Notes under the pieces: generated by a model
Databases searched by the model: none
What the model saw: only the letters and a program-made list of their open reading frames with translations
What the model was told of the DNA's origin: nothing
Shown: positions 1 through 64,000 of the stretch, piece after piece
Layout: every line of letters begins with the position of its first letter
Numbering within the stretch: the first letter of the stretch is position 1
NCBI GenBank assembly: GCA_031264245.1
Contig: JAISEG010000002.1
Span: 62,001 to 126,000 of the forward strand
Source: Oscillospiraceae bacterium
Lineage (GTDB): Bacteria; Bacillota; Clostridia; Oscillospirales; JAAYOS01
DNA length: 64,000 nt
Direction: 5' to 3'
Made by a program: the position numbers and the translations under genes

Positions 1-35
1 AGCTTACCTGCTATTCTTTGACGCCGGGGCTGAGT

Positions 36-458
36 TTATACGTTGTAATTGTTGATCGGCGTGGCCGCGGGCTGGGCGGCGTCCTTGTCCTTGCCGAACA
101 TGCTTGTCACCTTTTCGATGAGGTCAGGCGCCATTTCAACGATGCGGTCCACAGTAGTCCCGGCAGGCGGGTTGACCGGCAGCAGCTTCACATTGCCGCT
201 TGACACCACCAAAAACGCGACGGGAATGATGTTTATCCCCGCTCCGCTTCCTCCGCCGAAGTTTCCCTTGGCGTCGTTTGGGTGCTTGCTTGAAAATTCG
301 CTGCCTCCGGCTCCGAAGCCCAGCGAGAGCTTGGAAACCGGGATAATGCAGGTGCCGTCCGGGGTGATAATGCTGTCCCCGATAATGGTGTTGACGTCCA
401 CCATTTCCTTTATTTTTTGCAAGGTCACTGTCATCATGTCTACGATTGGCTTATCCAT
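36..458 (-). CDS. gerW: GerW/YtfJ family spore protein
   Basis: A 140-residue protein of the YtfJ/GerW family. In Bacillus this spore protein is needed for the SleB cortex-lytic enzyme to act during germination. The family's glycine-rich core is visible (FGAGGSEF at residues 48-55, GGGSGAGINIIPV at 68-80), and the length is normal. The ATG is preceded by GAAAGGA at good spacing. It follows a DUF2953 gene on the same strand after a 35-nt gap, which is the ytfI-ytfJ pairing known from Bacillus. Together with scpA and scpB upstream it probably forms one transcription unit. The family call is firm; the exact role in this organism is inferred. Confidence 0.9.
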   Translation of the reverse strand: MDKPIVDMMTVTLQKIKEMVDVNTIIGDSIITPDGTCIIPVSKLSLGFGAGGSEFSSKHPNDAKGNFGGGSGAGINIIPVAFLVVSSGNVKLLPVNPPAGTTVDRIVEMAPDLIEKVTSMFGKDKDAAQPAATPINNYNV

Positions 459-493
459 TTTGCTGACATCCTTTCTTTCGTTAAATTATTTTA

Positions 494-1123
494 TTATACT
501 TTAGAAAATTTATTTTCAAATTTTGCCCGCCGTCTGGTTTTAATAAGCTCTTTTATAAGCTTTCCCCCAAGCGAGAAAAGTATATACGTAAAGTGCCAGA
601 TTTTAAAATAAATATCGACGTCGGCGTATACGGAGGATTTATTCGCGGTAAAATCGAAATCGACCCGCAGATAATACGCCCTGACCCTCCTGTTATTTTC
701 CAAATACGGCGAAATTATACCCGCGGCGGTGCATAAATTTCCGTACTTTACCGCGGTTTTCGCCGCGTCCTCCCCGCCCGCCACAATGCGGATATCCAGC
801 TTGTTTGCCGTGAGCCATGAGGCGAGCCGCTTTGCGGCGTCCATCGCGGGAGCTATCATGTTTTTTAAGAAGGAGGGATCGAAGCTTTTCTTCCCCTTCT
901 TTTTTTCCGCCTCCGGCTTCTCTTTTTTTATTTTTTCCGGCTTTGCGGCGCGGGATTTTTTCACCCTCCGGGGGTAGAGCTTCAGCTTTACAAAGCCCAG
1001 CCTCAGCCTCAGCAGGACGCCGTCCGGCGAATACTTGAAAATCACTCCCACCCGCATGAGGTTGAAGGCGAAAAGCAGGAGAAATATTATCCCTATGGTA
1101 TAAACCGCCCTTATAGCCGTCAC
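494..1123 (-). CDS. DUF2953 (YtfI-like) membrane-anchored protein
   Basis: About 209 residues with one N-terminal membrane segment (IGIIFLLLFAFNLMRVGV) followed by a basic, lysine-rich soluble part. This matches the DUF2953/YtfI family, usually found next to ytfJ as here. Molecular function is unknown. The start is uncertain. The first ATG (1186) would overlap scpB by 20 nt and add about 21 residues that do not look like family sequence. I prefer the GTG at 1123, although its GGGAGG ribosome site sits unusually close to it. Residues about 65-85 are a highly charged Lys/Glu stretch. Confidence 0.75.
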   Translation of the reverse strand: MTAIRAVYTIGIIFLLLFAFNLMRVGVIFKYSPDGVLLRLRLGFVKLKLYPRRVKKSRAAKPEKIKKEKPEAEKKKGKKSFDPSFLKNMIAPAMDAAKRLASWLTANKLDIRIVAGGEDAAKTAVKYGNLCTAAGIISPYLENNRRVRAYYLRVDFDFTANKSSVYADVDIYFKIWHFTYILFSLGGKLIKELIKTRRRAKFENKFSKV

Positions 1124-1166
1124 CCTCCCGCATAATAATTTTGAGTAAACAGGACAGCCCGCGCCG

Positions 1167-1859
1167 CTACTCCCCGCCGCCCCCATCGAAAAGGCTCACC
1201 GCGCCCTCCCCGTCCTCCGGCGGCGTTTCCTGCCTGAACGGTATCTCCCTGCCGTAAGCGCCGCCGTCCTCCGAATCGTCCTCAGGGGACAGCTCGATAT
1301 TTATCAGGCTTTCGTCGAAGGACAGCTGCCCCTCAGGCAGTCCCGCGCCGAGCTGGTCTATCTGGGGCAGCTCGTCCACCGCCGATATCCCGAAGGTGCG
1401 CAGAAAGGTCTTTGTCGTGCGGAACAGCCTGGGCCGCCCCGGCACATCCAGAAACCCGCAGTCCTCCACCAGTCCCCGCTCCGCCAGCAGTCCCACCGTG
1501 TAGGAGCTGTCCACCCCGCGTATCTGCTCGATGTATGCCCGGGTCACCGGCTGGTAATACGCCGTTATCGCCAGCACCTCCAGCGCCGCCTTGCTGAGCT
1601 GGGGCAGCTTTCTCAGCTCCAGCGCCTTTCGTATCCATTCGGAGTATTCCCCGGCGGAGGTCATCTGGTAGGAATCCTCAAGCCGTACCACACGCACCCC
1701 CCGGCGGTCAAATTTGTAGTGATCGGCAAGCCCCTCGATTATCCGTTCAAGCGTTTCGGGCTCCACCTCCAGCGTCATAGACAGCCTGTCGAGGGAAACC
1801 GGCTCGCCGGAAGCAAACAGGATACCCTCCACCGCCGCCTCTATTTCCTTGATTTCCAT
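1167..1859 (-). CDS. scpB: Segregation and condensation protein B
   Basis: ScpB is the winged-helix kleisin partner that, with ScpA and SMC, forms the bacterial condensin acting on chromosome segregation. The opening EIEAAVEGILFASGEP and the later ALEVLAITAYYQPVTR followed by IRGVDSS are family signatures. Starting at the ATG at 1859 gives 230 residues. The open frame extends upstream to 1898 but those residues are not conserved. The C-terminal 40 residues are acidic and probably disordered. scpA lies upstream after a 128-nt gap and the DUF2953 gene follows, so co-transcription is likely. Confidence 0.93.
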   Translation of the reverse strand: MEIKEIEAAVEGILFASGEPVSLDRLSMTLEVEPETLERIIEGLADHYKFDRRGVRVVRLEDSYQMTSAGEYSEWIRKALELRKLPQLSKAALEVLAITAYYQPVTRAYIEQIRGVDSSYTVGLLAERGLVEDCGFLDVPGRPRLFRTTKTFLRTFGISAVDELPQIDQLGAGLPEGQLSFDESLINIELSPEDDSEDGGAYGREIPFRQETPPEDGEGAVSLFDGGGGE

Positions 1860-1987
1860 TATAAAGCCCATGCACGAAGCAATGCACAAATCGGACATGA
1901 AACATACATGGGCTTCGCGATTTCCATTTCTGTGTTTTTTAATTCTTTCACGCTAAATGACCGTCCTAAGATATTTTATAAATTTCA

Positions 1988-2761
1988 CTAATTGGTGATG
2001 GGCATCTCCTCGGCGGAGGCGCGGATGACGTCGTTGCTTTCCCCGGTTATCTCAGCCTGCCCGTCCCTGCAAAGCTCAAGCACCGCCAGAAAGGTCGCCA
2101 CTATCTCGGAGCGGGACCGGCAGCCCCTGAGCAGGCTTCGCAGGGTGTAAGCCGGACGGAAGATAAAGCGCTGGATAAGCTCGGTTATTTTCGCGCTCAA
2201 GGAATACCTCTCCCTGCCCACTATCCCCTTGAAGGAGGAGGCGGGGGGCGGAAGCTTGCGGTTTGTCCGGGTCTTGATGTCCTCTATCGCCCGCACAAGC
2301 TCGTCGCCGCTGTGCCCGTGCCGGTAGGTCGTGTCCCGGGGCAAGGGCTCCGGCTGCCGTGTATAAATATTGCGCCCGATCTCGCTGCGCGCAAGCATGA
2401 AGCCCGCCCCCGCCTTCATCCGCCCAAACTCCTCCATGCGGCTTCGCTCCTCGAGCGACTTTATCAGCTGCTCCATCTCCGCCCTGGTCTCGTCGTCGTC
2501 GATAGCCAGCAGCATCCGCGTTTTCATGTATACCAGCTGCGCCGCCATCGCCACAAAGTCGCTGGCGACCCCGAGGTCCAGCTGCTCCCTCACCGTGATA
2601 TACTCCATGAACTGGTCGAGTATGAGGGATATTTTTATGTCCTTTATCTCCACCCTGTTCTTTGACAGCAGGTGAAGTATGAGGTCGAGAGGACCGTCGA
2701 AGTCCTCGAAGTCCTCCTTCGACTTTACAACGCCGTCGAGATGGAATTTTAATTCGTCCAT
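1988..2761 (-). CDS. scpA: Segregation and condensation protein A (kleisin)
   Basis: ScpA is the kleisin subunit that bridges SMC heads and binds ScpB. The N-terminal signature FDGPLDLILHLLSKNRVEI (residues 21-39) and DIKISLILDQFMEYI are characteristic, and so is the C-terminal winged-helix segment ending near VATFLAVLELCRDGQ. The length of 257 residues is standard. It lies just upstream of scpB on the same strand, as in most Firmicutes. The M50 peptidase gene upstream is 40 nt away. Confidence 0.95.
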   Translation of the reverse strand: MDELKFHLDGVVKSKEDFEDFDGPLDLILHLLSKNRVEIKDIKISLILDQFMEYITVREQLDLGVASDFVAMAAQLVYMKTRMLLAIDDDETRAEMEQLIKSLEERSRMEEFGRMKAGAGFMLARSEIGRNIYTRQPEPLPRDTTYRHGHSGDELVRAIEDIKTRTNRKLPPPASSFKGIVGRERYSLSAKITELIQRFIFRPAYTLRSLLRGCRSRSEIVATFLAVLELCRDGQAEITGESNDVIRASAEEMPITN

Positions 2762-2801
2762 AATTAAATCTTTCTCACATAAATTGAAGCTTCAGCAGAG
2801 C

Positions 2802-3470
2802 CTAGCGAAACAAGCCCGCGATAAAGTCCACAGGCGTCCCGGCAGCCCGCAGCATCCCCTCCATCACCCATGAGCGGGCGGCGGCGAGCGGAGTGTCGAT
2901 AAATCCGAGAAACAGTATCGCGTACAGGATTATTATACCATATCTTTCGTATTTCAAAACCCTGTAATAAACATTATCCGGAAAAAGTGAGAGCAATATC
3001 TTCGAGCCGTCGAGCGGCGAGACGGGAATGAGGTTGAATACCCCAAGCCCGACGCTCACGGTCGCCGTGTACAGCAGCACATTGAATATCACCTCCGCGG
3101 CCGCGCCGAAATAGGGTACGAAGGTCACCATTATGCAGAGCATCAGCAGCATCACGAAGGCGAGGATGAAGTTTGACGCCGGACCGGCAAGCGCGGTTAT
3201 CGCCATGTCGCGCTTCGGCTTTTTGAAGTAGCGCATGTCCACAGGCACAGGCTTCGCCCAGCCGAAGCCCAGCAGCACCAGCATTATAAACCCGAAAATG
3301 TCGATGTGCTTCAAGGGGTTCAGCGTTATCCTTCCCAGCTGCTTTGCGGTCGGGTCGCCCAGCTTCATCGCGGCAAAGCCGTGCGAGCACTCGTGCACCG
3401 TCACGCATATGAGCGCCGCCGGGATGAAGTAGAGGTTGATATTCCCAAAAATTCTTTGAATAAAGTCCAA
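2802..3470 (-). CDS. Site-2 protease family (M50) membrane metalloprotease
   Basis: A 222-residue intramembrane zinc protease of the M50B/YwhC type. The zinc-binding motif VHECSHGFAAMKLGDPTA (HExxH near residue 27) and the distal NLIPVSPLDGSKIL, which carries the third zinc ligand Asp, are both intact. Five or so hydrophobic segments fit a polytopic membrane protein. It is the short form lacking PDZ or CBS domains. Its position directly upstream of scpA-scpB is common in Clostridia. The substrate is unknown. Confidence 0.9.
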   Translation of the reverse strand: MDFIQRIFGNINLYFIPAALICVTVHECSHGFAAMKLGDPTAKQLGRITLNPLKHIDIFGFIMLVLLGFGWAKPVPVDMRYFKKPKRDMAITALAGPASNFILAFVMLLMLCIMVTFVPYFGAAAEVIFNVLLYTATVSVGLGVFNLIPVSPLDGSKILLSLFPDNVYYRVLKYERYGIIILYAILFLGFIDTPLAAARSWVMEGMLRAAGTPVDFIAGLFR

Positions 3471-3568
3471 TGAAGCCTCCTTCGCTGTGCTGCGCTAACG
3501 AATAATTTGGGGACGGGTGTTTTTCCCCGTGTCACCATGAACGTCCCCCGCGTGTAATTCTGAGCGGT

Positions 3569-3598
3569 GGTATAATGTCCGTCTGCGGATATTATATC
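3569..3598. repeat. Single copy of the TATAAT palindromic repeat
   Basis: Imperfect hairpin GGTATAATGTCCG/CGGATATTATATC around TCTG, between the M50 gene and the DUF2344 gene. It is the isolated first half of the repeat found in fuller form at 33737-33813, 46723-46879 and 53266-53359. It presents a TATAAT on each strand. Confidence 0.6.
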
Positions 3599-3619
3599 AG
3601 CAAACCCCAAAAAACACAA

Positions 3620-4261
3620 CTACAGCCTTTCCCCGTCCTCGGTGTAAAAGCCCTCCCTCACATAGCTCACATAGTCAGGCCGGAGCTCCTCCCCCAGCGA
3701 CTGTATGAAGAGCCTCGGGCTTATCGGAGCCTCCTTCACCGTGAGGTCGAGGGTTATCTCCGCGCCGTTTGCCCGCGGTTCTATGCTCACGCTTTTGATG
3801 TGCTCCTTCAAATCTACGGTTTTGTCCCCCTTCTTCGACCTCTTCACTACGGGGATTTCATCCCGCCCCAGAAGCTCCCCTATCCTCTCGGCGGTGAGCG
3901 GACTCCCTGCGTCGTATTCCAGCTTAAGCCTGTACCGCGCCATCCGTATGTCCTTCGCCGGAGTGAATTCCTCCTCCGCGGACAGTATCTCAAGCCCCTC
4001 CGGCATGGCGGCCTTCAGCGCCTCGAGCGCCCCCTCGGCTCCCGTCCGGGCAAGCTCGCAGTCCAAAAGCTCGTTTTCCCCCGCGAAGCCCACCGGCAGA
4101 GGGTGCGCTATGGACAGGCAGGGGTGCGGGTTGAAGCCCTCGCTGTGCTTCAACGGCAGACCGGCGCGCACAAACCCCCGCGCAAAGGTGCGCATGATGT
4201 CGAGGTGGGAGAGGTAGACCGCCCGCCCCGACTTTGCGAATTTTATCCTCAGCTTAAGCAT
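3620..4261 (-). CDS. DUF2344 / TIGR03936 radical SAM-associated protein
   Basis: A 213-residue protein of the TIGR03936 (DUF2344) family. It starts with RIKFAKSGRAVYLSHLDIMRTFARG and contains the GFNPHPCLSIAHPLPVG signature. In many Firmicutes this domain is fused to, or follows, the TIGR03960 radical SAM protein encoded immediately upstream here. The exact reaction is not established; a role in RNA or ribosome modification is often suggested. The ATG at 4261 has a GGGGGAG ribosome site and overlaps the end of the upstream gene by 8 nt, so translation is probably coupled. The separation into two genes looks genuine, not a frameshift. Confidence 0.88.
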   Translation of the reverse strand: MLKLRIKFAKSGRAVYLSHLDIMRTFARGFVRAGLPLKHSEGFNPHPCLSIAHPLPVGFAGENELLDCELARTGAEGALEALKAAMPEGLEILSAEEEFTPAKDIRMARYRLKLEYDAGSPLTAERIGELLGRDEIPVVKRSKKGDKTVDLKEHIKSVSIEPRANGAEITLDLTVKEAPISPRLFIQSLGEELRPDYVSYVREGFYTEDGERL

Positions 4262-6083
4262 CGCAGGCTCCCCCTTCAAGAAAGCAGTCCGCCCCGCAGC
4301 CGGTGCACTGCGTACGGCAGTCCGGGGTTAAGGCCGATTTGTACGCCGCCTCCCGCTCCCTTATGTGGTGCGCCTTGCGCACTCCGACGTCTATGTGGTC
4401 CCACGGCAGTATTTCATCCGTCTCCCGCTCGCGCAGGGCGTAGAAATCCGGGTCTATCCCGCACTTTTTAAACGCGTCCAGCCACAGTCCGAAGTCGAAG
4501 AAATCGTCCCAGCCGTCAAATTTGCAGCCGCTTCTCCATGCGGTCTCCAGCACGTCGGAAAGCCGCCTGTCCCCCCGGGCAAAGACCGCCTCAAGGTAGC
4601 TTGTAAGCGGCTCGTGCCAGCTGAAGGACACGCTTTTCGGCATGTGGCGGCGAAGTATATCCTGCTTTCTCCTGAATTCGGCTATGCTGTTTTGCGCCTC
4701 CCACTGAAACGGGGTGTGCGGCTTTGGAACAAAGCAGGAAACCGACACGCTTATCTTCACCCCCCGCTTTGACGCCGCGGTCTCTTTGGCAAGCTTCGAC
4801 ATCCTGTAGGCAAGCTCGCATATCCCCTTCACATCCTCGTCGGTCTCGGTGGGCAGCCCTATCATGAAGTAGAGCTTGAGGGTGCTGTACCCTCCCTCGA
4901 AGGCAATGCGGCAGGTGTTCGCCAAATCCTCCTCCCGCACGTTCTTGTTTATCGCGTCGCGAAGCCGCTGGGTTCCCGCCTCCGGCGCGAAGGTGAGCCC
5001 GCTTTTGCGCACCTTCTGCACCTTCTCCATTATCTCCATGGAAAAGTTGTCCGCCCGCAGCGAGGGAAGCGACAGATTGGTGCTTCGCGGCTCGCAGAAT
5101 TCGAGAAGCGAATCGCACAGCCCGGAAAGCTGCCTGAAGTCGCTTGTGCTGAGGGAGGAGAGGGAAATTTCCTCGTAGCCGGAAAATTCGCAGGATTCCA
5201 CCGCCTGCCGTGTGAGCGTCTCCGCCGACTTCACCCGCACAGGTCTGTAAATGTATCCGGCTTGACAGAACCGGCAGCCCCGCATACAGCCGCGAAACAG
5301 CTCCAGCACCACCCGGTCGTGTATGACCTCGGTGGACGGGACTATCGTCTCGACGGGAAAGTACATGCTGTCCAAATCCCGCACCACTCTCTTGCGAACC
5401 GACTGCGGCGCGCCGTTTACAGGGGTAACAGCCGCGATTTTCCCGTCGCCGCCGCAGCTCACCCCGTAGTCTGCGGGTATGTACACCCCGCCTATCCCCC
5501 TCAGCCTGTCCAGCAGCTCCCGGCGGGACAGTCCCGCAAGCTTTGCGGCTTTACAGCACTCCATCACCTCGACGTTCATTTCCTCGCCCTCGCCCAGCAC
5601 AAATACGTCTATAAAGTCGGCGAGCGGCTCCGGGTTGTAGGCGCAGGACCCTCCCGCGATCACCAGCGGGTGGCTTCCGTCCCTGTCCTTCGACCGCAGC
5701 GGAAGCCCGCCCAGGTCCAGCAGACCGAGGACGTTTGTGTAGCTCATCTCGTATTGCAGGGTTATACATATCACGTCGAACTCATTGAGCGGGTCGCCGC
5801 TCTCCAGCGCGTACAGCGGGATATGGTTGTCCCGCAGCTCCTTTTCCATGTCCGGCCACGGGGAAAACGCCCGCTCGCACCACACTCCGTCCATGTTGTT
5901 TTTCAACCCGTACAATATTTTCAGCCCGAGGTTGGACATCCCTATCTCGTACACGTCCGGGAAGCAGAACACCACCCGCAGGTCCACCTCGCCCTTGTCC
6001 TTTATCACCGCGCCGTATTCGCCCCCGGTGTACCGCGCCGGCTTCTCCACCCTGTCAAGTATTCTTTTAAGCTTATCGTTCAT
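4254..6083 (-). CDS. TIGR03960 family radical SAM protein with B12-binding-like domain
   Basis: A 609-residue radical SAM enzyme. The N-terminal region resembles a cobalamin-binding fold (FCFPDVYEIGMSNLGLKILY). The radical SAM core carries the 4Fe-4S cysteine motif CMRGCRFCQAGYIYRPVR near residue 265, followed by LSSLSTSDF and GLTFAPEAGTQRLRD. The C-terminus has a cysteine cluster (CRTQCTGCGADC) that could hold a second cluster. Family length and order are normal. Its start codon overlaps the folC stop as ATGA, and the DUF2344 gene follows by overlap, so the three genes are translationally linked. The substrate is unknown. Confidence 0.9.
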   Translation of the reverse strand: MNDKLKRILDRVEKPARYTGGEYGAVIKDKGEVDLRVVFCFPDVYEIGMSNLGLKILYGLKNNMDGVWCERAFSPWPDMEKELRDNHIPLYALESGDPLNEFDVICITLQYEMSYTNVLGLLDLGGLPLRSKDRDGSHPLVIAGGSCAYNPEPLADFIDVFVLGEGEEMNVEVMECCKAAKLAGLSRRELLDRLRGIGGVYIPADYGVSCGGDGKIAAVTPVNGAPQSVRKRVVRDLDSMYFPVETIVPSTEVIHDRVVLELFRGCMRGCRFCQAGYIYRPVRVKSAETLTRQAVESCEFSGYEEISLSSLSTSDFRQLSGLCDSLLEFCEPRSTNLSLPSLRADNFSMEIMEKVQKVRKSGLTFAPEAGTQRLRDAINKNVREEDLANTCRIAFEGGYSTLKLYFMIGLPTETDEDVKGICELAYRMSKLAKETAASKRGVKISVSVSCFVPKPHTPFQWEAQNSIAEFRRKQDILRRHMPKSVSFSWHEPLTSYLEAVFARGDRRLSDVLETAWRSGCKFDGWDDFFDFGLWLDAFKKCGIDPDFYALRERETDEILPWDHIDVGVRKAHHIREREAAYKSALTPDCRTQCTGCGADCFLEGGACDA

Positions 6084-7399
6084 TGCGCCACCATATTCTC
6101 TTTGTCGTTTACTGTATCAATCAGCGTGCGAAGCACGCGCTTCGCTTCCCCTATGACGTAGAAGGAGCCGCAAATCAATATCGCCTTATCCTTCCCCGCG
6201 ACCTTAAACGCGAGCTCCACCGCCTCCCCGATGCTCCCGGCAGTCCGGGCGTCCTTGCAGTGCTCCCTTGCTATTTCGGCGGTTTCCCCGGCGGGAAGCG
6301 CCCGTCCGCTTACGGGTGTAACCGCGATGAAGGTGGCGGCGCGCCGCGCGATTTGAGGGATGCAGAGGTCGTATTCCTTGTCCGCGAGCATACCCATGAC
6401 CGCGACAAGCTCCCTGCCGCGAAGCAGGTCGTCCGCCGCGTCCCCCAGCGCCCTCACCGCGTCGCGGTTGTGCGCCGCGTCAAGGATGCACAGCGGGTCC
6501 TTGCTTATAACCTCCAGCCTGCCCGCCCACTCCGTTTCGCTTATCCCCTCGGAGATGGATTGCTCGGTCACGCTGTAGCCCCTGCGTTTAAGCGCCAGCC
6601 CCGCCTCTATCACCCCGAGCGCGTTGAATACCTGATGCCGCCCCATGAGCGGCACCGTGGTCTCGATGCCCTTGTAGCGTATTTTAGAGCCGTAGAAGCC
6701 GGAGTCGATTATCTCTGCGGCGTTTTTGTCGGGGAAAATGAACTCCGCTCCCCGCTCCCCGCAGACGCGTTTGATGATTTCATATGCCTCGGGCGGCTGG
6801 TCGCAGTAGCAGACGACGCTGGAGCCGCGCTTGATGATGCCGCATTTTTCGTAGGTGATTTCAGCGATGGTGGAGCCCAGCAGGTGCATGTGGTCGAAGG
6901 ATATCGAGGTGATCACCGCCACCTCCGGCGGGTCGATCACGTTTGTGGCGTCCAGCCTGCCTCCCAGCCCCACCTCAAGGGAGACGAAGTCGCAGGCTTC
7001 GTCCCGCCAGAAGGTGAACGCCATCCCGGCGACAAGCTCAAACTCGGAGGGGTGGATAAGCCCCCTCTCCCCCATCCCGTCGGCGTATACCTTCACCTTT
7101 TCGGTGAGGGCGGCGAGGGCGGCGTCGCTTATCGGCTTGCCGCCGAGCTGTATGCGTTCGTTGAAGCGCTCGAAGTACGGCGAGATGAACATGCCCGTCT
7201 TGTAGCCCGACTTCAAAAGCACCGAGCCGGTCATCGCGGTGGTGCTGCCCTTGCCGTTTGTTCCGGCGACGTGCACATATTTCATCGCCTTCTCAGGGTT
7301 GCCCAGCTCCGCCAAAAAGGACTCTATGCGGTTCAGATTCAGCTTTGCGTTGTATCTCTTTGTGCTGTGTATATATTCGAGGGCCTCATCGTAATTCAT
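6080..7399 (-). CDS. folC: Bifunctional folylpolyglutamate synthase / dihydrofolate synthase
   Basis: FolC adds glutamate to dihydropteroate and to folates. The Mur-ligase ATP-binding loop VHVAGTNGKGSTTAM, the substrate loop GMFISPYFERFNERI and the C-terminal LDAAHNRDAVRAL motif are present. Starting at the ATG at 7399 gives 439 residues. An in-frame ATG four codons upstream abuts the AAAGGA ribosome site and is less likely. The gene follows valS on the same strand after an 81-nt gap, a frequent clostridial order (valS-folC), so it may be expressed from the valS T-box transcript. Confidence 0.93.
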   Translation of the reverse strand: MNYDEALEYIHSTKRYNAKLNLNRIESFLAELGNPEKAMKYVHVAGTNGKGSTTAMTGSVLLKSGYKTGMFISPYFERFNERIQLGGKPISDAALAALTEKVKVYADGMGERGLIHPSEFELVAGMAFTFWRDEACDFVSLEVGLGGRLDATNVIDPPEVAVITSISFDHMHLLGSTIAEITYEKCGIIKRGSSVVCYCDQPPEAYEIIKRVCGERGAEFIFPDKNAAEIIDSGFYGSKIRYKGIETTVPLMGRHQVFNALGVIEAGLALKRRGYSVTEQSISEGISETEWAGRLEVISKDPLCILDAAHNRDAVRALGDAADDLLRGRELVAVMGMLADKEYDLCIPQIARRAATFIAVTPVSGRALPAGETAEIAREHCKDARTAGSIGEAVELAFKVAGKDKAILICGSFYVIGEAKRVLRTLIDTVNDKENMVAQ

Positions 7400-7480
7400 G
7401 TCTTTGACCATTCCTTTGGATTATTGCTCCCGGACCGGGAGAGCCATATTATCTTTCAAGCCCTTCGTTGGCGTGCTTTC

Positions 7481-10114
7481 TTACCTGATTGATATTATAC
7501 TCAGCTCAAGCCCCTGTATCACCGCGGTGAGCTTTTTCAGCTTCTCGCGCTCCGCCTCGACGACGCTCGCGGGGGCCTTGGAGGTAAAGCCGGGGTTGGA
7601 CAGCTTGCCTGAAATCATAATTTCTTCCTTTTTCGCCTTTTCCAGCTCTCCCTCAAGCCGCTTGCGCTCCTTTTCAAGGTCCACAAGCTCGCTTACCGGC
7701 ATGAAAACCTGCGCCTCCGCCGTGGCTGCGATGGAATAGCCGTTCAAATTCTCCGGCGGGGAATCGGTAAACTCAAGCCCGGACGCGTAGGAAAGCCGCA
7801 GGAATATATCCCGCATCCCGTCAAAGACGGCTTTTTTGTCAGTGAGCAGCAGAAGCTTTACCTTCCTTGAGGGGGGGACGTTCATCTCGGCGCGGCGGTT
7901 TCGTATCGCGCGGATGGCGTCCATCAGTATACGAAGCTTCTCCTCCTCCTCCGGGGAGCACATGGCGGGGTCGTATTTCGGCCACTCCGCCCTGATGAGC
8001 GGGACGTCGCCGCTTTTCGGGATAAACTGCCATATTTCCTCGCTTATGAACGGCATGAGCGGGTGCAGCAGCTTGAGGGCGCCGGAGAGCACGAACGCGA
8101 GAACCCTTTCCGCGTCCAGCTTTTCGCGGGAGCCTGCCGGGGCGTGAAGGCTGGGCTTTTTAAGCTCGATATACCAGTCGCAGTAGCTTTCCCAGATGAA
8201 TTCGTAGAGCTTCGCCGCCACAAGCCCGAACTCGTACTTCTCCATGTTCGCGGTCACGTCGGCGACAAGGGTGTTGTACTTTGAAAGTATCCACTTGTCC
8301 TCCGGCAGCAGGGCGTCCGGCAGCGCGCTGTCCCCTGCCTCGAGGTTTGTGAGCAGGAAGCGGGAGGCGTTCCACAGCTTGTTTGCGAAGTTGCGCATGG
8401 ACTCGACCTTTTCGGTGGTAAAGCGCATGTCGTTTCCGGGGCTGTTGCCCATTATCAGGGTCATTCTCAGCGCGTCCGCGCCGTATTTATCTATAATTTC
8501 CAGCGGGTCGACGCCGTTTCCCAGCGACTTTGACATCTTGCGGCCCTGGTCGTCGCGGACAAGCCCGTGTATCAGCACGGTTCGGAACGGCTCGCTCCCC
8601 ATCTGCTCGATGCTGGAAAAAATCATCCGCGAAACCCAGAAGCCGATTATATCGTAGCCTGTGACCAGCGCGTCCGTGGGGAAAAAGTAGTCGAGGTCGG
8701 GAGTTTTCTCCGGCCAGCCGAGGGTGGAAAACGGCCAGAGCGCCGAGCTGAACCAGGTGTCCAGAACATCCTCGTCCCGGGTGATGTTTTTCCCCCCGCA
8801 TTTCGGGCATACAGTCACATCCGCGCGGCTGACCTCCATATGCCCGCAGTCGCCGCAGTAGTAGGCGGGAATTCGGTGCCCCCACCAGAGCTGGCGCGAA
8901 ATGCACCAGTCGCGGGTGTTTTCCATCCAGTTCAGATACGTCTTTGTAAAGCGCTCCGGCACAAACCGTATAGTCCCGTTGTTCACGTATTCGACGGCGG
9001 GCTTTGCCAGCGGCTCCATCTTGACAAACCACTGCGCCGAGGTTATCGGCTCGACAGTGCTGCCGCAGCGGTAGCACTCGCCGACGTTGTGGCTGTGCGC
9101 CTCGGTCTTTACAAGGAAGCCGCCCTCCTCGAGGTCGTGGATAATCCGCTTTCTGGCGTCGTAGCGGTCAAGCCCGTAATATTTCCCGCCGTTTTGGTTT
9201 ATTTTCGCGTCCTCGTCGAGAACAAGTATTTCGGGCAGCCCGTGCCGCTTGCCGACCTCAAAGTCATTGGGGTCGTGGCAGGGAGTTATCTTTACGCAGC
9301 CGGTGCCGAAATCCTTGTCGACGTATTCGTCCGCGATGACGGGTATCTCCCTGCCCATCAGGGGGAGAATCAGCGTCTTTCCAACCAGATGGCTGTACCG
9401 CTCGTCGCCGGGGTGTACCGCGACCGCGGTGTCGCCCAGCATGGTTTCGGGGCGGGTGGTGGCGATACAGACAAATTCGTCCGAGCCCTTGACCGGGTAG
9501 CGGATGTGCCAGAAGTGACCGCTGTGCTCGGAGTATTCGACCTCGGCGTCACTGAGGGCGGTGCGGCAGTCGGGGCACCAGTTTATTATCCTGTGACCCT
9601 TGTAGATAAGCCCCTTTTCATACAGGCGGACAAAGACCTCCTTCACCGCGGAGGAAAGCCCCTCGTCCATGGTGAAGCGCTCCCGGGACCAGTCGCAGGA
9701 GGAGCCAAGGCTTTTTAGCTGCTGGGTTATGCGGGAGCCGTACTTGTGCTTCCAGTCCCACACAAGCTGGACAAAGGCCTCCCGCCCGTAGTCGTAGCGC
9801 GTCTTGCCCTCGGTGTTTCTCAGGTGCTCCTCGACCTTTATCTGGGTCGCGATACCGGCGTGATCCGTGCCGGGTACCCACAGCGCCGAAAAGCCCTGCA
9901 TACGCTTGTAGCGTATGAGGACGTCCTGCCAGGTTTCATCCAGGGCGTGCCCCATGTGCAGCTGCCCCGTGACGTTCGGCGGCGGGATCACAATGGTGAA
10001 GGGTTTCTTCTCCGGGTCCCGCTCGGCTGTGAAGCAGCCGCCTTCCTCCCACATGCCGTAGATTTTATTTTCCACCTCTTTGGGGTCGTAAATTTTAGAC
10101 AGTTCCTTTCCCAT
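7481..10114 (-). CDS. valS: Valyl-tRNA synthetase
   Basis: Class Ia synthetase charging tRNA-Val, 877 residues. The HIGH motif appears as HMGH (residues 53-56, in [13 protein letters not shown]) and the KMSKS motif as [14 protein letters not shown]. The editing domain and the C-terminal coiled-coil arm ([21 protein letters not shown]) are both complete. The open frame runs on upstream to 10459, but that part translates the T-box leader. The true start is the ATG at 10114, where homology to ValRS begins ([20 protein letters not shown]). Expression should rise when uncharged tRNA-Val accumulates. Confidence 0.97.
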
Positions 10115-10140
10115 AGCCCTCAAATCCTTTCTGATACTAA

Positions 10141-10440
10141 ATAAAAACGCCCCGAGGCATAATTGCCACAGGGCGAACGTGTACTGTCCGCGGTACCACC
10201 TGTATTCCCGGGGATAAACGCCGCAGCACAAAACCGGCGGGATATTCTCGGGCGCTTTATCGCTTTCTCTGTAACGGGAGAACCCGTCGGCTCCTACTGT
10301 CCGCGAAAAGCGGATTTTAAAGCCGAGGCTCGGGGACGACCTTCCGCGCGGCTGAAACGGAAGCCTCACACCACCGGCTCCCTCTCTTTGCCTCCCGCCC
10401 TGCGCGTACTCCTTCCCGTCACTGCTTTTGGAAATATTAA
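10141..10440 (-). promoter_or_regulatory. T-box riboswitch, valine specifier
   Basis: Tandem signals of a T-box leader read on the minus strand. The 5' end carries GACGGGAAGGAGTA. Stem I carries AAAGAGAGGGAGCC. GTC (Val) lies at 10338-10340 just before CCGAG in the specifier position. The invariant GGTGGTACCGCG is at 10189-10200. A terminator stem (CGCCC/GGGCG enclosing GGCA/TGCC, then TTTTT) is at about 10144-10174. Uncharged tRNA-Val would stabilise the antiterminator and turn on valS. Confidence 0.95.
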
Positions 10441-10449
10441 CACATTTTA

Positions 10450-10478
10450 AGTCTATCACGCATACACGGAGATGTCAA
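10450..10478 (-). promoter_or_regulatory. Sigma-A promoter for valS T-box transcript
   Basis: On the minus strand: -35 TTGACA at 10473-10478, 17-bp spacer, -10 TAGACT at 10450-10455. It is directly upstream of the T-box. The -35 region (GGAGATGTCAATA on the plus strand) is copied again near 10909, marking the edge of a tandem duplication. Confidence 0.7.
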
Positions 10479-10499
10479 TATAGAAAAAAGACCGGTATT

Positions 10500-10712
10500 T
10501 TATATCTGCTTTCCGGTATCTCGGAATGTAAAAATCCCGTCATATTCACAGTCCAATGCGTCGGCGATCATGCGCAGCTCTTTTTCGGTAAATTTGTCTC
10601 GAGAAAGTTTATTATAGAGATATGAACCGTCATACCCTAATTTATCGCTTAATTCTTTTATTGTCATGTCACGTTCTAACAGAATAGATTTTATTTTTTT
10701 TGCCATACTCAT
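10500..10712 (-). CDS. Small Xre-like helix-turn-helix regulator, copy 1
   Basis: A 70-residue single-domain DNA-binding protein (KKIKSILLERDMTIKELSD, then KLGYDGSYLYNKLSRDKF). It ends in EKELRMIADALDCEYD and FTFRDTGKQI. It is a Cro/Xre fold with almost nothing besides the helix-turn-helix. The start is the ATG at 10712, preceded by AGAGGTG. The open frame extends further upstream but runs into promoter DNA. It is paralogous to the gene at 10981. The last third of the two genes is nearly identical at DNA level while the recognition helix differs (DGSYLYNKLSRDK against HGSNLYSKLDRDN). Its target is unknown; autoregulation through the palindromes upstream is likely. Confidence 0.8.
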   Translation of the reverse strand: MSMAKKIKSILLERDMTIKELSDKLGYDGSYLYNKLSRDKFTEKELRMIADALDCEYDGIFTFRDTGKQI

Positions 10713-10742
10713 GATATTATAACACCTCTTTTTATAAGAGTA

Positions 10743-10771
10743 ATTATATGCTGATTCGAGACGAAAATCAA
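10743..10771 (-). promoter_or_regulatory. Promoter of helix-turn-helix copy 1
   Basis: On the minus strand: -35 TTGATT (10766-10771), 17-bp spacer, perfect -10 TATAAT (10743-10748). It lies about 30 bp upstream of the gene start. Confidence 0.6.
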
Positions 10772-10784
10772 ATATAGAATTATA

Positions 10785-10878
10785 TTTACTCAAAGATGAG
10801 AAAAAATACTCTTGACAAATATCTCCCTATAGAGTATTATATCTCATATAAGAGATATTTGTTTCAAATATGAGTAAA
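10785..10878. promoter_or_regulatory. Nested inverted repeats with a plus-strand promoter (operator candidate)
   Basis: Perfect 10-bp inverted repeat CAAATATCTC (10816-10825) / GAGATATTTG (10852-10861), and an outer 8-bp pair TTTACTCA (10785-10792) / TGAGTAAA (10871-10878). Between them sits a plus-strand promoter: -35 TTGACA at 10812-10817, 17-bp spacer, -10 TATTAT at 10835-10840. The layout suits a repressor-operator for the adjacent helix-turn-helix gene. No gene follows on the plus strand; it reads antisense into copy 2. Confidence 0.55.
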
Positions 10879-10980
10879 AACCAGCCTCAAATTTTATAGA
10901 GGCATGGAGATGTCAATACAGAAGAAAAGACTTGTGCATGGGAATAATGCTGGTGGCGGGTGTTTTGCAGCGGCAAAATC

Positions 10981-11205
10981 CTATATCTGCTTTCCGGTAT
11001 CTCGGAATGTAAAAATCGCGTCATATTCGCAGTCCAATGCGTCGGCGATCATGCGCAGCTCTTTTTCGGTAAAATTGTCCCTGTCGAGTTTACTGTATAG
11101 ATTAGAGCCATGGTATCCTAATTTTTCGCCAAGTTGTTTTATTGTCATATTTCTTTCGAGCAGAATTGTTCTAATTTTTAATGTCATACTCATAATACTT
11201 TTCAC
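10981..11205 (-). CDS. Small Xre-like helix-turn-helix regulator, copy 2
   Basis: A 74-residue paralogue of the gene at 10500. It keeps the same C-terminal half (FTEKELRMIADALDCEYD, then FTFRDTGKQI) and has a diverged recognition helix (GYHGSNLYSKLDRDN). Downstream DNA is also shared (TATATCTGCTTTCCGG and the GGAGATGTCAATA block), so the two genes arose by tandem duplication of roughly 0.44 kb. The start may be the ATG at 11205 or the one at 11190. Divergently across its promoter region lies the orphan gene at 11447, its most likely regulatory target. Confidence 0.78.
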   Translation of the reverse strand: MKSIMSMTLKIRTILLERNMTIKQLGEKLGYHGSNLYSKLDRDNFTEKELRMIADALDCEYDAIFTFRDTGKQI

Positions 11206-11217
11206 CTTCCTATGTCA

Positions 11218-11246
11218 ATTATACATTGAAAAATGTAAATTTACAA
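11218..11246 (-). promoter_or_regulatory. Promoter of helix-turn-helix copy 2
   Basis: On the minus strand: -35 TTGTAA (11241-11246), 17-bp spacer, perfect -10 TATAAT (11218-11223), ending just upstream of the start codon region. Confidence 0.55.
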
Positions 11247-11286
11247 ACAGAAAAACAATATTATAGCTCAGTAAGTAAAATTACGC

Positions 11287-11345
11287 TTGATAAATTACTT
11301 TTTTAAGAGTATTATTATAACTGACAGAAAAATAATCCTCTTAAA
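11287..11345 (+). promoter_or_regulatory. Divergent promoter and inverted repeat upstream of orphan gene
   Basis: -35 TTGATA (11287-11292), 17-bp spacer, -10 TATTAT (11310-11315). It has the same spacing and the same AGAG-TATTAT context as the promoter at 10812-10840, so the two are homologous. A near-perfect inverted repeat, TACTTTTTTAAGAG and CTCTTAAAAGTA, brackets the -10 and start region. Its sequence differs from the copy 1 operator, matching the diverged recognition helices. Confidence 0.5.
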
Positions 11346-11446
11346 AGTATTAATATTATGCGGCAAAAATTTTTTGCGAACAGCGGGAAAATCCAATTAA
11401 ATAAAGGTAAACCCACAATTTTATTACACAATACAGGAGGGCGACC

Positions 11447-11767
11447 ATGGTAATACGACAGATAAAAGTAAATCATTGGAGGCATGTTTCCGGGCAAATC
11501 ATAACATACGGCAGGATAGCGCCAATGTCGCGGCAATTCGATGTAGACGTAAATTGCAACGGAGTAAACTATGTTTTGAAGGTGCAACTGGAAAAGAAAC
11601 GGAAAATCGTAGCCCTGCAAGCCGTAGGTGTGTACCCCAATAGTGAGGGCGTTGGCGGGAGGGGTTATCGTTTGATAGAAGACAATACAATGCTTTCCGC
11701 GCTTTTGGAAATCGTCGTCTATCAAGGCACGGCAAAACACGCTTGGTCCAATTACGCGACCATGTAG
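11447..11767 (+). CDS. Orphan 106-residue protein
   Basis: I do not recognise this protein. It has a strong ribosome site (CAGGAGG, 6 nt before the ATG), a moderately basic composition, several beta-like stretches (FDVDVNCNGVNYVLKVQL) and no membrane segment or signal peptide. It stands alone, downstream of a promoter facing away from helix-turn-helix copy 2, in an AT-rich islet between valS and pcrA. The arrangement looks like a small repressor-target cassette of a mobile or phage-derived type. It could equally be a toxin-like or immunity-type protein; nothing in the sequence decides this. Confidence 0.55.
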   Translation: MVIRQIKVNHWRHVSGQIITYGRIAPMSRQFDVDVNCNGVNYVLKVQLEKKRKIVALQAVGVYPNSEGVGGRGYRLIEDNTMLSALLEIVVYQGTAKHAWSNYATM

Positions 11768-11845
11768 GGCGCGACGCCATCATCGCGCCGTTTATACCCC
11801 AGGGTAGGGTGTTTTGTCGCGACACCCCCGGTTTTTGTTTTTTTA

Positions 11846-11874
11846 TTGCGAAAAAAAACAAAATGGTATATACT
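11846..11874 (+). promoter_or_regulatory. Promoter of pcrA
   Basis: -35 TTGCGA (11846-11851), 17-bp spacer, -10 TATACT (11869-11874), about 70 bp upstream of the pcrA start. A hairpin GGGTGT/ACACCC followed by CCGGTTTTTG just before it (about 11806-11836) could terminate the orphan gene transcript. Confidence 0.5.
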
Positions 11875-11946
11875 GACCTTTGAACCCAAGGGGACGAATT
11901 TTACAGGGACGCGCGAAAGCGCCCTTATTTCGATCAAGGAGCGTAT

Positions 11947-14343
11947 ATGCTAAAAGGCGAACTTAAAGAAAAATTTCTGCGGCTGAGAAGGGAGCTTATC
12001 TCCCTCGATTTCTCCATGCTCAACGACATGCAGAAAAAGGCCGCGCTTGCCACCGAGGGACCGCTCCTGGTTCTCGCGGGCGCGGGCAGCGGCAAGACTA
12101 CCGTGCTTATCCAGCGCATAGCCAACATCATAAAATACGGCAGGGCGTCGGACAGCGACGACATTCCGGACTACATAACCGAGGACGACGTCAGCTTCCT
12201 TGAGGGCTACCTCGCGGCTCCGAACGGCGACGAGAGGGAGGCGGTGGAGAAGCTCTGCGAGCTTTACCCGGCGGCCCCGTGGAATGTAATAGCCATAACC
12301 TTTACAAACAAGGCGGCGGGAGAGCTAAAGGCCCGGCTCACGGAGCGCCTCGGTTCCGGCGCGAACGACGTCTGGGCATCCACCTTCCACTCCGCGTGCG
12401 TAAAGATACTGCGGCGGGACATAAGCAGGCTGGGCTATTCGGGCGGCTTTACCATCTACGACACACAGGACAGCGAGCGGATGATGAAGGGTATCCTGTC
12501 CGACCTGAATATTGACGACAAGGCGATCACTCCCAAGACGGTGCTGCGCTCCATTTCAAGGGCGAAGGACAGGATGATATGGCCGGAGGAATATATCACC
12601 GCGTTCCCCGACGAATCCGACTACTACGCCGGCAAGGTCGCGAAGGCTTACGCGGAGTATGTGAAGAGGATGCGCGCGGCAAACGCGGTGGACTTCGACG
12701 ACATAATCCTGCTTGCCGTGACGATACTTCTGGGGCATGACGACGTGCGGGAGTATTACCAGAAGAAGTTTAAGTATGTGCTTATCGACGAGTATCAGGA
12801 CACAAACAACCTCCAGTACCTGCTGGCAAAGCTGCTTGCGGGCGGCTGGCAGAACATCTGCGTCGTGGGGGACGACGACCAGTCCATCTACCGCTTCCGG
12901 GGTGCGACGATTGAAAATATCCTCTCGTTTGAAAGCCAGTACAAAAGGACGAGGGTCATAAAGCTTGAGCAAAACTACCGCTCCACCGGCAATATCCTGA
13001 CCGCCGCGAACGGCGTGATAGAAAACAACATGGGCAGAAAGGGCAAGGCGCTCTGGACGGACAACGGGTCGGGGGAAATGGTCACGGTCTACAACGCGTA
13101 CGACGAAAACGACGAGGCCGCCTTCATCACAAGAACGGTGCTCGAGGGGGTCGCGGCAGGCGGGCGCTTCAAGGATTATGCGGTGCTGTACCGGATGAAC
13201 GCGCAGATGAACCGCATAGAGGAAGCGTTCAAGCGCGGCGGGGTGCCGTACAGGGTAATCGGCGGCACACGCTTCTTTGACAGGCAGGAGATCAAGGACG
13301 TGCTGGCATACATGTGCCTTGTTGACAATCCGTCGGACAACCTCCGGCTGGAGCGGATAATAAATGTGCCGGCCAGGGGGCTTGGGCAAAAGACGGTGGA
13401 AACCGTCGCGTACTTCGCCGCCTCGCTTGAAAAGCCGATGTTCGATATAACCGCCTCCGCGTCGGAGTATGAGCCGCTTTTGCGCTCCGCGTCAAAGCTT
13501 CACGCCTTTGCCGACCTGATACTGCTGCTGCGGGAGCTGGCGGCGGCGCTCCCCCTCGACGAATTTTACGACGAGCTTCTGTCAAAGACAGGCTATTTAA
13601 AGATGTGGGAGGACAAGGAGGCCACCGAGCCTGAGGTCAGAACCCGCATAGAAAACATCCTGGAGCTCAAGAGTAACATAGTAAATTACATGGAGGGGGC
13701 GGAGGAACCGTCGCTTGGCGGCTTTCTTGAGGAGGTGTCCCTCTTTACCGACATCGAGCGGTACGACAACGACGCCGACGCGGTGGTGATGATGACGATA
13801 CACAGCGCGAAGGGGCTGGAGTTTCCCGGCGTGTTCCTCGCCGGTGTGGAGGAGGGGCTGTTTCCGGGCTACAGAAGCTCCGGCTTCCCGGAGGAGCTGG
13901 AGGAGGAACGGCGGCTCTGCTACGTCGGAATCACCCGGGCGCGGCAAAGCCTGTATATACTGCACGCGCGGCAGAGGATGCTGTTTGGCAAGACCTCCTA
14001 CAACCAGCCCTCCCGGTTTATAGGCGAGATACCGGAAAACTGCGCCCGGACGCGGGTTTCCGAGCTTATCCCCCAGGTCAGGGAAAGCCGCGTCCGCATG
14101 GATCCGGGCAGAACGGAACCGATACGCCCCCGCGGCGGCTTAAGCATTTCCCCGGCAGCGTCCGCCGGACCGAAGCTTTCCCTCAGCAAGGGGGATATGA
14201 TAAGGCACGCCGCGTTCGGCGAGGGAATGGTTTTGTCGGTAAAGCAGATGGGCGGCGACGCGCTGCTTGAGGTGGCGTTTGAAGCGGTCGGAACCAAGCG
14301 GCTCATGCAGAAATCGGCGGCGAAATTTATAACAAAGCTATAG
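11947..14343 (+). CDS. pcrA: UvrD/PcrA-type 3'-5' DNA helicase
   Basis: Superfamily 1 ATP-dependent helicase of DNA repair and rolling-circle replication, 798 residues. The Walker A GAGSGKT is at 45-51, Walker B appears as IDEYQDTN near 280-287, QNYRSTGNILTAA near 341, and MTIHSAKGLEFPGVFLAG and CYVGITRARQSLY in the C-terminal lobe. Compared with the family there are about 45 extra residues between motifs I and Ia (acidic, DDIPDYITEDDVSFLEGYL). The C-terminus ends in the PcrA tail domain (GDMIRHAAFGEGMVLSV). The ATG is preceded by AAGGAG. mini-RNase III follows after 9 nt, so the two are co-transcribed. Confidence 0.93.
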   Translation: MLKGELKEKFLRLRRELISLDFSMLNDMQKKAALATEGPLLVLAGAGSGKTTVLIQRIANIIKYGRASDSDDIPDYITEDDVSFLEGYLAAPNGDEREAVEKLCELYPAAPWNVIAITFTNKAAGELKARLTERLGSGANDVWASTFHSACVKILRRDISRLGYSGGFTIYDTQDSERMMKGILSDLNIDDKAITPKTVLRSISRAKDRMIWPEEYITAFPDESDYYAGKVAKAYAEYVKRMRAANAVDFDDIILLAVTILLGHDDVREYYQKKFKYVLIDEYQDTNNLQYLLAKLLAGGWQNICVVGDDDQSIYRFRGATIENILSFESQYKRTRVIKLEQNYRSTGNILTAANGVIENNMGRKGKALWTDNGSGEMVTVYNAYDENDEAAFITRTVLEGVAAGGRFKDYAVLYRMNAQMNRIEEAFKRGGVPYRVIGGTRFFDRQEIKDVLAYMCLVDNPSDNLRLERIINVPARGLGQKTVETVAYFAASLEKPMFDITASASEYEPLLRSASKLHAFADLILLLRELAAALPLDEFYDELLSKTGYLKMWEDKEATEPEVRTRIENILELKSNIVNYMEGAEEPSLGGFLEEVSLFTDIERYDNDADAVVMMTIHSAKGLEFPGVFLAGVEEGLFPGYRSSGFPEELEEERRLCYVGITRARQSLYILHARQRMLFGKTSYNQPSRFIGEIPENCARTRVSELIPQVRESRVRMDPGRTEPIRPRGGLSISPAASAGPKLSLSKGDMIRHAAFGEGMVLSVKQMGGDALLEVAFEAVGTKRLMQKSAAKFITKL

Positions 14344-14352
14344 GGGCGGGCT

Positions 14353-14769
14353 ATGAACTATTTTGATATGACCCTCACAAAAAGCGAAATAAACGGGAAA
14401 AATATACTTGCGCTCTCACATCTCGGCGACGGGGTGTACGAGCTTGCGGTGAGAACCTTCCTCTGCGCGGACCACACGTTTACAAACCGAAGCCTGCACC
14501 TCGAGACGCTGAAATACGTCTCCGCGTCCGCACAGGCAAAAGCCTTTACACTTATAGAGGATATGCTCAGTGAGGAGGAAAGGGCTACGTTTTTGCGGGG
14601 GCGCAACGCGCGTATCAGGTACACGCCGAAGAGCTGCTCAAAGGCGGATTACCACACGGCGACAGGGCTTGAGGCGCTGATGGGGGCGCTGTACCTCGGC
14701 GGAAGCAAGGCGCGCATATGCGAGCTGCTCGACCGGATATTCGAGAACAAAGAGCTGTTTGAGCCTTAG
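14353..14769 (+). CDS. mrnC: Mini-ribonuclease III
   Basis: MrnC is an RNase III-fold enzyme without a double-stranded RNA-binding domain; in Bacillus it matures 23S rRNA. The 138-residue protein shows the catalytic signature HLGDGVYELAVRTFL (residues 23-37) and the second conserved helix DYHTATGLEALMGALYLGG. In most Clostridia the gene follows cysS, so its position behind pcrA is unusual. The ribosome site GGGGCGG is weak, and translation may be coupled to pcrA, which ends 9 nt upstream. Confidence 0.9.
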   Translation: MNYFDMTLTKSEINGKNILALSHLGDGVYELAVRTFLCADHTFTNRSLHLETLKYVSASAQAKAFTLIEDMLSEEERATFLRGRNARIRYTPKSCSKADYHTATGLEALMGALYLGGSKARICELLDRIFENKELFEP

Positions 14770-14810
14770 CGCGAACGGCCGCTTCCCTGCCCTGTGTACA
14801 GGCATACCGC

Positions 14811-14839
14811 TTGACACGCGCAAATTTCTGCTTTATAAT
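14811..14839 (+). promoter_or_regulatory. Consensus sigma-A promoter
   Basis: Perfect -35 TTGACA (14811-14816), 17-bp spacer, perfect -10 TATAAT (14834-14839). It drives the small gene at 14878 and is the strongest-looking promoter on the plus strand of the window. Confidence 0.8.
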
Positions 14840-14877
14840 GCAACATGTCCAAATCTACATACATGGAGGAAAAGCAC

Positions 14878-15102
14878 ATGACAGATACCACCGCGCCCAG
14901 GACAATGGAGGAGGAGCTGAACCCGGAGGGAGCAAAGCGGGTCAAATGGTCCGAGTTTGTTGAGACCTCGGTTCTCGACTTTTTCGACGGGCACAAGCTT
15001 GAGAAAATCACGGTTGAGGACGGTAACGGGAACAAAGCCAAGCTCAGCCGTACAAAGGACAACGGAATAAAGGTGGAGCACTCCTCAACCACCATACTGT
15101 AA
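14878..15102 (+). CDS. Small acidic orphan protein (74 residues)
   Basis: Not recognised. The ATG at 14878 has GGAGG 8 nt upstream. An in-frame ATG at 14845 lacks a ribosome site and lies too close to the promoter. The predicted protein is hydrophilic (EEELNPEGAKRVKWSEFVET) with a C-terminal part that looks like a small beta sheet (KLEKITVEDGNGNKAKLSRT). It has no membrane segment. It is a single-gene unit, with a consensus promoter 39 bp before the ATG and a 25-bp perfect terminator stem touching the stop codon. This suggests an abundant small protein. Function cannot be inferred. Confidence 0.65.
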   Translation: MTDTTAPRTMEEELNPEGAKRVKWSEFVETSVLDFFDGHKLEKITVEDGNGNKAKLSRTKDNGIKVEHSSTTIL

Positions 15103-15153
15103 TAAAATATGACTGATGAAAAAACAAAGTTTTTTCATCAGTCATATTTTATT
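15101..15153. terminator. Long bidirectional terminator
   Basis: Two perfectly complementary 25-nt arms (15101-15125 and 15129-15153) separated by AAA, with A-rich and T-rich ends. It immediately follows the small orphan gene. It has the form of a bidirectional intrinsic terminator, although the stem is unusually long. Confidence 0.8.
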
Positions 15154-15184
15154 GACTTTTCCCAATAAAAAGCGGCTATGGCTA

Positions 15185-15213
15185 TTGAACTTGGGGGAGA
15201 ATAATAGTATATT
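15185..15213 (+). promoter_or_regulatory. Promoter of tldD
   Basis: -35 TTGAAC (15185-15190), 17-bp spacer, -10 TATATT (15208-15213), 38 bp upstream of the tldD start. The ribosome site ACAGGAGG is at 15233-15240. Confidence 0.6.
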
Positions 15214-15251
15214 ATTATCCATGAAACAGCTTACAGGAGGAAACGGTAAAT

Positions 15252-16631
15252 ATGCTTAAGGACCATATCTCACAGTTTAAGGGCGGGCTTGCGGACGGCG
15301 CTGAGCTTCGCGCCCAGCGCAACACCAACCGCGCCGTAGCGATACTGGGCGGAAGCCTTGTCACCAACACCCGCTCGGAGCGCAGCGGGGTTTCCTCGCG
15401 GGTGTACAAAAACGGGGTGTACGGCTTTGCCTCGGCGGCGGAGTACACGCCTGAGCGTATCGGCGAAATCGTAAAGGCGGCGACGGAAAACGCCGTGTTC
15501 CTGGACAGCCGGGTGAAGAAAAGCAAGCCCGCCCTTCCGGTCATCGGCGGCGGAAGAAGGACGACAAATATTCAGGAAAACGACCCGGAGCAAAAGCTGT
15601 ATATCGACTTTGCGCGGGAAATCGACGCGTATATAGTGAAAAAGTACCCGAAGCTTGCCAGCCGAATCGTCCAGACCCGCTGCGACTCGATGGAAAAGCT
15701 GCTCACAGTCAGCGAGGGGTACGACTCCTATTCCCTCATGCCCAGAAGCTTTGTCTATATAATCCTCACCGCCGAAACAGGCGACGGCGCCACCACCGAC
15801 CTCTTCGACGTACACGGCGGTCACGGGTATTTTACCGACAACTTCACCACCATCGACAAGCTTTACGAGAAGATAGACAAGCAGTATGAAAAGCTGATGC
15901 TCAAGGCGGAGGGCGTCTACGCGGAGGCGGGTATGAGGGACGTTGTGCTGTCCGGCGACCTCGCGGGTATACTCGCGCACGAGGCTGTGGGGCATACGGT
16001 CGAGGCGGATCTGGTGCTTGGCGGCTCCGTCGCCGCGCACAATTTGAACAGGCGGGTGGCAAGCGAAATTGTCACCATGATCGACTACGCGTATGAGATG
16101 GACGGCGAAGCGGTCCCCCTCCCCATATTTGTCGACGACGAGGGTACGCCGGCGGAGGACGCGGTTCTCATCAAGGACGGCGTCCTCACAGGCTATATGA
16201 ACAGCCGGGAGTCGGCGCAGCGCTTTGGAGTCAAGCCGCAGGGCAACGCGAGGGCGTATGAATTTTCCGACGAGCCGCTCATAAGGATGCGCAACACGGC
16301 TATCCTTCCGGGAAAGGACAAGCTTGAGGACATGATAGCGGCGATAGACGACGGGTACCTGCTCACCGACACGAACAACGGGCAGGCGGACACGACCGGC
16401 GAGTTCATGTTCGGCATATGCATGGGCTACGAGATAAAGAAGGGCAAGCTCGGGCGCGCCGTAAAGAACACCACCATTTCCGGCGTAGCCTTCGACATGC
16501 TGAAAACGGTGGATATGCTGTCCGACGAGATGCAGTGGACCTGCTCCGGCATGTGCGGCAAAAAGCAGCCGATGCCGGTGGGCATGGGCGGTCCCGCGGT
16601 AAAGTGCAAAGTGAACATGGGCGGACGGTAG
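15252..16631 (+). CDS. tldD: TldD/PmbA family metalloprotease, TldD subunit
   Basis: TldD is the catalytic half of the TldD-TldE heterodimeric zinc protease, which cleaves unfolded peptides and in other bacteria matures modified peptides such as microcin B17. The zinc motif HEAVGHTVEADLVLGG (HExxxH at residues 243-247) is intact. The C-terminus shows the family pattern DTNNGQADTTGEFMFGI. Length is 459 residues. The partner tldE follows 54 nt downstream. The physiological substrate here is unknown, and no precursor-peptide gene is evident nearby. Confidence 0.92.
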   Translation: MLKDHISQFKGGLADGAELRAQRNTNRAVAILGGSLVTNTRSERSGVSSRVYKNGVYGFASAAEYTPERIGEIVKAATENAVFLDSRVKKSKPALPVIGGGRRTTNIQENDPEQKLYIDFAREIDAYIVKKYPKLASRIVQTRCDSMEKLLTVSEGYDSYSLMPRSFVYIILTAETGDGATTDLFDVHGGHGYFTDNFTTIDKLYEKIDKQYEKLMLKAEGVYAEAGMRDVVLSGDLAGILAHEAVGHTVEADLVLGGSVAAHNLNRRVASEIVTMIDYAYEMDGEAVPLPIFVDDEGTPAEDAVLIKDGVLTGYMNSRESAQRFGVKPQGNARAYEFSDEPLIRMRNTAILPGKDKLEDMIAAIDDGYLLTDTNNGQADTTGEFMFGICMGYEIKKGKLGRAVKNTTISGVAFDMLKTVDMLSDEMQWTCSGMCGKKQPMPVGMGGPAVKCKVNMGGR

Positions 16632-16659
16632 GTCTGATTCTATAAACCGGAAAGGAGCA

Positions 16660-16689
16660 ATGCCGACCGCGTATGAAGTCGGCATATGA
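16660..16689 (+). other. Nine-codon leader ORF before tldE
   Basis: A minimal frame with the strongest ribosome site of the junction (AAAGGAG two bases before the ATG) encodes MPTAYEVGI and stops at a TGA whose first bases are part of the tldE ATG at 16686 (ATGA overlap). The same stretch forms a hairpin GCCGAC/GTCGGC (16662-16683). It could couple or adjust tldE translation. It may be chance. Confidence 0.35.
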
Positions 16690-17999
16690 TATATATCACT
16701 ATGAAAACTAACAGGGAAATTGCGGCTTACGCTCTCGGGGAGCTGAAAAAGGCGGGCGCGGATTCCGCGCAGTGCACGGTTTCACAGGGAAAGGGGGACG
16801 AGCTGAACGTCGACGGCGGTGAATTCAGCCTCATGCGCTCGCTGTTCACAAGCTCGATCAGCCTAAAAGCCATAAAGGGCGGGAAAAAAGGCGTCGCCGG
16901 CACGAACCGCATAGACAAGGAGGCGGTCGACGAGGCGGTAAGGTCCTGCATCCTCTCCGCTGAAGGCTCGGTTGAGGATCCCGCTGAATATATTTCGCCG
17001 GATCAGGGGATACACAGCTTCACCGCCGGAGCCGCCGCGGGGGACAACGGAAAGCTGTTTGACAGGATAGACGGGTACATGAAGGCGGTGAAGGCGGAGT
17101 ACCCGAAAATTGTGCTGGAGCAGCTCATCTCCTCCTACTCGGCTTCGGAGCGGCTGTATATGAACACCAACGGCACCGAGCTCACCTTCAAATTCGGGCT
17201 GTACGGCTTCGAGAGCATGTTTTCCGCGCACGAGGGGGAAAAAGCCTCCTCCTTCAACGGCTACGGCGTCAAAACCGACAACCTTGACTCCGATTTTATG
17301 GACATGGGCATGATGCGGCAGCTGCTCGGGGAAAGCGAGCGGCAGCTGGATACAAAGCCGGTGGACGGAAAGTTTGTGGGTACGCTGGTCATCACCCCCG
17401 CGTGTACCCTGGACCTTCTCGGCTCGCTGCTCAGAAACTGCGTCACCGACACGGTGCTCATCGACGGGACAAGCCCATGGAAGGACAAGCTCGGTCAGAA
17501 GGTCGCGGACAGCAAGCTCACTGTTTCCTCGAACCCGCTGGACCCGCGAATCTGCGACGGCGAGAGGGTGACCGCCGACGGCTACGTGAGCGAGGATTAC
17601 GACATCCTCCGCGACGGCGTGCTGACAAGCTTTTCGCTTTCACAGTACGGCGCGAAGAAGAGCGGCAACCTCAGGGCGAAGAACACAAGCTTCAGCATTG
17701 TCATCGCCGAGGGGGACAAGAGCGTCGATGAGATAATCGCCTCGGTGGACAAGGGAGTGCTGCTGGGCAGATTTTCAGGCGGAAGCCCGGAGACGAACGG
17801 CGACTTTTCCGGCGTCGCGAAAAACAGCTTTCTCATCGAAAACGGGAAGCTATGCGGCGCGCTGAGCGAGACGATGATAAGCGGGAATCTTCTCGATATG
17901 GTGAACAATGTGCAGGCTGTGTCCCGTGAGACGGTTTGCGACGGCGCCAGCGTGCTGCCGTGGATAGCGTTCGGCGGAATAACCGTTTCGGGCAAGTGA
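16686..17999 (+). CDS. tldE: TldE/PmbA subunit of TldD-TldE protease
   Basis: The second subunit of the TldD-TldE heterodimer. Members keep the fold but lack the HExxxH site, as here. Recognisable parts are the N-terminal AGADSAQCTVSQGKGDELNV and the C-terminal GGSPETNGDFSGVAKNSFLI. Length is 437 residues from the ATG at 16686; an ATG at 16701 (MKTNREIAAYALG) is equally possible. Neither has a clear ribosome site of its own, so initiation may depend on the tiny leader frame that overlaps the upstream ATG. Confidence 0.9.
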   Translation: MIYITMKTNREIAAYALGELKKAGADSAQCTVSQGKGDELNVDGGEFSLMRSLFTSSISLKAIKGGKKGVAGTNRIDKEAVDEAVRSCILSAEGSVEDPAEYISPDQGIHSFTAGAAAGDNGKLFDRIDGYMKAVKAEYPKIVLEQLISSYSASERLYMNTNGTELTFKFGLYGFESMFSAHEGEKASSFNGYGVKTDNLDSDFMDMGMMRQLLGESERQLDTKPVDGKFVGTLVITPACTLDLLGSLLRNCVTDTVLIDGTSPWKDKLGQKVADSKLTVSSNPLDPRICDGERVTADGYVSEDYDILRDGVLTSFSLSQYGAKKSGNLRAKNTSFSIVIAEGDKSVDEIIASVDKGVLLGRFSGGSPETNGDFSGVAKNSFLIENGKLCGALSETMISGNLLDMVNNVQAVSRETVCDGASVLPWIAFGGITVSGK

Positions 18000-18050
18000 T
18001 GCTAATTGCAGAAAAACTCGCAAATTTGCGTAAAAAATATAAATTTTCTA

Positions 18051-18079
18051 TTGCATTGCACCGTGAAATGTGGTATGAT
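18051..18079 (+). promoter_or_regulatory. Promoter of rplS
   Basis: -35 TTGCAT (18051-18056), 17-bp spacer, -10 TATGAT (18074-18079), giving an rplS leader of about 140 nt. Confidence 0.6.
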
Positions 18080-18085
18080 TCCAAA

Positions 18086-18225
18086 GTTGCCGGGTTTACG
18101 CCCGGGAAAATTTGTAAATGGCAGTCCTCTGCCGCCCTGAACGTCTATGCGGCACGAATGCTATAAAAATAACGTCCGCGGGTAAAATATCACCCGGGTG
18201 GTTATTTGGAAGGGAGGATAATATT
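18086..18225 (+). promoter_or_regulatory. rplS 5' leader, possible L19 autoregulatory RNA
   Basis: The roughly 140-nt leader contains hairpins CCGGG/CCCGG (near 18091-18108) and CGGGT/ACCCG (near 18180-18199), the latter just before the GGGAGG ribosome site. L19 leader RNAs are known in low-GC Gram-positives. I cannot match the consensus by eye, so this is only a candidate. Confidence 0.35.
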
Positions 18226-18567
18226 ATGGATCTCATAAAAACCCTGACAAGGGATTATATGAAAAGTGAACTTCCTAAATGCAGCATCGGCGATACCGTC
18301 CGGGTGCATGTCAGGATAAAGGAAGGCAATCGTGAGAGGATCCAGATCTTCGAGGGAATTGTTATCGCCAGAAAGCACGGCGGTATCCAGGAAAGCATCA
18401 CCGTCCGCCGTCTGAGCTACGGCATCGGCGTTGAGAAGGTATTCCCGCTTCACTCACCCAGCATCTCCGACATCACCGTCATCAGAAGAGGTAAGGTCAG
18501 AAGGGCGAAGCTCTACTACCTGCGCGGAAGAGTCGGAAAAAGGGCAAGGGTCAAGGAAGATATTTAG
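18226..18567 (+). CDS. rplS: 50S ribosomal protein L19
   Basis: A structural protein at the 30S-50S interface, 113 residues. The conserved block [20 protein letters not shown] and the terminal [18 protein letters not shown] leave no doubt. The start is the ATG at 18226, with GGGAGG upstream. Usually rplS follows trmD and rimM; here it is alone behind tldE with its own promoter and terminator, a common clostridial rearrangement. Confidence 0.98.
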
Positions 18568-18580
18568 TGCTGAAAATCAG

Positions 18581-18622
18581 CCGGGGGTCAGGATTATAGT
18601 AATCCTGACCCCCGGTCTTTTT
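18581..18622 (+). terminator. Terminator of rplS
   Basis: A perfect 15-bp stem (CCGGGGGTCAGGATT, five-base loop, complementary arm 18601-18615) followed by TCTTTTTT. Confidence 0.92.
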
Positions 18623-18656
18623 TGTGAATGGGTTAGCAGAGTAGTAATAACAGGTC

Positions 18657-19205
18657 TCATTCCATGTAGAATTCCGCCGCCACAACCCATATTATACGCC
18701 CGTACCGCCCGTACTCACTATTCCGGAATATCTCCTTGACAATGCGGTAATGCCCCGGTACCCAGTCAACGCCGCTTGGTTCAGCGCCCCTGGGCACCCA
18801 TCCGATGTCACCGGGCACCCAGTGCTGAACAGTCCTTATCTCCTTGGGAGGCAGTTCAAACATGATGTCGTTGTGTCCCGTGGAGCCCATGTAGTACCAC
18901 TCGCCGTCCAGTTCAATCTCGAAGGTGTTGTCCCTGCCATAATAAAGATGGTCTTTAGTGTTGTTTTTAAATAGAAAAGTGAGATTGCGCCCCGACTCTG
19001 CGCTGACAACTCTGAACACCGGGAACAGCCGGGCGGGAGGATCCTCGCTGAGCCGCACATCAGAGAGGGGTTTGAATGCTTTGATCCGCTCCGCGTCCTC
19101 CGGCGCTGTTCTAACGGTGGCAAAAAACTGCCGGTAAACCGCGAAAGAGAGAACTGCCAGAAATATCGCTGATGCTGTCAGCAAAATTTTTCTGAGTCTG
19201 GTCAT
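18657..19205 (-). CDS. Membrane-anchored protein with bacterial Ig-like domain
   Basis: A 182-residue protein with an N-terminal membrane anchor (ILLTASAIFLAVLSFAVY) and an extracytoplasmic domain. The part NLTFLFKNNTKDHLYYGRDN followed by FEIELDGEWYYM matches the Big_14-type Ig-like domains of clostridial surface proteins. The ATG at 19205 has GGAGG upstream; the open frame begins earlier at 19298 but crosses a palindromic repeat. No lipobox cysteine is seen. It stands alone between rplS and ylmC. Its role is unknown. Confidence 0.65.
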   Translation of the reverse strand: MTRLRKILLTASAIFLAVLSFAVYRQFFATVRTAPEDAERIKAFKPLSDVRLSEDPPARLFPVFRVVSAESGRNLTFLFKNNTKDHLYYGRDNTFEIELDGEWYYMGSTGHNDIMFELPPKEIRTVQHWVPGDIGWVPRGAEPSGVDWVPGHYRIVKEIFRNSEYGRYGRIIWVVAAEFYME

Positions 19206-19244
19206 CACTAACCTCCTCCCGAAGAGAGCGGCTGTAACAAAGAC

Positions 19245-19271
19245 GGCGCGGTGAAGACACCGCGCCCTACA
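19245..19271. repeat. TGTAGGG-type palindromic repeat
   Basis: Perfect 9-bp stem GGCGCGGTG/CACCGCGCC flanked by CTACA (TGTAG on the minus strand). It belongs to the family also seen at 34866, 44071 and inside the arrays at 30069 and 59230. Confidence 0.55.
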
Positions 19272-19313
19272 TGATGTACTGTGTCGTTTTTTGCGCAATA
19301 TTCAGCCGTTTAC

Positions 19314-19586
19314 CTAATATTTATCCCGCCAGTTTTTCACCGGCGCGTGATGAAGCTCGAAGTCCACAAGTATGATATCGTCGCCTATTTTGCATATCGA
19401 GTCCCACGGTATCACATAGTCCTCCCCCAGGGGGAATATCCCGAATTTGCAGGGTCCCGGCACAATAAGGGCGATGACTCTCCCGCTCACCACATCCACT
19501 TCCACATCGTTTACAAAGCCCAGCCTGCACCCGCTGTGTATGTTTATGACTTCCTTTAGCCGCAGGTCAGCTATCCTGTTTCCCAT
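19314..19586 (-). CDS. ylmC: YlmC/YmxH family sporulation protein (PRC-barrel)
   Basis: A 90-residue PRC-barrel protein of the YlmC/YmxH family, common in spore-formers and under sporulation control in Bacillus. The pattern LRLKEVINIHSGCRLGFVND, then PGPCKFGIFPLGEDYVIPW and IGDDIILVD, is diagnostic. The ATG at 19586 has GGGG upstream; an in-frame TTG at 19607 is a weaker choice. Molecular function is not established. It is monocistronic here. Confidence 0.9.
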   Translation of the reverse strand: MGNRIADLRLKEVINIHSGCRLGFVNDVEVDVVSGRVIALIVPGPCKFGIFPLGEDYVIPWDSICKIGDDIILVDFELHHAPVKNWRDKY

Positions 19587-19634
19587 TGACGCCAAGTCCC
19601 CTTTCAAACGGTATGGCTTTTACAAGCGTTTAGT

Positions 19635-19665
19635 ATTATAGCAGGCAACCTTCTCCTGCTATAAT
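19635..19665. promoter_or_regulatory. Perfect 11-bp inverted repeat upstream of ylmC
   Basis: ATTATAGCAGG (19635-19645) and CCTGCTATAAT (19655-19665) form an exact inverted repeat with TATAAT at the outer end on each strand. It lies between ylmC and the 5'-nucleotidase gene and could be an operator or divergent promoter element. No fitting -35 is visible. Confidence 0.4.
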
Positions 19666-19699
19666 ATCTATATGCGTCCGTCTGAAAAAACATATGCGT

Positions 19700-21649
19700 T
19701 TATGATAATTTTATCCTATGGCGTTTTGTATAATTTCGCTTTTTGACCGCCCTCACAATTGCTGCAATTATCACGGCGGCAACGGCAAGCGCTATTACCG
19801 CCGCCGCCAGCAGCATAAAGAATATCCTGTTCGGGCTTTTCAAAATATCAGTAAGGCTTTTGCTGTCCGTCATCAGCTTCCTGCCCGCCGGAGTCTCGTA
19901 TGACCGGGGTATATCAGGCAAGCCGTTTGAGACGTCAAAGGACTCCAGATACCCCGCCAGCGCCGCCCATTCCTTCAGCTCCGTCCCGCCGTCATATATG
20001 ATGTGCGGGATGAAGTCGGTTATCTCGTTCCCTTCGCTGTCCTTGGGAGCAAGCTTCAACAGCCCGAAGGATTTGCTCTCCACCTCGCTGAGCATCTGGC
20101 AGGAATAAAGCCCGGACACCACCCGGTAGAGCCTGTCCTCCTCCAGCGGCACGCTTCCGTCCCCGGCCGCAAGCCTTACGTCGGTGACCCTGTTGAGAAA
20201 CAGCCTGTTCGGATTGTACTCGTAGATAAGCCCGTTCATATACAGCCGCGCCTGCGGCATGATGTCGGAGACGGAGACGTCGATTTCAGCCACTGTTTTC
20301 AGCTCCGCCCCGGTGAGGTACACGCTGACCAGCGGATAGCCCGCGAGCCCGTCCGCGCCGATACCAAGCGAGCTCACATCGAACACGTCGGCCGCGGATA
20401 TGTCGCCCGCCGTAAACGAGCTGCGCACCACCCCCGCCGGTACGACCGATACGTCAACGTTTACGTAGCTCTCCCCTTCCGCCTTTTTCACGGCGTAGGC
20501 ATACGAATCGGATATCAGGTTTCCCAGCGCGTCGTCGCCCTGCCTCCTCCCGAATTCGTCTATGGCGGCGAAGCTAAAGTCCGACCGCGCTATGGGCTTT
20601 AGGAAGTCATAGCCGAACCCGGCAAAATATTTTTCCTGCACCAAGCCCCGGAAGCTCTCTATCTCATCCAGTATCTCCCGATCCTTTTCCACCCCGGAGC
20701 TCACCGGAATCAGCTGATAGTTCTTCACACTCACCACAGAGCCGCTCTTTACAAGGGTGATGTATCCCACATCATAGCCGTAGCTTCCGCATGAGACTAT
20801 CAGCGTGTTCCCCTGCTTTATCGGCCTGTCAAGCCTTGTGTGGGTGTGTCCGCTGATTATCAGGTCGATGCCCGGCGCCTTTTTCGCAAGCTGTACGTCC
20901 TCGGATTTGCTTTCCTTTTCATTTGTTCCGCTGTGGGAAAGGCAGATTATCACATTCGCCCTGCCCTCCGACTTTATCTTGGCGACCACCGCCCTTGAGC
21001 GCTCTACCGGGTCGAGGAAATAAAGCCCGCTCTCCGGCGCGAAGCTGTCCGCCTCCCTGCCCATTATCCCAAAGACCGCGACCGTTATCCCGCCCTCGGT
21101 AAAGTAGGCGTAGTCGCGGTAGCCGTAGTTCTCGAGAGCCCGCTTCAGCTCCTCCGCGTCCCGCCTTTTAGCCTCGTCGGCAAGGGTCCGCTCCCAGTCG
21201 ATGTTGGATATCACAAGCTCGGGCAGGGCGTCGCCGCTCAGCACGGCGGAGTTCAGCATTTTCGTAAACCCGTCCGCCTTGTAGTCAAATTCGTGGTTTC
21301 CCAGCGTTGTGGCGTGATACCCCAGCTTGCCCAGCATACGTATCTCCGCCGCGTCTGAGGAATATATGGTCTGGAAGGGCGTACCCATGGAAAAATCTCC
21401 CCCGTCCAGAACAAAGGTGGCGGGATTGATCTGCCTCAGATCGTCTATTATCGTCTTTACCCCGGCAAGTCCGCCCTTTTCAACCACCTCTCCGCCCGCG
21501 CTCACCCGGTCCGGGTCAAAGTGCGAGTGTATGTCATGGGTAAAAACCACCGAGACGTCGGTAACGGGTTCGGCGGCGTCCGCCGGTACCGCCGCCAGTA
21601 TGATTACCGCCGCAAATATTAAAGCCAGCTTCTTTAAGCAATTATTCAT
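19700..21649 (-). CDS. 5'-nucleotidase/2',3'-cyclic phosphodiesterase-like surface enzyme
   Basis: A 649-residue secreted metallophosphoesterase. It has a signal peptide (residues 1-25) and metal-binding motifs VVFTHDIHSHFDPD (near 34), VLDGGDFSMG (near 81) and TLGNHEFDYKADG (near 115). SHSGTNEKESKSEDVQLAKK and IISGHTHTRLDRP complete the metallophosphatase domain. A 5'-nucleotidase C-terminal substrate domain follows, then a C-terminal membrane helix (residues about 609-633) with a basic tail. It probably hydrolyses nucleotides or UDP-sugars outside the cell. It sits alone just downstream of ackA, 17 nt away. Confidence 0.9.
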   Translation of the reverse strand: MNNCLKKLALIFAAVIILAAVPADAAEPVTDVSVVFTHDIHSHFDPDRVSAGGEVVEKGGLAGVKTIIDDLRQINPATFVLDGGDFSMGTPFQTIYSSDAAEIRMLGKLGYHATTLGNHEFDYKADGFTKMLNSAVLSGDALPELVISNIDWERTLADEAKRRDAEELKRALENYGYRDYAYFTEGGITVAVFGIMGREADSFAPESGLYFLDPVERSRAVVAKIKSEGRANVIICLSHSGTNEKESKSEDVQLAKKAPGIDLIISGHTHTRLDRPIKQGNTLIVSCGSYGYDVGYITLVKSGSVVSVKNYQLIPVSSGVEKDREILDEIESFRGLVQEKYFAGFGYDFLKPIARSDFSFAAIDEFGRRQGDDALGNLISDSYAYAVKKAEGESYVNVDVSVVPAGVVRSSFTAGDISAADVFDVSSLGIGADGLAGYPLVSVYLTGAELKTVAEIDVSVSDIMPQARLYMNGLIYEYNPNRLFLNRVTDVRLAAGDGSVPLEEDRLYRVVSGLYSCQMLSEVESKSFGLLKLAPKDSEGNEITDFIPHIIYDGGTELKEWAALAGYLESFDVSNGLPDIPRSYETPAGRKLMTDSKSLTDILKSPNRIFFMLLAAAVIALAVAAVIIAAIVRAVKKRNYTKRHRIKLS

Positions 21650-21666
21650 TATTTATTATTAATTAG

Positions 21667-22872
21667 TTAGCGCAGCGCGCTAACGATCTCCTCCGTGTCA
21701 GCCGCTATCACAAATTCCTCATCGGTGGGTATTATCAGGGTGCGCACCCGCGAGCCCGCCGCCGATATGTCGGCGAGACTGCCGTTTAAAGCGTTGTTTT
21801 TTTCATCATCCACCCCGATACCCATGAATTCAAGACCTTCATATACATTTTTACGGACTTCCCTGTTGTTTTCACCTATGCCCGCCGTAAACACCAGAAC
21901 GTCGATTCCGCACATGGCGGCGGCATACGCCCCCACATACTTCTTGATGGAGTAAGTAAAGCAGTCGAGAGCCGCCTGCGCTCTCCTGTTGCCCTCCGCC
22001 GCCGCCCGGTCGAGGTCGCGGAAATCCGAGGAAACGCCCGATACGCCCAGTACGCCGGACTTTTTGTTGAGGATGTCGATCGCGGTGGAAATATCGTCGA
22101 TCTTCTCATTTTTCATGATATATTCGATTATGGCGGGGTCGATGCTGCCCGAGCGGGTACCCATCGGAACCCCCTCCAGCGGAGTAAGCCCCATGGAGGT
22201 GTCCACACTTCTCCCCCCGTCTACCGCCGCGATGGAGGAGCCGTTGCCGAGATGGCAGGTGACAATCTTGAGGTCTGAAACCGGCCTTCCCAAAAATTCA
22301 GCCGCCTTGGCGGACACGTAGCGGTGCGAGGTGCCGTGGAAGCCGTATCTCCTGATTTGATACTTCTCATAATATTCATAAGGAATGGCGTACAAATACG
22401 CCTTTTCCGGCATTGTCTGATGGAACGCCGTGTCAAAGACCGCAACCTGCGGGATATCCCCCATCTCCTTCTCGCACGCCAGAATCCCGGTGAGGTTTGC
22501 CGGATTGTGAAGCGGTCCGAGCGGGATACAGCGCCTTATCGCGTCTATTACCGAATCGGTGACAAGCATTGAGCCGGAAAACTCCGAACCCGCGTGGAGC
22601 ACCCTGTGTCCCACCGCGTCGATTTCGCCCATGCTGGAGATGACGGAGCAGTCCCCGGCGGTCAGAAGCTGTGTGACCTCACGGATAGCGTCGGAGTGGG
22701 TTTTCATGCTTTTGTCGGCGGCGAACACTCTGCCGTCGCCGGTCGTGTGCTTGATTTTGCCGTCGATGCCTATGCGTTCGCAAACACCCTTCGCCAAAAC
22801 GTCGGCGTTTTCGGTGTTGAAGAGCTGGTACTTGAGAGATGAGCTTCCCGCGTTGATAACCAGAATTTTCAA
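21667..22872 (-). CDS. ackA: Acetate kinase
   Basis: Converts acetyl phosphate and ADP to acetate and ATP, the energy-yielding last step of acetate fermentation. The N-terminal VINAGSSSLKYQLFNTE, the central FDTAFHQTMP, KIVTCHLGNGSSIAA and the C-terminal VFTAGIGENNREVRK are all present, at the normal 401 residues. Initiation is at a TTG (22870-22872), preceded by GAAAGGAAG; no ATG fits the conserved N-terminus. There is no pta gene in the window. The divergent neighbour is tmcAL, a frequent companion of ackA in Firmicutes. Confidence 0.97.
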   Translation of the reverse strand: MKILVINAGSSSLKYQLFNTENADVLAKGVCERIGIDGKIKHTTGDGRVFAADKSMKTHSDAIREVTQLLTAGDCSVISSMGEIDAVGHRVLHAGSEFSGSMLVTDSVIDAIRRCIPLGPLHNPANLTGILACEKEMGDIPQVAVFDTAFHQTMPEKAYLYAIPYEYYEKYQIRRYGFHGTSHRYVSAKAAEFLGRPVSDLKIVTCHLGNGSSIAAVDGGRSVDTSMGLTPLEGVPMGTRSGSIDPAIIEYIMKNEKIDDISTAIDILNKKSGVLGVSGVSSDFRDLDRAAAEGNRRAQAALDCFTYSIKKYVGAYAAAMCGIDVLVFTAGIGENNREVRKNVYEGLEFMGIGVDDEKNNALNGSLADISAAGSRVRTLIIPTDEEFVIAADTEEIVSALR

Positions 22873-22933
22873 AAAATATACTTCCTTTCGGCCCCGGCCG
22901 TTTCTTGTTGAAATTATCGGCCGCTTGTCTTAT

Positions 22934-22971
22934 AATCATTGTATAGGCAAGGTATAATCTATACGATGATT
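22934..22971. promoter_or_regulatory. Inverted repeat in the ackA-tmcAL intergenic region
   Basis: AATCATTGTATAG (22934-22946) and CTATACGATGATT (22959-22971) pair at 12 of 13 positions around a 12-bp centre that holds a plus-strand TATAAT. It lies 60 bp upstream of ackA, a position suited to a regulator-binding site. Confidence 0.4.
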
Positions 22972-23056
22972 ATTTTTACGAACCCACATTTTACTATAAA
23001 AAAACATATTTCGCAACAATAAAATTACAGAAACAGAGAACAGCAGATAAAAAATA

Positions 23057-23137
23057 AACCGCTTGTCATTTCTCAGGCGACAGATGACAGGCGCGCGATA
23101 CATTATAGTTATCCCGGTCGCCTGAGAAATGGCGGTT
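23057..23137 (+). promoter_or_regulatory. 21-bp interrupted stem covering the tmcAL translation start region
   Basis: The left arm AACCGC plus CATTTCTCAGGCGAC (23057-23062 and 23067-23081, four unpaired bases between) pairs exactly with GTCGCCTGAGAAATGGCGGTT (23117-23137). The loop is 35 nt, and the stem ends four bases before the tmcAL ATG. It could hide the ribosome-binding region or mark an inverted duplication. Confidence 0.5.
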
Positions 23138-23141
23138 CATT

Positions 23142-24362
23142 ATGAATGTTATAGGCGTCATCGCGGAGTACAACCCCTTTCACATGGGGCACCTGTACCA
23201 CATAGCCCAGACAAAAAAGCTCGTCGGGGAGGACAGCCCGGTGATAGCCGTGATGAGCGGCAACTACGTGCAGCGGGGCGACTTCGCCGTGTTCAACAAG
23301 TGGACCCGCGCCGAAGCCGCCGTCAGAACCCTGGGCGGCGCGGACCTCGTCATCGAGCTGCAAGCCCCGCACTCCTGCGCCTCGGCGGAGCGGTTCGCCT
23401 CCATGGGGGTGAGGCTGCTGGACGCGTGCGGCGTTGTCACCCACCTCTCGTTCGGGAGCGAGGCGGGCAAAACCGACGACCTTCAAACGGTGGCAGCTTA
23501 CCTTGAAGGTGAAAAATTCAACAGCCGGATCGCGGAGGAGCTGAAGAGCGGCATCTCGTACGCGGCAGCCCGCCAGCAGCTGTGCAGCGCGGACCTGGGG
23601 CGGGTCGCGGAGACGCTTTCGACCCCGAACAACACCCTGGGCATAGAGTACCTGCGCGCCTGTATACGGCAGGGGTCTAAGCTCATCCCGGTCACGGTGG
23701 AGCGCCGCGGCGCCGAGCATGACAGCAATTTCGCGGTCGGCGACGTTGCCTCCGCCTCGAACATACGCAGAATGATATTCAGCGGTCAGGCATACAGCGC
23801 CATGAAGTACCTGCCCGAGCAGTCCATTGAAATAGCTATCCGCGATATCTCCCGCGGCACCGGACCGGTGAGCCTCGAACAAAACAGCGCGTCCATTCTG
23901 TCCTACCTCCGGCGGCTTACCCCGGAGGACTACGCAAAGCTTCCCGACGTGTCGGAGGGTCTGCATATGCGGCTGTATACCGAGGTGCGCAAGTCGCGAA
24001 CCGTCGCCGAGGCGGCCGCGAACGTTAAGACGAAGCGGTACGCCATGTCCCGAATCCGCAGGATACTTCTCGCGGCCTATCTCTCCATAACAAGCGAGGT
24101 ACAGGGGCTGGAGCCGCAGTACCTCAGGGTTCTCGCCCTGAATAACCGCGGACGGGAGCTGCTTCGCCAGATGAAAGGAAAAAGCCTCCTCCCCGTCGTC
24201 ACAAAGCCCACCGAAATAAATGGACTGAGCGGCGAGGCAAAGCGGCTTTTCGACATCGAGGCGCTATGTACCGACCTCTACACCGTCAGCTATCCCTCCC
24301 CCGAGCTTCGGGTTGCGGGCAGCGACTTCATATACTCCCCCAAGTTCCTTGAAAGCAGGTAA
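23142..24362 (+). CDS. tmcAL: tRNA(Met) cytidine acetate ligase (YlbM family)
   Basis: TmcAL makes N4-acetylcytidine at the wobble base of elongator tRNA-Met from acetate and ATP. The nucleotidyltransferase motif EYNPFHMGHLYHI (residues 9-21) and VMSGNYVQRGDFAVFNKW are diagnostic. Length is 406 residues. The gene is divergent from ackA, which produces acetate, a recurrent pairing. No good ribosome site precedes the ATG; instead the region immediately upstream can fold into a long stem. Confidence 0.93.
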   Translation: MNVIGVIAEYNPFHMGHLYHIAQTKKLVGEDSPVIAVMSGNYVQRGDFAVFNKWTRAEAAVRTLGGADLVIELQAPHSCASAERFASMGVRLLDACGVVTHLSFGSEAGKTDDLQTVAAYLEGEKFNSRIAEELKSGISYAAARQQLCSADLGRVAETLSTPNNTLGIEYLRACIRQGSKLIPVTVERRGAEHDSNFAVGDVASASNIRRMIFSGQAYSAMKYLPEQSIEIAIRDISRGTGPVSLEQNSASILSYLRRLTPEDYAKLPDVSEGLHMRLYTEVRKSRTVAEAAANVKTKRYAMSRIRRILLAAYLSITSEVQGLEPQYLRVLALNNRGRELLRQMKGKSLLPVVTKPTEINGLSGEAKRLFDIEALCTDLYTVSYPSPELRVAGSDFIYSPKFLESR

Positions 24363-24378
24363 AACGTCCCCCGCCCCC

Positions 24379-24441
24379 AAATTGTCAACTCTCAACTCTC
24401 AACTGTCCACTGTCCACTCTCAACTGTCAATTGTCCATTGT
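24379..24441. repeat. Heptanucleotide repeat array A
   Basis: Nine heptamers of the CMAYTST family in a row (CAACTCT, CAACTGT, CCACTGT, CAATTGT, CCATTGT and others), the first with one extra A. The stop codon of the minus-strand membrane-protein gene (24427-24429) lies inside it, so the last codons of that gene (TMDN and stop) are repeat sequence. Confidence 0.85.
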
Positions 24442-25221
24442 TTCCGGGTTCATGGAGGTCAGCACAAACCCCTTTTGAAACTTTGTGCGCCACCTGATGG
24501 AAAACATGCCGAGCACCGAGAATATCACCGCCCCGGCAAAGTTGACAAGCAAGTCCTTCATCGTGTCGATAAGCCCGATGTCCAGGTAACCGACCCACCT
24601 CTCCCCGTTTATCACCACAGATTCTACCGGTATCGTCACCGGAGTGTTTACCCCGTCAGGGTTCAGCATAACCGAGGTTATCTGCATAATTATCCTGTCC
24701 TTTTGCATATCCCTGGCAAAGAACCAGTCCATGCCGAACTCGAAGAATTCCCACAGCACTCCGATAGTCATTGAAAAGCAAATTGAAACGAGAGCGACAA
24801 ATATTGGCGAGAGCGAGATGGAAAATTTTTCGCTCCTGTTTAAAATATCGATCAGGGAAAACCCGATCGCCGCCATCAAAAAGCCGTTTATGGTGTGCAG
24901 TATTGTGTCCCAGTAGCTGAACTTTAAGTAATATTCACGTATTTCGCCCAAAATCTCCGCCGAAAATATGAATAGCAGGATAATAATTTCAAATGTGTCG
25001 GGAACGTCTATTTTGATCCTCTTCTCCACAAATGACGGGATCAAAAACAGAATAAGCGTAAGTATACACATAAACACGCTGTTGTAATCCCTGTTGTAGG
25101 CCTGCGCCACCATAACAAATATGACTGACACCCTGAGCACAAAATACACTCCGGCGAGTATCTTTTTCCCTCTTGGCATCTCCCTGAATTCCGAAACCGA
25201 CCTGCCCAAAGACCTTCGCAT
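24427..25221 (-). CDS. Polytopic membrane protein, YjdF-like
   Basis: A 264-residue protein with about six membrane segments (such as FEIIILLFIFSAEILG and GAVIFSVLGMFSI). The pattern WDTILHTINGFLMAAIGFSL and GVLWEFFEFGMDWFF resembles the YjdF/DUF2238 group of uncharacterised membrane proteins. The ATG has GGAGG upstream. The stop codon and the final TMDN residues are supplied by heptanucleotide array A. The MFS gene upstream is 25 nt away, suggesting co-transcription. Function unknown. Confidence 0.7.
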   Translation of the reverse strand: MRRSLGRSVSEFREMPRGKKILAGVYFVLRVSVIFVMVAQAYNRDYNSVFMCILTLILFLIPSFVEKRIKIDVPDTFEIIILLFIFSAEILGEIREYYLKFSYWDTILHTINGFLMAAIGFSLIDILNRSEKFSISLSPIFVALVSICFSMTIGVLWEFFEFGMDWFFARDMQKDRIIMQITSVMLNPDGVNTPVTIPVESVVINGERWVGYLDIGLIDTMKDLLVNFAGAVIFSVLGMFSIRWRTKFQKGFVLTSMNPETMDN

Positions 25222-25246
25222 TACACTTACCTCCCACTCTGTATAA

Positions 25247-26530
25247 TCAGGTTAATTTGCCATCCGTGTCTATTTTCAAACCCTTTTTCCCCAAATGACA
25301 GCTCACGAGGTACAGCAGCGTACCCGCGGCGGCGACAATGCCGAGTATCACATACAATACCCCTATGTCCACCGCGCCTATAAGCGCGCCGCCCATCAGT
25401 ATACCCACTATCGCCGCCACCGAGCACAGCGCGCTGTTCAGCATCTGCGCCGTCGCCTTCAGCTCGTCCGGAGCCATCGAGTAGATATAGTTTCCTTGCG
25501 CGGCGATAAAAAGCCCGTTTCCAAGTCCGCGCAGGGTGGAAATCAGCACCAGCTGCCACAGCGCCCCCGCAAACGAATCCAGAATCAGTTCAATCCCGAA
25601 GAAAACTCCCGACATAAGCAGCATTGAGCGCAACGGAAATTTTCTCCGCAAATATCCGGAGAGAAACATCAGCATGGGCACCTCGATAAGCGCCACGTAC
25701 CCCGTGATAAATCCGAACTGCGCGCTGTCCGCGCCGATCGAGGTTATCAGGTACGGCATAAACACCCCCGCGCCGTTTAACGATATGCTGACGCACACTG
25801 AAAATATCAAATGCGATACATAGCTGTAGTTTTTAAACAGCCTGTCTACCCCCATCTCCCGCATCGAGAGCTTTTTGCCCTTTATCGCGTCGGACTTTGT
25901 CCGTATGCTCAGTATAAGAAAGGGTATAAGCAGCACAGGGGATAAAAAGAAGGTAGCCCTCACACCGATTTTGGGAAGTATCATCCCCATCAGAAAGCCG
26001 GTAAGCGCGAAAAAAAGCGAACCCAGTCCCCTGATGGAGCCGTAATTCATCCGCCGTTCGTTTACCGTGCGGACAATCCAGTTGTCAACAAGCGAAATGG
26101 CTGGGTTTTTGAAGAAGTGGGCTGCCGGCACAATCAGATAGACAAGCGAAATCCCAAATATAGTCGCCCCCGCCGACATCGGGATAAGCGGAAATGTCAC
26201 AAGCATCCCTATCACGCAGATGATAACTATTTTTCTTATGGAACGTATCCTGTCGCTCGCCGCCCCCCAAAATGGGGTGGCGAATATGGATATCGCCGCG
26301 TTCAGCGCGTTTATCATACCCACCTGCGAAGGGGTGAAACCGGATTGCTGGAGGAAAACAGTCAGATAGTTGCCTATGGACAGCGCGGCGTGAAAAAGTA
26401 CCTGAAGCCCTGCATATGACAGGAATACCCTGTTCTGCTCGTTTTCAAGGAATATTTTTGTTCTGCCCTTAATCAGGGATGGACTTATCTTCATGCTTCT
26501 CAGTGTGGAAATGCCGTCCCTTATCCTCAT
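25247..26530 (-). CDS. Major facilitator superfamily transporter
   Basis: A 427-residue carrier with about twelve membrane segments. The loop between helices 2 and 3 has the MFS-type ATPFWGAASDRIRSIRK. The overall pattern resembles the LacY/nucleoside-symporter-like MFS_1_like group, with QQSGFTPSQVGMINALNA at the N-terminus. The substrate cannot be told from sequence. It probably shares a transcript with the membrane protein gene downstream. Confidence 0.82.
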   Translation of the reverse strand: MRIRDGISTLRSMKISPSLIKGRTKIFLENEQNRVFLSYAGLQVLFHAALSIGNYLTVFLQQSGFTPSQVGMINALNAAISIFATPFWGAASDRIRSIRKIVIICVIGMLVTFPLIPMSAGATIFGISLVYLIVPAAHFFKNPAISLVDNWIVRTVNERRMNYGSIRGLGSLFFALTGFLMGMILPKIGVRATFFLSPVLLIPFLILSIRTKSDAIKGKKLSMREMGVDRLFKNYSYVSHLIFSVCVSISLNGAGVFMPYLITSIGADSAQFGFITGYVALIEVPMLMFLSGYLRRKFPLRSMLLMSGVFFGIELILDSFAGALWQLVLISTLRGLGNGLFIAAQGNYIYSMAPDELKATAQMLNSALCSVAAIVGILMGGALIGAVDIGVLYVILGIVAAAGTLLYLVSCHLGKKGLKIDTDGKLT

Positions 26531-26591
26531 TGCCCGCCTCTTCCCTGTGAATAAATCATAAAATAGATTAAATAATTTGTTTGCCGCAGCT

Positions 26592-27176
26592 TCATATTTT
26601 TCTTACCCAGTACAAAAGCGCGAACCGCCGGCCCTCGTTTACAAAGCCGTTTTTTTCAAGCACACGCATAGACGCCTTGTTGTATGGCTGGGTCAGCGCG
26701 CTCACCCTGTCAATGTACGCGTATTGCCGCGTCCCGGCAAATTCCAGCAATCCGCCCAGCGCCTCGGTCATAAGCCCTCTGCCGGAAAACGCGTTTCGCA
26801 CCGAGTACCCGACCTCGGTTTCAGCTCCGGGCAGTATCCCCTTGAAGCCCAGCTCTCCGGCAAGCTCCCCTGTCGAAAGCAGTACAATCTGCCACATTGT
26901 GGAAAACAGCCATTGCTCCGGCCGCTTCAAAATCAGCTCGAGGCGCCTCTCGTAAATCAGCCGCATATCTGCGCCGCCCTTGTCGTACTCTGTAAATTTC
27001 GCTCCGATTTCCGCCGCCGCGCCGGACGGGTCTGTGACCGCGCGCTTCATCTGCTCCGGGGTAAAGGGCGCAAGTCTCAGGCGCCTTGTGGTAATTTCCA
27101 GCACTACAACCTCACCGCCGATATTTTTATATCCAATTGCTGTTTGAACCCCACCGACCCCGGTGAGGTTCATCAT
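26592..27176 (-). CDS. GNAT family N-acetyltransferase (RimJ/RimL type)
   Basis: Acetyl-CoA-dependent acetyltransferase. Family marks include EITTRRLRLAPFTPEQMKRA, GYSVRNAFSGRGLMTEAL (acetyl-CoA loop) and ASMRVLEKNGFVNEGRR. The start is uncertain: the ATG at 27176 gives 194 residues, while a GTG at 27104 preceded by GGTGAGG gives 170 and begins right at the conserved domain. The acceptor is unknown. It lies downstream of sigE on the same strand but is probably separate from the sporulation operon. Confidence 0.8.
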   Translation of the reverse strand: MMNLTGVGGVQTAIGYKNIGGEVVVLEITTRRLRLAPFTPEQMKRAVTDPSGAAAEIGAKFTEYDKGGADMRLIYERRLELILKRPEQWLFSTMWQIVLLSTGELAGELGFKGILPGAETEVGYSVRNAFSGRGLMTEALGGLLEFAGTRQYAYIDRVSALTQPYNKASMRVLEKNGFVNEGRRFALLYWVRKI

Positions 27177-27221
27177 ATATTTTACTAGGCAAATACAAAA
27201 AATGCAAACAATTTTTGCGGT

Positions 27222-27929
27222 TCACATCATTTTTGCTATTTCCTTCTTCAGCCTCAGTATTATCCGCTTTTCAAGCCGTGATATGTAGGACTGGGAAATG
27301 CCCATAATATCCGCGACCTCCTTCTGCGTCTGTTCGTTTCCGTCGTCCAGACCAAAGCGCATGACGATGATGGAGCGCTCCCGCGGTCCCAGCTTACCGA
27401 TGGCTTTTTTCAGCATTTCCTTGTCCACCTCATCCTCAAGCGGACGGATTATCACATCATTTTCGGTGCCGAGCACATCCGAGAGCAGCAGCTCGTTTCC
27501 GTCCCAGTCGGTGTTTAGCGGCTCGTCGATGGACACCTCGCCGCGCTGGTTGGACGTCTTGCGAAGATGCATGAGTATCTCGTTTTCTATACACCGTGAC
27601 GCGTAGGTGGCAAGCTTTATCTTCTTGTCGGGGTCATAGGTGTTTATCGCCTTGATAAGCCCTATCGTACCGATGGAAATAAGGTCCTCGATGTTGATTC
27701 CGGTGTTGTCGAAGCGCTTCGCGATGTACACGACAAGGCGGAGGTTGTGCTCTATGAGCACACGCTTGACATTTTCGTTGTCGTCGTGATAGCGGCTTAT
27801 GAGATACGCTTCCTCCTCGGCCGTCAGGGGTGCGGGCAGGGTGTCGCTGCCTCCGATATACATCACCTTGTCCGGTTTTCTCCGTATCAGCCGTTTAAAT
27901 AACCCCTTCAGCCTGTCAAGCATTTTCAT
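27222..27929 (-). CDS. sigE: Sporulation sigma factor SigE (pro-form)
   Basis: Early mother-cell sigma factor, made as an inactive precursor and cleaved by SpoIIGA. It has an N-terminal amphipathic pro-sequence ([19 protein letters not shown]). The region 2 signature [20 protein letters not shown] is followed by [19 protein letters not shown]. The region 4 helix-turn-helix reads [20 protein letters not shown]. The ATG at 27929 is chosen because AAGGAAGG is 9 nt upstream; the ATG at 27941 touches that site. The length of 235 residues is standard. spoIIGA lies directly upstream, 30 nt away. Confidence 0.96.
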
Positions 27930-27959
27930 CACTGTGCCCATCCTTCCTTATCCTGAAAA

Positions 27960-28826
27960 TTATACGCTGTGCAGCGCGCAGTAGCCCGCTCCCTCCGACA
28001 CGGCGTTCGGCGAAACCGCTATCATTGTCCCGCGTATTTCCTTGCCGTCCGCCCATATCCTTTCCGGCGCAAAGGCGAGCATCATGCCCTCCCCCGCCAC
28101 CGTTCGGTACGGCACTATCCTAAACCTGTCCGCCGCCCCGGCGTCACTCAGCTTTTCAATGGCCCGGGACGGGCTTCGGTAATCCTCCGGCTCGAGCAGG
28201 GTTCTGCACTGGTAGGAAAACAGGCTTTTTACCGCCGCGGTCTCACAGATCATCACCCTGGAATTTGTTATCGGGTCGCGCAGGGTGTTGCCTGTGTCCA
28301 CAAGGGCGGAAAAGGAAACGGTCTTATTGTTCATTTCAACCGTTATCTTTACAATATCGTTTTTCATGGCGTGTGTTCCCCCGCCGGAGAAGAAGGCGGA
28401 GAGCAGTCCGCAGCCGAGCATGGCGGAGAGGATAAGCAGAGGCACCCGCGCCCACATCGGTATCGAAACGCCGCCGATAAAGGTGGCTTCAAACGTCGTA
28501 AGCGCCGCCGTCACCGCCCCCGCAAACAGGCAGGAGACGGCAAAGAATATCACGCACCGCTTTATAAACTGCTGCCTTGTGTCAAATCCGAACGCGATAA
28601 GTATACATATCAGCCCCGCCGCCACAGCCCCGGCCGCCCCCAAAAATTGGAGACCAGGCAGGCAGGCGGCTACCGAGTACAGCGCCCCGAATACGGCGGC
28701 GAGCAGCAGCCTTCTCCGCTTAAACGGCAGCCCGGAGAACCCTGCCGCCGCGGTCAAAAGCAGGTAATCCACCGCCAAATTGACGACAAAAACCACATCA
28801 GCGTATATCACCCTCACCCGCTTCAC
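27960..28826 (-). CDS. spoIIGA: Sigma-E processing peptidase SpoIIGA
   Basis: Membrane aspartic protease that activates pro-SigE after a signal from the forespore. The N-terminal half carries five membrane segments (DVVFVVNLAVDYLLLTAAAG, GAVAAGLICILIAFGF and others). The C-terminal half has the catalytic motif ALVDTGNTLRDPITN. Length is 288 residues from a GTG start. It is co-transcribed with sigE from the unusual promoter at 28859-28892. Confidence 0.95.
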   Translation of the reverse strand: MKRVRVIYADVVFVVNLAVDYLLLTAAAGFSGLPFKRRRLLLAAVFGALYSVAACLPGLQFLGAAGAVAAGLICILIAFGFDTRQQFIKRCVIFFAVSCLFAGAVTAALTTFEATFIGGVSIPMWARVPLLILSAMLGCGLLSAFFSGGGTHAMKNDIVKITVEMNNKTVSFSALVDTGNTLRDPITNSRVMICETAAVKSLFSYQCRTLLEPEDYRSPSRAIEKLSDAGAADRFRIVPYRTVAGEGMMLAFAPERIWADGKEIRGTMIAVSPNAVSEGAGYCALHSV

Positions 28827-28858
28827 CCCTCACCCGCGAATTTATTTTGGCAAGTCCT

Positions 28859-28893
28859 ATTATATCTGTGCCGGGGCTGTGAAATATGTCAAA
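28859..28893 (-). promoter_or_regulatory. spoIIG promoter with 22-bp spacer and 0A-box-like site
   Basis: On the minus strand: perfect -35 TTGACA (28887-28892) and perfect -10 TATAAT (28859-28864) separated by 22 bp instead of 17. The same unusual spacing is the hallmark of the Spo0A-activated spoIIG promoter in Bacillus subtilis. TGTCAAA (28887-28893, plus strand), one base from the 0A box TGTCGAA, overlaps the -35. Confidence 0.7.
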
Positions 28894-28916
28894 CAAAAGA
28901 ATCAAAGCCTATAAAA

Positions 28917-28947
28917 TTAGACCCGGGACATCCAGTCCCGGGTCTAA
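28917..28947. terminator. Hairpin upstream of the spoIIG promoter
   Basis: Perfect 13-bp stem TTAGACCCGGGAC/GTCCCGGGTCTAA around ATCCA. It lacks a long T tract, so it may insulate the spoIIG promoter or act as a weak terminator of the upstream minus-strand gene. Confidence 0.5.
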
Positions 28948-28974
28948 TACCAATCCCAAATAAGAAGCATACTA

Positions 28975-29020
28975 AAAATGGGACAAAAACCGCATATATC
29001 AAAGCTTTTTGCCCCATTTT
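28975..29020 (-). terminator. Terminator of the aldo/keto reductase gene
   Basis: Arms AAAATGGGACAAAAA (28975-28989) and TTTTTGCCCCATTTT (29006-29020) pair with one mismatch and end in T-rich sequence on the minus strand. Confidence 0.65.
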
Positions 29021-29075
29021 ATAGAATGCTCCTAATTAGTGATTGGTCTAATACTGATTGAGCGCCATGCGCGGC

Positions 29076-29996
29076 TTACGGAAGTATATATCCCGCCGCC
29101 AGATATATTTCGTACCATTCCTCTCTGGTCAGGCTGATTTCAGCGGCTTTTACGCAGTCCTTCAGCCTCTCCAGCTTGGTTGTGCCGGTCACCACCTGCA
29201 TCCTCGCGGGATGCCTGAGTATCCACGCCGCCGCGATAGTCGTGTTTGAAACCGAATATTTCGCGGCAAGCTCGTCCAGCTTCGCGTTGAGCGCCGGGAA
29301 GTCCTTGCTGCCCAGAAATACGCCGGCAAACGTTCCATACTGGAACGGCGACCACGCCTGTATCGTTATGTCCTTGAGGCGGCAATAGTCGAGGACGCTG
29401 CCGTCCCTGCCCGCCGCCGCGTCGGACATCATGTTCACGTTTATCCCGTTTGTTATCATCGGGGCATGGGCGATGCTCAGCTGGAGCTGGTTTGCGAGAA
29501 TCGGACGGGTCAAATACCTTTGCAGCAGCTCCATCTGCATGGGATTGTGGTTTGACACTCCGAAATTTCTCACCTTTCCGCTCCGGTAAAGCTCGTCGAA
29601 CGCCGCCGCGACCTCCTCCGGCTCGCACAGGGCGTCCGGCCTGTGCAAAAGCAGTACGTCAAGATAGTCGGTTTTGAGCCTTGAAAGTATCCCGTCCACC
29701 GACTCGAGGATGTGCCGCTTTGAAAAGTCGAACATTTTCCCCGGAACAATGCCGCATTTTGACTGCAATATCATCTTTTCGCGTACCGACGGAGTCATTG
29801 AAACCGCGTCGGCAAAGACGCTTTCACACGCTCCCCTGCCGTAGATGTCCGCGTGGTCAAAGAAGTTCGCGCCCAGCTCCATCGCGCCGTTTATGAAGCT
29901 CTCCGCGCTCTTTTTGTCCATCCCGTATATCCTCATACAGCCGACAGCTATTCTCGGCGTCTCAAGATTCGATTTCCCAAGGGTTATTTTTTCCAT
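29076..29996 (-). CDS. Aldo/keto reductase
   Basis: NAD(P)H-dependent oxidoreductase of the AKR family, 306 residues, YdhF-like. The catalytic tetrad region shows ANFFDHADIYGRGACE (Asp, Tyr), then MILQSKCGI (Lys) and DVLLLHRPD (His). The cofactor-binding end reads RHPARMQVVTGTTKLERLKD. It is a single gene with AAGGAG before the ATG. The physiological substrate is unknown. Confidence 0.9.
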   Translation of the reverse strand: MEKITLGKSNLETPRIAVGCMRIYGMDKKSAESFINGAMELGANFFDHADIYGRGACESVFADAVSMTPSVREKMILQSKCGIVPGKMFDFSKRHILESVDGILSRLKTDYLDVLLLHRPDALCEPEEVAAAFDELYRSGKVRNFGVSNHNPMQMELLQRYLTRPILANQLQLSIAHAPMITNGINVNMMSDAAAGRDGSVLDYCRLKDITIQAWSPFQYGTFAGVFLGSKDFPALNAKLDELAAKYSVSNTTIAAAWILRHPARMQVVTGTTKLERLKDCVKAAEISLTREEWYEIYLAAGYILP

Positions 29997-30053
29997 CCGA
30001 ATTTCTCCTTAATAAACTTATTTCCCCGCGCCGTCAAGGCGCCTAACGTTCCC

Positions 30054-30221
30054 CAACTGTCCACTGTCAACTGGGGTACGGCGGACGCGCAATGCGCGCC
30101 CCTACAAACAATCGTCTCCCCACCCGTTCTCCGTCTCCAACTGTCAATTGTCCACTCTCAACTCTCAACTGTCAACTGACGCGTCCCCAACTGTCAACTG
30201 TCAATTGTCAACTGTCAATTG
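30054..30221. repeat. Heptanucleotide repeat array B, composite with palindromic core
   Basis: Three heptamer blocks (30054-30073, 30138-30177, 30188-30221) separated by a core at about 30069-30137. The core carries CGCGCAATGCGCGCCCC, then CTACAAACAATCGTCTCC. Nearly the same core lies in array F at 59232-59300. The stop of the GGDEF gene (30201-30203) is within the last block; its tail QLTVDN is repeat-encoded. Confidence 0.85.
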
Positions 30222-31442
30222 TCTCTTCCGTTCCATATTTTTCATTTTATTTTCTCTCTTGTGTTCATACATCCGCGAATCCGCAATGCTCAGTATTTCG
30301 CTGGGGGACAGCTTGTTGTCCTTTTTCACATGTACTGTGCCAAAGCTTATGCTGTACGAATACGGCAAGCCCTCGTTTGCCGGAACTTTCCCTATGTTTT
30401 TCGCTGTGTTTTCCATGAGGAGCTCGGCGGAGCGGTGATCCGTATTATTTAAAAGCAGCATAAATTCATCGCCGCCGAGACGCGCCGCTATGCCGTCCCC
30501 GGAGACCGAAGCCAGTTCATATCCCGCACAGATTATGTACTTGTCCCCGGCTTCGTGACCGAAGTTGTCGTTTACATGCTTTAAATTGTCCAAATCCACA
30601 AACACAAGCGTAAATTCCCGGTTTTCCTCCAAAAAGTCGTTGAATGCCTTCATACCTCCGAGACGGTTGTGCAGACCCGTCATGCTGTCGTGATAGGCGT
30701 GAACCTCCAGCTCCCCAACCCTCTTCAGGCTTTCGCTTATGTCGTTTAATACAAAGGCGGCCGCTCTCTTCTCATCCCATTGGATATTGTAGCTGTAGAC
30801 CTCGTAGTAGCGTGAGCCTACGGAAAACTCCTTCCCCGCTTCACCGTTTTCCCCCTCATATTTGAAATCAGTCAGCTTCCTTATAAGCTCGTTCTCAAGC
30901 CGCAGCAGCCGGTCGGCGGCTTTGTTTGAATAGAGGAGGGAAAGGCTTATGCCGTCCGCGACGACCAGCGCCTGAGGAGTGTTTTCTGTGATATTGGTGA
31001 GCAGCTCATTGCTCTGGACCAGAGCCTTGTTCTTTTCTTCGCTGGCGGTTATCTCGTTTTCCAGCTTGGTTCTCCTGAAATCAAGCTGGTCTATCATCGT
31101 GTTAAACGCTTCGGCGAATTCGCCCATGAAGTCTATGCGCTGTGTATAGTCGCCCTTCGCCACCTGCTGGGACTGCCAGGTCATATGCCGCAGGCTTGCC
31201 TGGAGCGATTTCAGCGGAGCCGCAAGCTCATTGTCGGCGGGAGGGAGCGGCGCGCTTAGGTCGCCCTTTGCCAGTGAAAGCAAAAGCGCTCTCTGCTCAT
31301 CAAGACATTTCTTCAAAAATTTGAGACCCTCGCCCAGATTCTGGTATTCCTGCGAAAGCTGGGCGGTATCTAAAACAGCGTCCCGAGGACTGTATATGAT
31401 ATTTTTAAGATATTCAAACAGTATTTCCGGGGTCTTGTCCAT
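30201..31442 (-). CDS. Cytoplasmic diguanylate cyclase with HAMP-like and PAS-like domains
   Basis: A 413-residue protein expected to make cyclic di-GMP. Residues about 55-130 hold two HAMP-like repeats (LLSLAKGDLSAPLPP, QQVAKGDYTQRIDFMGEF) without membrane segments. A coiled coil follows (ENEITASEEKNKALVQSNEL), then a PAS-like segment (ITENTPQALVVADG) and the GGDEF domain (YHDSMTGLHNRLGG, then ARLGGDEFMLLL). The active-site GGDEF is intact. The RxxD inhibitory site five residues upstream is absent, so product inhibition may be missing. The C-terminal QLTVDN and stop come from array B. The V4R gene upstream is 69 nt away and is probably its sensor partner. Confidence 0.88.
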   Translation of the reverse strand: MDKTPEILFEYLKNIIYSPRDAVLDTAQLSQEYQNLGEGLKFLKKCLDEQRALLLSLAKGDLSAPLPPADNELAAPLKSLQASLRHMTWQSQQVAKGDYTQRIDFMGEFAEAFNTMIDQLDFRRTKLENEITASEEKNKALVQSNELLTNITENTPQALVVADGISLSLLYSNKAADRLLRLENELIRKLTDFKYEGENGEAGKEFSVGSRYYEVYSYNIQWDEKRAAAFVLNDISESLKRVGELEVHAYHDSMTGLHNRLGGMKAFNDFLEENREFTLVFVDLDNLKHVNDNFGHEAGDKYIICAGYELASVSGDGIAARLGGDEFMLLLNNTDHRSAELLMENTAKNIGKVPANEGLPYSYSISFGTVHVKKDNKLSPSEILSIADSRMYEHKRENKMKNMERKRQLTVDN

Positions 31443-31511
31443 ATCCAGTCCTCCGTTTTCCCGTTGTTTACCCTAATTCAGACCGGGAGCCTGAACCGGG
31501 GTTGTGCAGTC

Positions 31512-32042
31512 TTAGCCGTTTGCCGTCGCCCTAAACCTGCATACCCTGTCGCCGCTTGCCCAGCAATCGATCTCCTTGACCTTGTATTTTTTACCTGTGT
31601 AGACCTCTAAAATACCGGAAATAAAGCCTTCGTCGTAGGTGCAGACATTCTCGTTTGTTATGTCAAGACCGCTGCAATCCAAATCCTGCCCGACCGTGAG
31701 GATCATTTCGCCTGTGCCGGGGTCAACCGACTCCATGCGAAGTATGCCGATTTTCAGCGATTTCAGCGACTTCTGAAGCTCTGATATAAAGCTGTTGAAG
31801 TCAAGCGAGGTATCCAATGTGTTTTTCGCGTATTCAGTGCCGGCAAGGAACCCTGACGCGTAGAAAAATTCGTTCGCTTTTTCAAGCCCGAATTCCTTGG
31901 TGAGAACATCCAGCATCGTATACTGCATAAGCCTGTAGACGATGACCGGCATATCCTCTCCCAAATCTCCCCTTCCGGTTTTTATGTCGCCGAGCTTGCT
32001 CCACGAAAAATTGCTGTGTGAATCACTTTTAAATACATTCAT
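31512..32042 (-). CDS. V4R (4-vinyl reductase) domain protein
   Basis: A 176-residue single-domain protein of the V4R family, small-molecule-binding domains related to the bacteriochlorophyll protein BchJ. The pattern ANEFFYASGFLAGTEYAKN and the cysteine-containing end EIDCWASGDRVCRFRA are characteristic. The ATG at 32042 has GGAAAGGA upstream. Such proteins often sit beside signalling enzymes; here the GGDEF protein follows. It probably senses a hydrophobic ligand or metal and modulates cyclic di-GMP synthesis, which is inference from context. Confidence 0.83.
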   Translation of the reverse strand: MNVFKSDSHSNFSWSKLGDIKTGRGDLGEDMPVIVYRLMQYTMLDVLTKEFGLEKANEFFYASGFLAGTEYAKNTLDTSLDFNSFISELQKSLKSLKIGILRMESVDPGTGEMILTVGQDLDCSGLDITNENVCTYDEGFISGILEVYTGKKYKVKEIDCWASGDRVCRFRATANG

Positions 32043-32111
32043 CTTCAAACATTCCTTTCCACTTAATATGCTGCAATGCCCAGTTTCTTACTATATATAT
32101 TTACTATTTTA

Positions 32112-32140
32112 ATAATATAACAAATTTGACGCTTAGTCAA
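32112..32140 (-). promoter_or_regulatory. Promoter of the V4R-GGDEF unit with operator-like palindrome
   Basis: On the minus strand: -35 TTGACT (32135-32140), 17-bp spacer, -10 TATTAT (32112-32117). The -35 lies in the inverted repeat TTGAC-TAAGC-GTCAA (32126-32140), a likely regulator site. Confidence 0.6.
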
Positions 32141-32185
32141 CATTTCTGTTATACAAATAAAATGAACCGTATGAACCCCGCAAAG

Positions 32186-32236
32186 CAGCAAAACTGACCG
32201 ATGTGCGCATCGGTCAGTCCTGCTGTTTTGCCGCCC
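32186..32236 (-). terminator. Terminator of citrate synthase gene
   Basis: Stem ACTGACCGATG/CATCGGTCAGT, extended by pairing of GCAAAGCAGCA with TGCTGTTTTGC. On the minus strand it is followed by TTTTGC. It lies between the citrate synthase stop and the V4R promoter. Confidence 0.75.
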
Positions 32237-32283
32237 CCCGCGTGTCAAAAGGTTCTGGGGTATCCCCGCGGGAAGGCTCATCC

Positions 32284-33648
32284 TTATCTCTGGGGAAGCG
32301 GGACGTACGGTCGCTTTTCAGTGATGCTTTTGTATGCCGGCCGAATGATCTTGCCGTTGTTTACAAGCTCCTCCAGCCTGTGCGCGCTCCAGCCCGCGAT
32401 ACGGGCAATGGCAAAAATGGGGGTGTAAAGCTCCGCCGGCAGATTCAGCATATCATATACAAAGCCGCTGTAAAAATCGATGTTCGCCGAAACGCCCTTA
32501 TACATTTTACGCCTTTCAGCAATTATTTTAGGGGCGAGACCGGCTATCAGCGCGTACAGCTGATACTCCTCCCGCCTGTCCTTTTCCTCGCTCAGACGCT
32601 GCACGAAGGATTCGAATATCACCGCGCGCGGGTCTGACAGGGAGTAGACGGCGTGACCGATTCCGTATATCAGTCCCGAACGGTCATACGCCTGCTTGTT
32701 AAGCAGCTTTGTAAGATAATCCGCCACCTGCGATTCGCTTGTCCAATCCTTGACGTTCCGCTTGAGGTCCTCTATCATGCCCATGACCCGCAGATTCGCC
32801 CCGCCGTGCCGGGGACCCTTGAGACTGCCAAGGGCGGCGGCAATGGCGCTGTATGTATCGGTGCCGGAGGAGCTGACGACGTGCACCGCAAAGGAGGAAT
32901 TGTTGCCGCCGCCGTGCTCGGCGTGTAAAACCAGGGAAAGGTCTAAAATATTGGCTTCCAGCTCGGTGTACTTCTGATCCGTTCTCAGCATGGACAGAAA
33001 ATTTTCGGCAATGGACAGCTTCGGGTCCGGCTGGTGAATAAACAGGCTGTGTCCCTTGTCATAGTGATTATGCGCGTGATACCCGTACACCGCCAGCAGC
33101 GGGAACTGCGCTATAAGCGCAATGCACTGCCGCAATACGTTTGCCACCGACACATCATCAGGGTTATCGTCATAGGAGTACAGCGCCAGCACGCTTCGCG
33201 CCAACGCGTTCATCATGTCGCCGCTCGGAGACTTCAGGATAAAATCCCGCGCGAATTTAGGCGGAAGGGTTCCGTAATCCTTTAGCAGAACCAAAAACTC
33301 TTCGATTTCCTGTTTGGTGGGCAGCTCCCCGAAAAGCAGGAGATATATGGTCTCCTCGAATCCGAACCGCTTCTCCTTTTGAAAGCCCGCGACAATCTCC
33401 TTTACATCTATACCCCGGTAGTGAAGCTGTCCATCTATAGGAATCTCCTCGCCGTTTTCAATCTTTTTGGCCGTGACGCTGGAGATATTTGTTAACCCCG
33501 CGAGAACCCCGTTGCCGTTAAGGTCGCGCAAGCCGCGAAAAACCTTGTTGCTGACATAGAGCTCGTCCGGAATGGAACGGCTGATACATTTGTCCGCAAG
33601 GGCCAGAATTTGAGGCGTTACTTCGGAATAGTTCATTTTACTTGTCAT
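32284..33648 (-). CDS. gltA: Citrate synthase
   Basis: Condenses acetyl-CoA and oxaloacetate to citrate. The 454-residue protein shows the catalytic histidine and aspartate regions LVLHAEHGGGNNSSFAVHVV, then LKGPRHGGANLRVMG and YGIGHAVYSLSDPRA. It is the longer clostridial form with an N-terminal extension (NYSEVTPQILALADKCIS). No aconitase or isocitrate dehydrogenase gene is nearby. The promoter uses a -10 hexamer inside a palindromic repeat. Confidence 0.94.
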   Translation of the reverse strand: MTSKMNYSEVTPQILALADKCISRSIPDELYVSNKVFRGLRDLNGNGVLAGLTNISSVTAKKIENGEEIPIDGQLHYRGIDVKEIVAGFQKEKRFGFEETIYLLLFGELPTKQEIEEFLVLLKDYGTLPPKFARDFILKSPSGDMMNALARSVLALYSYDDNPDDVSVANVLRQCIALIAQFPLLAVYGYHAHNHYDKGHSLFIHQPDPKLSIAENFLSMLRTDQKYTELEANILDLSLVLHAEHGGGNNSSFAVHVVSSSGTDTYSAIAAALGSLKGPRHGGANLRVMGMIEDLKRNVKDWTSESQVADYLTKLLNKQAYDRSGLIYGIGHAVYSLSDPRAVIFESFVQRLSEEKDRREEYQLYALIAGLAPKIIAERRKMYKGVSANIDFYSGFVYDMLNLPAELYTPIFAIARIAGWSAHRLEELVNNGKIIRPAYKSITEKRPYVPLPQR

Positions 33649-33736
33649 TAATTACCTGCCTTTCTCAATAGCAATTTGTTATACCACAGGCGTCCAGACC
33701 ACAGTGGCATATGAATTTGACCGACATATTGTCATC

Positions 33737-33813
33737 ATTATACCATAGGCGTTTACGCCGTAATGGTATATTTATTTAATCACGGTATAATAACCGCTTG
33801 CGGTTATTATACC
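33737..33813. repeat. TATAAT palindromic repeat
   Basis: Two hairpins in series: TACCATAGGCGTTTACGCCG then TAATGGTA, and GGTATAATAACCGC/GCGGTTATTATACC. They are linked by TATTTATTTAATCAC. The unit also occurs at 46723 and 53266 and half a unit at 3569. Both strands carry GGTATAAT. Confidence 0.85.
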
Positions 33814-33834
33814 ATTTATACAAGATATTTGCAA
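33806..33834 (-). promoter_or_regulatory. Promoter of citrate synthase gene
   Basis: On the minus strand: -35 TTGCAA (33829-33834) in unique sequence, 17-bp spacer, -10 TATAAT (33806-33811) contributed by the palindromic repeat. Confidence 0.65.
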
Positions 33835-33892
33835 GTTTACCGCGGCAGGCTGACAAATCTGCCCCGAGTACGGCATAGGGGTGCAAAAATTA

Positions 33893-33921
33893 TTGTAATT
33901 ACCCGCGGCGGATGTTATACT
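33893..33921 (+). promoter_or_regulatory. Promoter of coaW
   Basis: -35 TTGTAA (33893-33898), 17-bp spacer, -10 TATACT (33916-33921); ribosome site AGGAGG before the ATG. Confidence 0.6.
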
Positions 33922-33970
33922 AAACGCTGATAAAAGCTATAACATACATCCCGGTTAATAGGAGGACAAT

Positions 33971-34813
33971 ATGGGAATAACTCTTGGAATTGACATAGGC
34001 GGCAGCACAACAAAGATCGTAGGCATCGACGGCGGCAGTATCATCACCCCTCTGCTTGTCCGGGCGAGCGACCCTGTCGCGTCGCTTTTCGGCGCTTTCG
34101 GCAAGTTTGTGGACGAAAACTCGCTGTCTCTTTCAAACATAGAAAACGTAGCCATCACAGGGGTAGGCGCTTCACATGTCGAAAAATCCATCTACGGTAT
34201 CCCAACCACACGGATGGAGGAGTTCCTGTGCAACGGGTACGGAGGTCTCTGCCTGTCTGGGCTCGACGAGGCTGTCATAGTCAGCATGGGCACCGGCACG
34301 GCGCTTGTCAACGCCTGCAAGGACGACATACGCCATATAGGCGGGACAGGCATGGGCGGCGGTACGCTTCTGGGGCTGTCGAGCCTGATATTGAATGTGA
34401 GGGATATAGATTATCTCATTGAAATGGCGGCCGGCGGCGACCTCCGCCTGGTTGACCTCACGGTCGGGGACATCTCCAAGGAGGTTCTGCCCGGACTCCC
34501 TTCAAACAGTACGGCGTCCAACTTCGGAAAGATCAGCGACGAGGCGGGCAAAAACGACCTCGCCCTGGCCATATTCAACCTGGTGTTCCAGACAATAGGG
34601 ATGATGGCGGTGTTCGCCACCCGCGGCACAGACCGCAATGATGTGGTGCTGATAGGGAACCTGACGGCTATACCGCAGTGCCGGGAGATATTCATGTCAC
34701 TTGAGCAGCTGTATAACTACCACTTTATTATTCCCCTCCATTCGGAGCACGCGACTGCCGTCGGCGCGGCGCTCGCTTTGCTGAAGAACAGGCAAGGCGT
34801 AAAGCTGCCGTAA
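33971..34813 (+). CDS. coaW: Type II pantothenate kinase
   Basis: Phosphorylates pantothenate, the first step of coenzyme A synthesis. The ASKHA-fold ATP site GIDIGGSTTKIVGID (residues 6-20), AITGVGASHVE, and MGTGTALVNACKD with IGGTGMGGGTLLGLSSL identify the CoaW (type II, staphylococcal/eukaryotic-like) family. Length is 280 residues. Type II enzymes are generally insensitive to CoA feedback. It is a single gene with its own promoter and a strong terminator downstream. Confidence 0.92.
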   Translation: MGITLGIDIGGSTTKIVGIDGGSIITPLLVRASDPVASLFGAFGKFVDENSLSLSNIENVAITGVGASHVEKSIYGIPTTRMEEFLCNGYGGLCLSGLDEAVIVSMGTGTALVNACKDDIRHIGGTGMGGGTLLGLSSLILNVRDIDYLIEMAAGGDLRLVDLTVGDISKEVLPGLPSNSTASNFGKISDEAGKNDLALAIFNLVFQTIGMMAVFATRGTDRNDVVLIGNLTAIPQCREIFMSLEQLYNYHFIIPLHSEHATAVGAALALLKNRQGVKLP

Positions 34814-34865
34814 GCGCGGCGGATTCGGACGCGCAGGGGCGCGTCCCTGCAAAAGACGTCGCGTG

Positions 34866-34891
34866 TGTAGGGGCGCGCACTGCGCGTCCGC
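34866..34891. repeat. TGTAGGGG-type palindromic repeat
   Basis: TGTAGGGGCGCGCACTGCGC followed by GTCCGC, a palindrome of the same family as 44071-44140. A related GC-rich palindrome (GGACGCGCAGGGGCGCGTCC) lies just before it. Confidence 0.6.
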
Positions 34892-34912
34892 AAAAACGAT
34901 TTTTCGAAAAAG

Positions 34913-34955
34913 GGGTCTTGTTCCCGCGCCGCGCGCGGGAACAAGACCCTTTTGT
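34913..34955. terminator. Strong terminator between coaW and amidohydrolase
   Basis: Perfect 17-bp stem (34913-34929 with 34933-34949) flanked by A-rich and T-rich runs. It can end transcription of both convergent genes. Confidence 0.88.
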
Positions 34956-35749
34956 TATAGCCCCAGCAATTTTACGGCGTTTTCTCCAAATATCAATTCC
35001 TCCGCCTTTTCGCCGAGCCTGAGCTTCTTAACAAAATTTATCTCTGCCGGCGAATCGTGCCACGGGCAGTCGCTTCCGAACAGCACCCTTTCGACGCCGT
35101 GAGCCTCAATTATCTTCGCCGCAGTACCCATTTCAATGTATCCCTCCGACATGGAGGTGTCGAGCCATACGTTCTCCAGCCCCGCTATATGCGCTAAAGT
35201 CTCGTCGGAGCAGAGTATCCCGCCCAGGTGCGCGGCGACTATTTTAAGCCTCGGGAACATGCCCGCTATACGCTTCACCGCCTCGGGTCTCCCATGGATC
35301 ACCTCGGGCGAAACCGGGTCAAAGCCCATGTGGAACACGGCGGGCAGAGCGTAGCGCTCCAAAAGCGCGTATATCTCAAGCATCCCTTCATCGTCTATGA
35401 AGAAGCCCTGATAGTCCGGGTGAAATTTTACCCCGTAAAGCCCCTCCTTCTTTATCCTCCTGACAGCTCCCTCCGGGTCCTCCGTCCTCGGATGTATCGA
35501 ACACATCGGCAGCCTGTCCCCGCTCTTTATGGCCGCGCAAAAATCGATCGCGTCATTCTGCCTCTGCGGATTGGTCAAAACGTTCAGCACAACATAGGCG
35601 TCTACGCCCCACTGCTTCATCTTTTCCCCGGTGTCCTTAAGCGTCCCGTCGGTCGCCGCGCCAACCCCCGCCACCTCCTTTAGCTCCCGGACGGTGCGCG
35701 ACGCAACCTTGTCGGGGTATATGTGCGTGTGAAAGTCGATTATTTTCAT
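34955..35749 (-). CDS. Amidohydrolase family metal-dependent hydrolase
   Basis: A 264-residue TIM-barrel hydrolase of the amidohydrolase-2 family. The metal-binding N-terminal IIDFHTHIYPDKVA (HxH), PAVFHMGFDP, KIVAAHLGG and VLFGSDCPWHDSPAE are in the usual order. Relatives act on decarboxylation or hydrolysis of small aromatic or cyclic substrates. The substrate here is unknown. Single gene. Confidence 0.88.
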   Translation of the reverse strand: MKIIDFHTHIYPDKVASRTVRELKEVAGVGAATDGTLKDTGEKMKQWGVDAYVVLNVLTNPQRQNDAIDFCAAIKSGDRLPMCSIHPRTEDPEGAVRRIKKEGLYGVKFHPDYQGFFIDDEGMLEIYALLERYALPAVFHMGFDPVSPEVIHGRPEAVKRIAGMFPRLKIVAAHLGGILCSDETLAHIAGLENVWLDTSMSEGYIEMGTAAKIIEAHGVERVLFGSDCPWHDSPAEINFVKKLRLGEKAEELIFGENAVKLLGL

Positions 35750-35844
35750 AATTATGTTTTCCTTAAACTCGAACCGGGCCGAATATCCTTCGACCCGGTT
35801 TCTTCAATATCTATAACGCCAAAAAGCTCCCCTGTCCCGGAATA

Positions 35845-36762
35845 CTATTTGCCGGACACCATCTTTGCGACCTCGTCCGCCAGGTTGTCGCTTCTCTTCT
35901 CAAGCCCCTCGCCCTTCTCAAAGCGGACAAACCCCAGGATTCCGATGCTTCCGCCCAGCTCCTTTGCCACAGCGTCGCAGTGCTGCTTCACAGACTGCTT
36001 GTTTTCCTTGACATACGCCTGATCCTCAAGGCAGTTTTCCTGATAGAACTTGTTCATGCGGCCGGCGACGATCTTTTCCGCAACCTCGGGCGGCTTGCCC
36101 TCCTGCATGGTCTGGGCCATGAGGATGGAACGCTCCTCCTCAAGGGTTTTGCTGTCCACCTCGCTGCGGTTCAAAAAGCGCGGATTCATAGCGGCTATCT
36201 GCATCGCGACGTCCTTTCCAAGCTCCTCTATCGCCGGCTTGTTCGAGATACCCTCGGCCTTCAGGCTTACAAGCACGCCGATCTTGCCGCCCATATGCAC
36301 ATAGGACACGTTTGAGCCGGTGTCAAAGCGGGCAAAGCGGCGGATCCTGATGTTTTCCCCGATCACCAGCACCTTGTCGCGCTGGAGGTCGGCAACCGTC
36401 AGCTCGCTGTTTGGGTACGGCATATCCATGAGCGAATCGAGGTCGGCGGGATTGCGGGAGGCTATAACGTCCGCCACATCCTGCGTAAATTTCATAAATT
36501 CGCTGTTTTTCGCAACAAAGTCGGTTTCGCTGTTTACCTCGCATATAACGCCTACGCCGTTTTCGTATACATTGGCGTAAACTATGCCCTCCGACGCGAT
36601 TCTTCCGGCCTTCTTCGCCGCCGCCGCCAGACCCTTCTCACGAAGCAGGGTGACTGCCGCGTCCATGTCCCCGTCGGTGTCGGTAAGCGCCTTTTTGCAG
36701 TCCATCATGCCGACCCCTGTCATCTCGCGCAGTTTTTGTACGTCTTTTGCTGTAAATGCCAT
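35845..36762 (-). CDS. tsf: Translation elongation factor Ts
   Basis: Nucleotide exchange factor for EF-Tu, 305 residues. The signature VQKLREMTGVGMMDCKKALT at the N-terminus is definitive, with VNSETDFVAKNSEF and VAMQIAAMNPRFL. It follows rpsB by 86 nt, the universal rpsB-tsf order. Confidence 0.98.
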   Translation of the reverse strand: MAFTAKDVQKLREMTGVGMMDCKKALTDTDGDMDAAVTLLREKGLAAAAKKAGRIASEGIVYANVYENGVGVICEVNSETDFVAKNSEFMKFTQDVADVIASRNPADLDSLMDMPYPNSELTVADLQRDKVLVIGENIRIRRFARFDTGSNVSYVHMGGKIGVLVSLKAEGISNKPAIEELGKDVAMQIAAMNPRFLNRSEVDSKTLEEERSILMAQTMQEGKPPEVAEKIVAGRMNKFYQENCLEDQAYVKENKQSVKQHCDAVAKELGGSIGILGFVRFEKGEGLEKRSDNLADEVAKMVSGK

Positions 36763-36848
36763 TGTTTTTATTCCTAAAGGATACCCCCTTGGGGAGTCTC
36801 CTGTCCCTTCGTTAATTTTTCATGTTTTCATATCTAAAAAAATATATT

Positions 36849-37616
36849 CTAAGCTTCTTCCGCTTCGTCATCTTTTCCGGCAGACTCTTCCGCCGCCGCT
36901 TCGCCGATGACAGCCTCGTCAAGGATGATGTCCTCGCCCTGATGACCCTCCTGCACGGCGTTGGCGATAGTCTGCGAAATAAGCTTTATCGCGCGGATAG
37001 CGTCGTCGTTTCCCGGAATCACATAGTCGATTTCATCCGGGTCGCAGTTGGTATCGACGATAGCGACTATCGGAATACCCAGCTTGTGCGCCTCCGCGAT
37101 GGCGTTGCGTTCCTTTCTCGGGTCAACTATGAAGAGCGCGCCGGGCAGCTTCTTCATGTTCTTGACCCCGCCGAGATACTTTTCAAGCTTTTCGATTTCC
37201 AGATTCAGCTTGATGACTTCCTTCTTGGGAAGCATGTCAAAGGTTCCGTCCTCCTGCATCTTGCGAAGCTGAGCCAGACGGTCTATGCGGCGGCGGATGG
37301 TTTTGAAGTTTGTGAGCATCCCGCCCAGCCACCTTGCGTTTACGAAGTACATGCCTACGCGCTCCGCTTCCTCGCGGATGGCGTCCTGAGCCTGCTTTTT
37401 CGTTCCGACGAACAGTACGCTGCCTCCCTCGGCGGCGACGTCGCGCACGAAGTAATACGCTTCCTCCAGCTTCTTCACCGTCTTTTGAAGGTCGATGATG
37501 TAGATGCCGTTGCGTTCGGTGAAGATGTAGGCCGACATTTTCGGGTTCCATCTGCGTGTCTGGTGTCCGAAGTGAACACCCGCTTCCAAAAGCTGCTTCA
37601 TTGAGATAATAGACAT
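36849..37616 (-). CDS. rpsB: 30S ribosomal protein S2
   Basis: Late-assembling small-subunit protein, 255 residues. It shows [33 protein letters not shown] and [20 protein letters not shown]. The C-terminal acidic tail is slightly extended. The ribosome site AAGGAGGAA is strong. It leads the rpsB-tsf operon. Confidence 0.98.
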
Positions 37617-38076
37617 TTATTGTTCCTCCTTCGGTTACTGCCGGACGGGCTTAGAGCCTGTCACAGCGTACCTCCATCCGCGGATTTTGATTTTAGGCAA
37701 ATTACGTCCACCGGATGGACGCACCGGTTCGCCTGTCCGCGAATGTGTGTATTACCCGGCGGCAAGGCTGAGATTTGACGTCAAAGCAAAGCCACGCCGG
37801 AATAAACCGCATGAATATGAACATGCATTACGTATGTTAGCACACAAATCCATATTTTGCAACACTTTTTTTGAAAATGCCGGGTTCCGCTTATTTTCAA
37901 AGTTGCTTGCAAGGCTTTACGGTCCGAACAGCGGAAGCTTGACAGCCTAAAGTATACTTCGAATACGCGGAAACGTCAATTTAGGCCAAGGCTGTGATTT
38001 TGACTATAGACTATATTTGCCCAATCATGTATAATAATAAAATGAATCTACTATTAATGATTGGGAGGATATCGCC
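37617..38076. other. Intergenic region: rpsB leader and histidine kinase promoter region
   Basis: 460 bp without a gene. It contains the rpsB promoter (37834-37862) and a roughly 210-nt rpsB leader with several GC-rich hairpins (for example GTCCACC/GGTGGAC-type pairing near 37707-37723) that could hold an S2-responsive element. Upstream of the kinase, TAGACT and TATAAT (38029-38034) with a 17-bp spacer form a weak plus-strand promoter. Confidence 0.5.
37834..37862 (-). promoter_or_regulatory. Promoter of rpsB-tsf
   Basis: On the minus strand: -35 TTGCAA (37857-37862), 17-bp spacer, -10 TAACAT (37834-37839). Confidence 0.55.
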
Positions 38077-40185
38077 ATGATATCTTTTATTCGGAAATAT
38101 TTGTTTGGAAATTCGGATAAAAATCATGCCTCCCCTTATATTTTCCTGATCCTGTGCGTTTATTGCGTAATAGTTCCCGTCTATACATTGTTGCTTTTCA
38201 ACCTCGAGGCTATGATAATAAGGTGTGTTTTATCCGTCGTCATGCTCGCCATCTATGTGGCGGCGGACCGAAGTCCGCTCAGCGCCACGGCTACGGCGTT
38301 TTTGTCGCCGACGCTTATGACCGCCGTTCTGACGTTCGGGGCGATTTATTTCAAGGGCGACGGACTGTTTTTCTACTATATAAATTGTGTCGCCATGATT
38401 TCGCTTACATATTTTTCAGCCAAGGGGCTTGCCGCGCACACTTTAACCGCGGGCGCCGGGCTGGCGGTCATACTGTTTGTATTTAAAATAAATCTGCTCG
38501 GCGAAGCGTATACAATGCTTTATAACATCATTACCTTCATGGTATCTATGGCGTTAAACGTGATATTCTATACCTTTTGCACGTTTTGCATAAGAATGTT
38601 CGACGAGCTGACCGAAGCGAAAAACAACGCCAACCTCGCCGCCCAGGCCAAAGGGAACTTCCTTGCCAATATGAGCCACGAGATACGCACCCCCATGAAC
38701 GCCATCATCGGCATGACAAATATCGGAAAAGCCGCCGCCGACGTGGAGCGCAAGGACTACAGCTTTATGCGCATCGAGGACGCGTCGCACCATCTTCTCG
38801 GCGTCATCAACGACATACTGGACATTTCAAAAATCGAGTCCGGCAAGTTTGAGCTTTCCCCGGCGGAGTTCGACTTCGAAAAGCTGCTCAAGCAGGTGGT
38901 AAGCGTGATAAATTTTCGCATAGATGAAAAGGAGCAAAGATTCAGCGTCTATATAGACAGGTCCATCCCCAAAATGCTGATAGGCGACGACCAGAGGATA
39001 GCGCAGGTAATAACGAACCTCCTGGGCAACGCGGTAAAATTCACCCCGAAAAAAGGCGCAATCGGTATTAAAACATACTTTTTGGGGGAGGAAAACGGCG
39101 TTTGCAAGATAAAAATCACCGTGACTGACAACGGAATCGGTATCAGCCCGGAGCAGCAGGAAAAGCTTTTTCAGTCCTTCCAGCAGGCTGAAAGCAGCAC
39201 CACACGCAAATTCGGCGGCACAGGGCTGGGGCTTGCGATCTCCAAAAACATTGTCGAAATGATGGACGGTGAAATTTGGGTCGAGTCCGAGCTTGGAAAG
39301 GGCTCCGCCTTTTCCTTTACCTTCTGTATGCGGCGCGGCGAAATGAAGGAGCAGAAAGCGCAGAAGATAGACTGGAAGAGCATCCGTATTTTAGCCGTAG
39401 ACGACGATATGTACATTTTGCAGGACTTCAAGGGCATCGTCGAAAAATTCGGCGCCTCCTGCGATATTGCCGAAAACGCCGCAGAAGCGCTCAAATTGCT
39501 CGAACAAAACGGCGGCTACAATCTGTTTTTTGTGGATTGGCGGATGCCTGACATGTCCGGCGTCGAGCTTGCGAAAAAGATAAAGGAGAGTGCGCGGGAT
39601 AAGAGCCATTCCTTTGTCGTCATGATTTCGGCGGCGGAAAGCAGTGTGGTTGCCGAAAAGGCGAAGGGCGCGGGCATATCCAAGATAATGATGAAGCCCC
39701 TCTTCCCCTCCACCGTCGCCGAAGTGATCGGAGAATATTTCGGCTCGGAGGAACCGGAGGCAAACGACGAGAAGGAAAGCATCGACAATGTTTTCGAGGG
39801 ACGCCATATCCTGCTTGCGGAGGATGTGGATATCAACCGCGAAATCGTGCAGGTTCTGCTCGAGCCGACCGGTCTGGAGATAGACTGCGCGAAAAACGGC
39901 AGGGAAGCCGTAAATATGTTTAAAGAAGCGCCTGACCGCTACAATATGATTTTCATGGATTTACAGATGCCGGAGATGGACGGTTACGAGGCGACGAAGG
40001 CGATTCGCGCTCTGGATATCCCGTGGGCAAAGGATATTCCCATCATTGCCATGACCGCGAATGTTTTTAAGGAGGATGTGGAAAGATGCCTTGCGGCCGG
40101 GATGAACGGTCACGTCGGGAAGCCTATCGATTTTGACGAGGTTTTGCAGAAGCTGCACAACATATTTGACATCCAGCGCGGGTAA
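38077..40185 (+). CDS. Hybrid sensor histidine kinase with two receiver domains
   Basis: A 702-residue membrane kinase. Residues 1-185 form about six membrane segments with no large extracellular loop. The HisKA box [16 protein letters not shown] has the phospho-accepting H201. The ATPase shows [19 protein letters not shown] and GTGLGLAIS. Two receivers follow: the first with D487 (VDWRMPDM), the second with D628 ([20 protein letters not shown]). There is no output or Hpt domain and no adjacent response regulator, so partners must lie elsewhere. The ligand is unknown. The ribosome site GGGAGG is good. Confidence 0.92.
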
Positions 40186-40225
40186 CTTATTTTTACTTTT
40201 GCCAGTAAATGTTTTTCAAAAATCC

Positions 40226-40254
40226 TTTACAACTAATTTAAAAAGTGTTATAAT
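40226..40254 (+). promoter_or_regulatory. Promoter of nfeD-SPFH operon
   Basis: -35 TTTACA (40226-40231), 17-bp spacer, perfect -10 TATAAT (40249-40254). Confidence 0.65.
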
Positions 40255-40304
40255 CAAATCAGGATTTATTCTTAAAAATGACAAACAGGGAGGTATAATT
40301 TATT

Positions 40305-40769
40305 GTGGATGTAGCATCAATTGTCTGGCTGGTCCTTATTGTTGTTTTTCTCTTCGCGGAAGCGGCGACGGTTGGCATTGTCTCGGTATGGTTCGCCGCG
40401 GGCTCGCTGGTCGCCCTAATACTCTCGCTTTTCAAGCTGCCTGTGGGGCTGCAAATCACCGCCTTTATCCTCGTCTCGGGACTTTTGCTGTGGCAGACCC
40501 GCCCCATCATCCAAAAGTATCTCATCAAACGCAAGGTCGCGACCAACGCGGACCGGGTCATCGGTATGACGGCCGTCGTCACCGAAACAATAGACAACCT
40601 AAACGGGCTGGGCGAGATCCATGTCGACGGCAAACGCTGGACGGCGCGCTCCCTGGATGACGAAATCATCGAAAAGGGCGGGCATGTGGATATCCTCAGC
40701 ATCGAAGGCGTCAAGGTAATTGTAAGGCCCGCCGCTAAGGCTCCGCATACGGACTCTCCCGTGGTCTGA
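40305..40769 (+). CDS. NfeD-like membrane protein
   Basis: A 154-residue protein with two or three N-terminal membrane segments (ASIVWLVLIVVFLFAEAATV) and a C-terminal OB-fold (MTAVVTETIDNLNGLGEIHV, DGKRWTARS). It is the short NfeD1b form without a protease domain. It starts at a GTG with AGGGAGG upstream. NfeD proteins are nearly always paired with an SPFH protein, as here (gene at 40841), and are thought to shape membrane microdomains. Confidence 0.9.
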   Translation: MDVASIVWLVLIVVFLFAEAATVGIVSVWFAAGSLVALILSLFKLPVGLQITAFILVSGLLLWQTRPIIQKYLIKRKVATNADRVIGMTAVVTETIDNLNGLGEIHVDGKRWTARSLDDEIIEKGGHVDILSIEGVKVIVRPAAKAPHTDSPVV

Positions 40770-40840
40770 GAGCCTGCTCTGATCCATATTGGAACAGGCT
40801 CTGAAAATACTCACAAAAACAGAAAGGAATGGGTTTTATT

Positions 40841-41740
40841 ATGCCATATGTACTTATTACCTTAGCCGTTATCGCCCTTATAATCGTTGCCTCCAACATC
40901 GTCATTGTCCAGCAGGCAAGGGCGTACGTCGTCGAGCGCCTCGGCGCGTTCCACTCGGTCTGGAGCGTCGGTCTCCACTTCAAAATCCCGCTTCTTGAAA
41001 AGGTAGCAAGGAAGGTCTCCCTCAAGGAGCAGGTGGTTGACTGGCCCCCGCAGCCGGTTATCACCAAGGACAACGTCACCATGTCCATCGACACAGTCGT
41101 CTATTTCCAGATAACCGACCCGCGCCTCTACGCCTACGGTGTGGAAAACCCGATGTCCGCCATCGAAAACCTCACAGCCACAACCCTTCGTAATATCATC
41201 GGCGACCTCGAGCTTGACCAGACCCTCACCTCCCGCGACCATATCAACACAAAGATGCGCATCATACTCGACGAGGCCACCGATCCGTGGGGCATCAAGG
41301 TAAACCGCGTCGAGCTGAAAAATATCGTTCCGCCGCGTGAGATACAGGACGCGATGGAAAAACAGATGAAGGCTGAGCGCGAACGCCGCGAGGCTATCCT
41401 CCGCGCCGAGGGTGAAAAGAAATCCGCCATCCTGGTCGCCGAGGGTGAGAAGGAATCCCAGATACTTCGCGCGGAAGCGAAGAGGGAATCCCAGATACTC
41501 GAAGCCACCGGTGAAGCCGAAGCCATACTCAAGGTTCAGGAGGCTCTCGCCGATTCGATCAAATTGCTGAACGCCGCGAGCCCCTCCGAAGCGGTTATTA
41601 AGATAAAGGCGCTGGAGGCGTTCCAGAAGGCGGCCGACGGCAAAGCAACCAAAATCATCATCCCGTCGGAGATTCAGGGGCTTGCCGGACTTGCCGCCTC
41701 GGCAAAGGAGTTGTTTGTCGACACAAACATGAAAGCATAG
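40841..41740 (+). CDS. SPFH/Band 7 (paraslipin, QmcA-like) protein
   Basis: Membrane-anchored scaffold protein of the stomatin/prohibitin superfamily. It has an N-terminal anchor (YVLITLAVIALIIVASNIVI) and an SPFH domain (QQARAYVVERLGAFHSVWSV, DNVTMSIDTVVYFQITDP). A long charged Ala/Glu coiled coil follows (MKAERERREAILRAEGEKKS). I chose the ATG at 40841 because the ribosome site AAAGGA abuts the in-frame ATG at 40829. Length is 299 residues. It forms an operon with the nfeD gene. Confidence 0.9.
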   Translation: MPYVLITLAVIALIIVASNIVIVQQARAYVVERLGAFHSVWSVGLHFKIPLLEKVARKVSLKEQVVDWPPQPVITKDNVTMSIDTVVYFQITDPRLYAYGVENPMSAIENLTATTLRNIIGDLELDQTLTSRDHINTKMRIILDEATDPWGIKVNRVELKNIVPPREIQDAMEKQMKAERERREAILRAEGEKKSAILVAEGEKESQILRAEAKRESQILEATGEAEAILKVQEALADSIKLLNAASPSEAVIKIKALEAFQKAADGKATKIIIPSEIQGLAGLAASAKELFVDTNMKA

Positions 41741-41758
41741 AATACATAGGACGCACAA

Positions 41759-41806
41759 AACGAGCAGTTGTATAAAGCCCTATGGCTTTACACAACTGCT
41801 CGTTTT
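41759..41806 (+). terminator. Terminator of nfeD-SPFH operon
   Basis: Stem AACGAGCAGTTGT (41759-41771) with ACAACTGCTCGTT (41792-41804), inner stem TAAAGCC/GGCTTTA, then TTTT. Confidence 0.85.
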
Positions 41807-41819
41807 ATTACCCCGTCCC

Positions 41820-41882
41820 CAACTGTCAACTGTCCACTGTCAACTGTCAATTGTCCACTGTCCACTGTCCACTCTCAACTGT
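41820..41882. repeat. Heptanucleotide repeat array C
   Basis: Exactly nine heptamers (CAACTGT x4, CCACTGT x3, CAATTGT, CCACTCT) in 63 bp. The minus-strand stop codon of the YebC-family gene (41875-41877) is formed at the junction of the last two units; its final Asn-Ser codons are repeat sequence. Confidence 0.9.
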
Positions 41883-42597
41883 TTGCGTTGTGCCAAATCT
41901 CCTGCACGTCGTCGCTGTCCTCCATCATCTCTATAAGCTTGTTCATATTTTTGACGTCGTCCTCGTTTGTCAGCGTGACGTAGGTCTGCGGCACCATTTC
42001 TATCTGCGCGCTTAAAAACGCGTATCCCAGCTTTTCCAGCCCTTCACGTACAGTGCCGAAGTCGTCCGGCTCGGTATAGATGTAGAACACATCCTCCTCC
42101 GCCTCAAATTCCGCCGCGCCCGCTTCTATCGCGTCCAGCATCACCTGCTCCTCGTCCAGCTCCTCCTGTTCGATAACGATAACGCCTTTTCTGTCAAAGG
42201 ACCAGGACACACAGCCCGTAGCGCCCAGATTGCCGCCGTATTTATCAAAGCAGTGCCTTACGTCCGAGGCTGTGCGGTTCCTGTTGTCGGTCATCGCCTC
42301 AACGATAACGGCAATGCCGCTGGGACCGTAGCCCTCGTAAATAACCGTCTCATAGTTTGACTGGTCGCCCGACCCGGCGGCTCTGGCTATGACCCGGTTT
42401 AGGTTGTCGTTTGGCACATTTGCCGCCTTAGCCTTGGCGACGGCGTCGCGCAGCTTGGAGTTGGTCTCGGGGTTCGGACCGCCCTCTTTAACGGCTACGA
42501 TTATCTCCCGTGACACCTTTGTAAATATCTTCGCGCGCTGCGCGTCTGTCTTGCCCTTTTTCGCCGCAATATTTTTCCACTTCGAATGTCCCGACAT
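41875..42597 (-). CDS. YebC/PmpR (TACO1) family protein
   Basis: Member of the YebC family, recently linked to translation of polyproline stretches and earlier called a transcriptional regulator. The start MSGHSKWKNIAAKKGKTDAQ is the family hallmark and fixes the ATG at 42597; the six extra upstream residues in the open frame are not conserved. PNDNLNRVIARAAGSGDQSN and VCYEGYGP-like VIYEGYGPSGIAVIVEAMTD follow. It has 240 residues. It ends inside heptanucleotide array C. Confidence 0.94.
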   Translation of the reverse strand: MSGHSKWKNIAAKKGKTDAQRAKIFTKVSREIIVAVKEGGPNPETNSKLRDAVAKAKAANVPNDNLNRVIARAAGSGDQSNYETVIYEGYGPSGIAVIVEAMTDNRNRTASDVRHCFDKYGGNLGATGCVSWSFDRKGVIVIEQEELDEEQVMLDAIEAGAAEFEAEEDVFYIYTEPDDFGTVREGLEKLGYAFLSAQIEMVPQTYVTLTNEDDVKNMNKLIEMMEDSDDVQEIWHNANS

Positions 42598-42715
42598 ATA
42601 TACGCTCCATTCCATTTATAAGTTAATCTGACTATATAATCTCATTCGCATTATACCAGCACAGCAGCGTATTTTCAAGCCTTAAGCGAAATACCCGACC
42701 GGAAAGAAAAAACTG

Positions 42716-42743
42716 TTCCATTTTGTCGAATATTTGGTATAAT
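42716..42743 (+). promoter_or_regulatory. Promoter with embedded 0A box
   Basis: -35-like TTCCAT (42716-42721), 16-bp spacer, -10 TATAAT (42738-42743). A perfect Spo0A box TGTCGAA (42724-42730) lies in the spacer, a position expected to block transcription when Spo0A~P binds. Confidence 0.5.
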
Positions 42744-42780
42744 CTATATTATTATCAAAAGCTGAAAAAAGGGGAAGAAA

Positions 42781-44007
42781 ATGAAATTTATATCAAATAC
42801 ATACAGGACATACAGGACACACCGGCGCGCAGCCCTCCCGCTCATTGCCCTCCTGCTGCTTGCCGCGCTTTTCGGAGGGTGCAAGCCCGAGAGCGGCGAC
42901 CCCGCGGTCTCCCCCGGCGCACAGGCCTCCCCCGCGCCTTCTCAGGCTGTAAAGCCGTCCGGGACCGGCTTCCCGAGCGGTTCACCCGCTCCGTCCGAAG
43001 CTCCCGATGCCGTCTCACAGCCGCCGTCCCCCATCCCCACCCCCTACATAGACAGGAGTAAAAATTACATCTTCTTTGAAGGGGCGCTGCTGGGTTCATA
43101 TGAGGACGGCAAATGGTACAGCAATATGCCCAGCTTTTATGACTTTGAGGTGGACACAAAGGCATATTCCATCGGCGATATACTCTGCCGCGACGATTTA
43201 AACGCGTATTCGGACAGCGCCTTTCTCGGTACGCCCGGCGAGGTGACTCTCAGCTTTTCCGGCGGCGGCGCCGTCCTGTCCGACCCGGCAAAAAACCTGG
43301 CGCTCAAAGCTCTGTCAGCTCCGGTTTCTTCTGACAGAGGGCTTTTCCTTCTTCCCACCTTTCTCGGAGGGGAGCTTTACGGTCTTGAAATCTCACCCTT
43401 CGGCGCGGAGTGGGACTTCGGCTATTCAAATAAGGACCGCGTCGCGCTCACAGCCGCGCACAACCCCCTGCCAAAGAGCTCCGCCTCTTTGAGCGCCCCG
43501 TCGGCGAAGGACGCCTCCGCTGTCTTGTCGGAGCTTGAGAAGCTCGGCATACCCGGCGCTCCGGTGGATATCCGGTATGTCTATGAGCTTGACTTCGACG
43601 GCGACGGAACGGCCGAGCGCCTGATCATAGCGCAGAACTCACCCGTTGACGGCGAAGTCGCCCTCTCCGCGCGGGAGGTGCTTGTCGGTGATTCCGGAAC
43701 CTATGTCATGGCTCTTTTGAACAACGGAACCGGTTATTCGGTTCTCTTCTCGCACGGCATACCGTACTACCTGGATATCGACCTGTACAGTGAGGAGCTG
43801 ACGGATGAAAGGCTCGAGGAGCTTAGGACGTCGCTGAGCGCCTCGGACATCTTCTCCGAGCTTTCGTACGGAGGGGTCTATGAGCTTAATGGCGATGGCA
43901 GCTATGAAATCCGGCTGAGCCTAAAGGTGAGCGAAGGCGTCTCGAACCATTTCGCCTCGCGGGGAAAGGACGGCGGCTGGAGTATCGTAATGACGACTTT
44001 TTCATGA
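42781..44007 (+). CDS. Hypothetical lipoprotein
   Basis: A 408-residue exported lipoprotein with a type II signal peptide (LPLIALLLLAALFGGC, lipid-accepting cysteine at residue 35). A low-complexity Pro/Ser/Ala linker follows (residues about 38-82), then an uncharacterised domain. FDGDGTAERLIIAQN resembles an FG-GAP/EF-hand-like calcium loop common in clostridial lipoproteins. I do not recognise the whole domain. It is monocistronic, and its promoter contains a Spo0A box, suggesting control during entry into sporulation. Confidence 0.7.
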   Translation: MKFISNTYRTYRTHRRAALPLIALLLLAALFGGCKPESGDPAVSPGAQASPAPSQAVKPSGTGFPSGSPAPSEAPDAVSQPPSPIPTPYIDRSKNYIFFEGALLGSYEDGKWYSNMPSFYDFEVDTKAYSIGDILCRDDLNAYSDSAFLGTPGEVTLSFSGGGAVLSDPAKNLALKALSAPVSSDRGLFLLPTFLGGELYGLEISPFGAEWDFGYSNKDRVALTAAHNPLPKSSASLSAPSAKDASAVLSELEKLGIPGAPVDIRYVYELDFDGDGTAERLIIAQNSPVDGEVALSAREVLVGDSGTYVMALLNNGTGYSVLFSHGIPYYLDIDLYSEELTDERLEELRTSLSASDIFSELSYGGVYELNGDGSYEIRLSLKVSEGVSNHFASRGKDGGWSIVMTTFS

Positions 44008-44014
44008 TATAAGC

Positions 44015-44041
44015 GCCGGTCAGACCTCAGGTCCGACCGGC
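44015..44041. terminator. Hairpin after the lipoprotein gene
   Basis: GCCGGTCAGACC and GGTCCGACCGGC pair at 11 of 12 positions around TCA. It lacks a clear T tract, so termination is only probable. Confidence 0.5.
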
Positions 44042-44070
44042 ATTTCAGGCTGTCGAAAACGCGCCGTTTT

Positions 44071-44140
44071 TGTAGGGGCGCGCATCGCGCGTCCGCGAAA
44101 ACGCAGCGTTTGTTTGTAGGGGCGGGGTCAACCCGCCCGC
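44071..44140. repeat. Two TGTAGGGG-type palindromic repeats
   Basis: TGTAGGGGCGCGCATCGCGC with GTCCGC (44071-44096), and TGTAGGGGCGGGGTCAACCC with GCCCGC (44115-44140). They lie in tandem between the convergent lipoprotein and Spo0A-like genes. Confidence 0.7.
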
Positions 44141-44156
44141 AATTTTCCGGCGCTTA

Positions 44157-44975
44157 TTACAAAGCTCTCGCGTATTCGCCGTACTGCATTTCCTGCTCTC
44201 TATAAAGCGCTTCCTTAGCCAGAAACGCTATCACTTCCTTGTTGCGCGGTTTCCTGCTGCTGTCCAGTCTGTTATGCCCAAAATACCTGCCCCAGCTCTC
44301 GATATCTCCGTTTTCCCACGCGTCCTCTATAGCCACCCGTATCGACCGCTCCACCCTTTTCCAGGTCGACCGGGAAAGCAACGCTATCTCCGGGTACAGC
44401 TCCTTCGTCAGAGCTCCCATAATAGACGGGTTTTCATTTATCAGCCTCACCGCGATTTTCAGGTATCCATATCCCCTAAAGTTCATACGTATACCAATAT
44501 CCTTCAGCCTTCTATCCAGCTCGGTGCCATTATCAATGTTGCTTGTATTTATCTCCGAAGGCGGGCTTTCATCCGCTCTGCGGTTGTCGATATCTATAAT
44601 TATTTCTTCAAGGTAGCACGGTTCAAAGGGTTTTGTCAGGAAATATTTGATATCAAACTTGTTTGCCTCCTCCACCGCCTGGTTGTTGCACAGCTTGGTC
44701 AGGATGACTATTTCAGCGGAGTTCCCCTCCTGTTTAAGCCTTTTCATAACCTCAAAGCCATAAATTTTTTTAAGCATTATATCCATTATGATAATTTCGG
44801 GCTCCAGCATTTCCGCCAGCTCCAAAAGTTCGTTGCCATCCTTAGCAATACCTAAAATATTTATCCTTCTGTTCAAGCTTAATCTTTCCGCCATAAGCAA
44901 ACACGACTCTGTATCACTGCTGTCGGCGAGCAATATATTTATTTGACCCCGATTACTACATTTTCCTTCTGCCAC
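44157..44975 (-). CDS. Spo0A-family response regulator, divergent
   Basis: A 272-residue two-domain regulator. The receiver (residues 12-130) has the phosphorylation site D65 (IIIMDIML), T93 and K115. One residue of the acidic metal pocket is replaced (LLADSS, where Spo0A has Asp-Asp). The C-terminal half matches the Spo0A effector domain: LTKELYPEIALLSRSTWKRV, then ERSIRVAIEDAWENGDIESW. It could be the sole Spo0A of this lineage or a paralogue; it is not next to spoIVB or recN, the usual spo0A neighbours. Two perfect 0A boxes upstream point to self-regulation. Confidence 0.8.
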   Translation of the reverse strand: MAEGKCSNRGQINILLADSSDTESCLLMAERLSLNRRINILGIAKDGNELLELAEMLEPEIIIMDIMLKKIYGFEVMKRLKQEGNSAEIVILTKLCNNQAVEEANKFDIKYFLTKPFEPCYLEEIIIDIDNRRADESPPSEINTSNIDNGTELDRRLKDIGIRMNFRGYGYLKIAVRLINENPSIMGALTKELYPEIALLSRSTWKRVERSIRVAIEDAWENGDIESWGRYFGHNRLDSSRKPRNKEVIAFLAKEALYREQEMQYGEYARAL

Positions 44976-45161
44976 AACGAACTCCCCCCTATCAAAAGTA
45001 TTTGTATTGCTCCCGCACTTAGAAATAGTTAGTTTTGCAGAAGTAATATATTACGGCATTGCGGAAAATTCCTCCTAATTCGGCTTCTAATATTTATAAA
45101 TAATGTACCATAAAAACCACTATTTTACAATATGCCGTTACCAATTTTTGAAAGTTATTTT

Positions 45162-45178
45162 TTCGACATAATTCGACA
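45162..45178 (-). promoter_or_regulatory. Tandem 0A boxes upstream of the Spo0A-like gene
   Basis: TTCGACA at 45162-45168 and 45172-45178, that is two exact TGTCGAA boxes on the minus strand, one helical turn (10 bp) apart, about 190-200 bp upstream of the gene. The surrounding 275-bp intergenic region is AT-rich and otherwise empty. Confidence 0.7.
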
Positions 45179-45250
45179 ATCACAGACTCCGCGCAAAGCG
45201 CATCAATCAGCGTTTACCTGGGTCGTGCCCGCACCACCGCCGGGCACGGC

Positions 45251-46687
45251 CTAGTACGCGGCTCCGAACACCACCATTTTTTTCGCGGGCTTTCCGCAGA
45301 CCGCGCAGCTGTCCGACAGGCGCTCCTGCCGGGACGGCATACAGCGCGAGCCCATACCCGTCCGCTCCTTTACCATGTCCTCGCACGCTTCATCGCCGCA
45401 CCACATGGCTTTTACAAAACGGGGGCGGTCAGAGGTTTTTTCGTTCATTTCCTCCAGTGACAGGGCGGTTACAGTGTTTTCCTCAAGGTTCTTTTTTGCC
45501 TTGTCATAGATAGCCTTTTTGAACCGGCCGAGCAGCGCCGCGGCCTCGGTCTCTATATCGCTCAGCGGGACGGTGCGCTTTACCCCGTCGTCACGGCACA
45601 CCGCGACGCAGGAGCCGTTTTCGACGTCGCGGGGACCTATCTCAACCCGCAGGGGTATGCCGCGCATCTCACAGTCGGCATACTTCCAGCCGGGCGAATT
45701 GTCCGATACGTCGGTTTTGACCCGGTACCCCGCGCGAATAAGCCGCGCCTGTAATTCCCCGGCTTTTTCCAGCACTCCCGGCTTGTGCTGGGCGACAGGG
45801 ATTATGCATATTTGAACGGGAGCTATGTCCGGCGGGAGCACAAGCCCGTTGTTGTCGCCGTGAGTCATTATGATGCCTCCGATGAGGCGGGTTGAGATCC
45901 CCCATGAGGTCTGGTGCGGGTGTACAAGGTTGTTCTGCTTGTCCGCGTACTGGATTTCAAACGCCTTCGCGAAGCCGTCGCCAAAGTAATGGCTTGTGCC
46001 GCTTTGCAGCGCCTTTCCGTCATGCATCATCGCTTCTATGGTGTAGGTCTCCCGCGCTCCGGCAAACTTCTCCTTCTCGGTCTTCATGCCGCGTATGACA
46101 GGGATGCACAGATAGTTTTCAAGCAGGTCGGCGTACATATCAAGGATACTTAGCGTCTCCCGTCTCGCGTCCTCTTCATCGAGGTGCAGGGTATGCCCCT
46201 CCTGCCAGAGAAACTCGCGGGAGCGGAGGAAGGGACGGGTGGTTTTTTCCCACCGGACTACGCTGCACCACTGGTTATACAGCAGCGGCAGGTCGCGCCA
46301 TGAGCGCAGTATATGTGAAAAATGCTCGCAGAAGAGGGTTTCGGAGGTGGGGCGGACGCAGAGGCGCTCCTCCAGCTTTTCGTTTCCGCCGTGTGTGACC
46401 CACGCCACCTCGGGAGCAAAGCCCTCGACATGGTCCTTCTCCTTTTGAAGAAGGCTTTCCGGGATGAACATAGGCATGGAGACGTTCTGATGTCCGGTTT
46501 CCTTTATCATGCCGTCAAATATTTTCTGTATGCCCTCCCATATGGCATATCCGTAGGGACGAATGACAACACAGCCCTTTACGCTGGAGTAGTCGGCCAT
46601 TTCGGCTTTTTTTACTATGTCGGTGTACCACTGGGCAAAGTCCTCCTCCATTGAGGTTATTTCATTTACGCGTTTTTCAGGAGCCAT
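45251..46687 (-). CDS. proS: Prolyl-tRNA synthetase, archaeal/eukaryotic type
   Basis: Class IIa synthetase, 478 residues. It is the short type-3 form without the bacterial insertion editing domain. It shows [32 protein letters not shown] (motif 2 region), [11 protein letters not shown] and the C-terminal zinc-type cysteine cluster ([20 protein letters not shown]). This type is common in Clostridia. AAAGGAACGGG precedes the ATG. It stands between the Spo0A-like gene and the spoIIIA operon. Confidence 0.95.
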
Positions 46688-46722
46688 TTGTTTCCCGTTC
46701 CTTTCAAAGTGGATATTTTTTA

Positions 46723-46879
46723 CCGCAGGTTATTATACCATAGGCGCTTGCGCCGTAATGGTATATAAATTTAATCGGCGTATAATGTCCGCTTGCGGAC
46801 ATTATACCATAGGCGCTTGCGCCGTCATGGTATATAAATTCTAATTGGCGTACAATAACCGCACGGCGGTTGTTGTACC
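46723..46879. repeat. Two tandem units of the TATAAT palindromic repeat
   Basis: Alternating hairpins TACCATAGGCGCTTGCGCCG (twice) and TATAATGTCCGCTTGCGGAC with ATTATACC, spaced about 75 bp. GGTATAAT on the minus strand near 46733 could serve as a -10 for proS, though no good -35 accompanies it. Confidence 0.85.
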
Positions 46880-46936
46880 TGATTTTACCACACCCTCCGC
46901 CAAAACTCAAGCGCGAAAGCATTTACTTGCAAATAT

Positions 46937-47049
46937 ACGGAAAACAATAGAGGGGGTTGCTTGTTACCCTCTGCGTACCCGGCGTTTTCCGTCCTACCGT
47001 CGCCACAGGCGCAGCGACGGTACAAAAAAGGAACGGTATACCTCGTTCC
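46937..47049. other. Multi-hairpin block
   Basis: ACGGAAAAC/GTTTTCCGT (46937-46992) enclosing GAGGG/CCCTC, then ACCGTCGC/GCGACGGT (46996-47021), then GGAACG/CGTTCC (47030-47049). Its layout parallels the block at 53455-53541, and both run into a TAATTGT array. Confidence 0.5.
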
Positions 47050-47050
47050 C

Positions 47051-47078
47051 TAATTGTTAATTGTTAATTGTTAATTGC
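47051..47078. repeat. Heptanucleotide repeat array D
   Basis: Four units of TAATTGT (last TAATTGC), ending two bases before the spoIIIAH stop codon on the minus strand. Confidence 0.85.
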
Positions 47079-47080
47079 GC

Positions 47081-47677
47081 CTACCCCTTGACCTCCATGA
47101 TCACGATGTCCGCGACAGACGCGTTTGTCTCGCCTATGACTATATCTTTGATTTTGGAAACCTCTTCCGCCACAAGCCCGCCCTCCGGCGACGACACAAC
47201 TATGTCTATGCCCGTGTCGCTTATGTATGCCACACAGTTTTCAAAGCCCTTGGCCATGACAAGGCTTTCGATTTGCGCTTCCTTGAGCGCCTGTGTCGCT
47301 ATGAGGTTGAAGCTCTCCAGCGCGGCGTCTCTGGCCTCCTGTGACGCCTCCGTATTTTCAGAGGACTGCTTGAGTATGCCCAGCGAGCTGTCCCGCGCCT
47401 GCTGTCTGGTAAGCCGCGCAACCGCGAAATAGTCGCCGCTTTCACCCTCTGTTTTCATGCTCACAATGGTGTCGCCGCCCGCTTCGCCCAGCACAGCCCC
47501 GTCGGTTTCATACGGGTCCTTTAAGCTCAGCACAGAGGTTCCCTTCGGTATGTCGGCGCCGAGACCGGCGTCCTGCGGGACGTCGTTTCCGTACGACCAG
47601 TTTAAGTACACCGCCACACATACAAACAATATAACTGTCGCGAGCACCGCGTTCTTTTTCCAAATTTTAGCGTTCAA
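47081..47677 (-). CDS. spoIIIAH: Stage III sporulation protein AH
   Basis: Mother-cell partner of forespore SpoIIQ in the feeding-tube channel. It has an N-terminal membrane anchor (NAVLATVILFVCVAVYLNW) and a YscJ/FliF-like ring-building domain (KEAQIESLVMAKGFENCVAY, VSSPEGGLVAEEVSKIKDIV). Length is 198 residues from a TTG start; no ATG fits. It is the last gene of the spoIIIA operon, separated from spoIIIAG by 116 nt. Confidence 0.93.
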   Translation of the reverse strand: MNAKIWKKNAVLATVILFVCVAVYLNWSYGNDVPQDAGLGADIPKGTSVLSLKDPYETDGAVLGEAGGDTIVSMKTEGESGDYFAVARLTRQQARDSSLGILKQSSENTEASQEARDAALESFNLIATQALKEAQIESLVMAKGFENCVAYISDTGIDIVVSSPEGGLVAEEVSKIKDIVIGETNASVADIVIMEVKG

Positions 47678-47793
47678 TTTCTACCATCCCTTCTGCCTTT
47701 CAGCATGAAATGCTTAGTTTGTTATTTTTGCCATCACATCAAAATTATCCGGTTTTTCGGCGAAATTTAATCCGACTTATTTAGCGGATCAAA

Positions 47794-48342
47794 TTATCCG
47801 GAATTTCGTTTGACCACGGTTATTTTATCTGAGCCCAGTCCGGTAAGCGCCGAAACGGCGTTTGTCACCTCCAGCCTTACAGCTGCCCTGTCACCTCCCT
47901 CACACACAATAAGCGCTCCCATGTACTCCGGATAGATACGTTTGACGACAAGCGCCTTTTGCAGCCCGGAGCCTGCGGAAACCGTGACTGTCTGAACGTT
48001 TATATCCAGCGCGTCGGATGTTTCGCTGAGCGCCCTGTTTGACTGGCTGTCCGTTTGATAAACAGTCTCCATAGTTGACTTTAGCGTTAACACCACCTCC
48101 GTTTTTCCGACCCCCTCGATCTCTCTCAGGGCGCCGCTTATTTTTTTCTCTACCTCCCCCAGTTTATATTCCTCGTATTGTTCACCCGCCAGACTCTCCT
48201 CGTTTGAAACCGCCTTGCTGTCCGAGGAGGACGGAAGGATAAGTAAAATTATTCCCGCGCAGATGATTATCAGCAGGTACTTGTACTTGTCGGCGTATTT
48301 CTTTATCAGCTTCAAATAATCGTTTTTAACCATCTTTTTCAT
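47794..48342 (-). CDS. spoIIIAG: Stage III sporulation protein AG
   Basis: Forms a large ring of the SpoIIIA-SpoIIQ channel. One membrane segment (YLLIIICAGIILLILP) is followed by a periplasmic-type domain (KKISGALREIEGVGKTEVVL, ALVVKRIYPEYMGALIVCEG). Length is 182 residues. It overlaps the end of spoIIIAF by 17 nt. Confidence 0.94.
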   Translation of the reverse strand: MKKMVKNDYLKLIKKYADKYKYLLIIICAGIILLILPSSSDSKAVSNEESLAGEQYEEYKLGEVEKKISGALREIEGVGKTEVVLTLKSTMETVYQTDSQSNRALSETSDALDINVQTVTVSAGSGLQKALVVKRIYPEYMGALIVCEGGDRAAVRLEVTNAVSALTGLGSDKITVVKRNSG

Positions 48343-48814
48343 TCCATTTCTGTTTTTCCTTCGGCACTCCCAGCTCGCTCTCGATAAACCTTTTCAGCTC
48401 CTCCGCGGCGCTTTCAGCTCCGGAGTACGTGCCTGTTATTTCGGCGGGATAGGGGTAGGCGTCCTTCGCGGCCTTTGTTATCACCGTCACATCACAGTCA
48501 AGCTGTAAACTGTCCGCCTTTTGCAATATATATGTGCGTGTCCTGTCTTCTATGATAAGTTTTATCTGCGCGGAGCTGTTAAATATCAATTTTTCCTCAT
48601 AATCCTCGTATTCGGCGCGGTACTGCGCCTGATAAAACGCCATATCCTCAAGGTTAAAATCCTTCAGGGGGGAAATGACCGAAATAAACAGAACCAGCCC
48701 GCCGATAAACCGGACTATACTGCGCATATGCCCCTGCGGCGCTATGGCGGCCGCCGCCGACACTATGATGGACGCCGCGGTAATTCCCAGTATCCACGTC
48801 TTCAAGACTTCCAC
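48326..48814 (-). CDS. spoIIIAF: Stage III sporulation protein AF
   Basis: A 162-residue protein with two N-terminal membrane segments (LGITAASIIVSAAAAIAP, FIGGLVLFISVISPLKDF) and a soluble ring-type domain. It starts at GTG. The order between AE and AG, plus the characteristic start VLKTWILGITA, supports the call. Confidence 0.9.
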   Translation of the reverse strand: MEVLKTWILGITAASIIVSAAAAIAPQGHMRSIVRFIGGLVLFISVISPLKDFNLEDMAFYQAQYRAEYEDYEEKLIFNSSAQIKLIIEDRTRTYILQKADSLQLDCDVTVITKAAKDAYPYPAEITGTYSGAESAAEELKRFIESELGVPKEKQKWNEKDG

Positions 48815-48845
48815 AAATTTTCACCGTCCCCTATGTTGATTCCTG

Positions 48846-49973
48846 TCATGGCGACATGAGCGACATGAGCGACACGGTGGATATTATCATGACGAGCGCG
48901 CTTGCCCCCACCATACCCAGCATTATCCCAAACGCGCCCGCAAGGTCGTCTGTCAGCTTTGTGAGCCGCCCATTGCAGAAGGGCGCGCCCACCGCCGAGG
49001 CCGCCTTGAAAATGATGTACTGCACACCCAGGCGTATAAAGGGACCCAGGCATATCGCGAGGACGCCGAGCAGTCCGAAAATGCCTATCGAGCTTTTCAC
49101 CACCTGCGCTCCCGCCAGCACCGTTTCAGCCGCGTCCGAGATTATCTTTCCCACAATCGGCACCGCGTTTGAGACGACGAGCTTTGCCGTCTTTGCCGTC
49201 ACCGCGTCGGCGCTGCCCGAAACGATCCCGCTCACAGTTATGTACGCTGTAAAGACGGTGAGCAGCAGACTCAGCACGGTTATGCATATCCACTTCAAAA
49301 AGCCGCCCAGCTTTGCGAGTATATCCTCCCCCAGCGCGCAGTTGGCCGTCGCTACTGCAATATATGCGTACAAAATCGGCAAAAGAAGCTTGTTTATAAT
49401 TGTTATGAGAATATCGGAAAAAAATATTGCCGCCATATACTTCGCCGCTGACGAAACAGGCTTTCCTATCGTGCCCGCCACCCCGGCAAGGGTGGCCAAA
49501 AGCCCCTTTGAGAAGATGTTAACCGAGTCCATCATCTCCCTGCCCATGCCGATGAAGCTTGTGATATCCGTGACCGCGCAGGCGGCGATGGCCAGCGCCC
49601 CGACTATGGGTATGTACCCCGAGATTTTGTCGCTGCCCGCGTCGTAAAACGATTGCGCCAGCCCGCACAGCATCATAATTATCAGTATTACCGAGGCGGA
49701 GCGCAGGCTGGACGCAAGCGCGCCCTTCACCTCGCCGCCGCTGCCGTTTATAAGCTTTCCCAGCCCGTCGTCCAGCGATATCCCTTTTATTTCAATGTCA
49801 TCGAGAATATTCCTGGCGTCGGCGGGCAGCTGACCCTGAAGCTCCTCCAGCGGAATGGCGGAAAATTGACCCTTTATCACCTCGTCAATCCCGTCAGACG
49901 GATCGGCGGCGAGATAGCCCGATGGCAGAATTATTATTAAAAAGCAGATTATTACTGCGTATTTTCTCTTCAT
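48846..49973 (-). CDS. spoIIIAE: Stage III sporulation protein AE
   Basis: Polytopic membrane protein of the channel, 375 residues. It has a cleavable-looking signal (YAVIICFLIIILPSGYLAAD) and about eight membrane segments. Conserved parts include ALASSLRSASVILIIMMLCG, GKPVSSAAKYMAAIFFSDIL and LVVSNAVPIVGKIISDAAET. Its start overlaps the spoIIIAD stop as ATGA. Confidence 0.94.
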   Translation of the reverse strand: MKRKYAVIICFLIIILPSGYLAADPSDGIDEVIKGQFSAIPLEELQGQLPADARNILDDIEIKGISLDDGLGKLINGSGGEVKGALASSLRSASVILIIMMLCGLAQSFYDAGSDKISGYIPIVGALAIAACAVTDITSFIGMGREMMDSVNIFSKGLLATLAGVAGTIGKPVSSAAKYMAAIFFSDILITIINKLLLPILYAYIAVATANCALGEDILAKLGGFLKWICITVLSLLLTVFTAYITVSGIVSGSADAVTAKTAKLVVSNAVPIVGKIISDAAETVLAGAQVVKSSIGIFGLLGVLAICLGPFIRLGVQYIIFKAASAVGAPFCNGRLTKLTDDLAGAFGIMLGMVGASALVMIISTVSLMSLMSP

Positions 49974-50362
49974 ATCTGAAAAAATGAGCGTATAAGCTTG
50001 AATACCGAGGAAAACAGCGGCAGTGACACATACAGCGCCGCCGCGCTCCCGGTCAGCTCAGCGTACGCGCCGATAGCGCCCTCCTTGGCGTCCCTGCACG
50101 CCTCGGCGGTTATCTTTGTCACGATGGAAATGCCCACCGCCTTGAATACCGGCGAGAGTATGGCGGGGGACAGCCCCGCGACCTCGGCAAGCTCATCCAT
50201 AAACACCTTGACGGGACGTATCATGTTCGCGGCGAAGTACAGTATAACAATCCCCGCCGCAATCGTTATGAGAAAGGAATACGCCGGGTTGTCCTTTTTT
50301 AAAACAAGCACGCACACCATAGCCACTATTCCGACCGCCGCCGTTTTAATTACTTCATTCAA
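49970..50362 (-). CDS. spoIIIAD: Stage III sporulation protein AD
   Basis: Small membrane protein, 130 residues with about four hydrophobic segments (AAVGIVAMVCVLVLKKDNPA at the start). It is related to SpoIIIAC and has been compared with a type III secretion export component. It ends by ATGA overlap with spoIIIAE. Confidence 0.93.
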   Translation of the reverse strand: MNEVIKTAAVGIVAMVCVLVLKKDNPAYSFLITIAAGIVILYFAANMIRPVKVFMDELAEVAGLSPAILSPVFKAVGISIVTKITAEACRDAKEGAIGAYAELTGSAAALYVSLPLFSSVFKLIRSFFQI

Positions 50363-50422
50363 GCCTTACACATCCCCTTTCCGCTGCTTTTCCCCTATCC
50401 CTCTTATCCCTTTACGACCCGG

Positions 50423-50617
50423 TCAAAACCCAAAGAGCGATTTGATGAGGCTGAACAGATTGCTTATTTCCTTTACTATAATCATCATCACAACGATAAG
50501 TCCCGCGAGAGTTGTCATCATCGCCTGCTCGTCCCTCCCCGAACGGGTCAGCAGCTGGTTGAGTACGGCGACGACTATGCCTATGGCGGCTATTTTAAAG
50601 ATTAAATCTATTTCCAT
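50423..50617 (-). CDS. spoIIIAC: Stage III sporulation protein AC
   Basis: A 64-residue protein with two membrane helices (IFKIAAIGIVVAVLNQLLTR and TTLAGLIVVMMIIVKEI). Size, hydrophobic pattern and position between AB and AD are all as expected. Confidence 0.93.
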   Translation of the reverse strand: MEIDLIFKIAAIGIVVAVLNQLLTRSGRDEQAMMTTLAGLIVVMMIIVKEISNLFSLIKSLFGF

Positions 50618-50680
50618 GTTATTATTGCTTCCCTTCCTGCCCGGAATAATCGTTTATATAACAGACTTACGCGAAGTCTG

Positions 50681-51184
50681 CTATATGAATATAATGGCGG
50701 CCGTTATCCCGCAGCTCACTCCCAGCGTCATATATACCTTTGACGAGCGCTTGCGTTCCTCCTCCGCCTCCTCAAGCCTCTTTTTAAGGCGGGAAACAGC
50801 GTATTCGATAGCTTTCGCCTGTTCCGCGGCTTCATATTTTCCTATCACCCCCGCAAGCGACGCCGCGATCTCCTTCGTCCCTTCGTCACACTCAAGCTTT
50901 TCCGCGCTTTTAAGCCAGCACTCCTCAAACCGGGAGGAGCCTTCCTTTTCAAGCCTCGCCTTGCAGTCCGCGAAGAAGGGGGAAGCCTCCCCCGCCGCGA
51001 GGGCGGCCGAAGCCACCGCCTGTCCGACCGGCGAGAGGTTGTATGTAATTTCAGCCGATAAGACCTCAAGCGCCTGTATAAGCCCGCCTATGACCTTCAC
51101 CCGCTTTTTCAGCCTGTTCGAAGCGTCAAAGCCGATGAATGCAAACCCCGCCACAAGCAGCGCCGCGCCGATTATTCGTATCAT
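50681..51184 (-). CDS. spoIIIAB: Stage III sporulation protein AB
   Basis: A 167-residue protein with membrane segments at both ends (IIGAALLVAGFAFIGFDAS and TLGVSCGITAAIIFI) and a helical cytoplasmic middle. VIGGLIQALEVLSAEITYNL with SPVGQA is the conserved part. It resembles the GspF-like secretion fold and probably works with the ATPase SpoIIIAA. Confidence 0.94.
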   Translation of the reverse strand: MIRIIGAALLVAGFAFIGFDASNRLKKRVKVIGGLIQALEVLSAEITYNLSPVGQAVASAALAAGEASPFFADCKARLEKEGSSRFEECWLKSAEKLECDEGTKEIAASLAGVIGKYEAAEQAKAIEYAVSRLKKRLEEAEEERKRSSKVYMTLGVSCGITAAIIFI

Positions 51185-51249
51185 CCCGGTCTCACCTCCG
51201 CCCTTTTATGCGGCAAGCCCGCCATTTCTCCGCCTTGCCGCACAAATTT

Positions 51250-52146
51250 TCACAGCTCACTCATACGCGTTATTTTGACCCGCCTGTCCTCGCCGCCGCC
51301 CTCGAGCAATACGACGTATTCAAAGAGCCTTTTCAGCTCCGGATAGAGCGCGCGGCTTTTCAGCTCCTCCCCGCTGTACGCGTGACAGGTGGCGATTATC
51401 GCCACTCCGCAGCCGCCCGCGTTTTCCACCGCCGCAATATCCTTCGGGTCGGTTATCTCGTCCAGCGCTATTATCTGCGGAGACATGGTCCTCAGCAGCA
51501 TCATCGCCCCGTCCGCCTTTCCGCAGCCGTCCATAACATCGGTTCTGGGACCGAGGTCAAAGCCGCTCACCCCGTCCGCCATCGCCGCTATCTCGCCGCG
51601 CTCGTCCGCAACCGAGACCCGCGCCCCCGAATTTGAAAACAGCCGCACAACATCCCTGAGAAGGGTAGTTTTCCCCCCGCCGGGCGGCGATATGATCAAC
51701 GCGTTTTGCAGCGGCAGCAGGAGTGAGAGGTACTCAAAAACCTCCTTGCCCGCCCCGATAATTTCCTTTGCTATGCGAAGTGAGACCGAGGAAAAGGTCT
51801 TTATCGCCGATATGCCGCCGTCCTTTATGACCGCGCTTCCGCATACGCCGAGCCGGTGCCCGCCCTCCGCCGTGATATATCCGTTTCTCAAGCTGTCGCA
51901 AACCGCGTGCAGCGAGCCCTTCGACGCGCCGGACACGGCAAAGGCTATGTGCTCCGCGGTGCACAGCTTGCCCGCGTCCGGGACATACTCCGCGCCGCCG
52001 AAGCTCACCGCGAAGGGCTGTCCCCTTCTTAGCCGGAACTCCTCCGCAGTCTCCTTCTCCCTGTCGGACAGCAGATGCGCGTACTTCCTCAGCTCAGGCG
52101 GCAGAAATTCCGCCGCTTCAAAATACTTTTTCAGTCTTGCTTCCAT
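51250..52146 (-). CDS. spoIIIAA: Stage III sporulation protein AA, secretion-type ATPase
   Basis: A 298-residue ATPase of the PilT/VirB11 group that powers the SpoIIIA channel. The Walker A is ISPPGGGKTTLLRDVV; SVADERGEIAAMADG and the Walker B region MLLRTMSPQIIALDEITDP follow. It is the first gene of the AA-AH operon, with GGGAGGAG upstream of the ATG. The operon is complete and in canonical order. Confidence 0.95.
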   Translation of the reverse strand: MEARLKKYFEAAEFLPPELRKYAHLLSDREKETAEEFRLRRGQPFAVSFGGAEYVPDAGKLCTAEHIAFAVSGASKGSLHAVCDSLRNGYITAEGGHRLGVCGSAVIKDGGISAIKTFSSVSLRIAKEIIGAGKEVFEYLSLLLPLQNALIISPPGGGKTTLLRDVVRLFSNSGARVSVADERGEIAAMADGVSGFDLGPRTDVMDGCGKADGAMMLLRTMSPQIIALDEITDPKDIAAVENAGGCGVAIIATCHAYSGEELKSRALYPELKRLFEYVVLLEGGGEDRRVKITRMSEL

Positions 52147-52184
52147 ACTTCTTCACTTCTCCTCCCGGGACAACCTTCTACACA

Positions 52185-52213
52185 ATCATATTTGCGGCGC
52201 TCACCATTTATGC
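52185..52213 (-). promoter_or_regulatory. Candidate sigma-E promoter of the spoIIIA operon
   Basis: On the minus strand: -35 GCATAAA (52207-52213), 14-bp spacer, -10 AATATGAT (52185-52192). It compares well with the sigma-E pattern (ATA in the -35; CATAnnnT at -10), and spoIIIA is a known sigma-E target in Bacillus. Confidence 0.45.
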
Positions 52214-52220
52214 ATAAAAA

Positions 52221-52270
52221 AATGTAAAAACAGAGATACCATTTGTGTTGGTATCCCTGTTTTTTACATT
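52221..52270 (-). terminator. Terminator downstream of the orphan gene pair
   Basis: AATGTAAAAACAGAGATACC and GGTATCCCTGTTTTTTACATT pair with one mismatch and one extra base, followed on the minus strand by TTTTTTT. It isolates spoIIIA from the genes upstream. Confidence 0.8.
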
Positions 52271-52379
52271 ACTCTTGTTGACTGTCTGTTTTAGTTTTTC
52301 GGCGCTTCCTTTCGGATACTGAACTAACCCGTGCACCTAAATGACATTCTCATGCCGTTTAAATCTATGGAGCAATTTA

Positions 52380-52748
52380 TCATTTTTCGTAGTCTTCCAT
52401 TTTCCCCACGACCCAGCCCAGCAATAAATGCTTTTCCACCTCTTCAAAAGGTACTAACTTATTTTCGACGCCATTAGTCAAGGTTATCCGCTTTCCCATC
52501 GTCCAGCCTAATGCTTGGTAACGGCTCACATCTTCTAATGGTACAAGTTTATCTATGGCGCCATTGTTCATGTATTTACACAATTGTACAGGCTCAGAAG
52601 CTTCGGCATCCATAATTACATTAGTACGCTTAGAACCTCTGGTTTTCCAAGAACCATCTTTTTGTTTGTATGTAGCCACCCCGCGTTTATCCACATGTTT
52701 GAGACCAGACGGTCCTTGAAACGACCCAAGCCACGATATAAGTCCCAT
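52380..52748 (-). CDS. Orphan protein with two copies of an NG..KLVP..LGW..GK repeat
   Basis: Not recognised as a family. The 122-residue protein contains an internal duplication: residues 62-86 (NGAIDKLVPLEDVSRYQALG then WTMGK) and 92-116 (NGVENKLVPFEEVEKHLLLG then WVVGK) share 13 of 25 positions. The short GW-G(K/R) ending resembles a motif seen near the ends of some phage and homing-endonuclease-linked proteins; that link is from memory and weak. AGGAGG precedes the ATG at 52748 by 6 nt. The DNA is clearly more AT-rich than the flanking spoIIIA and gat genes. The other orphan lies 30 nt upstream. Confidence 0.6.
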   Translation of the reverse strand: MGLISWLGSFQGPSGLKHVDKRGVATYKQKDGSWKTRGSKRTNVIMDAEASEPVQLCKYMNNGAIDKLVPLEDVSRYQALGWTMGKRITLTNGVENKLVPFEEVEKHLLLGWVVGKMEDYEK

Positions 52749-52778
52749 ACACATCCTCCTTACGCGCGCGCAATCACT

Positions 52779-53207
52779 CTACAAACGTTTATATTTGCGT
52801 TGAATTGAGGCTTTTATTTTTTGAACCTCAGCATATTCGGCGTCAAATTCCACAAGCTTTGAATTATTTATTACAACACCATCAAGAACAGAGCCTGCGG
52901 CAATCTTTTCAATAATTTCTATCGCTGACATATACAATTCGCTCCATGATTTATCATTGCCGAAGGAATCGCAAATTGTGCCAATTTCTTTTGCAATTTC
53001 AACCAGCTTTTTTACATTCGGAGTAATGACTTGCTTCACCTTGACTAAACTGGCACGAAACCCAGGGTCTAAAAAGTTAGCATACCTGCCGTTGACATCG
53101 GCATACCAAGCATTAAAATCCCGCACTATAGCAGTTGCAAGCTCTTCTTGCAGCACATCAAGCTCTGACAGTTGATTTTGTTTGACAATTTTATCGCTGC
53201 CGACCAA
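52779..53207 (-). CDS. Orphan helical protein (142 residues)
   Basis: Not recognised. It is predicted to be mostly alpha-helical, without a signal peptide or membrane segment (LDVLQEELATAIVRDFNAWY; SELYMSAIEIIEKIAAGS). It starts at a TTG preceded by GAAGG. It is AT-rich like its downstream partner, and the 30-nt spacing suggests a two-gene unit ending at the terminator at 52221-52270. Base composition and lack of relatives suggest acquired DNA inserted between spoIIIA and gatB. Confidence 0.55.
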   Translation of the reverse strand: MVGSDKIVKQNQLSELDVLQEELATAIVRDFNAWYADVNGRYANFLDPGFRASLVKVKQVITPNVKKLVEIAKEIGTICDSFGNDKSWSELYMSAIEIIEKIAAGSVLDGVVINNSKLVEFDAEYAEVQKIKASIQRKYKRL

Positions 53208-53265
53208 TATAATTACCTTCTTTCATTTAGATTCGTGAGAGAAACGACTTAAATAAATCGTAGAA

Positions 53266-53359
53266 TAGCCGCTTGCGGATATTATACCATAGGCGCGCAC
53301 GCCGTAATGGTATATTTATTTAATCAGCGTATAATAACCGCCATGCGGTTATTATACCA
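53266..53359. repeat. TATAAT palindromic repeat
   Basis: AGCCGCTTGCGGATATTATACC-type half, then TACCATAGGCGCGCACGCCG with TAATGGTA, then GTATAATAACCGCCATGCGG with TTATTATACC. It is a full copy of the family at 33737 and 46723. Confidence 0.85.
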
Positions 53360-53454
53360 CCGTTCCAAGTCCGGAGCAACACCAAAGTTTTTTGCCGATA
53401 TCAACGGCGTCTGAGCGAAGCGAAGAATCTTTGTGCTCAGGGCGACACGGGAAC

Positions 53455-53541
53455 AAAACACCCGGCGTCTGCGTCCCTGCCCTCTTTCGCAAAGAGGGCG
53501 GCGAATGTCGCCGAAGGCGACAATGCAATGCCGGGTGTTTT
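53455..53541. other. Three-way-junction hairpin block
   Basis: Outer stem AAAACACCCGGC (53455-53466) / GCCGGGTGTTTT (53530-53541). Inside it are two perfect hairpins: GCCCTCTTT-CGC-AAAGAGGGC (53479-53499) and TGTCGCC-GAA-GGCGACA (53506-53522). It could fold as RNA on either strand and lies directly downstream of gatB. Confidence 0.6.
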
Positions 53542-53553
53542 ACTCCCGTTCCC

Positions 53554-53575
53554 CAATTGTTAATTGTTAATTATT
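53554..53575. repeat. Heptanucleotide repeat array E
   Basis: CAATTGT, TAATTGT, then a degenerate TAATTAT. The gatB stop codon (53567-53569) lies inside, and its final Asn-Asn codons are repeat sequence. Confidence 0.75.
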
Positions 53576-55018
53576 TTTCAGCTTTGAATCAAATATCTCC
53601 TGCAACATGACCGGGTTCCCTCTTCCCCCGGTCTTTGCCATCGCCTTACCCATGAGCGCCTTCAGCGCCGCGTCCTTGCCGTTTTGGAAATCCCTCACCG
53701 ATCCTTCGTTTTCCCGTATCACCTCGCCGGCCACCCGCTCAAGCTCCGCCCTGTCGTTTACCTGGGTAAGCCCCCTTTCCTCCACCAGCGCCGCGGGAGA
53801 GCCGCCATTTTCCCATATCTCGCTTATCAGCTTTCTTGCCGTCGAGCTGTTTATAACGTCGTCGCCCAGCATGTCGCTTATCTCCGCGAGGGCGGCGCGG
53901 TCAAGCCTTATCTCCCCGTCCCCGTCGCTTCCGGTCAGCCTGAATATGTCTGAGATTATGATGGAAGCCAGCTGCCCCGGATACCTTGTCAGCTTCACAG
54001 CCTCGTCGAAATAGTCCGACACCTGCTTCCCGGTGATGAGCAGCTCGCTGTGGTAGCCGCTCAGACCGTATTTCTCCATATACTCCGCCTTTCTCTCGTC
54101 GGGCAGCCTCGGAAGGGAGACCTTGTACGCCTCGATAACGCTTTCCTGCGTCACTATCGGCATGAGGTCGGGGTCGGGGAAGTACCTGTAGTCGTCCGCG
54201 TCCTCCTTTATCCGCATCGCGGAGGTGGTTCCGCTGACACTGTCAAACCGGCGGGTCTCCTGGATAATCTTCTCCCCCGACTCCGCCGCCTTTACCTGCC
54301 GTTTGTACTCCTGCTCGATCGCCTTTGCCACAAACTGGAAGGAGTTCAGGTTCTTCATCTCGGTTCTTGTGCCGAACTCTTTGCTCCCCTTGCCGCGTAC
54401 CGACAGGTTCACGTCGCACCGAAACGAGCCCTCGTTCATCCTGCAATCGCTGATGCCGGTGTAGAGAAGTACAGCCCTCAGCTTTTTCAGATATGCCACC
54501 GCTTCGGCGGCGGAGCGTATGTCCGGCTCGGAAACGATTTCGATAAGCGGAACGCCGCAGCGGTTCAAATCGATGAAGGCTCCCTCCTCCCCGTCGCTGT
54601 TTTTCCCGTGTACAAGCTTTCCCGCGTCCTCCTCGATGTGGATTCGGGTTATGCCGATACGCTTTGCCCCGTACTCCCCCTCGATATCCACATACCCGCC
54701 GGTGCAGAGCGGAAGGTCGAACTGTGAAATCTGGTACGCCTTTGGAAGGTCGGGGTAGAAGTAGTTTTTCCTGTCCTGCTTTGAATACCGCGCTATATCG
54801 CAGCTTGTGGCAAGCCCCGCCTTTATCGCGTACTCGACCACCTTCCCGTTCAGCACCGGCAGCGCGCCCGGCATCCCGGTGCAGACAGGGCAGCACTGGG
54901 TGTTCGGCTTCGCCCCGAACGCCGTGCCGCACCCGCAGAATATCTTGCTTTCGGTCTTCAGCTCGCAGTGTACCTCAAGACCGATAACCATCTCATAATC
55001 GTGAATTATTTCGGTCAT
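53567..55018 (-). CDS. gatB: Asp-tRNA(Asn)/Glu-tRNA(Gln) amidotransferase subunit B
   Basis: GatB binds the misacylated tRNA and activates its side chain for amidation. The 483-residue protein shows YEMVIGLEVHCELKTESKIF and the zinc cysteines CGCGTAF and CCPVCTGMPG. GVPLIEIVSEPDIRSAAEA and the YqeY-like tail follow. The start overlaps the gatA stop as ATGA. The open frame continues upstream within gatA and is ignored. The stop is formed by array E. Confidence 0.96.
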   Translation of the reverse strand: MTEIIHDYEMVIGLEVHCELKTESKIFCGCGTAFGAKPNTQCCPVCTGMPGALPVLNGKVVEYAIKAGLATSCDIARYSKQDRKNYFYPDLPKAYQISQFDLPLCTGGYVDIEGEYGAKRIGITRIHIEEDAGKLVHGKNSDGEEGAFIDLNRCGVPLIEIVSEPDIRSAAEAVAYLKKLRAVLLYTGISDCRMNEGSFRCDVNLSVRGKGSKEFGTRTEMKNLNSFQFVAKAIEQEYKRQVKAAESGEKIIQETRRFDSVSGTTSAMRIKEDADDYRYFPDPDLMPIVTQESVIEAYKVSLPRLPDERKAEYMEKYGLSGYHSELLITGKQVSDYFDEAVKLTRYPGQLASIIISDIFRLTGSDGDGEIRLDRAALAEISDMLGDDVINSSTARKLISEIWENGGSPAALVEERGLTQVNDRAELERVAGEVIRENEGSVRDFQNGKDAALKALMGKAMAKTGGRGNPVMLQEIFDSKLKNN

Positions 55019-56481
55019 ATTCCCGCACCCGTTCCTTTCATTCCACATTCCAAAGCGTACGCGGTTCTGTACAATAACGGCTCCCCAAACGCCGCCGATA
55101 TCAGCTGGACTCCCACGGGCAGTCCGTCCGAGTCCGCGCCGCAGGGCAGCGATATCGCCGGTACCCCCGCAATGCTCACCGGAACGGTGCACACGTCCCC
55201 CAGATACATCTCCATCGGGTCGCTCTTCTCCCCGAATTTGTACGCGGTGGTCGGAGCCGTCGGGGAGAGTATTATGTCGCAGCGTTTAAAGGTCTCCTCA
55301 AAGTCCCGCATTATCAGCGTCCTCACCTGGAGCGCCTTTTTGTAGTACGCGTCGTAGTAGCCCGCGCTCAAAACGTAGGTGCCGAGCATTATGCGCCGCT
55401 TTACCTCCCTGCCGAAGCCTTCGCTGCGGCTGTTTTTATACAGCTCCTCTATGCCGTCAAACTCCGCGCTTCTGTAGCCGTAGCGTATCCCGTCAAACCG
55501 CGCGAGGTTTGACGAGGCTTCGGCGCTGGATATGACGTAGTAGGCGGGCAGCGCGGTTTTTAGCGACTCCAGCGATATTTCGTCCACCTCCGCGCCCTCG
55601 CTTTCGTAGAATTTTGCCGCGTCCAGCACACACTTCTTCACCTGCGGCGATATCCCTTCCCCGAAGAACTCCTTCGGCAGGGCGATTTTCAGCCCCTTCA
55701 CCTCCCTGCCTATGTCCGCGGTGAAGTCGGTCACGCTGTGCCTCACCGACGTGCTGTCCAGCTTGTCGCAGCCGCAGATGGCGTTCATGACCATGGCGGA
55801 GTCGTATACCGTCCTTGTCAGCGGCCCTATCTGGTCCAGCGACGAGGCAAACGCGATAAGCCCGTACCTCGACACTGTTCCGTAGGTCGGCTTCATCCCG
55901 ACCACCCCGCAAAATGACGCGGGCTGGCGGATTGAGCCGCCGGTGTCCGAGCCCAGGGCAAACGCCGCCTCATTCGCCGCCACCGCCGCCGCCGCGCCGC
56001 CGGAGCTGCCCCCCGGCACCCGCTCCGGGTTCACCGGGTTTTTCACAAGCTTGTACGCCGAGTTTTCGTTGCTCGACCCCATGGCAAATTCATCCATGTT
56101 GAGCTTTCCCAGCGTTATGCAGCCCTCCTCCTCCAGCCTGGTGACAACAGTGGCCGAGTACGGGGCGATAAAATTGTCCAGCATCCTTGAGGCGCAGGTC
56201 GTCCGCACCCCCTTGGTGCAGATGTTGTCCTTGATACCCGCGGGCACCCCCGCGAGCGGCGGGAGCTTCTCCCCGGCTGCCCTCCTTGAATCTATCTCCC
56301 CGGCGCGTTTCAGCGCCGTCTGCGGGGTGACGGTGAGATACGCGCCTATCTCCCCGTCCGCCTCCTCCATGCGCCGCGTATACGCCGTCACCGCCTCCGC
56401 GGCGGAGATTTCACCCTCGGAAAGCCTCGCCGACAGCTCCCGGACCGTCATTTTGATTATATCCTCAGCATACTTTTTCAT
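55015..56481 (-). CDS. gatA: Asp-tRNA(Asn)/Glu-tRNA(Gln) amidotransferase subunit A
   Basis: GatA is the amidase that releases ammonia from glutamine. The amidase-signature triad is present: Lys in PAGIKDNICTKG, and the serines in VPGGSSGGAAAAVAANEAAF and GSDTGGSIRQPASFCG. Length is 488 residues from the ATG at 56481. An eight-residue frame with GGAGG upstream (ATG near 56506) ends by ATGA overlap with this start and may couple translation. The aspS-gatC gene lies 52 nt upstream. Confidence 0.95.
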   Translation of the reverse strand: MKKYAEDIIKMTVRELSARLSEGEISAAEAVTAYTRRMEEADGEIGAYLTVTPQTALKRAGEIDSRRAAGEKLPPLAGVPAGIKDNICTKGVRTTCASRMLDNFIAPYSATVVTRLEEEGCITLGKLNMDEFAMGSSNENSAYKLVKNPVNPERVPGGSSGGAAAAVAANEAAFALGSDTGGSIRQPASFCGVVGMKPTYGTVSRYGLIAFASSLDQIGPLTRTVYDSAMVMNAICGCDKLDSTSVRHSVTDFTADIGREVKGLKIALPKEFFGEGISPQVKKCVLDAAKFYESEGAEVDEISLESLKTALPAYYVISSAEASSNLARFDGIRYGYRSAEFDGIEELYKNSRSEGFGREVKRRIMLGTYVLSAGYYDAYYKKALQVRTLIMRDFEETFKRCDIILSPTAPTTAYKFGEKSDPMEMYLGDVCTVPVSIAGVPAISLPCGADSDGLPVGVQLISAAFGEPLLYRTAYALECGMKGTGAGI

Positions 56482-56533
56482 GTGTATGACCCGTTCCTCT
56501 CCATATTTATTGCTCCTCCAACTAAACCTTGCG

Positions 56534-58606
56534 TTATTCAAATACCTTGGGTACGAATATCATATTCTGCTGCACCGACGGGGAGCCTTGCAGTATCAGG
56601 TCGGACGGAAATGACGGCAGCATTATGTCCTCCCTCAGCACATTTTCCACCGGAGCGGTATGCGCCGTTATCTCCACCCCGTCTGTGTTGATTCCGTTCA
56701 AAATCCCCGCAAACTCAACTATTTCGTTCATCTGCCTTGTAAAGTCCTCCGCCTCGTACTCCGCTATATTCAAGCGGGCGAGGTTCGCTATGGCTTTTAT
56801 GTCCACATCCCGCTTCACGGTTATTTGCCTCTGCTCAGCCCGCTCCTCTCCGCTGACACCGATTCCAAGCGCCTCAAGCTGGGACATATCCACCCCAGAC
56901 GGCGCGTCGGTCATCAGGCATACCGCGTCCGCCGTCTTTGGAAAGGCGATGACCTCCCGCAGCGACTCCGCACCGAGAAGCAGCATCACAAACCTGTCAA
57001 GCCCGAGGGCAAAGCCCCCGTGCGGCGGCGTGCCGTACTTGAAGGCGTCCACCATAAAGCCGAACCGCTCCCTTATCGCGCTTGGCGATAAGCCCAGCGC
57101 CCTGAACATCTTGTTCTGCATGGCGCTGTCGTGTATCCTGATGCTGCCGCCGCCAAGCTCGGTGCCGTTGAGCACTATGTCGTACGCGTGCGACCTGACC
57201 GCTCCCGGGTCGGAGGCGAGCTTTTCCATATCCTCCTTATACGGCATGGTAAACGGATGATGGGTTGACATAAACCTGCCCTGTTCCTCCGAATACTCGA
57301 ACAGCGGAAAATCCGTCACGAACAGGAACTTGAAGTCGTCCTTCCTTCTCAGCCCTCTGAGGTCGGCGATGTCGCACCTCAGTCCACCCAGCGTTTTTCT
57401 TACTATCTCCGGCGTGTCGGCGCAGAACAGGATAAAGTCCCCGTTTTCCGCCCGGAGGTCCGCGATTATCCGCGCCATATCCTTCTCGGATAAAAATTTG
57501 GTGAGTATGGAGTATATTTCGCCGTCCTCCTTGAGCATTATCCACGCCATTCCCTTTGCCCCGTAGGAAATCGCCCTGTCGGTCAGCGCCTCTATGTCGC
57601 TTCTCGACATGTCCGCCCCGCCCTTTATGCACAGGGCGCAGACCTTACCCCCGCTCTCCGCCGCTTTCCTGAACACGGTAAAATTGCTGTTTCCCGCGGT
57701 TTCGGTCACATCCGTGATTTTCAGCTCAAAGCGCATGTCCGGCTTGTCTGTTCCGTAGCTGTCCATGGCTTCCCGCCACGTAATGCGCGGAAACGGCGCG
57801 TCAAAAGCGATTCCAAGCGTCGATTTCATCACATGCTTTACCAGCGCCTCGATGTGACCTATCACATCCTCCTGCTCCACAAAGGACATTTCCACGTCGA
57901 TCTGGGTAAACTCCGGCTGCCTGTCGGCGCGCAGATCCTCGTCACGGAAGCACTTCGCTATCTGATAATACCTGTCTATCCCGCCCACCATAAGCAGCTG
58001 TTTAAATATCTGCGGCGACTGGGGCAGAGCGTAGAAGCTTCCCTTCCGCCCCCTGCTCGGCACGAGATAGTCCCTTGCCCCTTCCGGCGTTGATTTGGTT
58101 AAAATCGGCGTATCCACCGATATGAAGCCTTCGCCGTCCAAATAATCCGCCGCCGCCTTCTGTACGCTGTGGCGAAAGCGCAGATTCCTCTGCATCGACG
58201 GCTTTCTCAGGTCGAGGTAGCGGTATTTCAGCCGCAGCTCCTCCCTCACGGCGCTGTCGTCAATGGAAAACGGCAGCGTTTTTGCCGCGGACAGGACCGT
58301 AATTTCCTCGGCCATCAGTTCAATTGTCCCGGTTGCGATGTTCGGGTTCAGCGTCTCCGCATCCCGGCGCCGAAGCTTTCCCGCCACCGTGATAACAGAC
58401 TGGTTTTTCAGCCGCTCGGCGGTGTGAAAACCGGCGCCGTCAATGACGCTCTGGTTGAAAACCACCTGTAACGTCCCCTCCTTGTCGCAGAGGTCCAGAA
58501 ATATAACTCCGCCCATGTCCCGCTTTGTCGTCACCCAGCCGGAGGCAGTCACACTCTCGCCTATCTGTTTTTCGCTGAACGCCCCGCAGTACTCCGTTCT
58601 TAACAT
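56534..58606 (-). CDS. aspS-gatC: Aspartyl-tRNA synthetase fused to GatC
   Basis: A 690-residue fusion. Residues 1-585 are a complete bacterial-type AspRS: OB-fold (VTTKRDMGGVIFLDLCDKEG), motif 2 (CFRDEDLRADRQPEFTQIDV), the GAD insert, and motif 3 (GFALGLDRFVMLLLGAESLR). Residues 593-690 are a full GatC (DVDIKAIANLARLNIAEYEA; MNEIVEFAGILNGINTDGVE; APVENVLREDIM). No stop or frameshift lies between them. The fusion links the enzyme that makes Asp-tRNA(Asn) to the amidotransferase scaffold. A GTG at 56818 with GAGG upstream could also give free GatC. Confidence 0.95.
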   Translation of the reverse strand: MLRTEYCGAFSEKQIGESVTASGWVTTKRDMGGVIFLDLCDKEGTLQVVFNQSVIDGAGFHTAERLKNQSVITVAGKLRRRDAETLNPNIATGTIELMAEEITVLSAAKTLPFSIDDSAVREELRLKYRYLDLRKPSMQRNLRFRHSVQKAAADYLDGEGFISVDTPILTKSTPEGARDYLVPSRGRKGSFYALPQSPQIFKQLLMVGGIDRYYQIAKCFRDEDLRADRQPEFTQIDVEMSFVEQEDVIGHIEALVKHVMKSTLGIAFDAPFPRITWREAMDSYGTDKPDMRFELKITDVTETAGNSNFTVFRKAAESGGKVCALCIKGGADMSRSDIEALTDRAISYGAKGMAWIMLKEDGEIYSILTKFLSEKDMARIIADLRAENGDFILFCADTPEIVRKTLGGLRCDIADLRGLRRKDDFKFLFVTDFPLFEYSEEQGRFMSTHHPFTMPYKEDMEKLASDPGAVRSHAYDIVLNGTELGGGSIRIHDSAMQNKMFRALGLSPSAIRERFGFMVDAFKYGTPPHGGFALGLDRFVMLLLGAESLREVIAFPKTADAVCLMTDAPSGVDMSQLEALGIGVSGEERAEQRQITVKRDVDIKAIANLARLNIAEYEAEDFTRQMNEIVEFAGILNGINTDGVEITAHTAPVENVLREDIMLPSFPSDLILQGSPSVQQNMIFVPKVFE

Positions 58607-58633
58607 GATTCTCTCTCCTTACATAAAAATTTG

Positions 58634-58950
58634 CAATAAAAAAAGCCCGTTCGTTCCCATAAAAAATGGGACGAAAGGCATATAATCCTTACGCGGTACC
58701 ACCCAAATTGACAGACCATAGACGGCTCTGCCCCCTCATCGGCACAGAAGCTTGCTTCGATGCCTATCGGCTTTAACGTTCCGAATACGTCCGGTCCTAC
58801 ACAATAAACAGCAAGCAACGCCGTTTATCTTCGGCCGGCAACTCAGGGGCGTTTTTCCTTCAAAAACATGTACCGCAATCCCACCGCCTGCGGCTCTCTT
58901 CAAATTTTACAATAATTTTTGAAATACTCTTCCCGTCATCGTCTTTAATG
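58634..58950 (-). promoter_or_regulatory. T-box riboswitch, asparagine specifier
   Basis: Read on the minus strand. The 5' signal is GATGACGGGAAGAGTA. AAGAGAGCCGCAGGCGGTG lies in stem I, and AAC (Asn) is at 58851-58853. AAC stands seven bases before CTGAG-type sequence, the same position as GTC in the valS leader. GGTGGTACCGCG is at 58692-58703. A terminator (CGTCCCAT/ATGGGAACG extended by GCC/GGGC, then TTTTTTT) spans 58638-58679. It senses uncharged tRNA-Asn and controls aspS-gatC, gatA and gatB. Confidence 0.9.
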
Positions 58951-58970
58951 GACTTCTTTCTAAAGAAGTC
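58951..58970 (-). promoter_or_regulatory. Extra hairpin at the 5' end of the aspS T-box transcript
   Basis: Perfect stem GACTTCTTT/AAAGAAGTC around CT, just downstream of the predicted transcription start. It is not part of the canonical T-box. Confidence 0.5.
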
Positions 58971-58996
58971 ATCAGGTAATATTAAATTATGCTTGC

Positions 58997-59025
58997 ATTA
59001 TATTCCAAGCAGTAAGCTTTGTCAA
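58997..59025 (-). promoter_or_regulatory. Consensus promoter of the aspS-gatCAB operon
   Basis: On the minus strand: perfect -35 TTGACA (59020-59025), 17-bp spacer, perfect -10 TATAAT (58997-59002). Confidence 0.85.
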
Positions 59026-59079
59026 CAGGAAATATTAACAATTTTGTGAGGCGGGGCGTTTGCTATTTAGACGAAGGAA

Positions 59080-59334
59080 AACTCTCAACTCTCAACTGTC
59101 AACTGGGGACGGCGGGCGGGACAGTGGACAGTGGACAGTGGACAGTTGAGAGTTGGGGACGAGAAACGCGCCCTGCGGGTTGTTCCCCCAACTGTCAACT
59201 GTCAATTGTCAACTCTCAACTGCCAACTGGGGGACGGCGGGCGCGCAATGCGCGCCCCTACAAACAATCGTCTCCCCACCCGTTCCCCGTCCCCAACTCT
59301 CAACTGTCAACTGTCAATTGTCCACTGTCAACTG
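59080..59334. repeat. Heptanucleotide repeat array F, largest composite
   Basis: Several blocks of CMAYTST heptamers, including one block in inverted orientation (59121-59156, ACAGTGG units), separated by GC-rich spacers. A core at about 59232-59300 is almost identical to the core of array B. The tautomerase stop codon (59314-59316) lies in the last block. Confidence 0.85.
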
Positions 59335-59664
59335 CGTCCCCGTTCCCCACTCCCCGAACTCCGCGAAGTTTATATAGATGTTTCCCTTTTCCGCATCAAG
59401 TATCCGCGCAAGCTCGTTTCCGAGTATCTGCGTAAGCTCCGCTTTCTCCTCTTTTTCAGCCTTACCAAACAGGCGAAGCTCGCAAAAGACGCACACCTTG
59501 CGTTCGTTGTTCATGAACATGTCCGCCTCGCCGGTTACGGACACCATTGTTGCGGCGGCGGTCTTTCCTCGGATAACGGAGATGTTGTTGGAAACTATTT
59601 TGCATATTTCAGCCTTTTCCATCTCGGTCAGACTTTTTCCTACGGTTACGTTCACATACGGCAT
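59314..59664 (-). CDS. MIF/tautomerase superfamily protein
   Basis: A 116-residue member of the MIF-like branch of the tautomerase superfamily. The start MPYVNVTVGKSLTEMEK places the catalytic proline directly after the initiator methionine. The domain ends with IYINFAEFGEWG. The last residues, QLTVDN, and the stop are encoded by heptanucleotide array F and are not part of the fold. The physiological role in bacteria is unclear; relatives catalyse keto-enol tautomerisation. Single gene. Confidence 0.8.
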   Translation of the reverse strand: MPYVNVTVGKSLTEMEKAEICKIVSNNISVIRGKTAAATMVSVTGEADMFMNNERKVCVFCELRLFGKAEKEEKAELTQILGNELARILDAEKGNIYINFAEFGEWGTGTQLTVDN

Positions 59665-59687
59665 TGCGGTTCTCCTTTATATTATAG

Positions 59688-59719
59688 GGGTTGAGTCAAA
59701 ATTAATTTTAACTCAACCC
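59688..59719. terminator. Palindrome between clpX and the tautomerase gene
   Basis: GGGTTGAGT/ACTCAACCC with an AT-rich palindromic centre (AAAATTAATTTT), nearly symmetric over 32 bp. It probably terminates clpX transcription; the T tract is poor. Confidence 0.5.
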
Positions 59720-59732
59720 TCACTTAATTTGC

Positions 59733-61031
59733 TCAGGACACTATTTTGCTGTGCGGCACAGCCTTCCCGTCGTCGTCCCCGCCCTCGGGAAGCTCCATGA
59801 CTATCTCTTTTCTCTTGAGCAGGGGTCTCACGTTTTCGGTCACACATTCCTTTGTGATTACCACCGCTTCAATCCCCTCCTCCGACGGGATGTCGTACAT
59901 GATGTCGGTGAGCACACGCTCGATGACCGCGCGAAGCCCCCTTGCGCCGATGTTGCGCTCGATCGCCTTGTCCGCTATCGCCTCCAGGGCGTCGCTGTTT
60001 ATCTCAAGTGAAACGTTGTCCATCTCAAGCAGCTTTTTGTACTGCTTGACAAGCGCGTTTTTCGGCTCCACAAGTATCCGGATAAGCTCCTCCCTCTCAA
60101 GCGAGCGGAGCGGGGCGATGACCGGCAGCCTGCCCACAAGCTCCGGGATGATGCCGTATTTCAAAAGGTCGTGCGGCTGAATCTCCTTCATAAGCTCGTT
60201 TCTCGAGGTTTCGTTCTTGCCCTTGATGTCAGCTCCAAAGCCGATGCCCTGTTTGCCGATTCTCGATTCGATGACCTTCTCGATGCCGTCAAAGGCGCCG
60301 CCGCATATGAAGAGGATATTTTCGGTGTTCACCTGAATAAACTCCTGGTGCGGGTGCTTGCGCCCGCCGGTGGGCGGCACGTTGGCGGTGGTTCCCTCCA
60401 GAATTTTGAGCAGCGCCTGCTGAACCCCTTCCCCGCTTACGTCCCGCGTGATGGAGGCGTTTTCACTCTTTCTGGTTATCTTGTCAATTTCGTCGATGTA
60501 AATTATGCCCTTTTCCGCAAGCTCCACATCGTAGTCCGCGGCCTGAACAAGGCGCAGAAGTATATTTTCAACATCCTCGCCGACATATCCCGCCTCGGTG
60601 AGGGTGGTGGCGTCGGCAATGGCGAACGGTACATTCAAAATTTTAGCCAGGGTCTGCGCGATAAAGGTCTTGCCAGAGCCGGTGGGTCCCAGCATAAGGA
60701 TGTTGCTCTTCTGTATCTCAACGTCGCTTATGCTTTTGTAATTTATCCGCTTGTAGTGGTTGTAGACCGCAACCGCCAGCGTCTTTTTCGCGTCGTCCTG
60801 ACCGATAACGTATTCGTCAAGAAAATGACATATATCCCGCGGCTTCAAGCTGCTTTTTATACTTCCGTGATGTGTTTCCTGCTCATAGTAGTCGTCTGTG
60901 AGAAGATTGATGCACAGGTGCACACATTCGTCGCAGATGCGCACGCCGGGACCTGTTATCATCCTTTGCACCTGCCCCTGCGGCTTGCCGCAAAAAGAAC
61001 AGCGCACCTGTCTCTCGTCGTTTTTTGTCAT
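59733..61031 (-). CDS. clpX: ATP-dependent Clp protease ATPase subunit ClpX
   Basis: AAA+ unfoldase that feeds substrates to ClpP, 432 residues. The N-terminal zinc finger has cysteines 11, 14, 33 and 36 ([23 protein letters not shown]). Walker A is [37 protein letters not shown] and the IGF loop region [11 protein letters not shown] (for ClpP docking) follow. The ATG at 61031 is where homology starts. clpP lies 147 nt upstream of that ATG on the same strand. Confidence 0.97.
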
Positions 61032-61178
61032 AAATAAAAGTTCCTTCCGCCATAGTATTGCTCCGCCGGTGAGTCCGAACCCCGCGCCGCAAGGCGTATG
61101 CCCCTGCCCCGCGTCAGAAATCATAACAGGTCTTGGCGCGAGGCTTGTTAAGCGGAGCAATTCTCCGGCTTTTATGCC

Positions 61179-61760
61179 CTATTTCTTTTCAAGTATCTTG
61201 TCAATAATGCCGTAGGCGACAGCCTCCTCGGCGGTCATAAAGTTGTCCCGCTCAGTGTCCTTCGCCACCTCTTCGACCGGCTTGCCGCAGTTCTTCGCGA
61301 GTATCTGGTTCAGCTTATCCTTCATCTCCTGTATACGCTTGGCGTGTATCAGGATGTCGGTCGCCTGCCCCTGCGTGCCGCCGGAGGGCTGATGGATCAT
61401 AATTTCCGCGTTCGGAAGGGCGATTCTCTTCCCCTTAGCTCCGGCCGAGAGCAGGAAAGCCCCCATGCTCGCCGCCATGCCGATGCATATTGTGGACACA
61501 TCGCACTTTATATACTGCATCGTGTCATATATCGCCATGCCGGAGGTGATGGAGCCGCCGGGGCTGTTGATGTAAAACTGTATGTCCTTATCCGGGTCCT
61601 GCGCCTCAAGGAAAAGAAGCTGCGCGACGACAAGGCTCGCCGTCACATCGTTGACCTCCTCCGAAAGAAACACAATGCGGTCGTTGAGCAGGCGTGAAAA
61701 TATGTCGTAGGAACGCTCGCCCCTGTTGGTTTGTTCGACAACTACTGGTACTAAGCTCAT
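61179..61760 (-). CDS. clpP: ATP-dependent Clp protease proteolytic subunit
   Basis: Serine protease that forms the tetradecameric Clp chamber, 193 residues. The catalytic serine lies in [16 protein letters not shown], the histidine in [17 protein letters not shown], and the aspartate in [19 protein letters not shown] stands 7 nt before the ATG at 61760. It is the middle gene of tig-clpP-clpX. Confidence 0.98.
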
Positions 61761-61840
61761 AATGCTGCCTCCGTCCTTTGATAATTTGATAATTTGATAA
61801 AAAAGCTTATTATTGCTCAACCGAGCAATATACCGCAGAG

Positions 61841-63319
61841 CTATTCGGCGTCAGCGGACTCCGCTTTTTTCGCGCGGGTACGCTTCTTCGGTTTTTCTTC
61901 CGCTTCGCTCCCGCTGTCCGCCTCATCGGTCTTGCCGCCGGTCTTTTCCTCCGGCTTCTTTTCCGCGGGCTTCTTCGCGGCCGGCTTTTTCGCGGCAGGC
62001 TTCTTTTCCGCCGCCTTTTCCGCCGCCACCGCTTTTTCCTCAGGCTTTCCCGCGACCGCCGCGTCTATAACCAAAAGCGAAGCCTTGTTTCTCTTCAGAT
62101 CCGAGCGCAGATTTTCCTCAGCCAGAAGTATCTTAACCTGATCCACAGGCATTTTATACTGCTCAGCCATTTTATTATATTCTTCGTCAAGCTCCTCGGC
62201 GCTCACTTCCACATTTTCCAGCTCCGCGATCTTGTCAAAGGCGAGGGAGAGCTTGACCTGACGCTCCGCCTGCGGACGGTACATCGCCGTAAACGCGTTC
62301 ATGTCCATGCCGGTCATCTGCATGTACTGGTTGAAATCTATGCCCTGAGAGGAGAGGTTATACGCAAAGCTTTCAAGCATATTGTCAACCTGGGCGTCGA
62401 TCATCGCATCAGGGATGTCGGCGGCGACCTTTTCCGCCACAACGTCGAATACCGAGTTTTCAAAGTCCTGCTTTATCGTTTTTTCCCGCGCCTCGCTGAG
62501 CTTTGCCTTTACGTCGTTTCTGTATTCCTCAAACGTGTCGAACTCGGACACGTCCTTGGCAAATTCGTCGTCCAGCTCAGGCAGGTTGACCTGCTTTACC
62601 TCGTGCAGCTTCACCTTAAACACCGCCGCCTTGCCCGCCAGCTCCTCCGCGTGATACTCCGCGGGGAAGGTCACGTTCACATCCAGGTCGTCCCCAGCCT
62701 TACAGCCTATGAGCTGCTCCTCAAAGCCGGGTATAAACTGCCCCGACCCTATTTCAAGCGAATGGTTTTCGCCCTTTCCGCCCTCAAACGGCACGCCGTC
62801 CAGGAAGCCCTCGAAGTCGATAACGGCGGTATCGCCTTCCTTTGCCGCCCTGTCCGCCGTCTCGATGCTGGAGTTGCGCTTTCTGGTCCTGTCGATTTCG
62901 TCGTCTATCTCCGCGTCCTTAAGTATAAGCTCGGCCTTTTCAGCCTTGATGCCCTTGTAGTCCGAAATTTCGACCTCGGGCTTCACCGGCACAGCCGCCA
63001 CAAAGGTATACCCCCCGGCGTTCACCTCGGTTATATCCAATCCCGCCTTGCCCACCGAGTCCAGCCCGGACTGTGCAAGGGCTTCCTCAAAAGCCTTGTC
63101 ATATGAAGCGTTCACAGCGTCATTCCAGAAAAACGACTCCCCGTACAGCTTTTCAATAATTTTTCGCGGAGCCTTCCCCTTGCGGAAGCCCGGAACCGTT
63201 ATGTTCTTCGCGGATTTTTTGTAGGTTTCCCGGATAGCGTTTTCAAATTCCTCCGCCGTTACCTCGATGGTAAGCTCGACAATGCTCTTTTCCTTTGGCT
63301 CTGTTTTTACTAGCTTCAT
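61841..63319 (-). CDS. tig: Trigger factor with long basic C-terminal tail
   Basis: Ribosome-associated chaperone and peptidyl-prolyl isomerase. The ribosome-binding loop is [19 protein letters not shown]. The FKBP-like domain reads [20 protein letters not shown], and the C-terminal arms follow. The protein is 492 residues against about 430 usually. The extra 60 residues are a low-complexity tail of KKPA repeats then an acidic-basic stretch ([19 protein letters not shown]). The tail is probably disordered. clpP follows 80 nt downstream. Confidence 0.96.
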
Positions 63320-63402
63320 TTTCTGAATTCCTCCTGATTTTTTCCTGCTCCAAATCGATCTTTTCCATTTTATCAGATTATTTCGAGTATTTCTACACTT
63401 TT

Positions 63403-64000
63403 TTAAATAATTTTTAAAGGCTTAAAACCGATATGGTCCCCGGACGCCAGCTTATACTCGGTTTTATCCACAATACCCTCCACACACCGCCTTCTGCTGT
63501 GCCCGTGCAGATGTCCGTAGAAGCACTTTTCGACGCCGTACCGCAGGAGCAGCCCTGTGATTTCCTTGTAATCGTACCCGGCGTAGACCGGCGGATAGTG
63601 CAGAAAGGCAAATATCCTGTCCGCGCCCGAAGCCTGTCCCGCCTTCAGCGACGTCTCGAGCCGCGCCACCTCACGCCGGTATACCTTGTCGCTGCCGTCC
63701 CCCCTGTCCTCCTCGTAGAACCAGCCCCGGGTTCCGCACAGCGCGATATTTTCGTATAAATAGCAGTTGTTGTGCAGGATGTTCAGGTCGTTAAACCCGT
63801 TTAAGGCGAAAAAGGCGTTCATTTTCTTCACGGTTTCCCACCAGTAGTCGTGATTTCCCTTCACAATTATCTTCCTTCCGGGAAGTTCGGAGATGAATTT
63901 GAAGTCCGCCGCCGAGCTTTTCAGATTGTCCGCCCAGCACAAATCCCCGAGCAGAACCACAGTGTCCTCCGGAGAAACAGCCTTGAAGCCCTCTGTAATT
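63403..64000 (-). CDS. Calcineurin-like metallophosphoesterase (5' end beyond window)
   Basis: A C-terminal fragment of at least 198 residues; the open frame continues past the window edge. Metal-binding motifs VVLLGDLCWADN (GDxxD region), IIVKGNHDYWW and KCFYGHLHGHSRR (GHxH) show a complete catalytic core apart from the missing N-terminus, which should carry the first DxH motif. It resembles small cytosolic phosphoesterases of Firmicutes. The substrate is unknown. It lies upstream of tig on the same strand. Confidence 0.85.
   Translation of the reverse strand, partial: ITEGFKAVSPEDTVVLLGDLCWADNLKSSAADFKFISELPGRKIIVKGNHDYWWETVKKMNAFFALNGFNDLNILHNNCYLYENIALCGTRGWFYEEDRGDGSDKVYRREVARLETSLKAGQASGADRIFAFLHYPPVYAGYDYKEITGLLLRYGVEKCFYGHLHGHSRRRCVEGIVDKTEYKLASGDHIGFKPLKII

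Follow-up and report, generated by a model that had tools for sequence, protein, structure and literature searches.

Among the spore formers sampled, the promoter of spoIIGA-sigE, the genes with which mother-cell sporulation begins, has a long spacer of fixed length which is strikingly conserved and for which 21 bp is the norm. In the window, i.e., the whole stretch of 64,000 nucleotides from an Oscillospiraceae bacterium that was analysed here, a -35-like box stands 22 bp from a consensus -10 element directly upstream of spoIIGA-sigE. This is a known architecture, as expected in front of spoIIGA, and the useful part is the 21-bp norm. The long spacer is conserved and its final base pair is labile. 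The best explanation is that the window shares a homologous layout with other spore formers and that its exact 22 bp departs by one base from the usual 21 bp. We hold with considerable confidence that sigma-A reads this promoter and that Spo0A~P activates it from a box which overlaps the -35 region, with region 4 of sigma probably shifted downstream by some 4 bp; the dependence on Spo0A~P, the displacement and the start site are what we infer.

Promoters used by sigma-A are mostly spaced by 17 or 18 bp, and an unusually long gap between the two boxes is typical of promoters activated by the sporulation master regulator. The spoIIG promoter of Bacillus subtilis depends on sigma-A and on activation by Spo0A~P, and has a TTGACA-like box lying on a 0A box and a 22-bp spacer; studies in this organism attribute to Spo0A a repositioning of the polymerase at spoIIG. 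In vitro work cited in an excerpt of PMC12090719 places the action of Spo0A~P at spoIIG after the formation of the closed complex.

The promoter in the window

The promoter lies on the minus strand. Its -10 element, TATAAT (28859–28864), is separated by a spacer of 22 nt (28865–28886) from the 0A-like box TTTGACA (28887–28893), which overlaps the -35-like hexamer TTGACA (28892–28887) and which, read as TGTCAAA on the plus strand, differs from the 0A box TGTCGAA (TTCGACA on the minus strand) by one mismatch. An earlier note on this DNA had described perfect TTGACA and TATAAT boxes 22 bp apart upstream of spoIIGA-sigE, with a near-0A box on the -35; the boxes and their coordinates are confirmed. 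Spacer positions 3–5 are TTT, a short T-tract in the same register as that of relatives. Transcription is predicted, from the position of the -10 element, to start between 28848 and 28855 on the same strand.

The arrangement is rare in its surroundings. TTGACA-N22-TATAAT has its sole zero-mismatch match in the window at this site, while allowing up to 2 mismatches gives 10 matches versus 2.9 in shuffled sequences. When the 1,200,579-base assembly (9 contigs, 47 % complete) was searched for the same boxes at N21 or N22, this site only was found, and the reversed pattern, used as a control with N21–22 across all 1,200,579 bases, gave 0 matches. A sigma-70 scan with spacers of 16–18 nt called no promoter at the site upstream of spoIIGA. 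By a promoter profile that was built without it, the window scored 21.3 and ranked 71st of 222.

As to further binding sites, the tandem 0A half-site 10 bp upstream of the box is absent from the window, the heptamer there being GATTCTT, in which T replaces C. Other 0A-like heptamers near the box are weak, with 2 mismatches: one of them, the weak candidate TTTCACA, lies 9 bp downstream of the box (28878–28884, minus strand), and the rest are found further upstream.

Spacer length among spore formers

Regions upstream of spoIIGA were gathered from the family, order, class and phylum of the window, to which were added 80 named loci found via SigE, largely annotated Oscillospiraceae, and two Bacilli taken from plasmid records. 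Extra regions from the matches listed numbered 160 (80 from the order and 40 each from the class and the phylum). Since the sample consists of the best ~150 matches plus 30 loci per genome search, weakly scoring SpoIIGA proteins are under-represented and the sample is biased accordingly. The window itself (L001) and the loci L038 and L341 were removed before counting. Three of 339 loci had no usable SpoIIGA start (L084, L090 and L096), two of the other 336 had less than 150 nt upstream, and 25 of the 334 left were near-copies, which brings the set to 309 non-redundant regions. All were anchored on the first position of the SpoIIGA profile, which replaced guessed start codons. The spacing test is independent of TTGACA in that it records the position of GAC relative to TATA(A/C)T, and the shuffles with which it is compared preserve dinucleotides.

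By this test GAC is found 21 bp from TATA(A/C)T in 187 of the 309 regions and 22 bp from it in 35, where shuffling leads to an expectation of 0.4 and 0.9, respectively. The neighbouring and the ordinary spacings are almost empty (20 bp in 0, 23 bp in 1 and 17 bp in 3 regions). An alignment of spoIIGA upstream regions from relatives had been proposed as a check on the promoter, and conservation is indeed present, GAC being at 21 or 22 bp in 222 of 309. Broken down by group, the regions at 21 bp, at 22 bp and unclassified number 2/0/4 in the family (window aside), 53/9/35 in the order, 45/16/8 among the named loci derived from SigE, 45/1/21 in the class, 41/7/19 in the phylum and 1/1/0 in the Bacilli, the window itself counting as 22 bp. 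Of the 87 regions missed by the strict rule, a profile made from the other regions scores 34 beyond the 5 % shuffle threshold, and 30 of these have their boxes at 21 bp (24) or 22 bp (6); after this profile step 57 of the 309 regions are assigned to neither spacing.

The remainder of the surveyed loci (1.02 Mb) served as a control, with a rule requiring an exact TATAAT and at most one mismatch to TTGACA. Such pairs are spaced by 17 bp in 22 instances, by 18 bp in 11 and by 16 bp in 1, and some long pairs occur too (21 bp ten times, 22 bp seven times). Without the spoIIE loci (175 loci, 0.85 Mb) the counts at 17, 18, 16, 21 and 22 bp become 17, 10, 1, 6 and 6. Applied to the 336 spoIIGA upstream regions, near-copies included, the same rule finds 120 pairs at 21 bp, 16 at 22 bp and 1 at 17 bp.

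It is well established that spoIIE is a second sigma-A gene activated by Spo0A, and a table in PMC3416734 gives it as such. Among 30 spoIIE upstream regions from the order of the window, 12 are spaced by 21 bp and 2 by 22 bp, and none of the 30 by 16–18 bp. The spoIIE promoters of this order are thus like the promoter of the window in having a GAC box 21 or 22 bp from TATA(A/C)T; unlike in spoIIGA promoters, a T-tract is not evident in the spacers of the sequences displayed.

These counts bear on the idea that the window simply holds an ordinary weak sigma-A promoter, without an activator, whose boxes are far apart by chance. Such an account can point to two perfect hexamers and to the divergence of the Spo0A-like protein encoded by the assembly, but the spacing recurs at hundreds of homologous positions, is nearly absent from shuffles and is found at spoIIE as well, which makes it scarcely credible. 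For the promoter family as a whole, a chance pattern is refuted by the recurrence when compared with shuffles. As regards the clostridial spacer rule, no statement of it was found in the literature searched, the search having covered a limited part of what is in print.

Recurrence of the 22-bp spacer

The earlier note had gone further and claimed that the atypical layout of spoIIG, down to its 22 bp, was kept across a large distance. A long spacer with the box on the -35 is indeed conserved far beyond chance, is common to spoIIE and is present in two Bacilli; the keeping of 22 bp, in contrast, is not supported, 21 bp being the norm (187 versus 35 of 309).

It is accordingly very unlikely that the exact 22-bp spacer was inherited from an ancestor shared with B. 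subtilis, with an activation mechanism that requires 22 bp. What speaks for such descent is that the spoIIGA promoter of Bacillus velezensis, the closest sequence compared, reads TTGACA-N22-TATACT, that 35 of 309 regions have the same spacing and that the label is clustered on the SpoIIGA tree. This tree (FastTree, 125 full-length proteins) has long branches and only its change count was used: it requires a minimum of 11 changes of the 21/22 label, versus 15–20 (mean 18.9) when labels are shuffled on the same tree. As many as 10 of these changes are forced by well-supported branches, however, and on a tree of 222 SpoIIGA N-termini the label changes 21 times. Moreover, 21 bp is five times commoner than 22 bp, and the spoIIGA promoter of Paenibacillus cellulosilyticus, TAGACA-N21-TATACT, has the shorter spacer.

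The closest relatives point the same way. Those of the same family with a clear box, L002 and L003, are both at 21 bp, and they are also the rows of the tree nearest to the window by path. Two further members of the family, L004 and L007, carry a TTCGTGC box at 21 bp, although the 21-bp pair of L004 is outscored by one of 26 bp that lies far upstream. In L005, L006, L008 and L009, all from one other genus of the family, the box is degenerate (TTCGCTC) and fits best at 22 bp, with profile scores of 2.3–2.7.

Given a norm of 21 bp, 21 bp in Paenibacillus and in kin of the same family, and at least 11 label changes, the 22 bp that the window shares with Bacillus are best read, as far as sequence comparison goes, as a recurrent one-base slip, probably independent of that at B. 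subtilis spoIIG. The 22-bp form is a minority variant which has arisen and been lost many times. The window promoter is like B. subtilis spoIIG in the gene that it serves, in the TTGACA-like box on a 0A box and in the 22-bp spacer. It differs in its perfect TATAAT, in having one clear 0A-like box and in the absence of a tandem half-site 10 bp upstream, a place where B. velezensis, unlike the window, has CTCAACA.

Anatomy of the promoter family and proposed mechanism

Counted from the box, spacer positions 3–5 are T in 64, 80 and 76 % of the 199 loci at 21 bp and in 61, 79 and 61 % of the 38 loci at 22 bp, near-copies being included in both sets. The T-tract is thus equidistant from the box in the two classes and is therefore shifted by one base relative to the -10, which in the 38 loci is TATAAT (26) or TATACT (12). 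Five bases upstream of the box, C is present in 159 of 222 promoters (133 of 187 at 21 bp and 26 of 35 at 22 bp). This is the place of the C in a tandem 0A box 10 bp upstream and, as only 159 of the 222 have it, many relatives are without the tandem half-site, like the window. On the other side, 6 of the 35 promoters at 22 bp (L051, L069, L072, L184, L187 and L211) carry another GAC at precisely 10 bp downstream, versus 1 of the 187 at 21 bp (Fisher p = 6e-5). Some of the 22-bp promoters may belong to a sub-type that has such a downstream box; as many offsets were examined, this is a lead only.

In the mechanism that we propose, the polymerase with the housekeeping sigma-A would read the spoIIGA-sigE promoter, and phosphorylated Spo0A would activate it. 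A box 22 bp from the -10 would be unusable by sigma-A as an ordinary -35. Spo0A would occupy TTTGACA, overlapping the -35-like hexamer, and once it is bound sigma region 4 would probably sit about 4 bp downstream, at the normal 17–18 bp from the -10. The distribution of spacings, in which 21 bp is commoner than 22 bp and 20 bp is absent, is like the 17/18 pattern moved by 4 and, together with a T-tract fixed to the box, suggests that Spo0A and region 4 form one unit, leaving the usual one-base slack to the interval from region 4 to the -10. The survey fits the repositioning of the polymerase by Spo0A, short of proof.

A stricter version can be put forward tentatively, with more doubt than conviction. 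At the two Spo0A-activated sigma-A promoters of the sampled spore formers, the distance from box to -10 would be only 21 or 22 bp, which is the 17/18 rule plus exactly 4 bp. The reason would be that Spo0A and region 4 form a rigid unit on the box plus T-tract, all the slack being confined to the interval from region 4 to the -10. The window would then represent the longer setting.

Alternatively, region 4 could contact TTGACA itself at 21–22 bp, with Spo0A~P bending or twisting the DNA into line and the T-tract helping. The hexamer is often the sigma-A consensus, since the long-spaced box has at most one mismatch to TTGACA in 143 of the 222 classified promoters (40 perfect, 103 with one). No good hexamer is available nearer by, the best one at 16–18 bp having at least 3 mismatches in 221 of the 222, and the T-tract keeps the register of the box, all of which would suit a distortion of the DNA. 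However, the third base of the box is often C, as in the 0A consensus, and not the T of a -35 (CGACA in 40 and TGACA in 95 of the 199 loci at 21 bp), and spacings of 21 and 22 bp are tolerated but 20 and 23 bp are not, much like the 17/18 tolerance shifted by 4. We regard the distortion as rather unlikely.

The survey also leads to a sharp prediction of where region 4 is located during activation by Spo0A. What had been an oddity of a single model organism becomes a quantitative rule, with 21 or 22 bp but not 20 or 23 bp, which can be used for locating the Spo0A-activated sporulation core in uncultured genomes.

Spo0A and the assembly

The sole Spo0A_C protein found in the assembly is a divergent Spo0A-like response regulator, recognised by a profile match (44157–44975, minus strand). 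It scores 144 bits versus a TIGR02875 cut-off of 200 and is 29–33 % identical to five Spo0A proteins of other genomes, but keeps the core RVER-IR of the recognition helix. The neighbouring gene, from reading its sequence, we take to be prolyl-tRNA synthetase-like. Spo0A above the cut-off was found in 26 of the 30 genomes searched, the window's own being one of the 30, and in 8 of 9 other family members. In the 47 %-complete assembly of the window, the search for a canonical Spo0A returned this divergent protein only. As the assembly is about half complete, canonical Spo0A may be missing merely because of a gap, and the Spo0A-like protein is possibly a paralogue or a fast-evolving Spo0A.

Several observations count against the proposed explanation, namely the mismatch of the window's box to the 0A consensus, the lack of a tandem half-site and the divergence of the Spo0A-like protein, to which may be added the degenerate boxes in L005, L006, L008 and L009 and the occurrence of some 21/22-bp pairs in the controls. 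Experimental data come from Clostridioides difficile. According to the excerpt of PMC3789822, RNA-seq mapped a promoter with the sigma-A boxes GTGACA and TATAAT upstream of spoIIGA, and sigE is down 240-fold in a spo0A mutant; that of PMC3485338 reports low-affinity binding of the Spo0A DNA-binding domain (Spo0A-DBD) to DNA upstream of spoIIAA, spoIIE and spoIIGA. The window promoter precedes the same gene and has sigma-A boxes like this promoter, which in C. difficile is Spo0A-dependent, and differs from the part described in the first base of the hexamer (GTGACA there, TTGACA here).

The operon and its surroundings

The product of spoIIGA (27960–28826, minus strand), the pro-sigma-E processing peptidase, matches PF03419 with an E value of 6e-62 and scores 152.9 bits versus TIGR02854, under the cut-off of 209.55; the start is uncertain (GTG at 28826, 28817 or 28811). 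It is followed on the same strand by sigE (27222–27941), whose sporulation sigma factor exceeds the curated SigE cut-offs. An aldo/keto reductase gene lies upstream of the spoIIGA promoter, also on this strand. A 14-bp hairpin with TTTT after it adjoins the promoter on its upstream side and is a probable intrinsic terminator (28905–28965, minus strand; -26.8 kcal/mol, z -4.2), and a second long hairpin stands farther towards the aldo/keto reductase gene (28960–29035, minus strand; -31.2 kcal/mol, z -7.0). Because these two strong hairpins, the nearer one with TTTT, separate the operon from the upstream gene, spoIIGA-sigE very probably has its own promoter.

Directly after sigE (26592–27222 of the window) sigG is absent, unlike in many spore formers; a SigG-like gene is found on another contig (G000:C3:59612-60370) and scores 432.8 bits, below the cut-off of 457. 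The window contains short intergenic repeats of TGTCAACTGTCAATTGTC-like units at two or more sites (24383–24438 and 30050–30223). Among the relatives, SpoIIGA matches with one internal stop codon (TAG in four, TAA in one) are seen in the genomes G050, G079, G091, G103 and G116, which belong to one genus code (f3, g39) and whose loci include L031 and L019.
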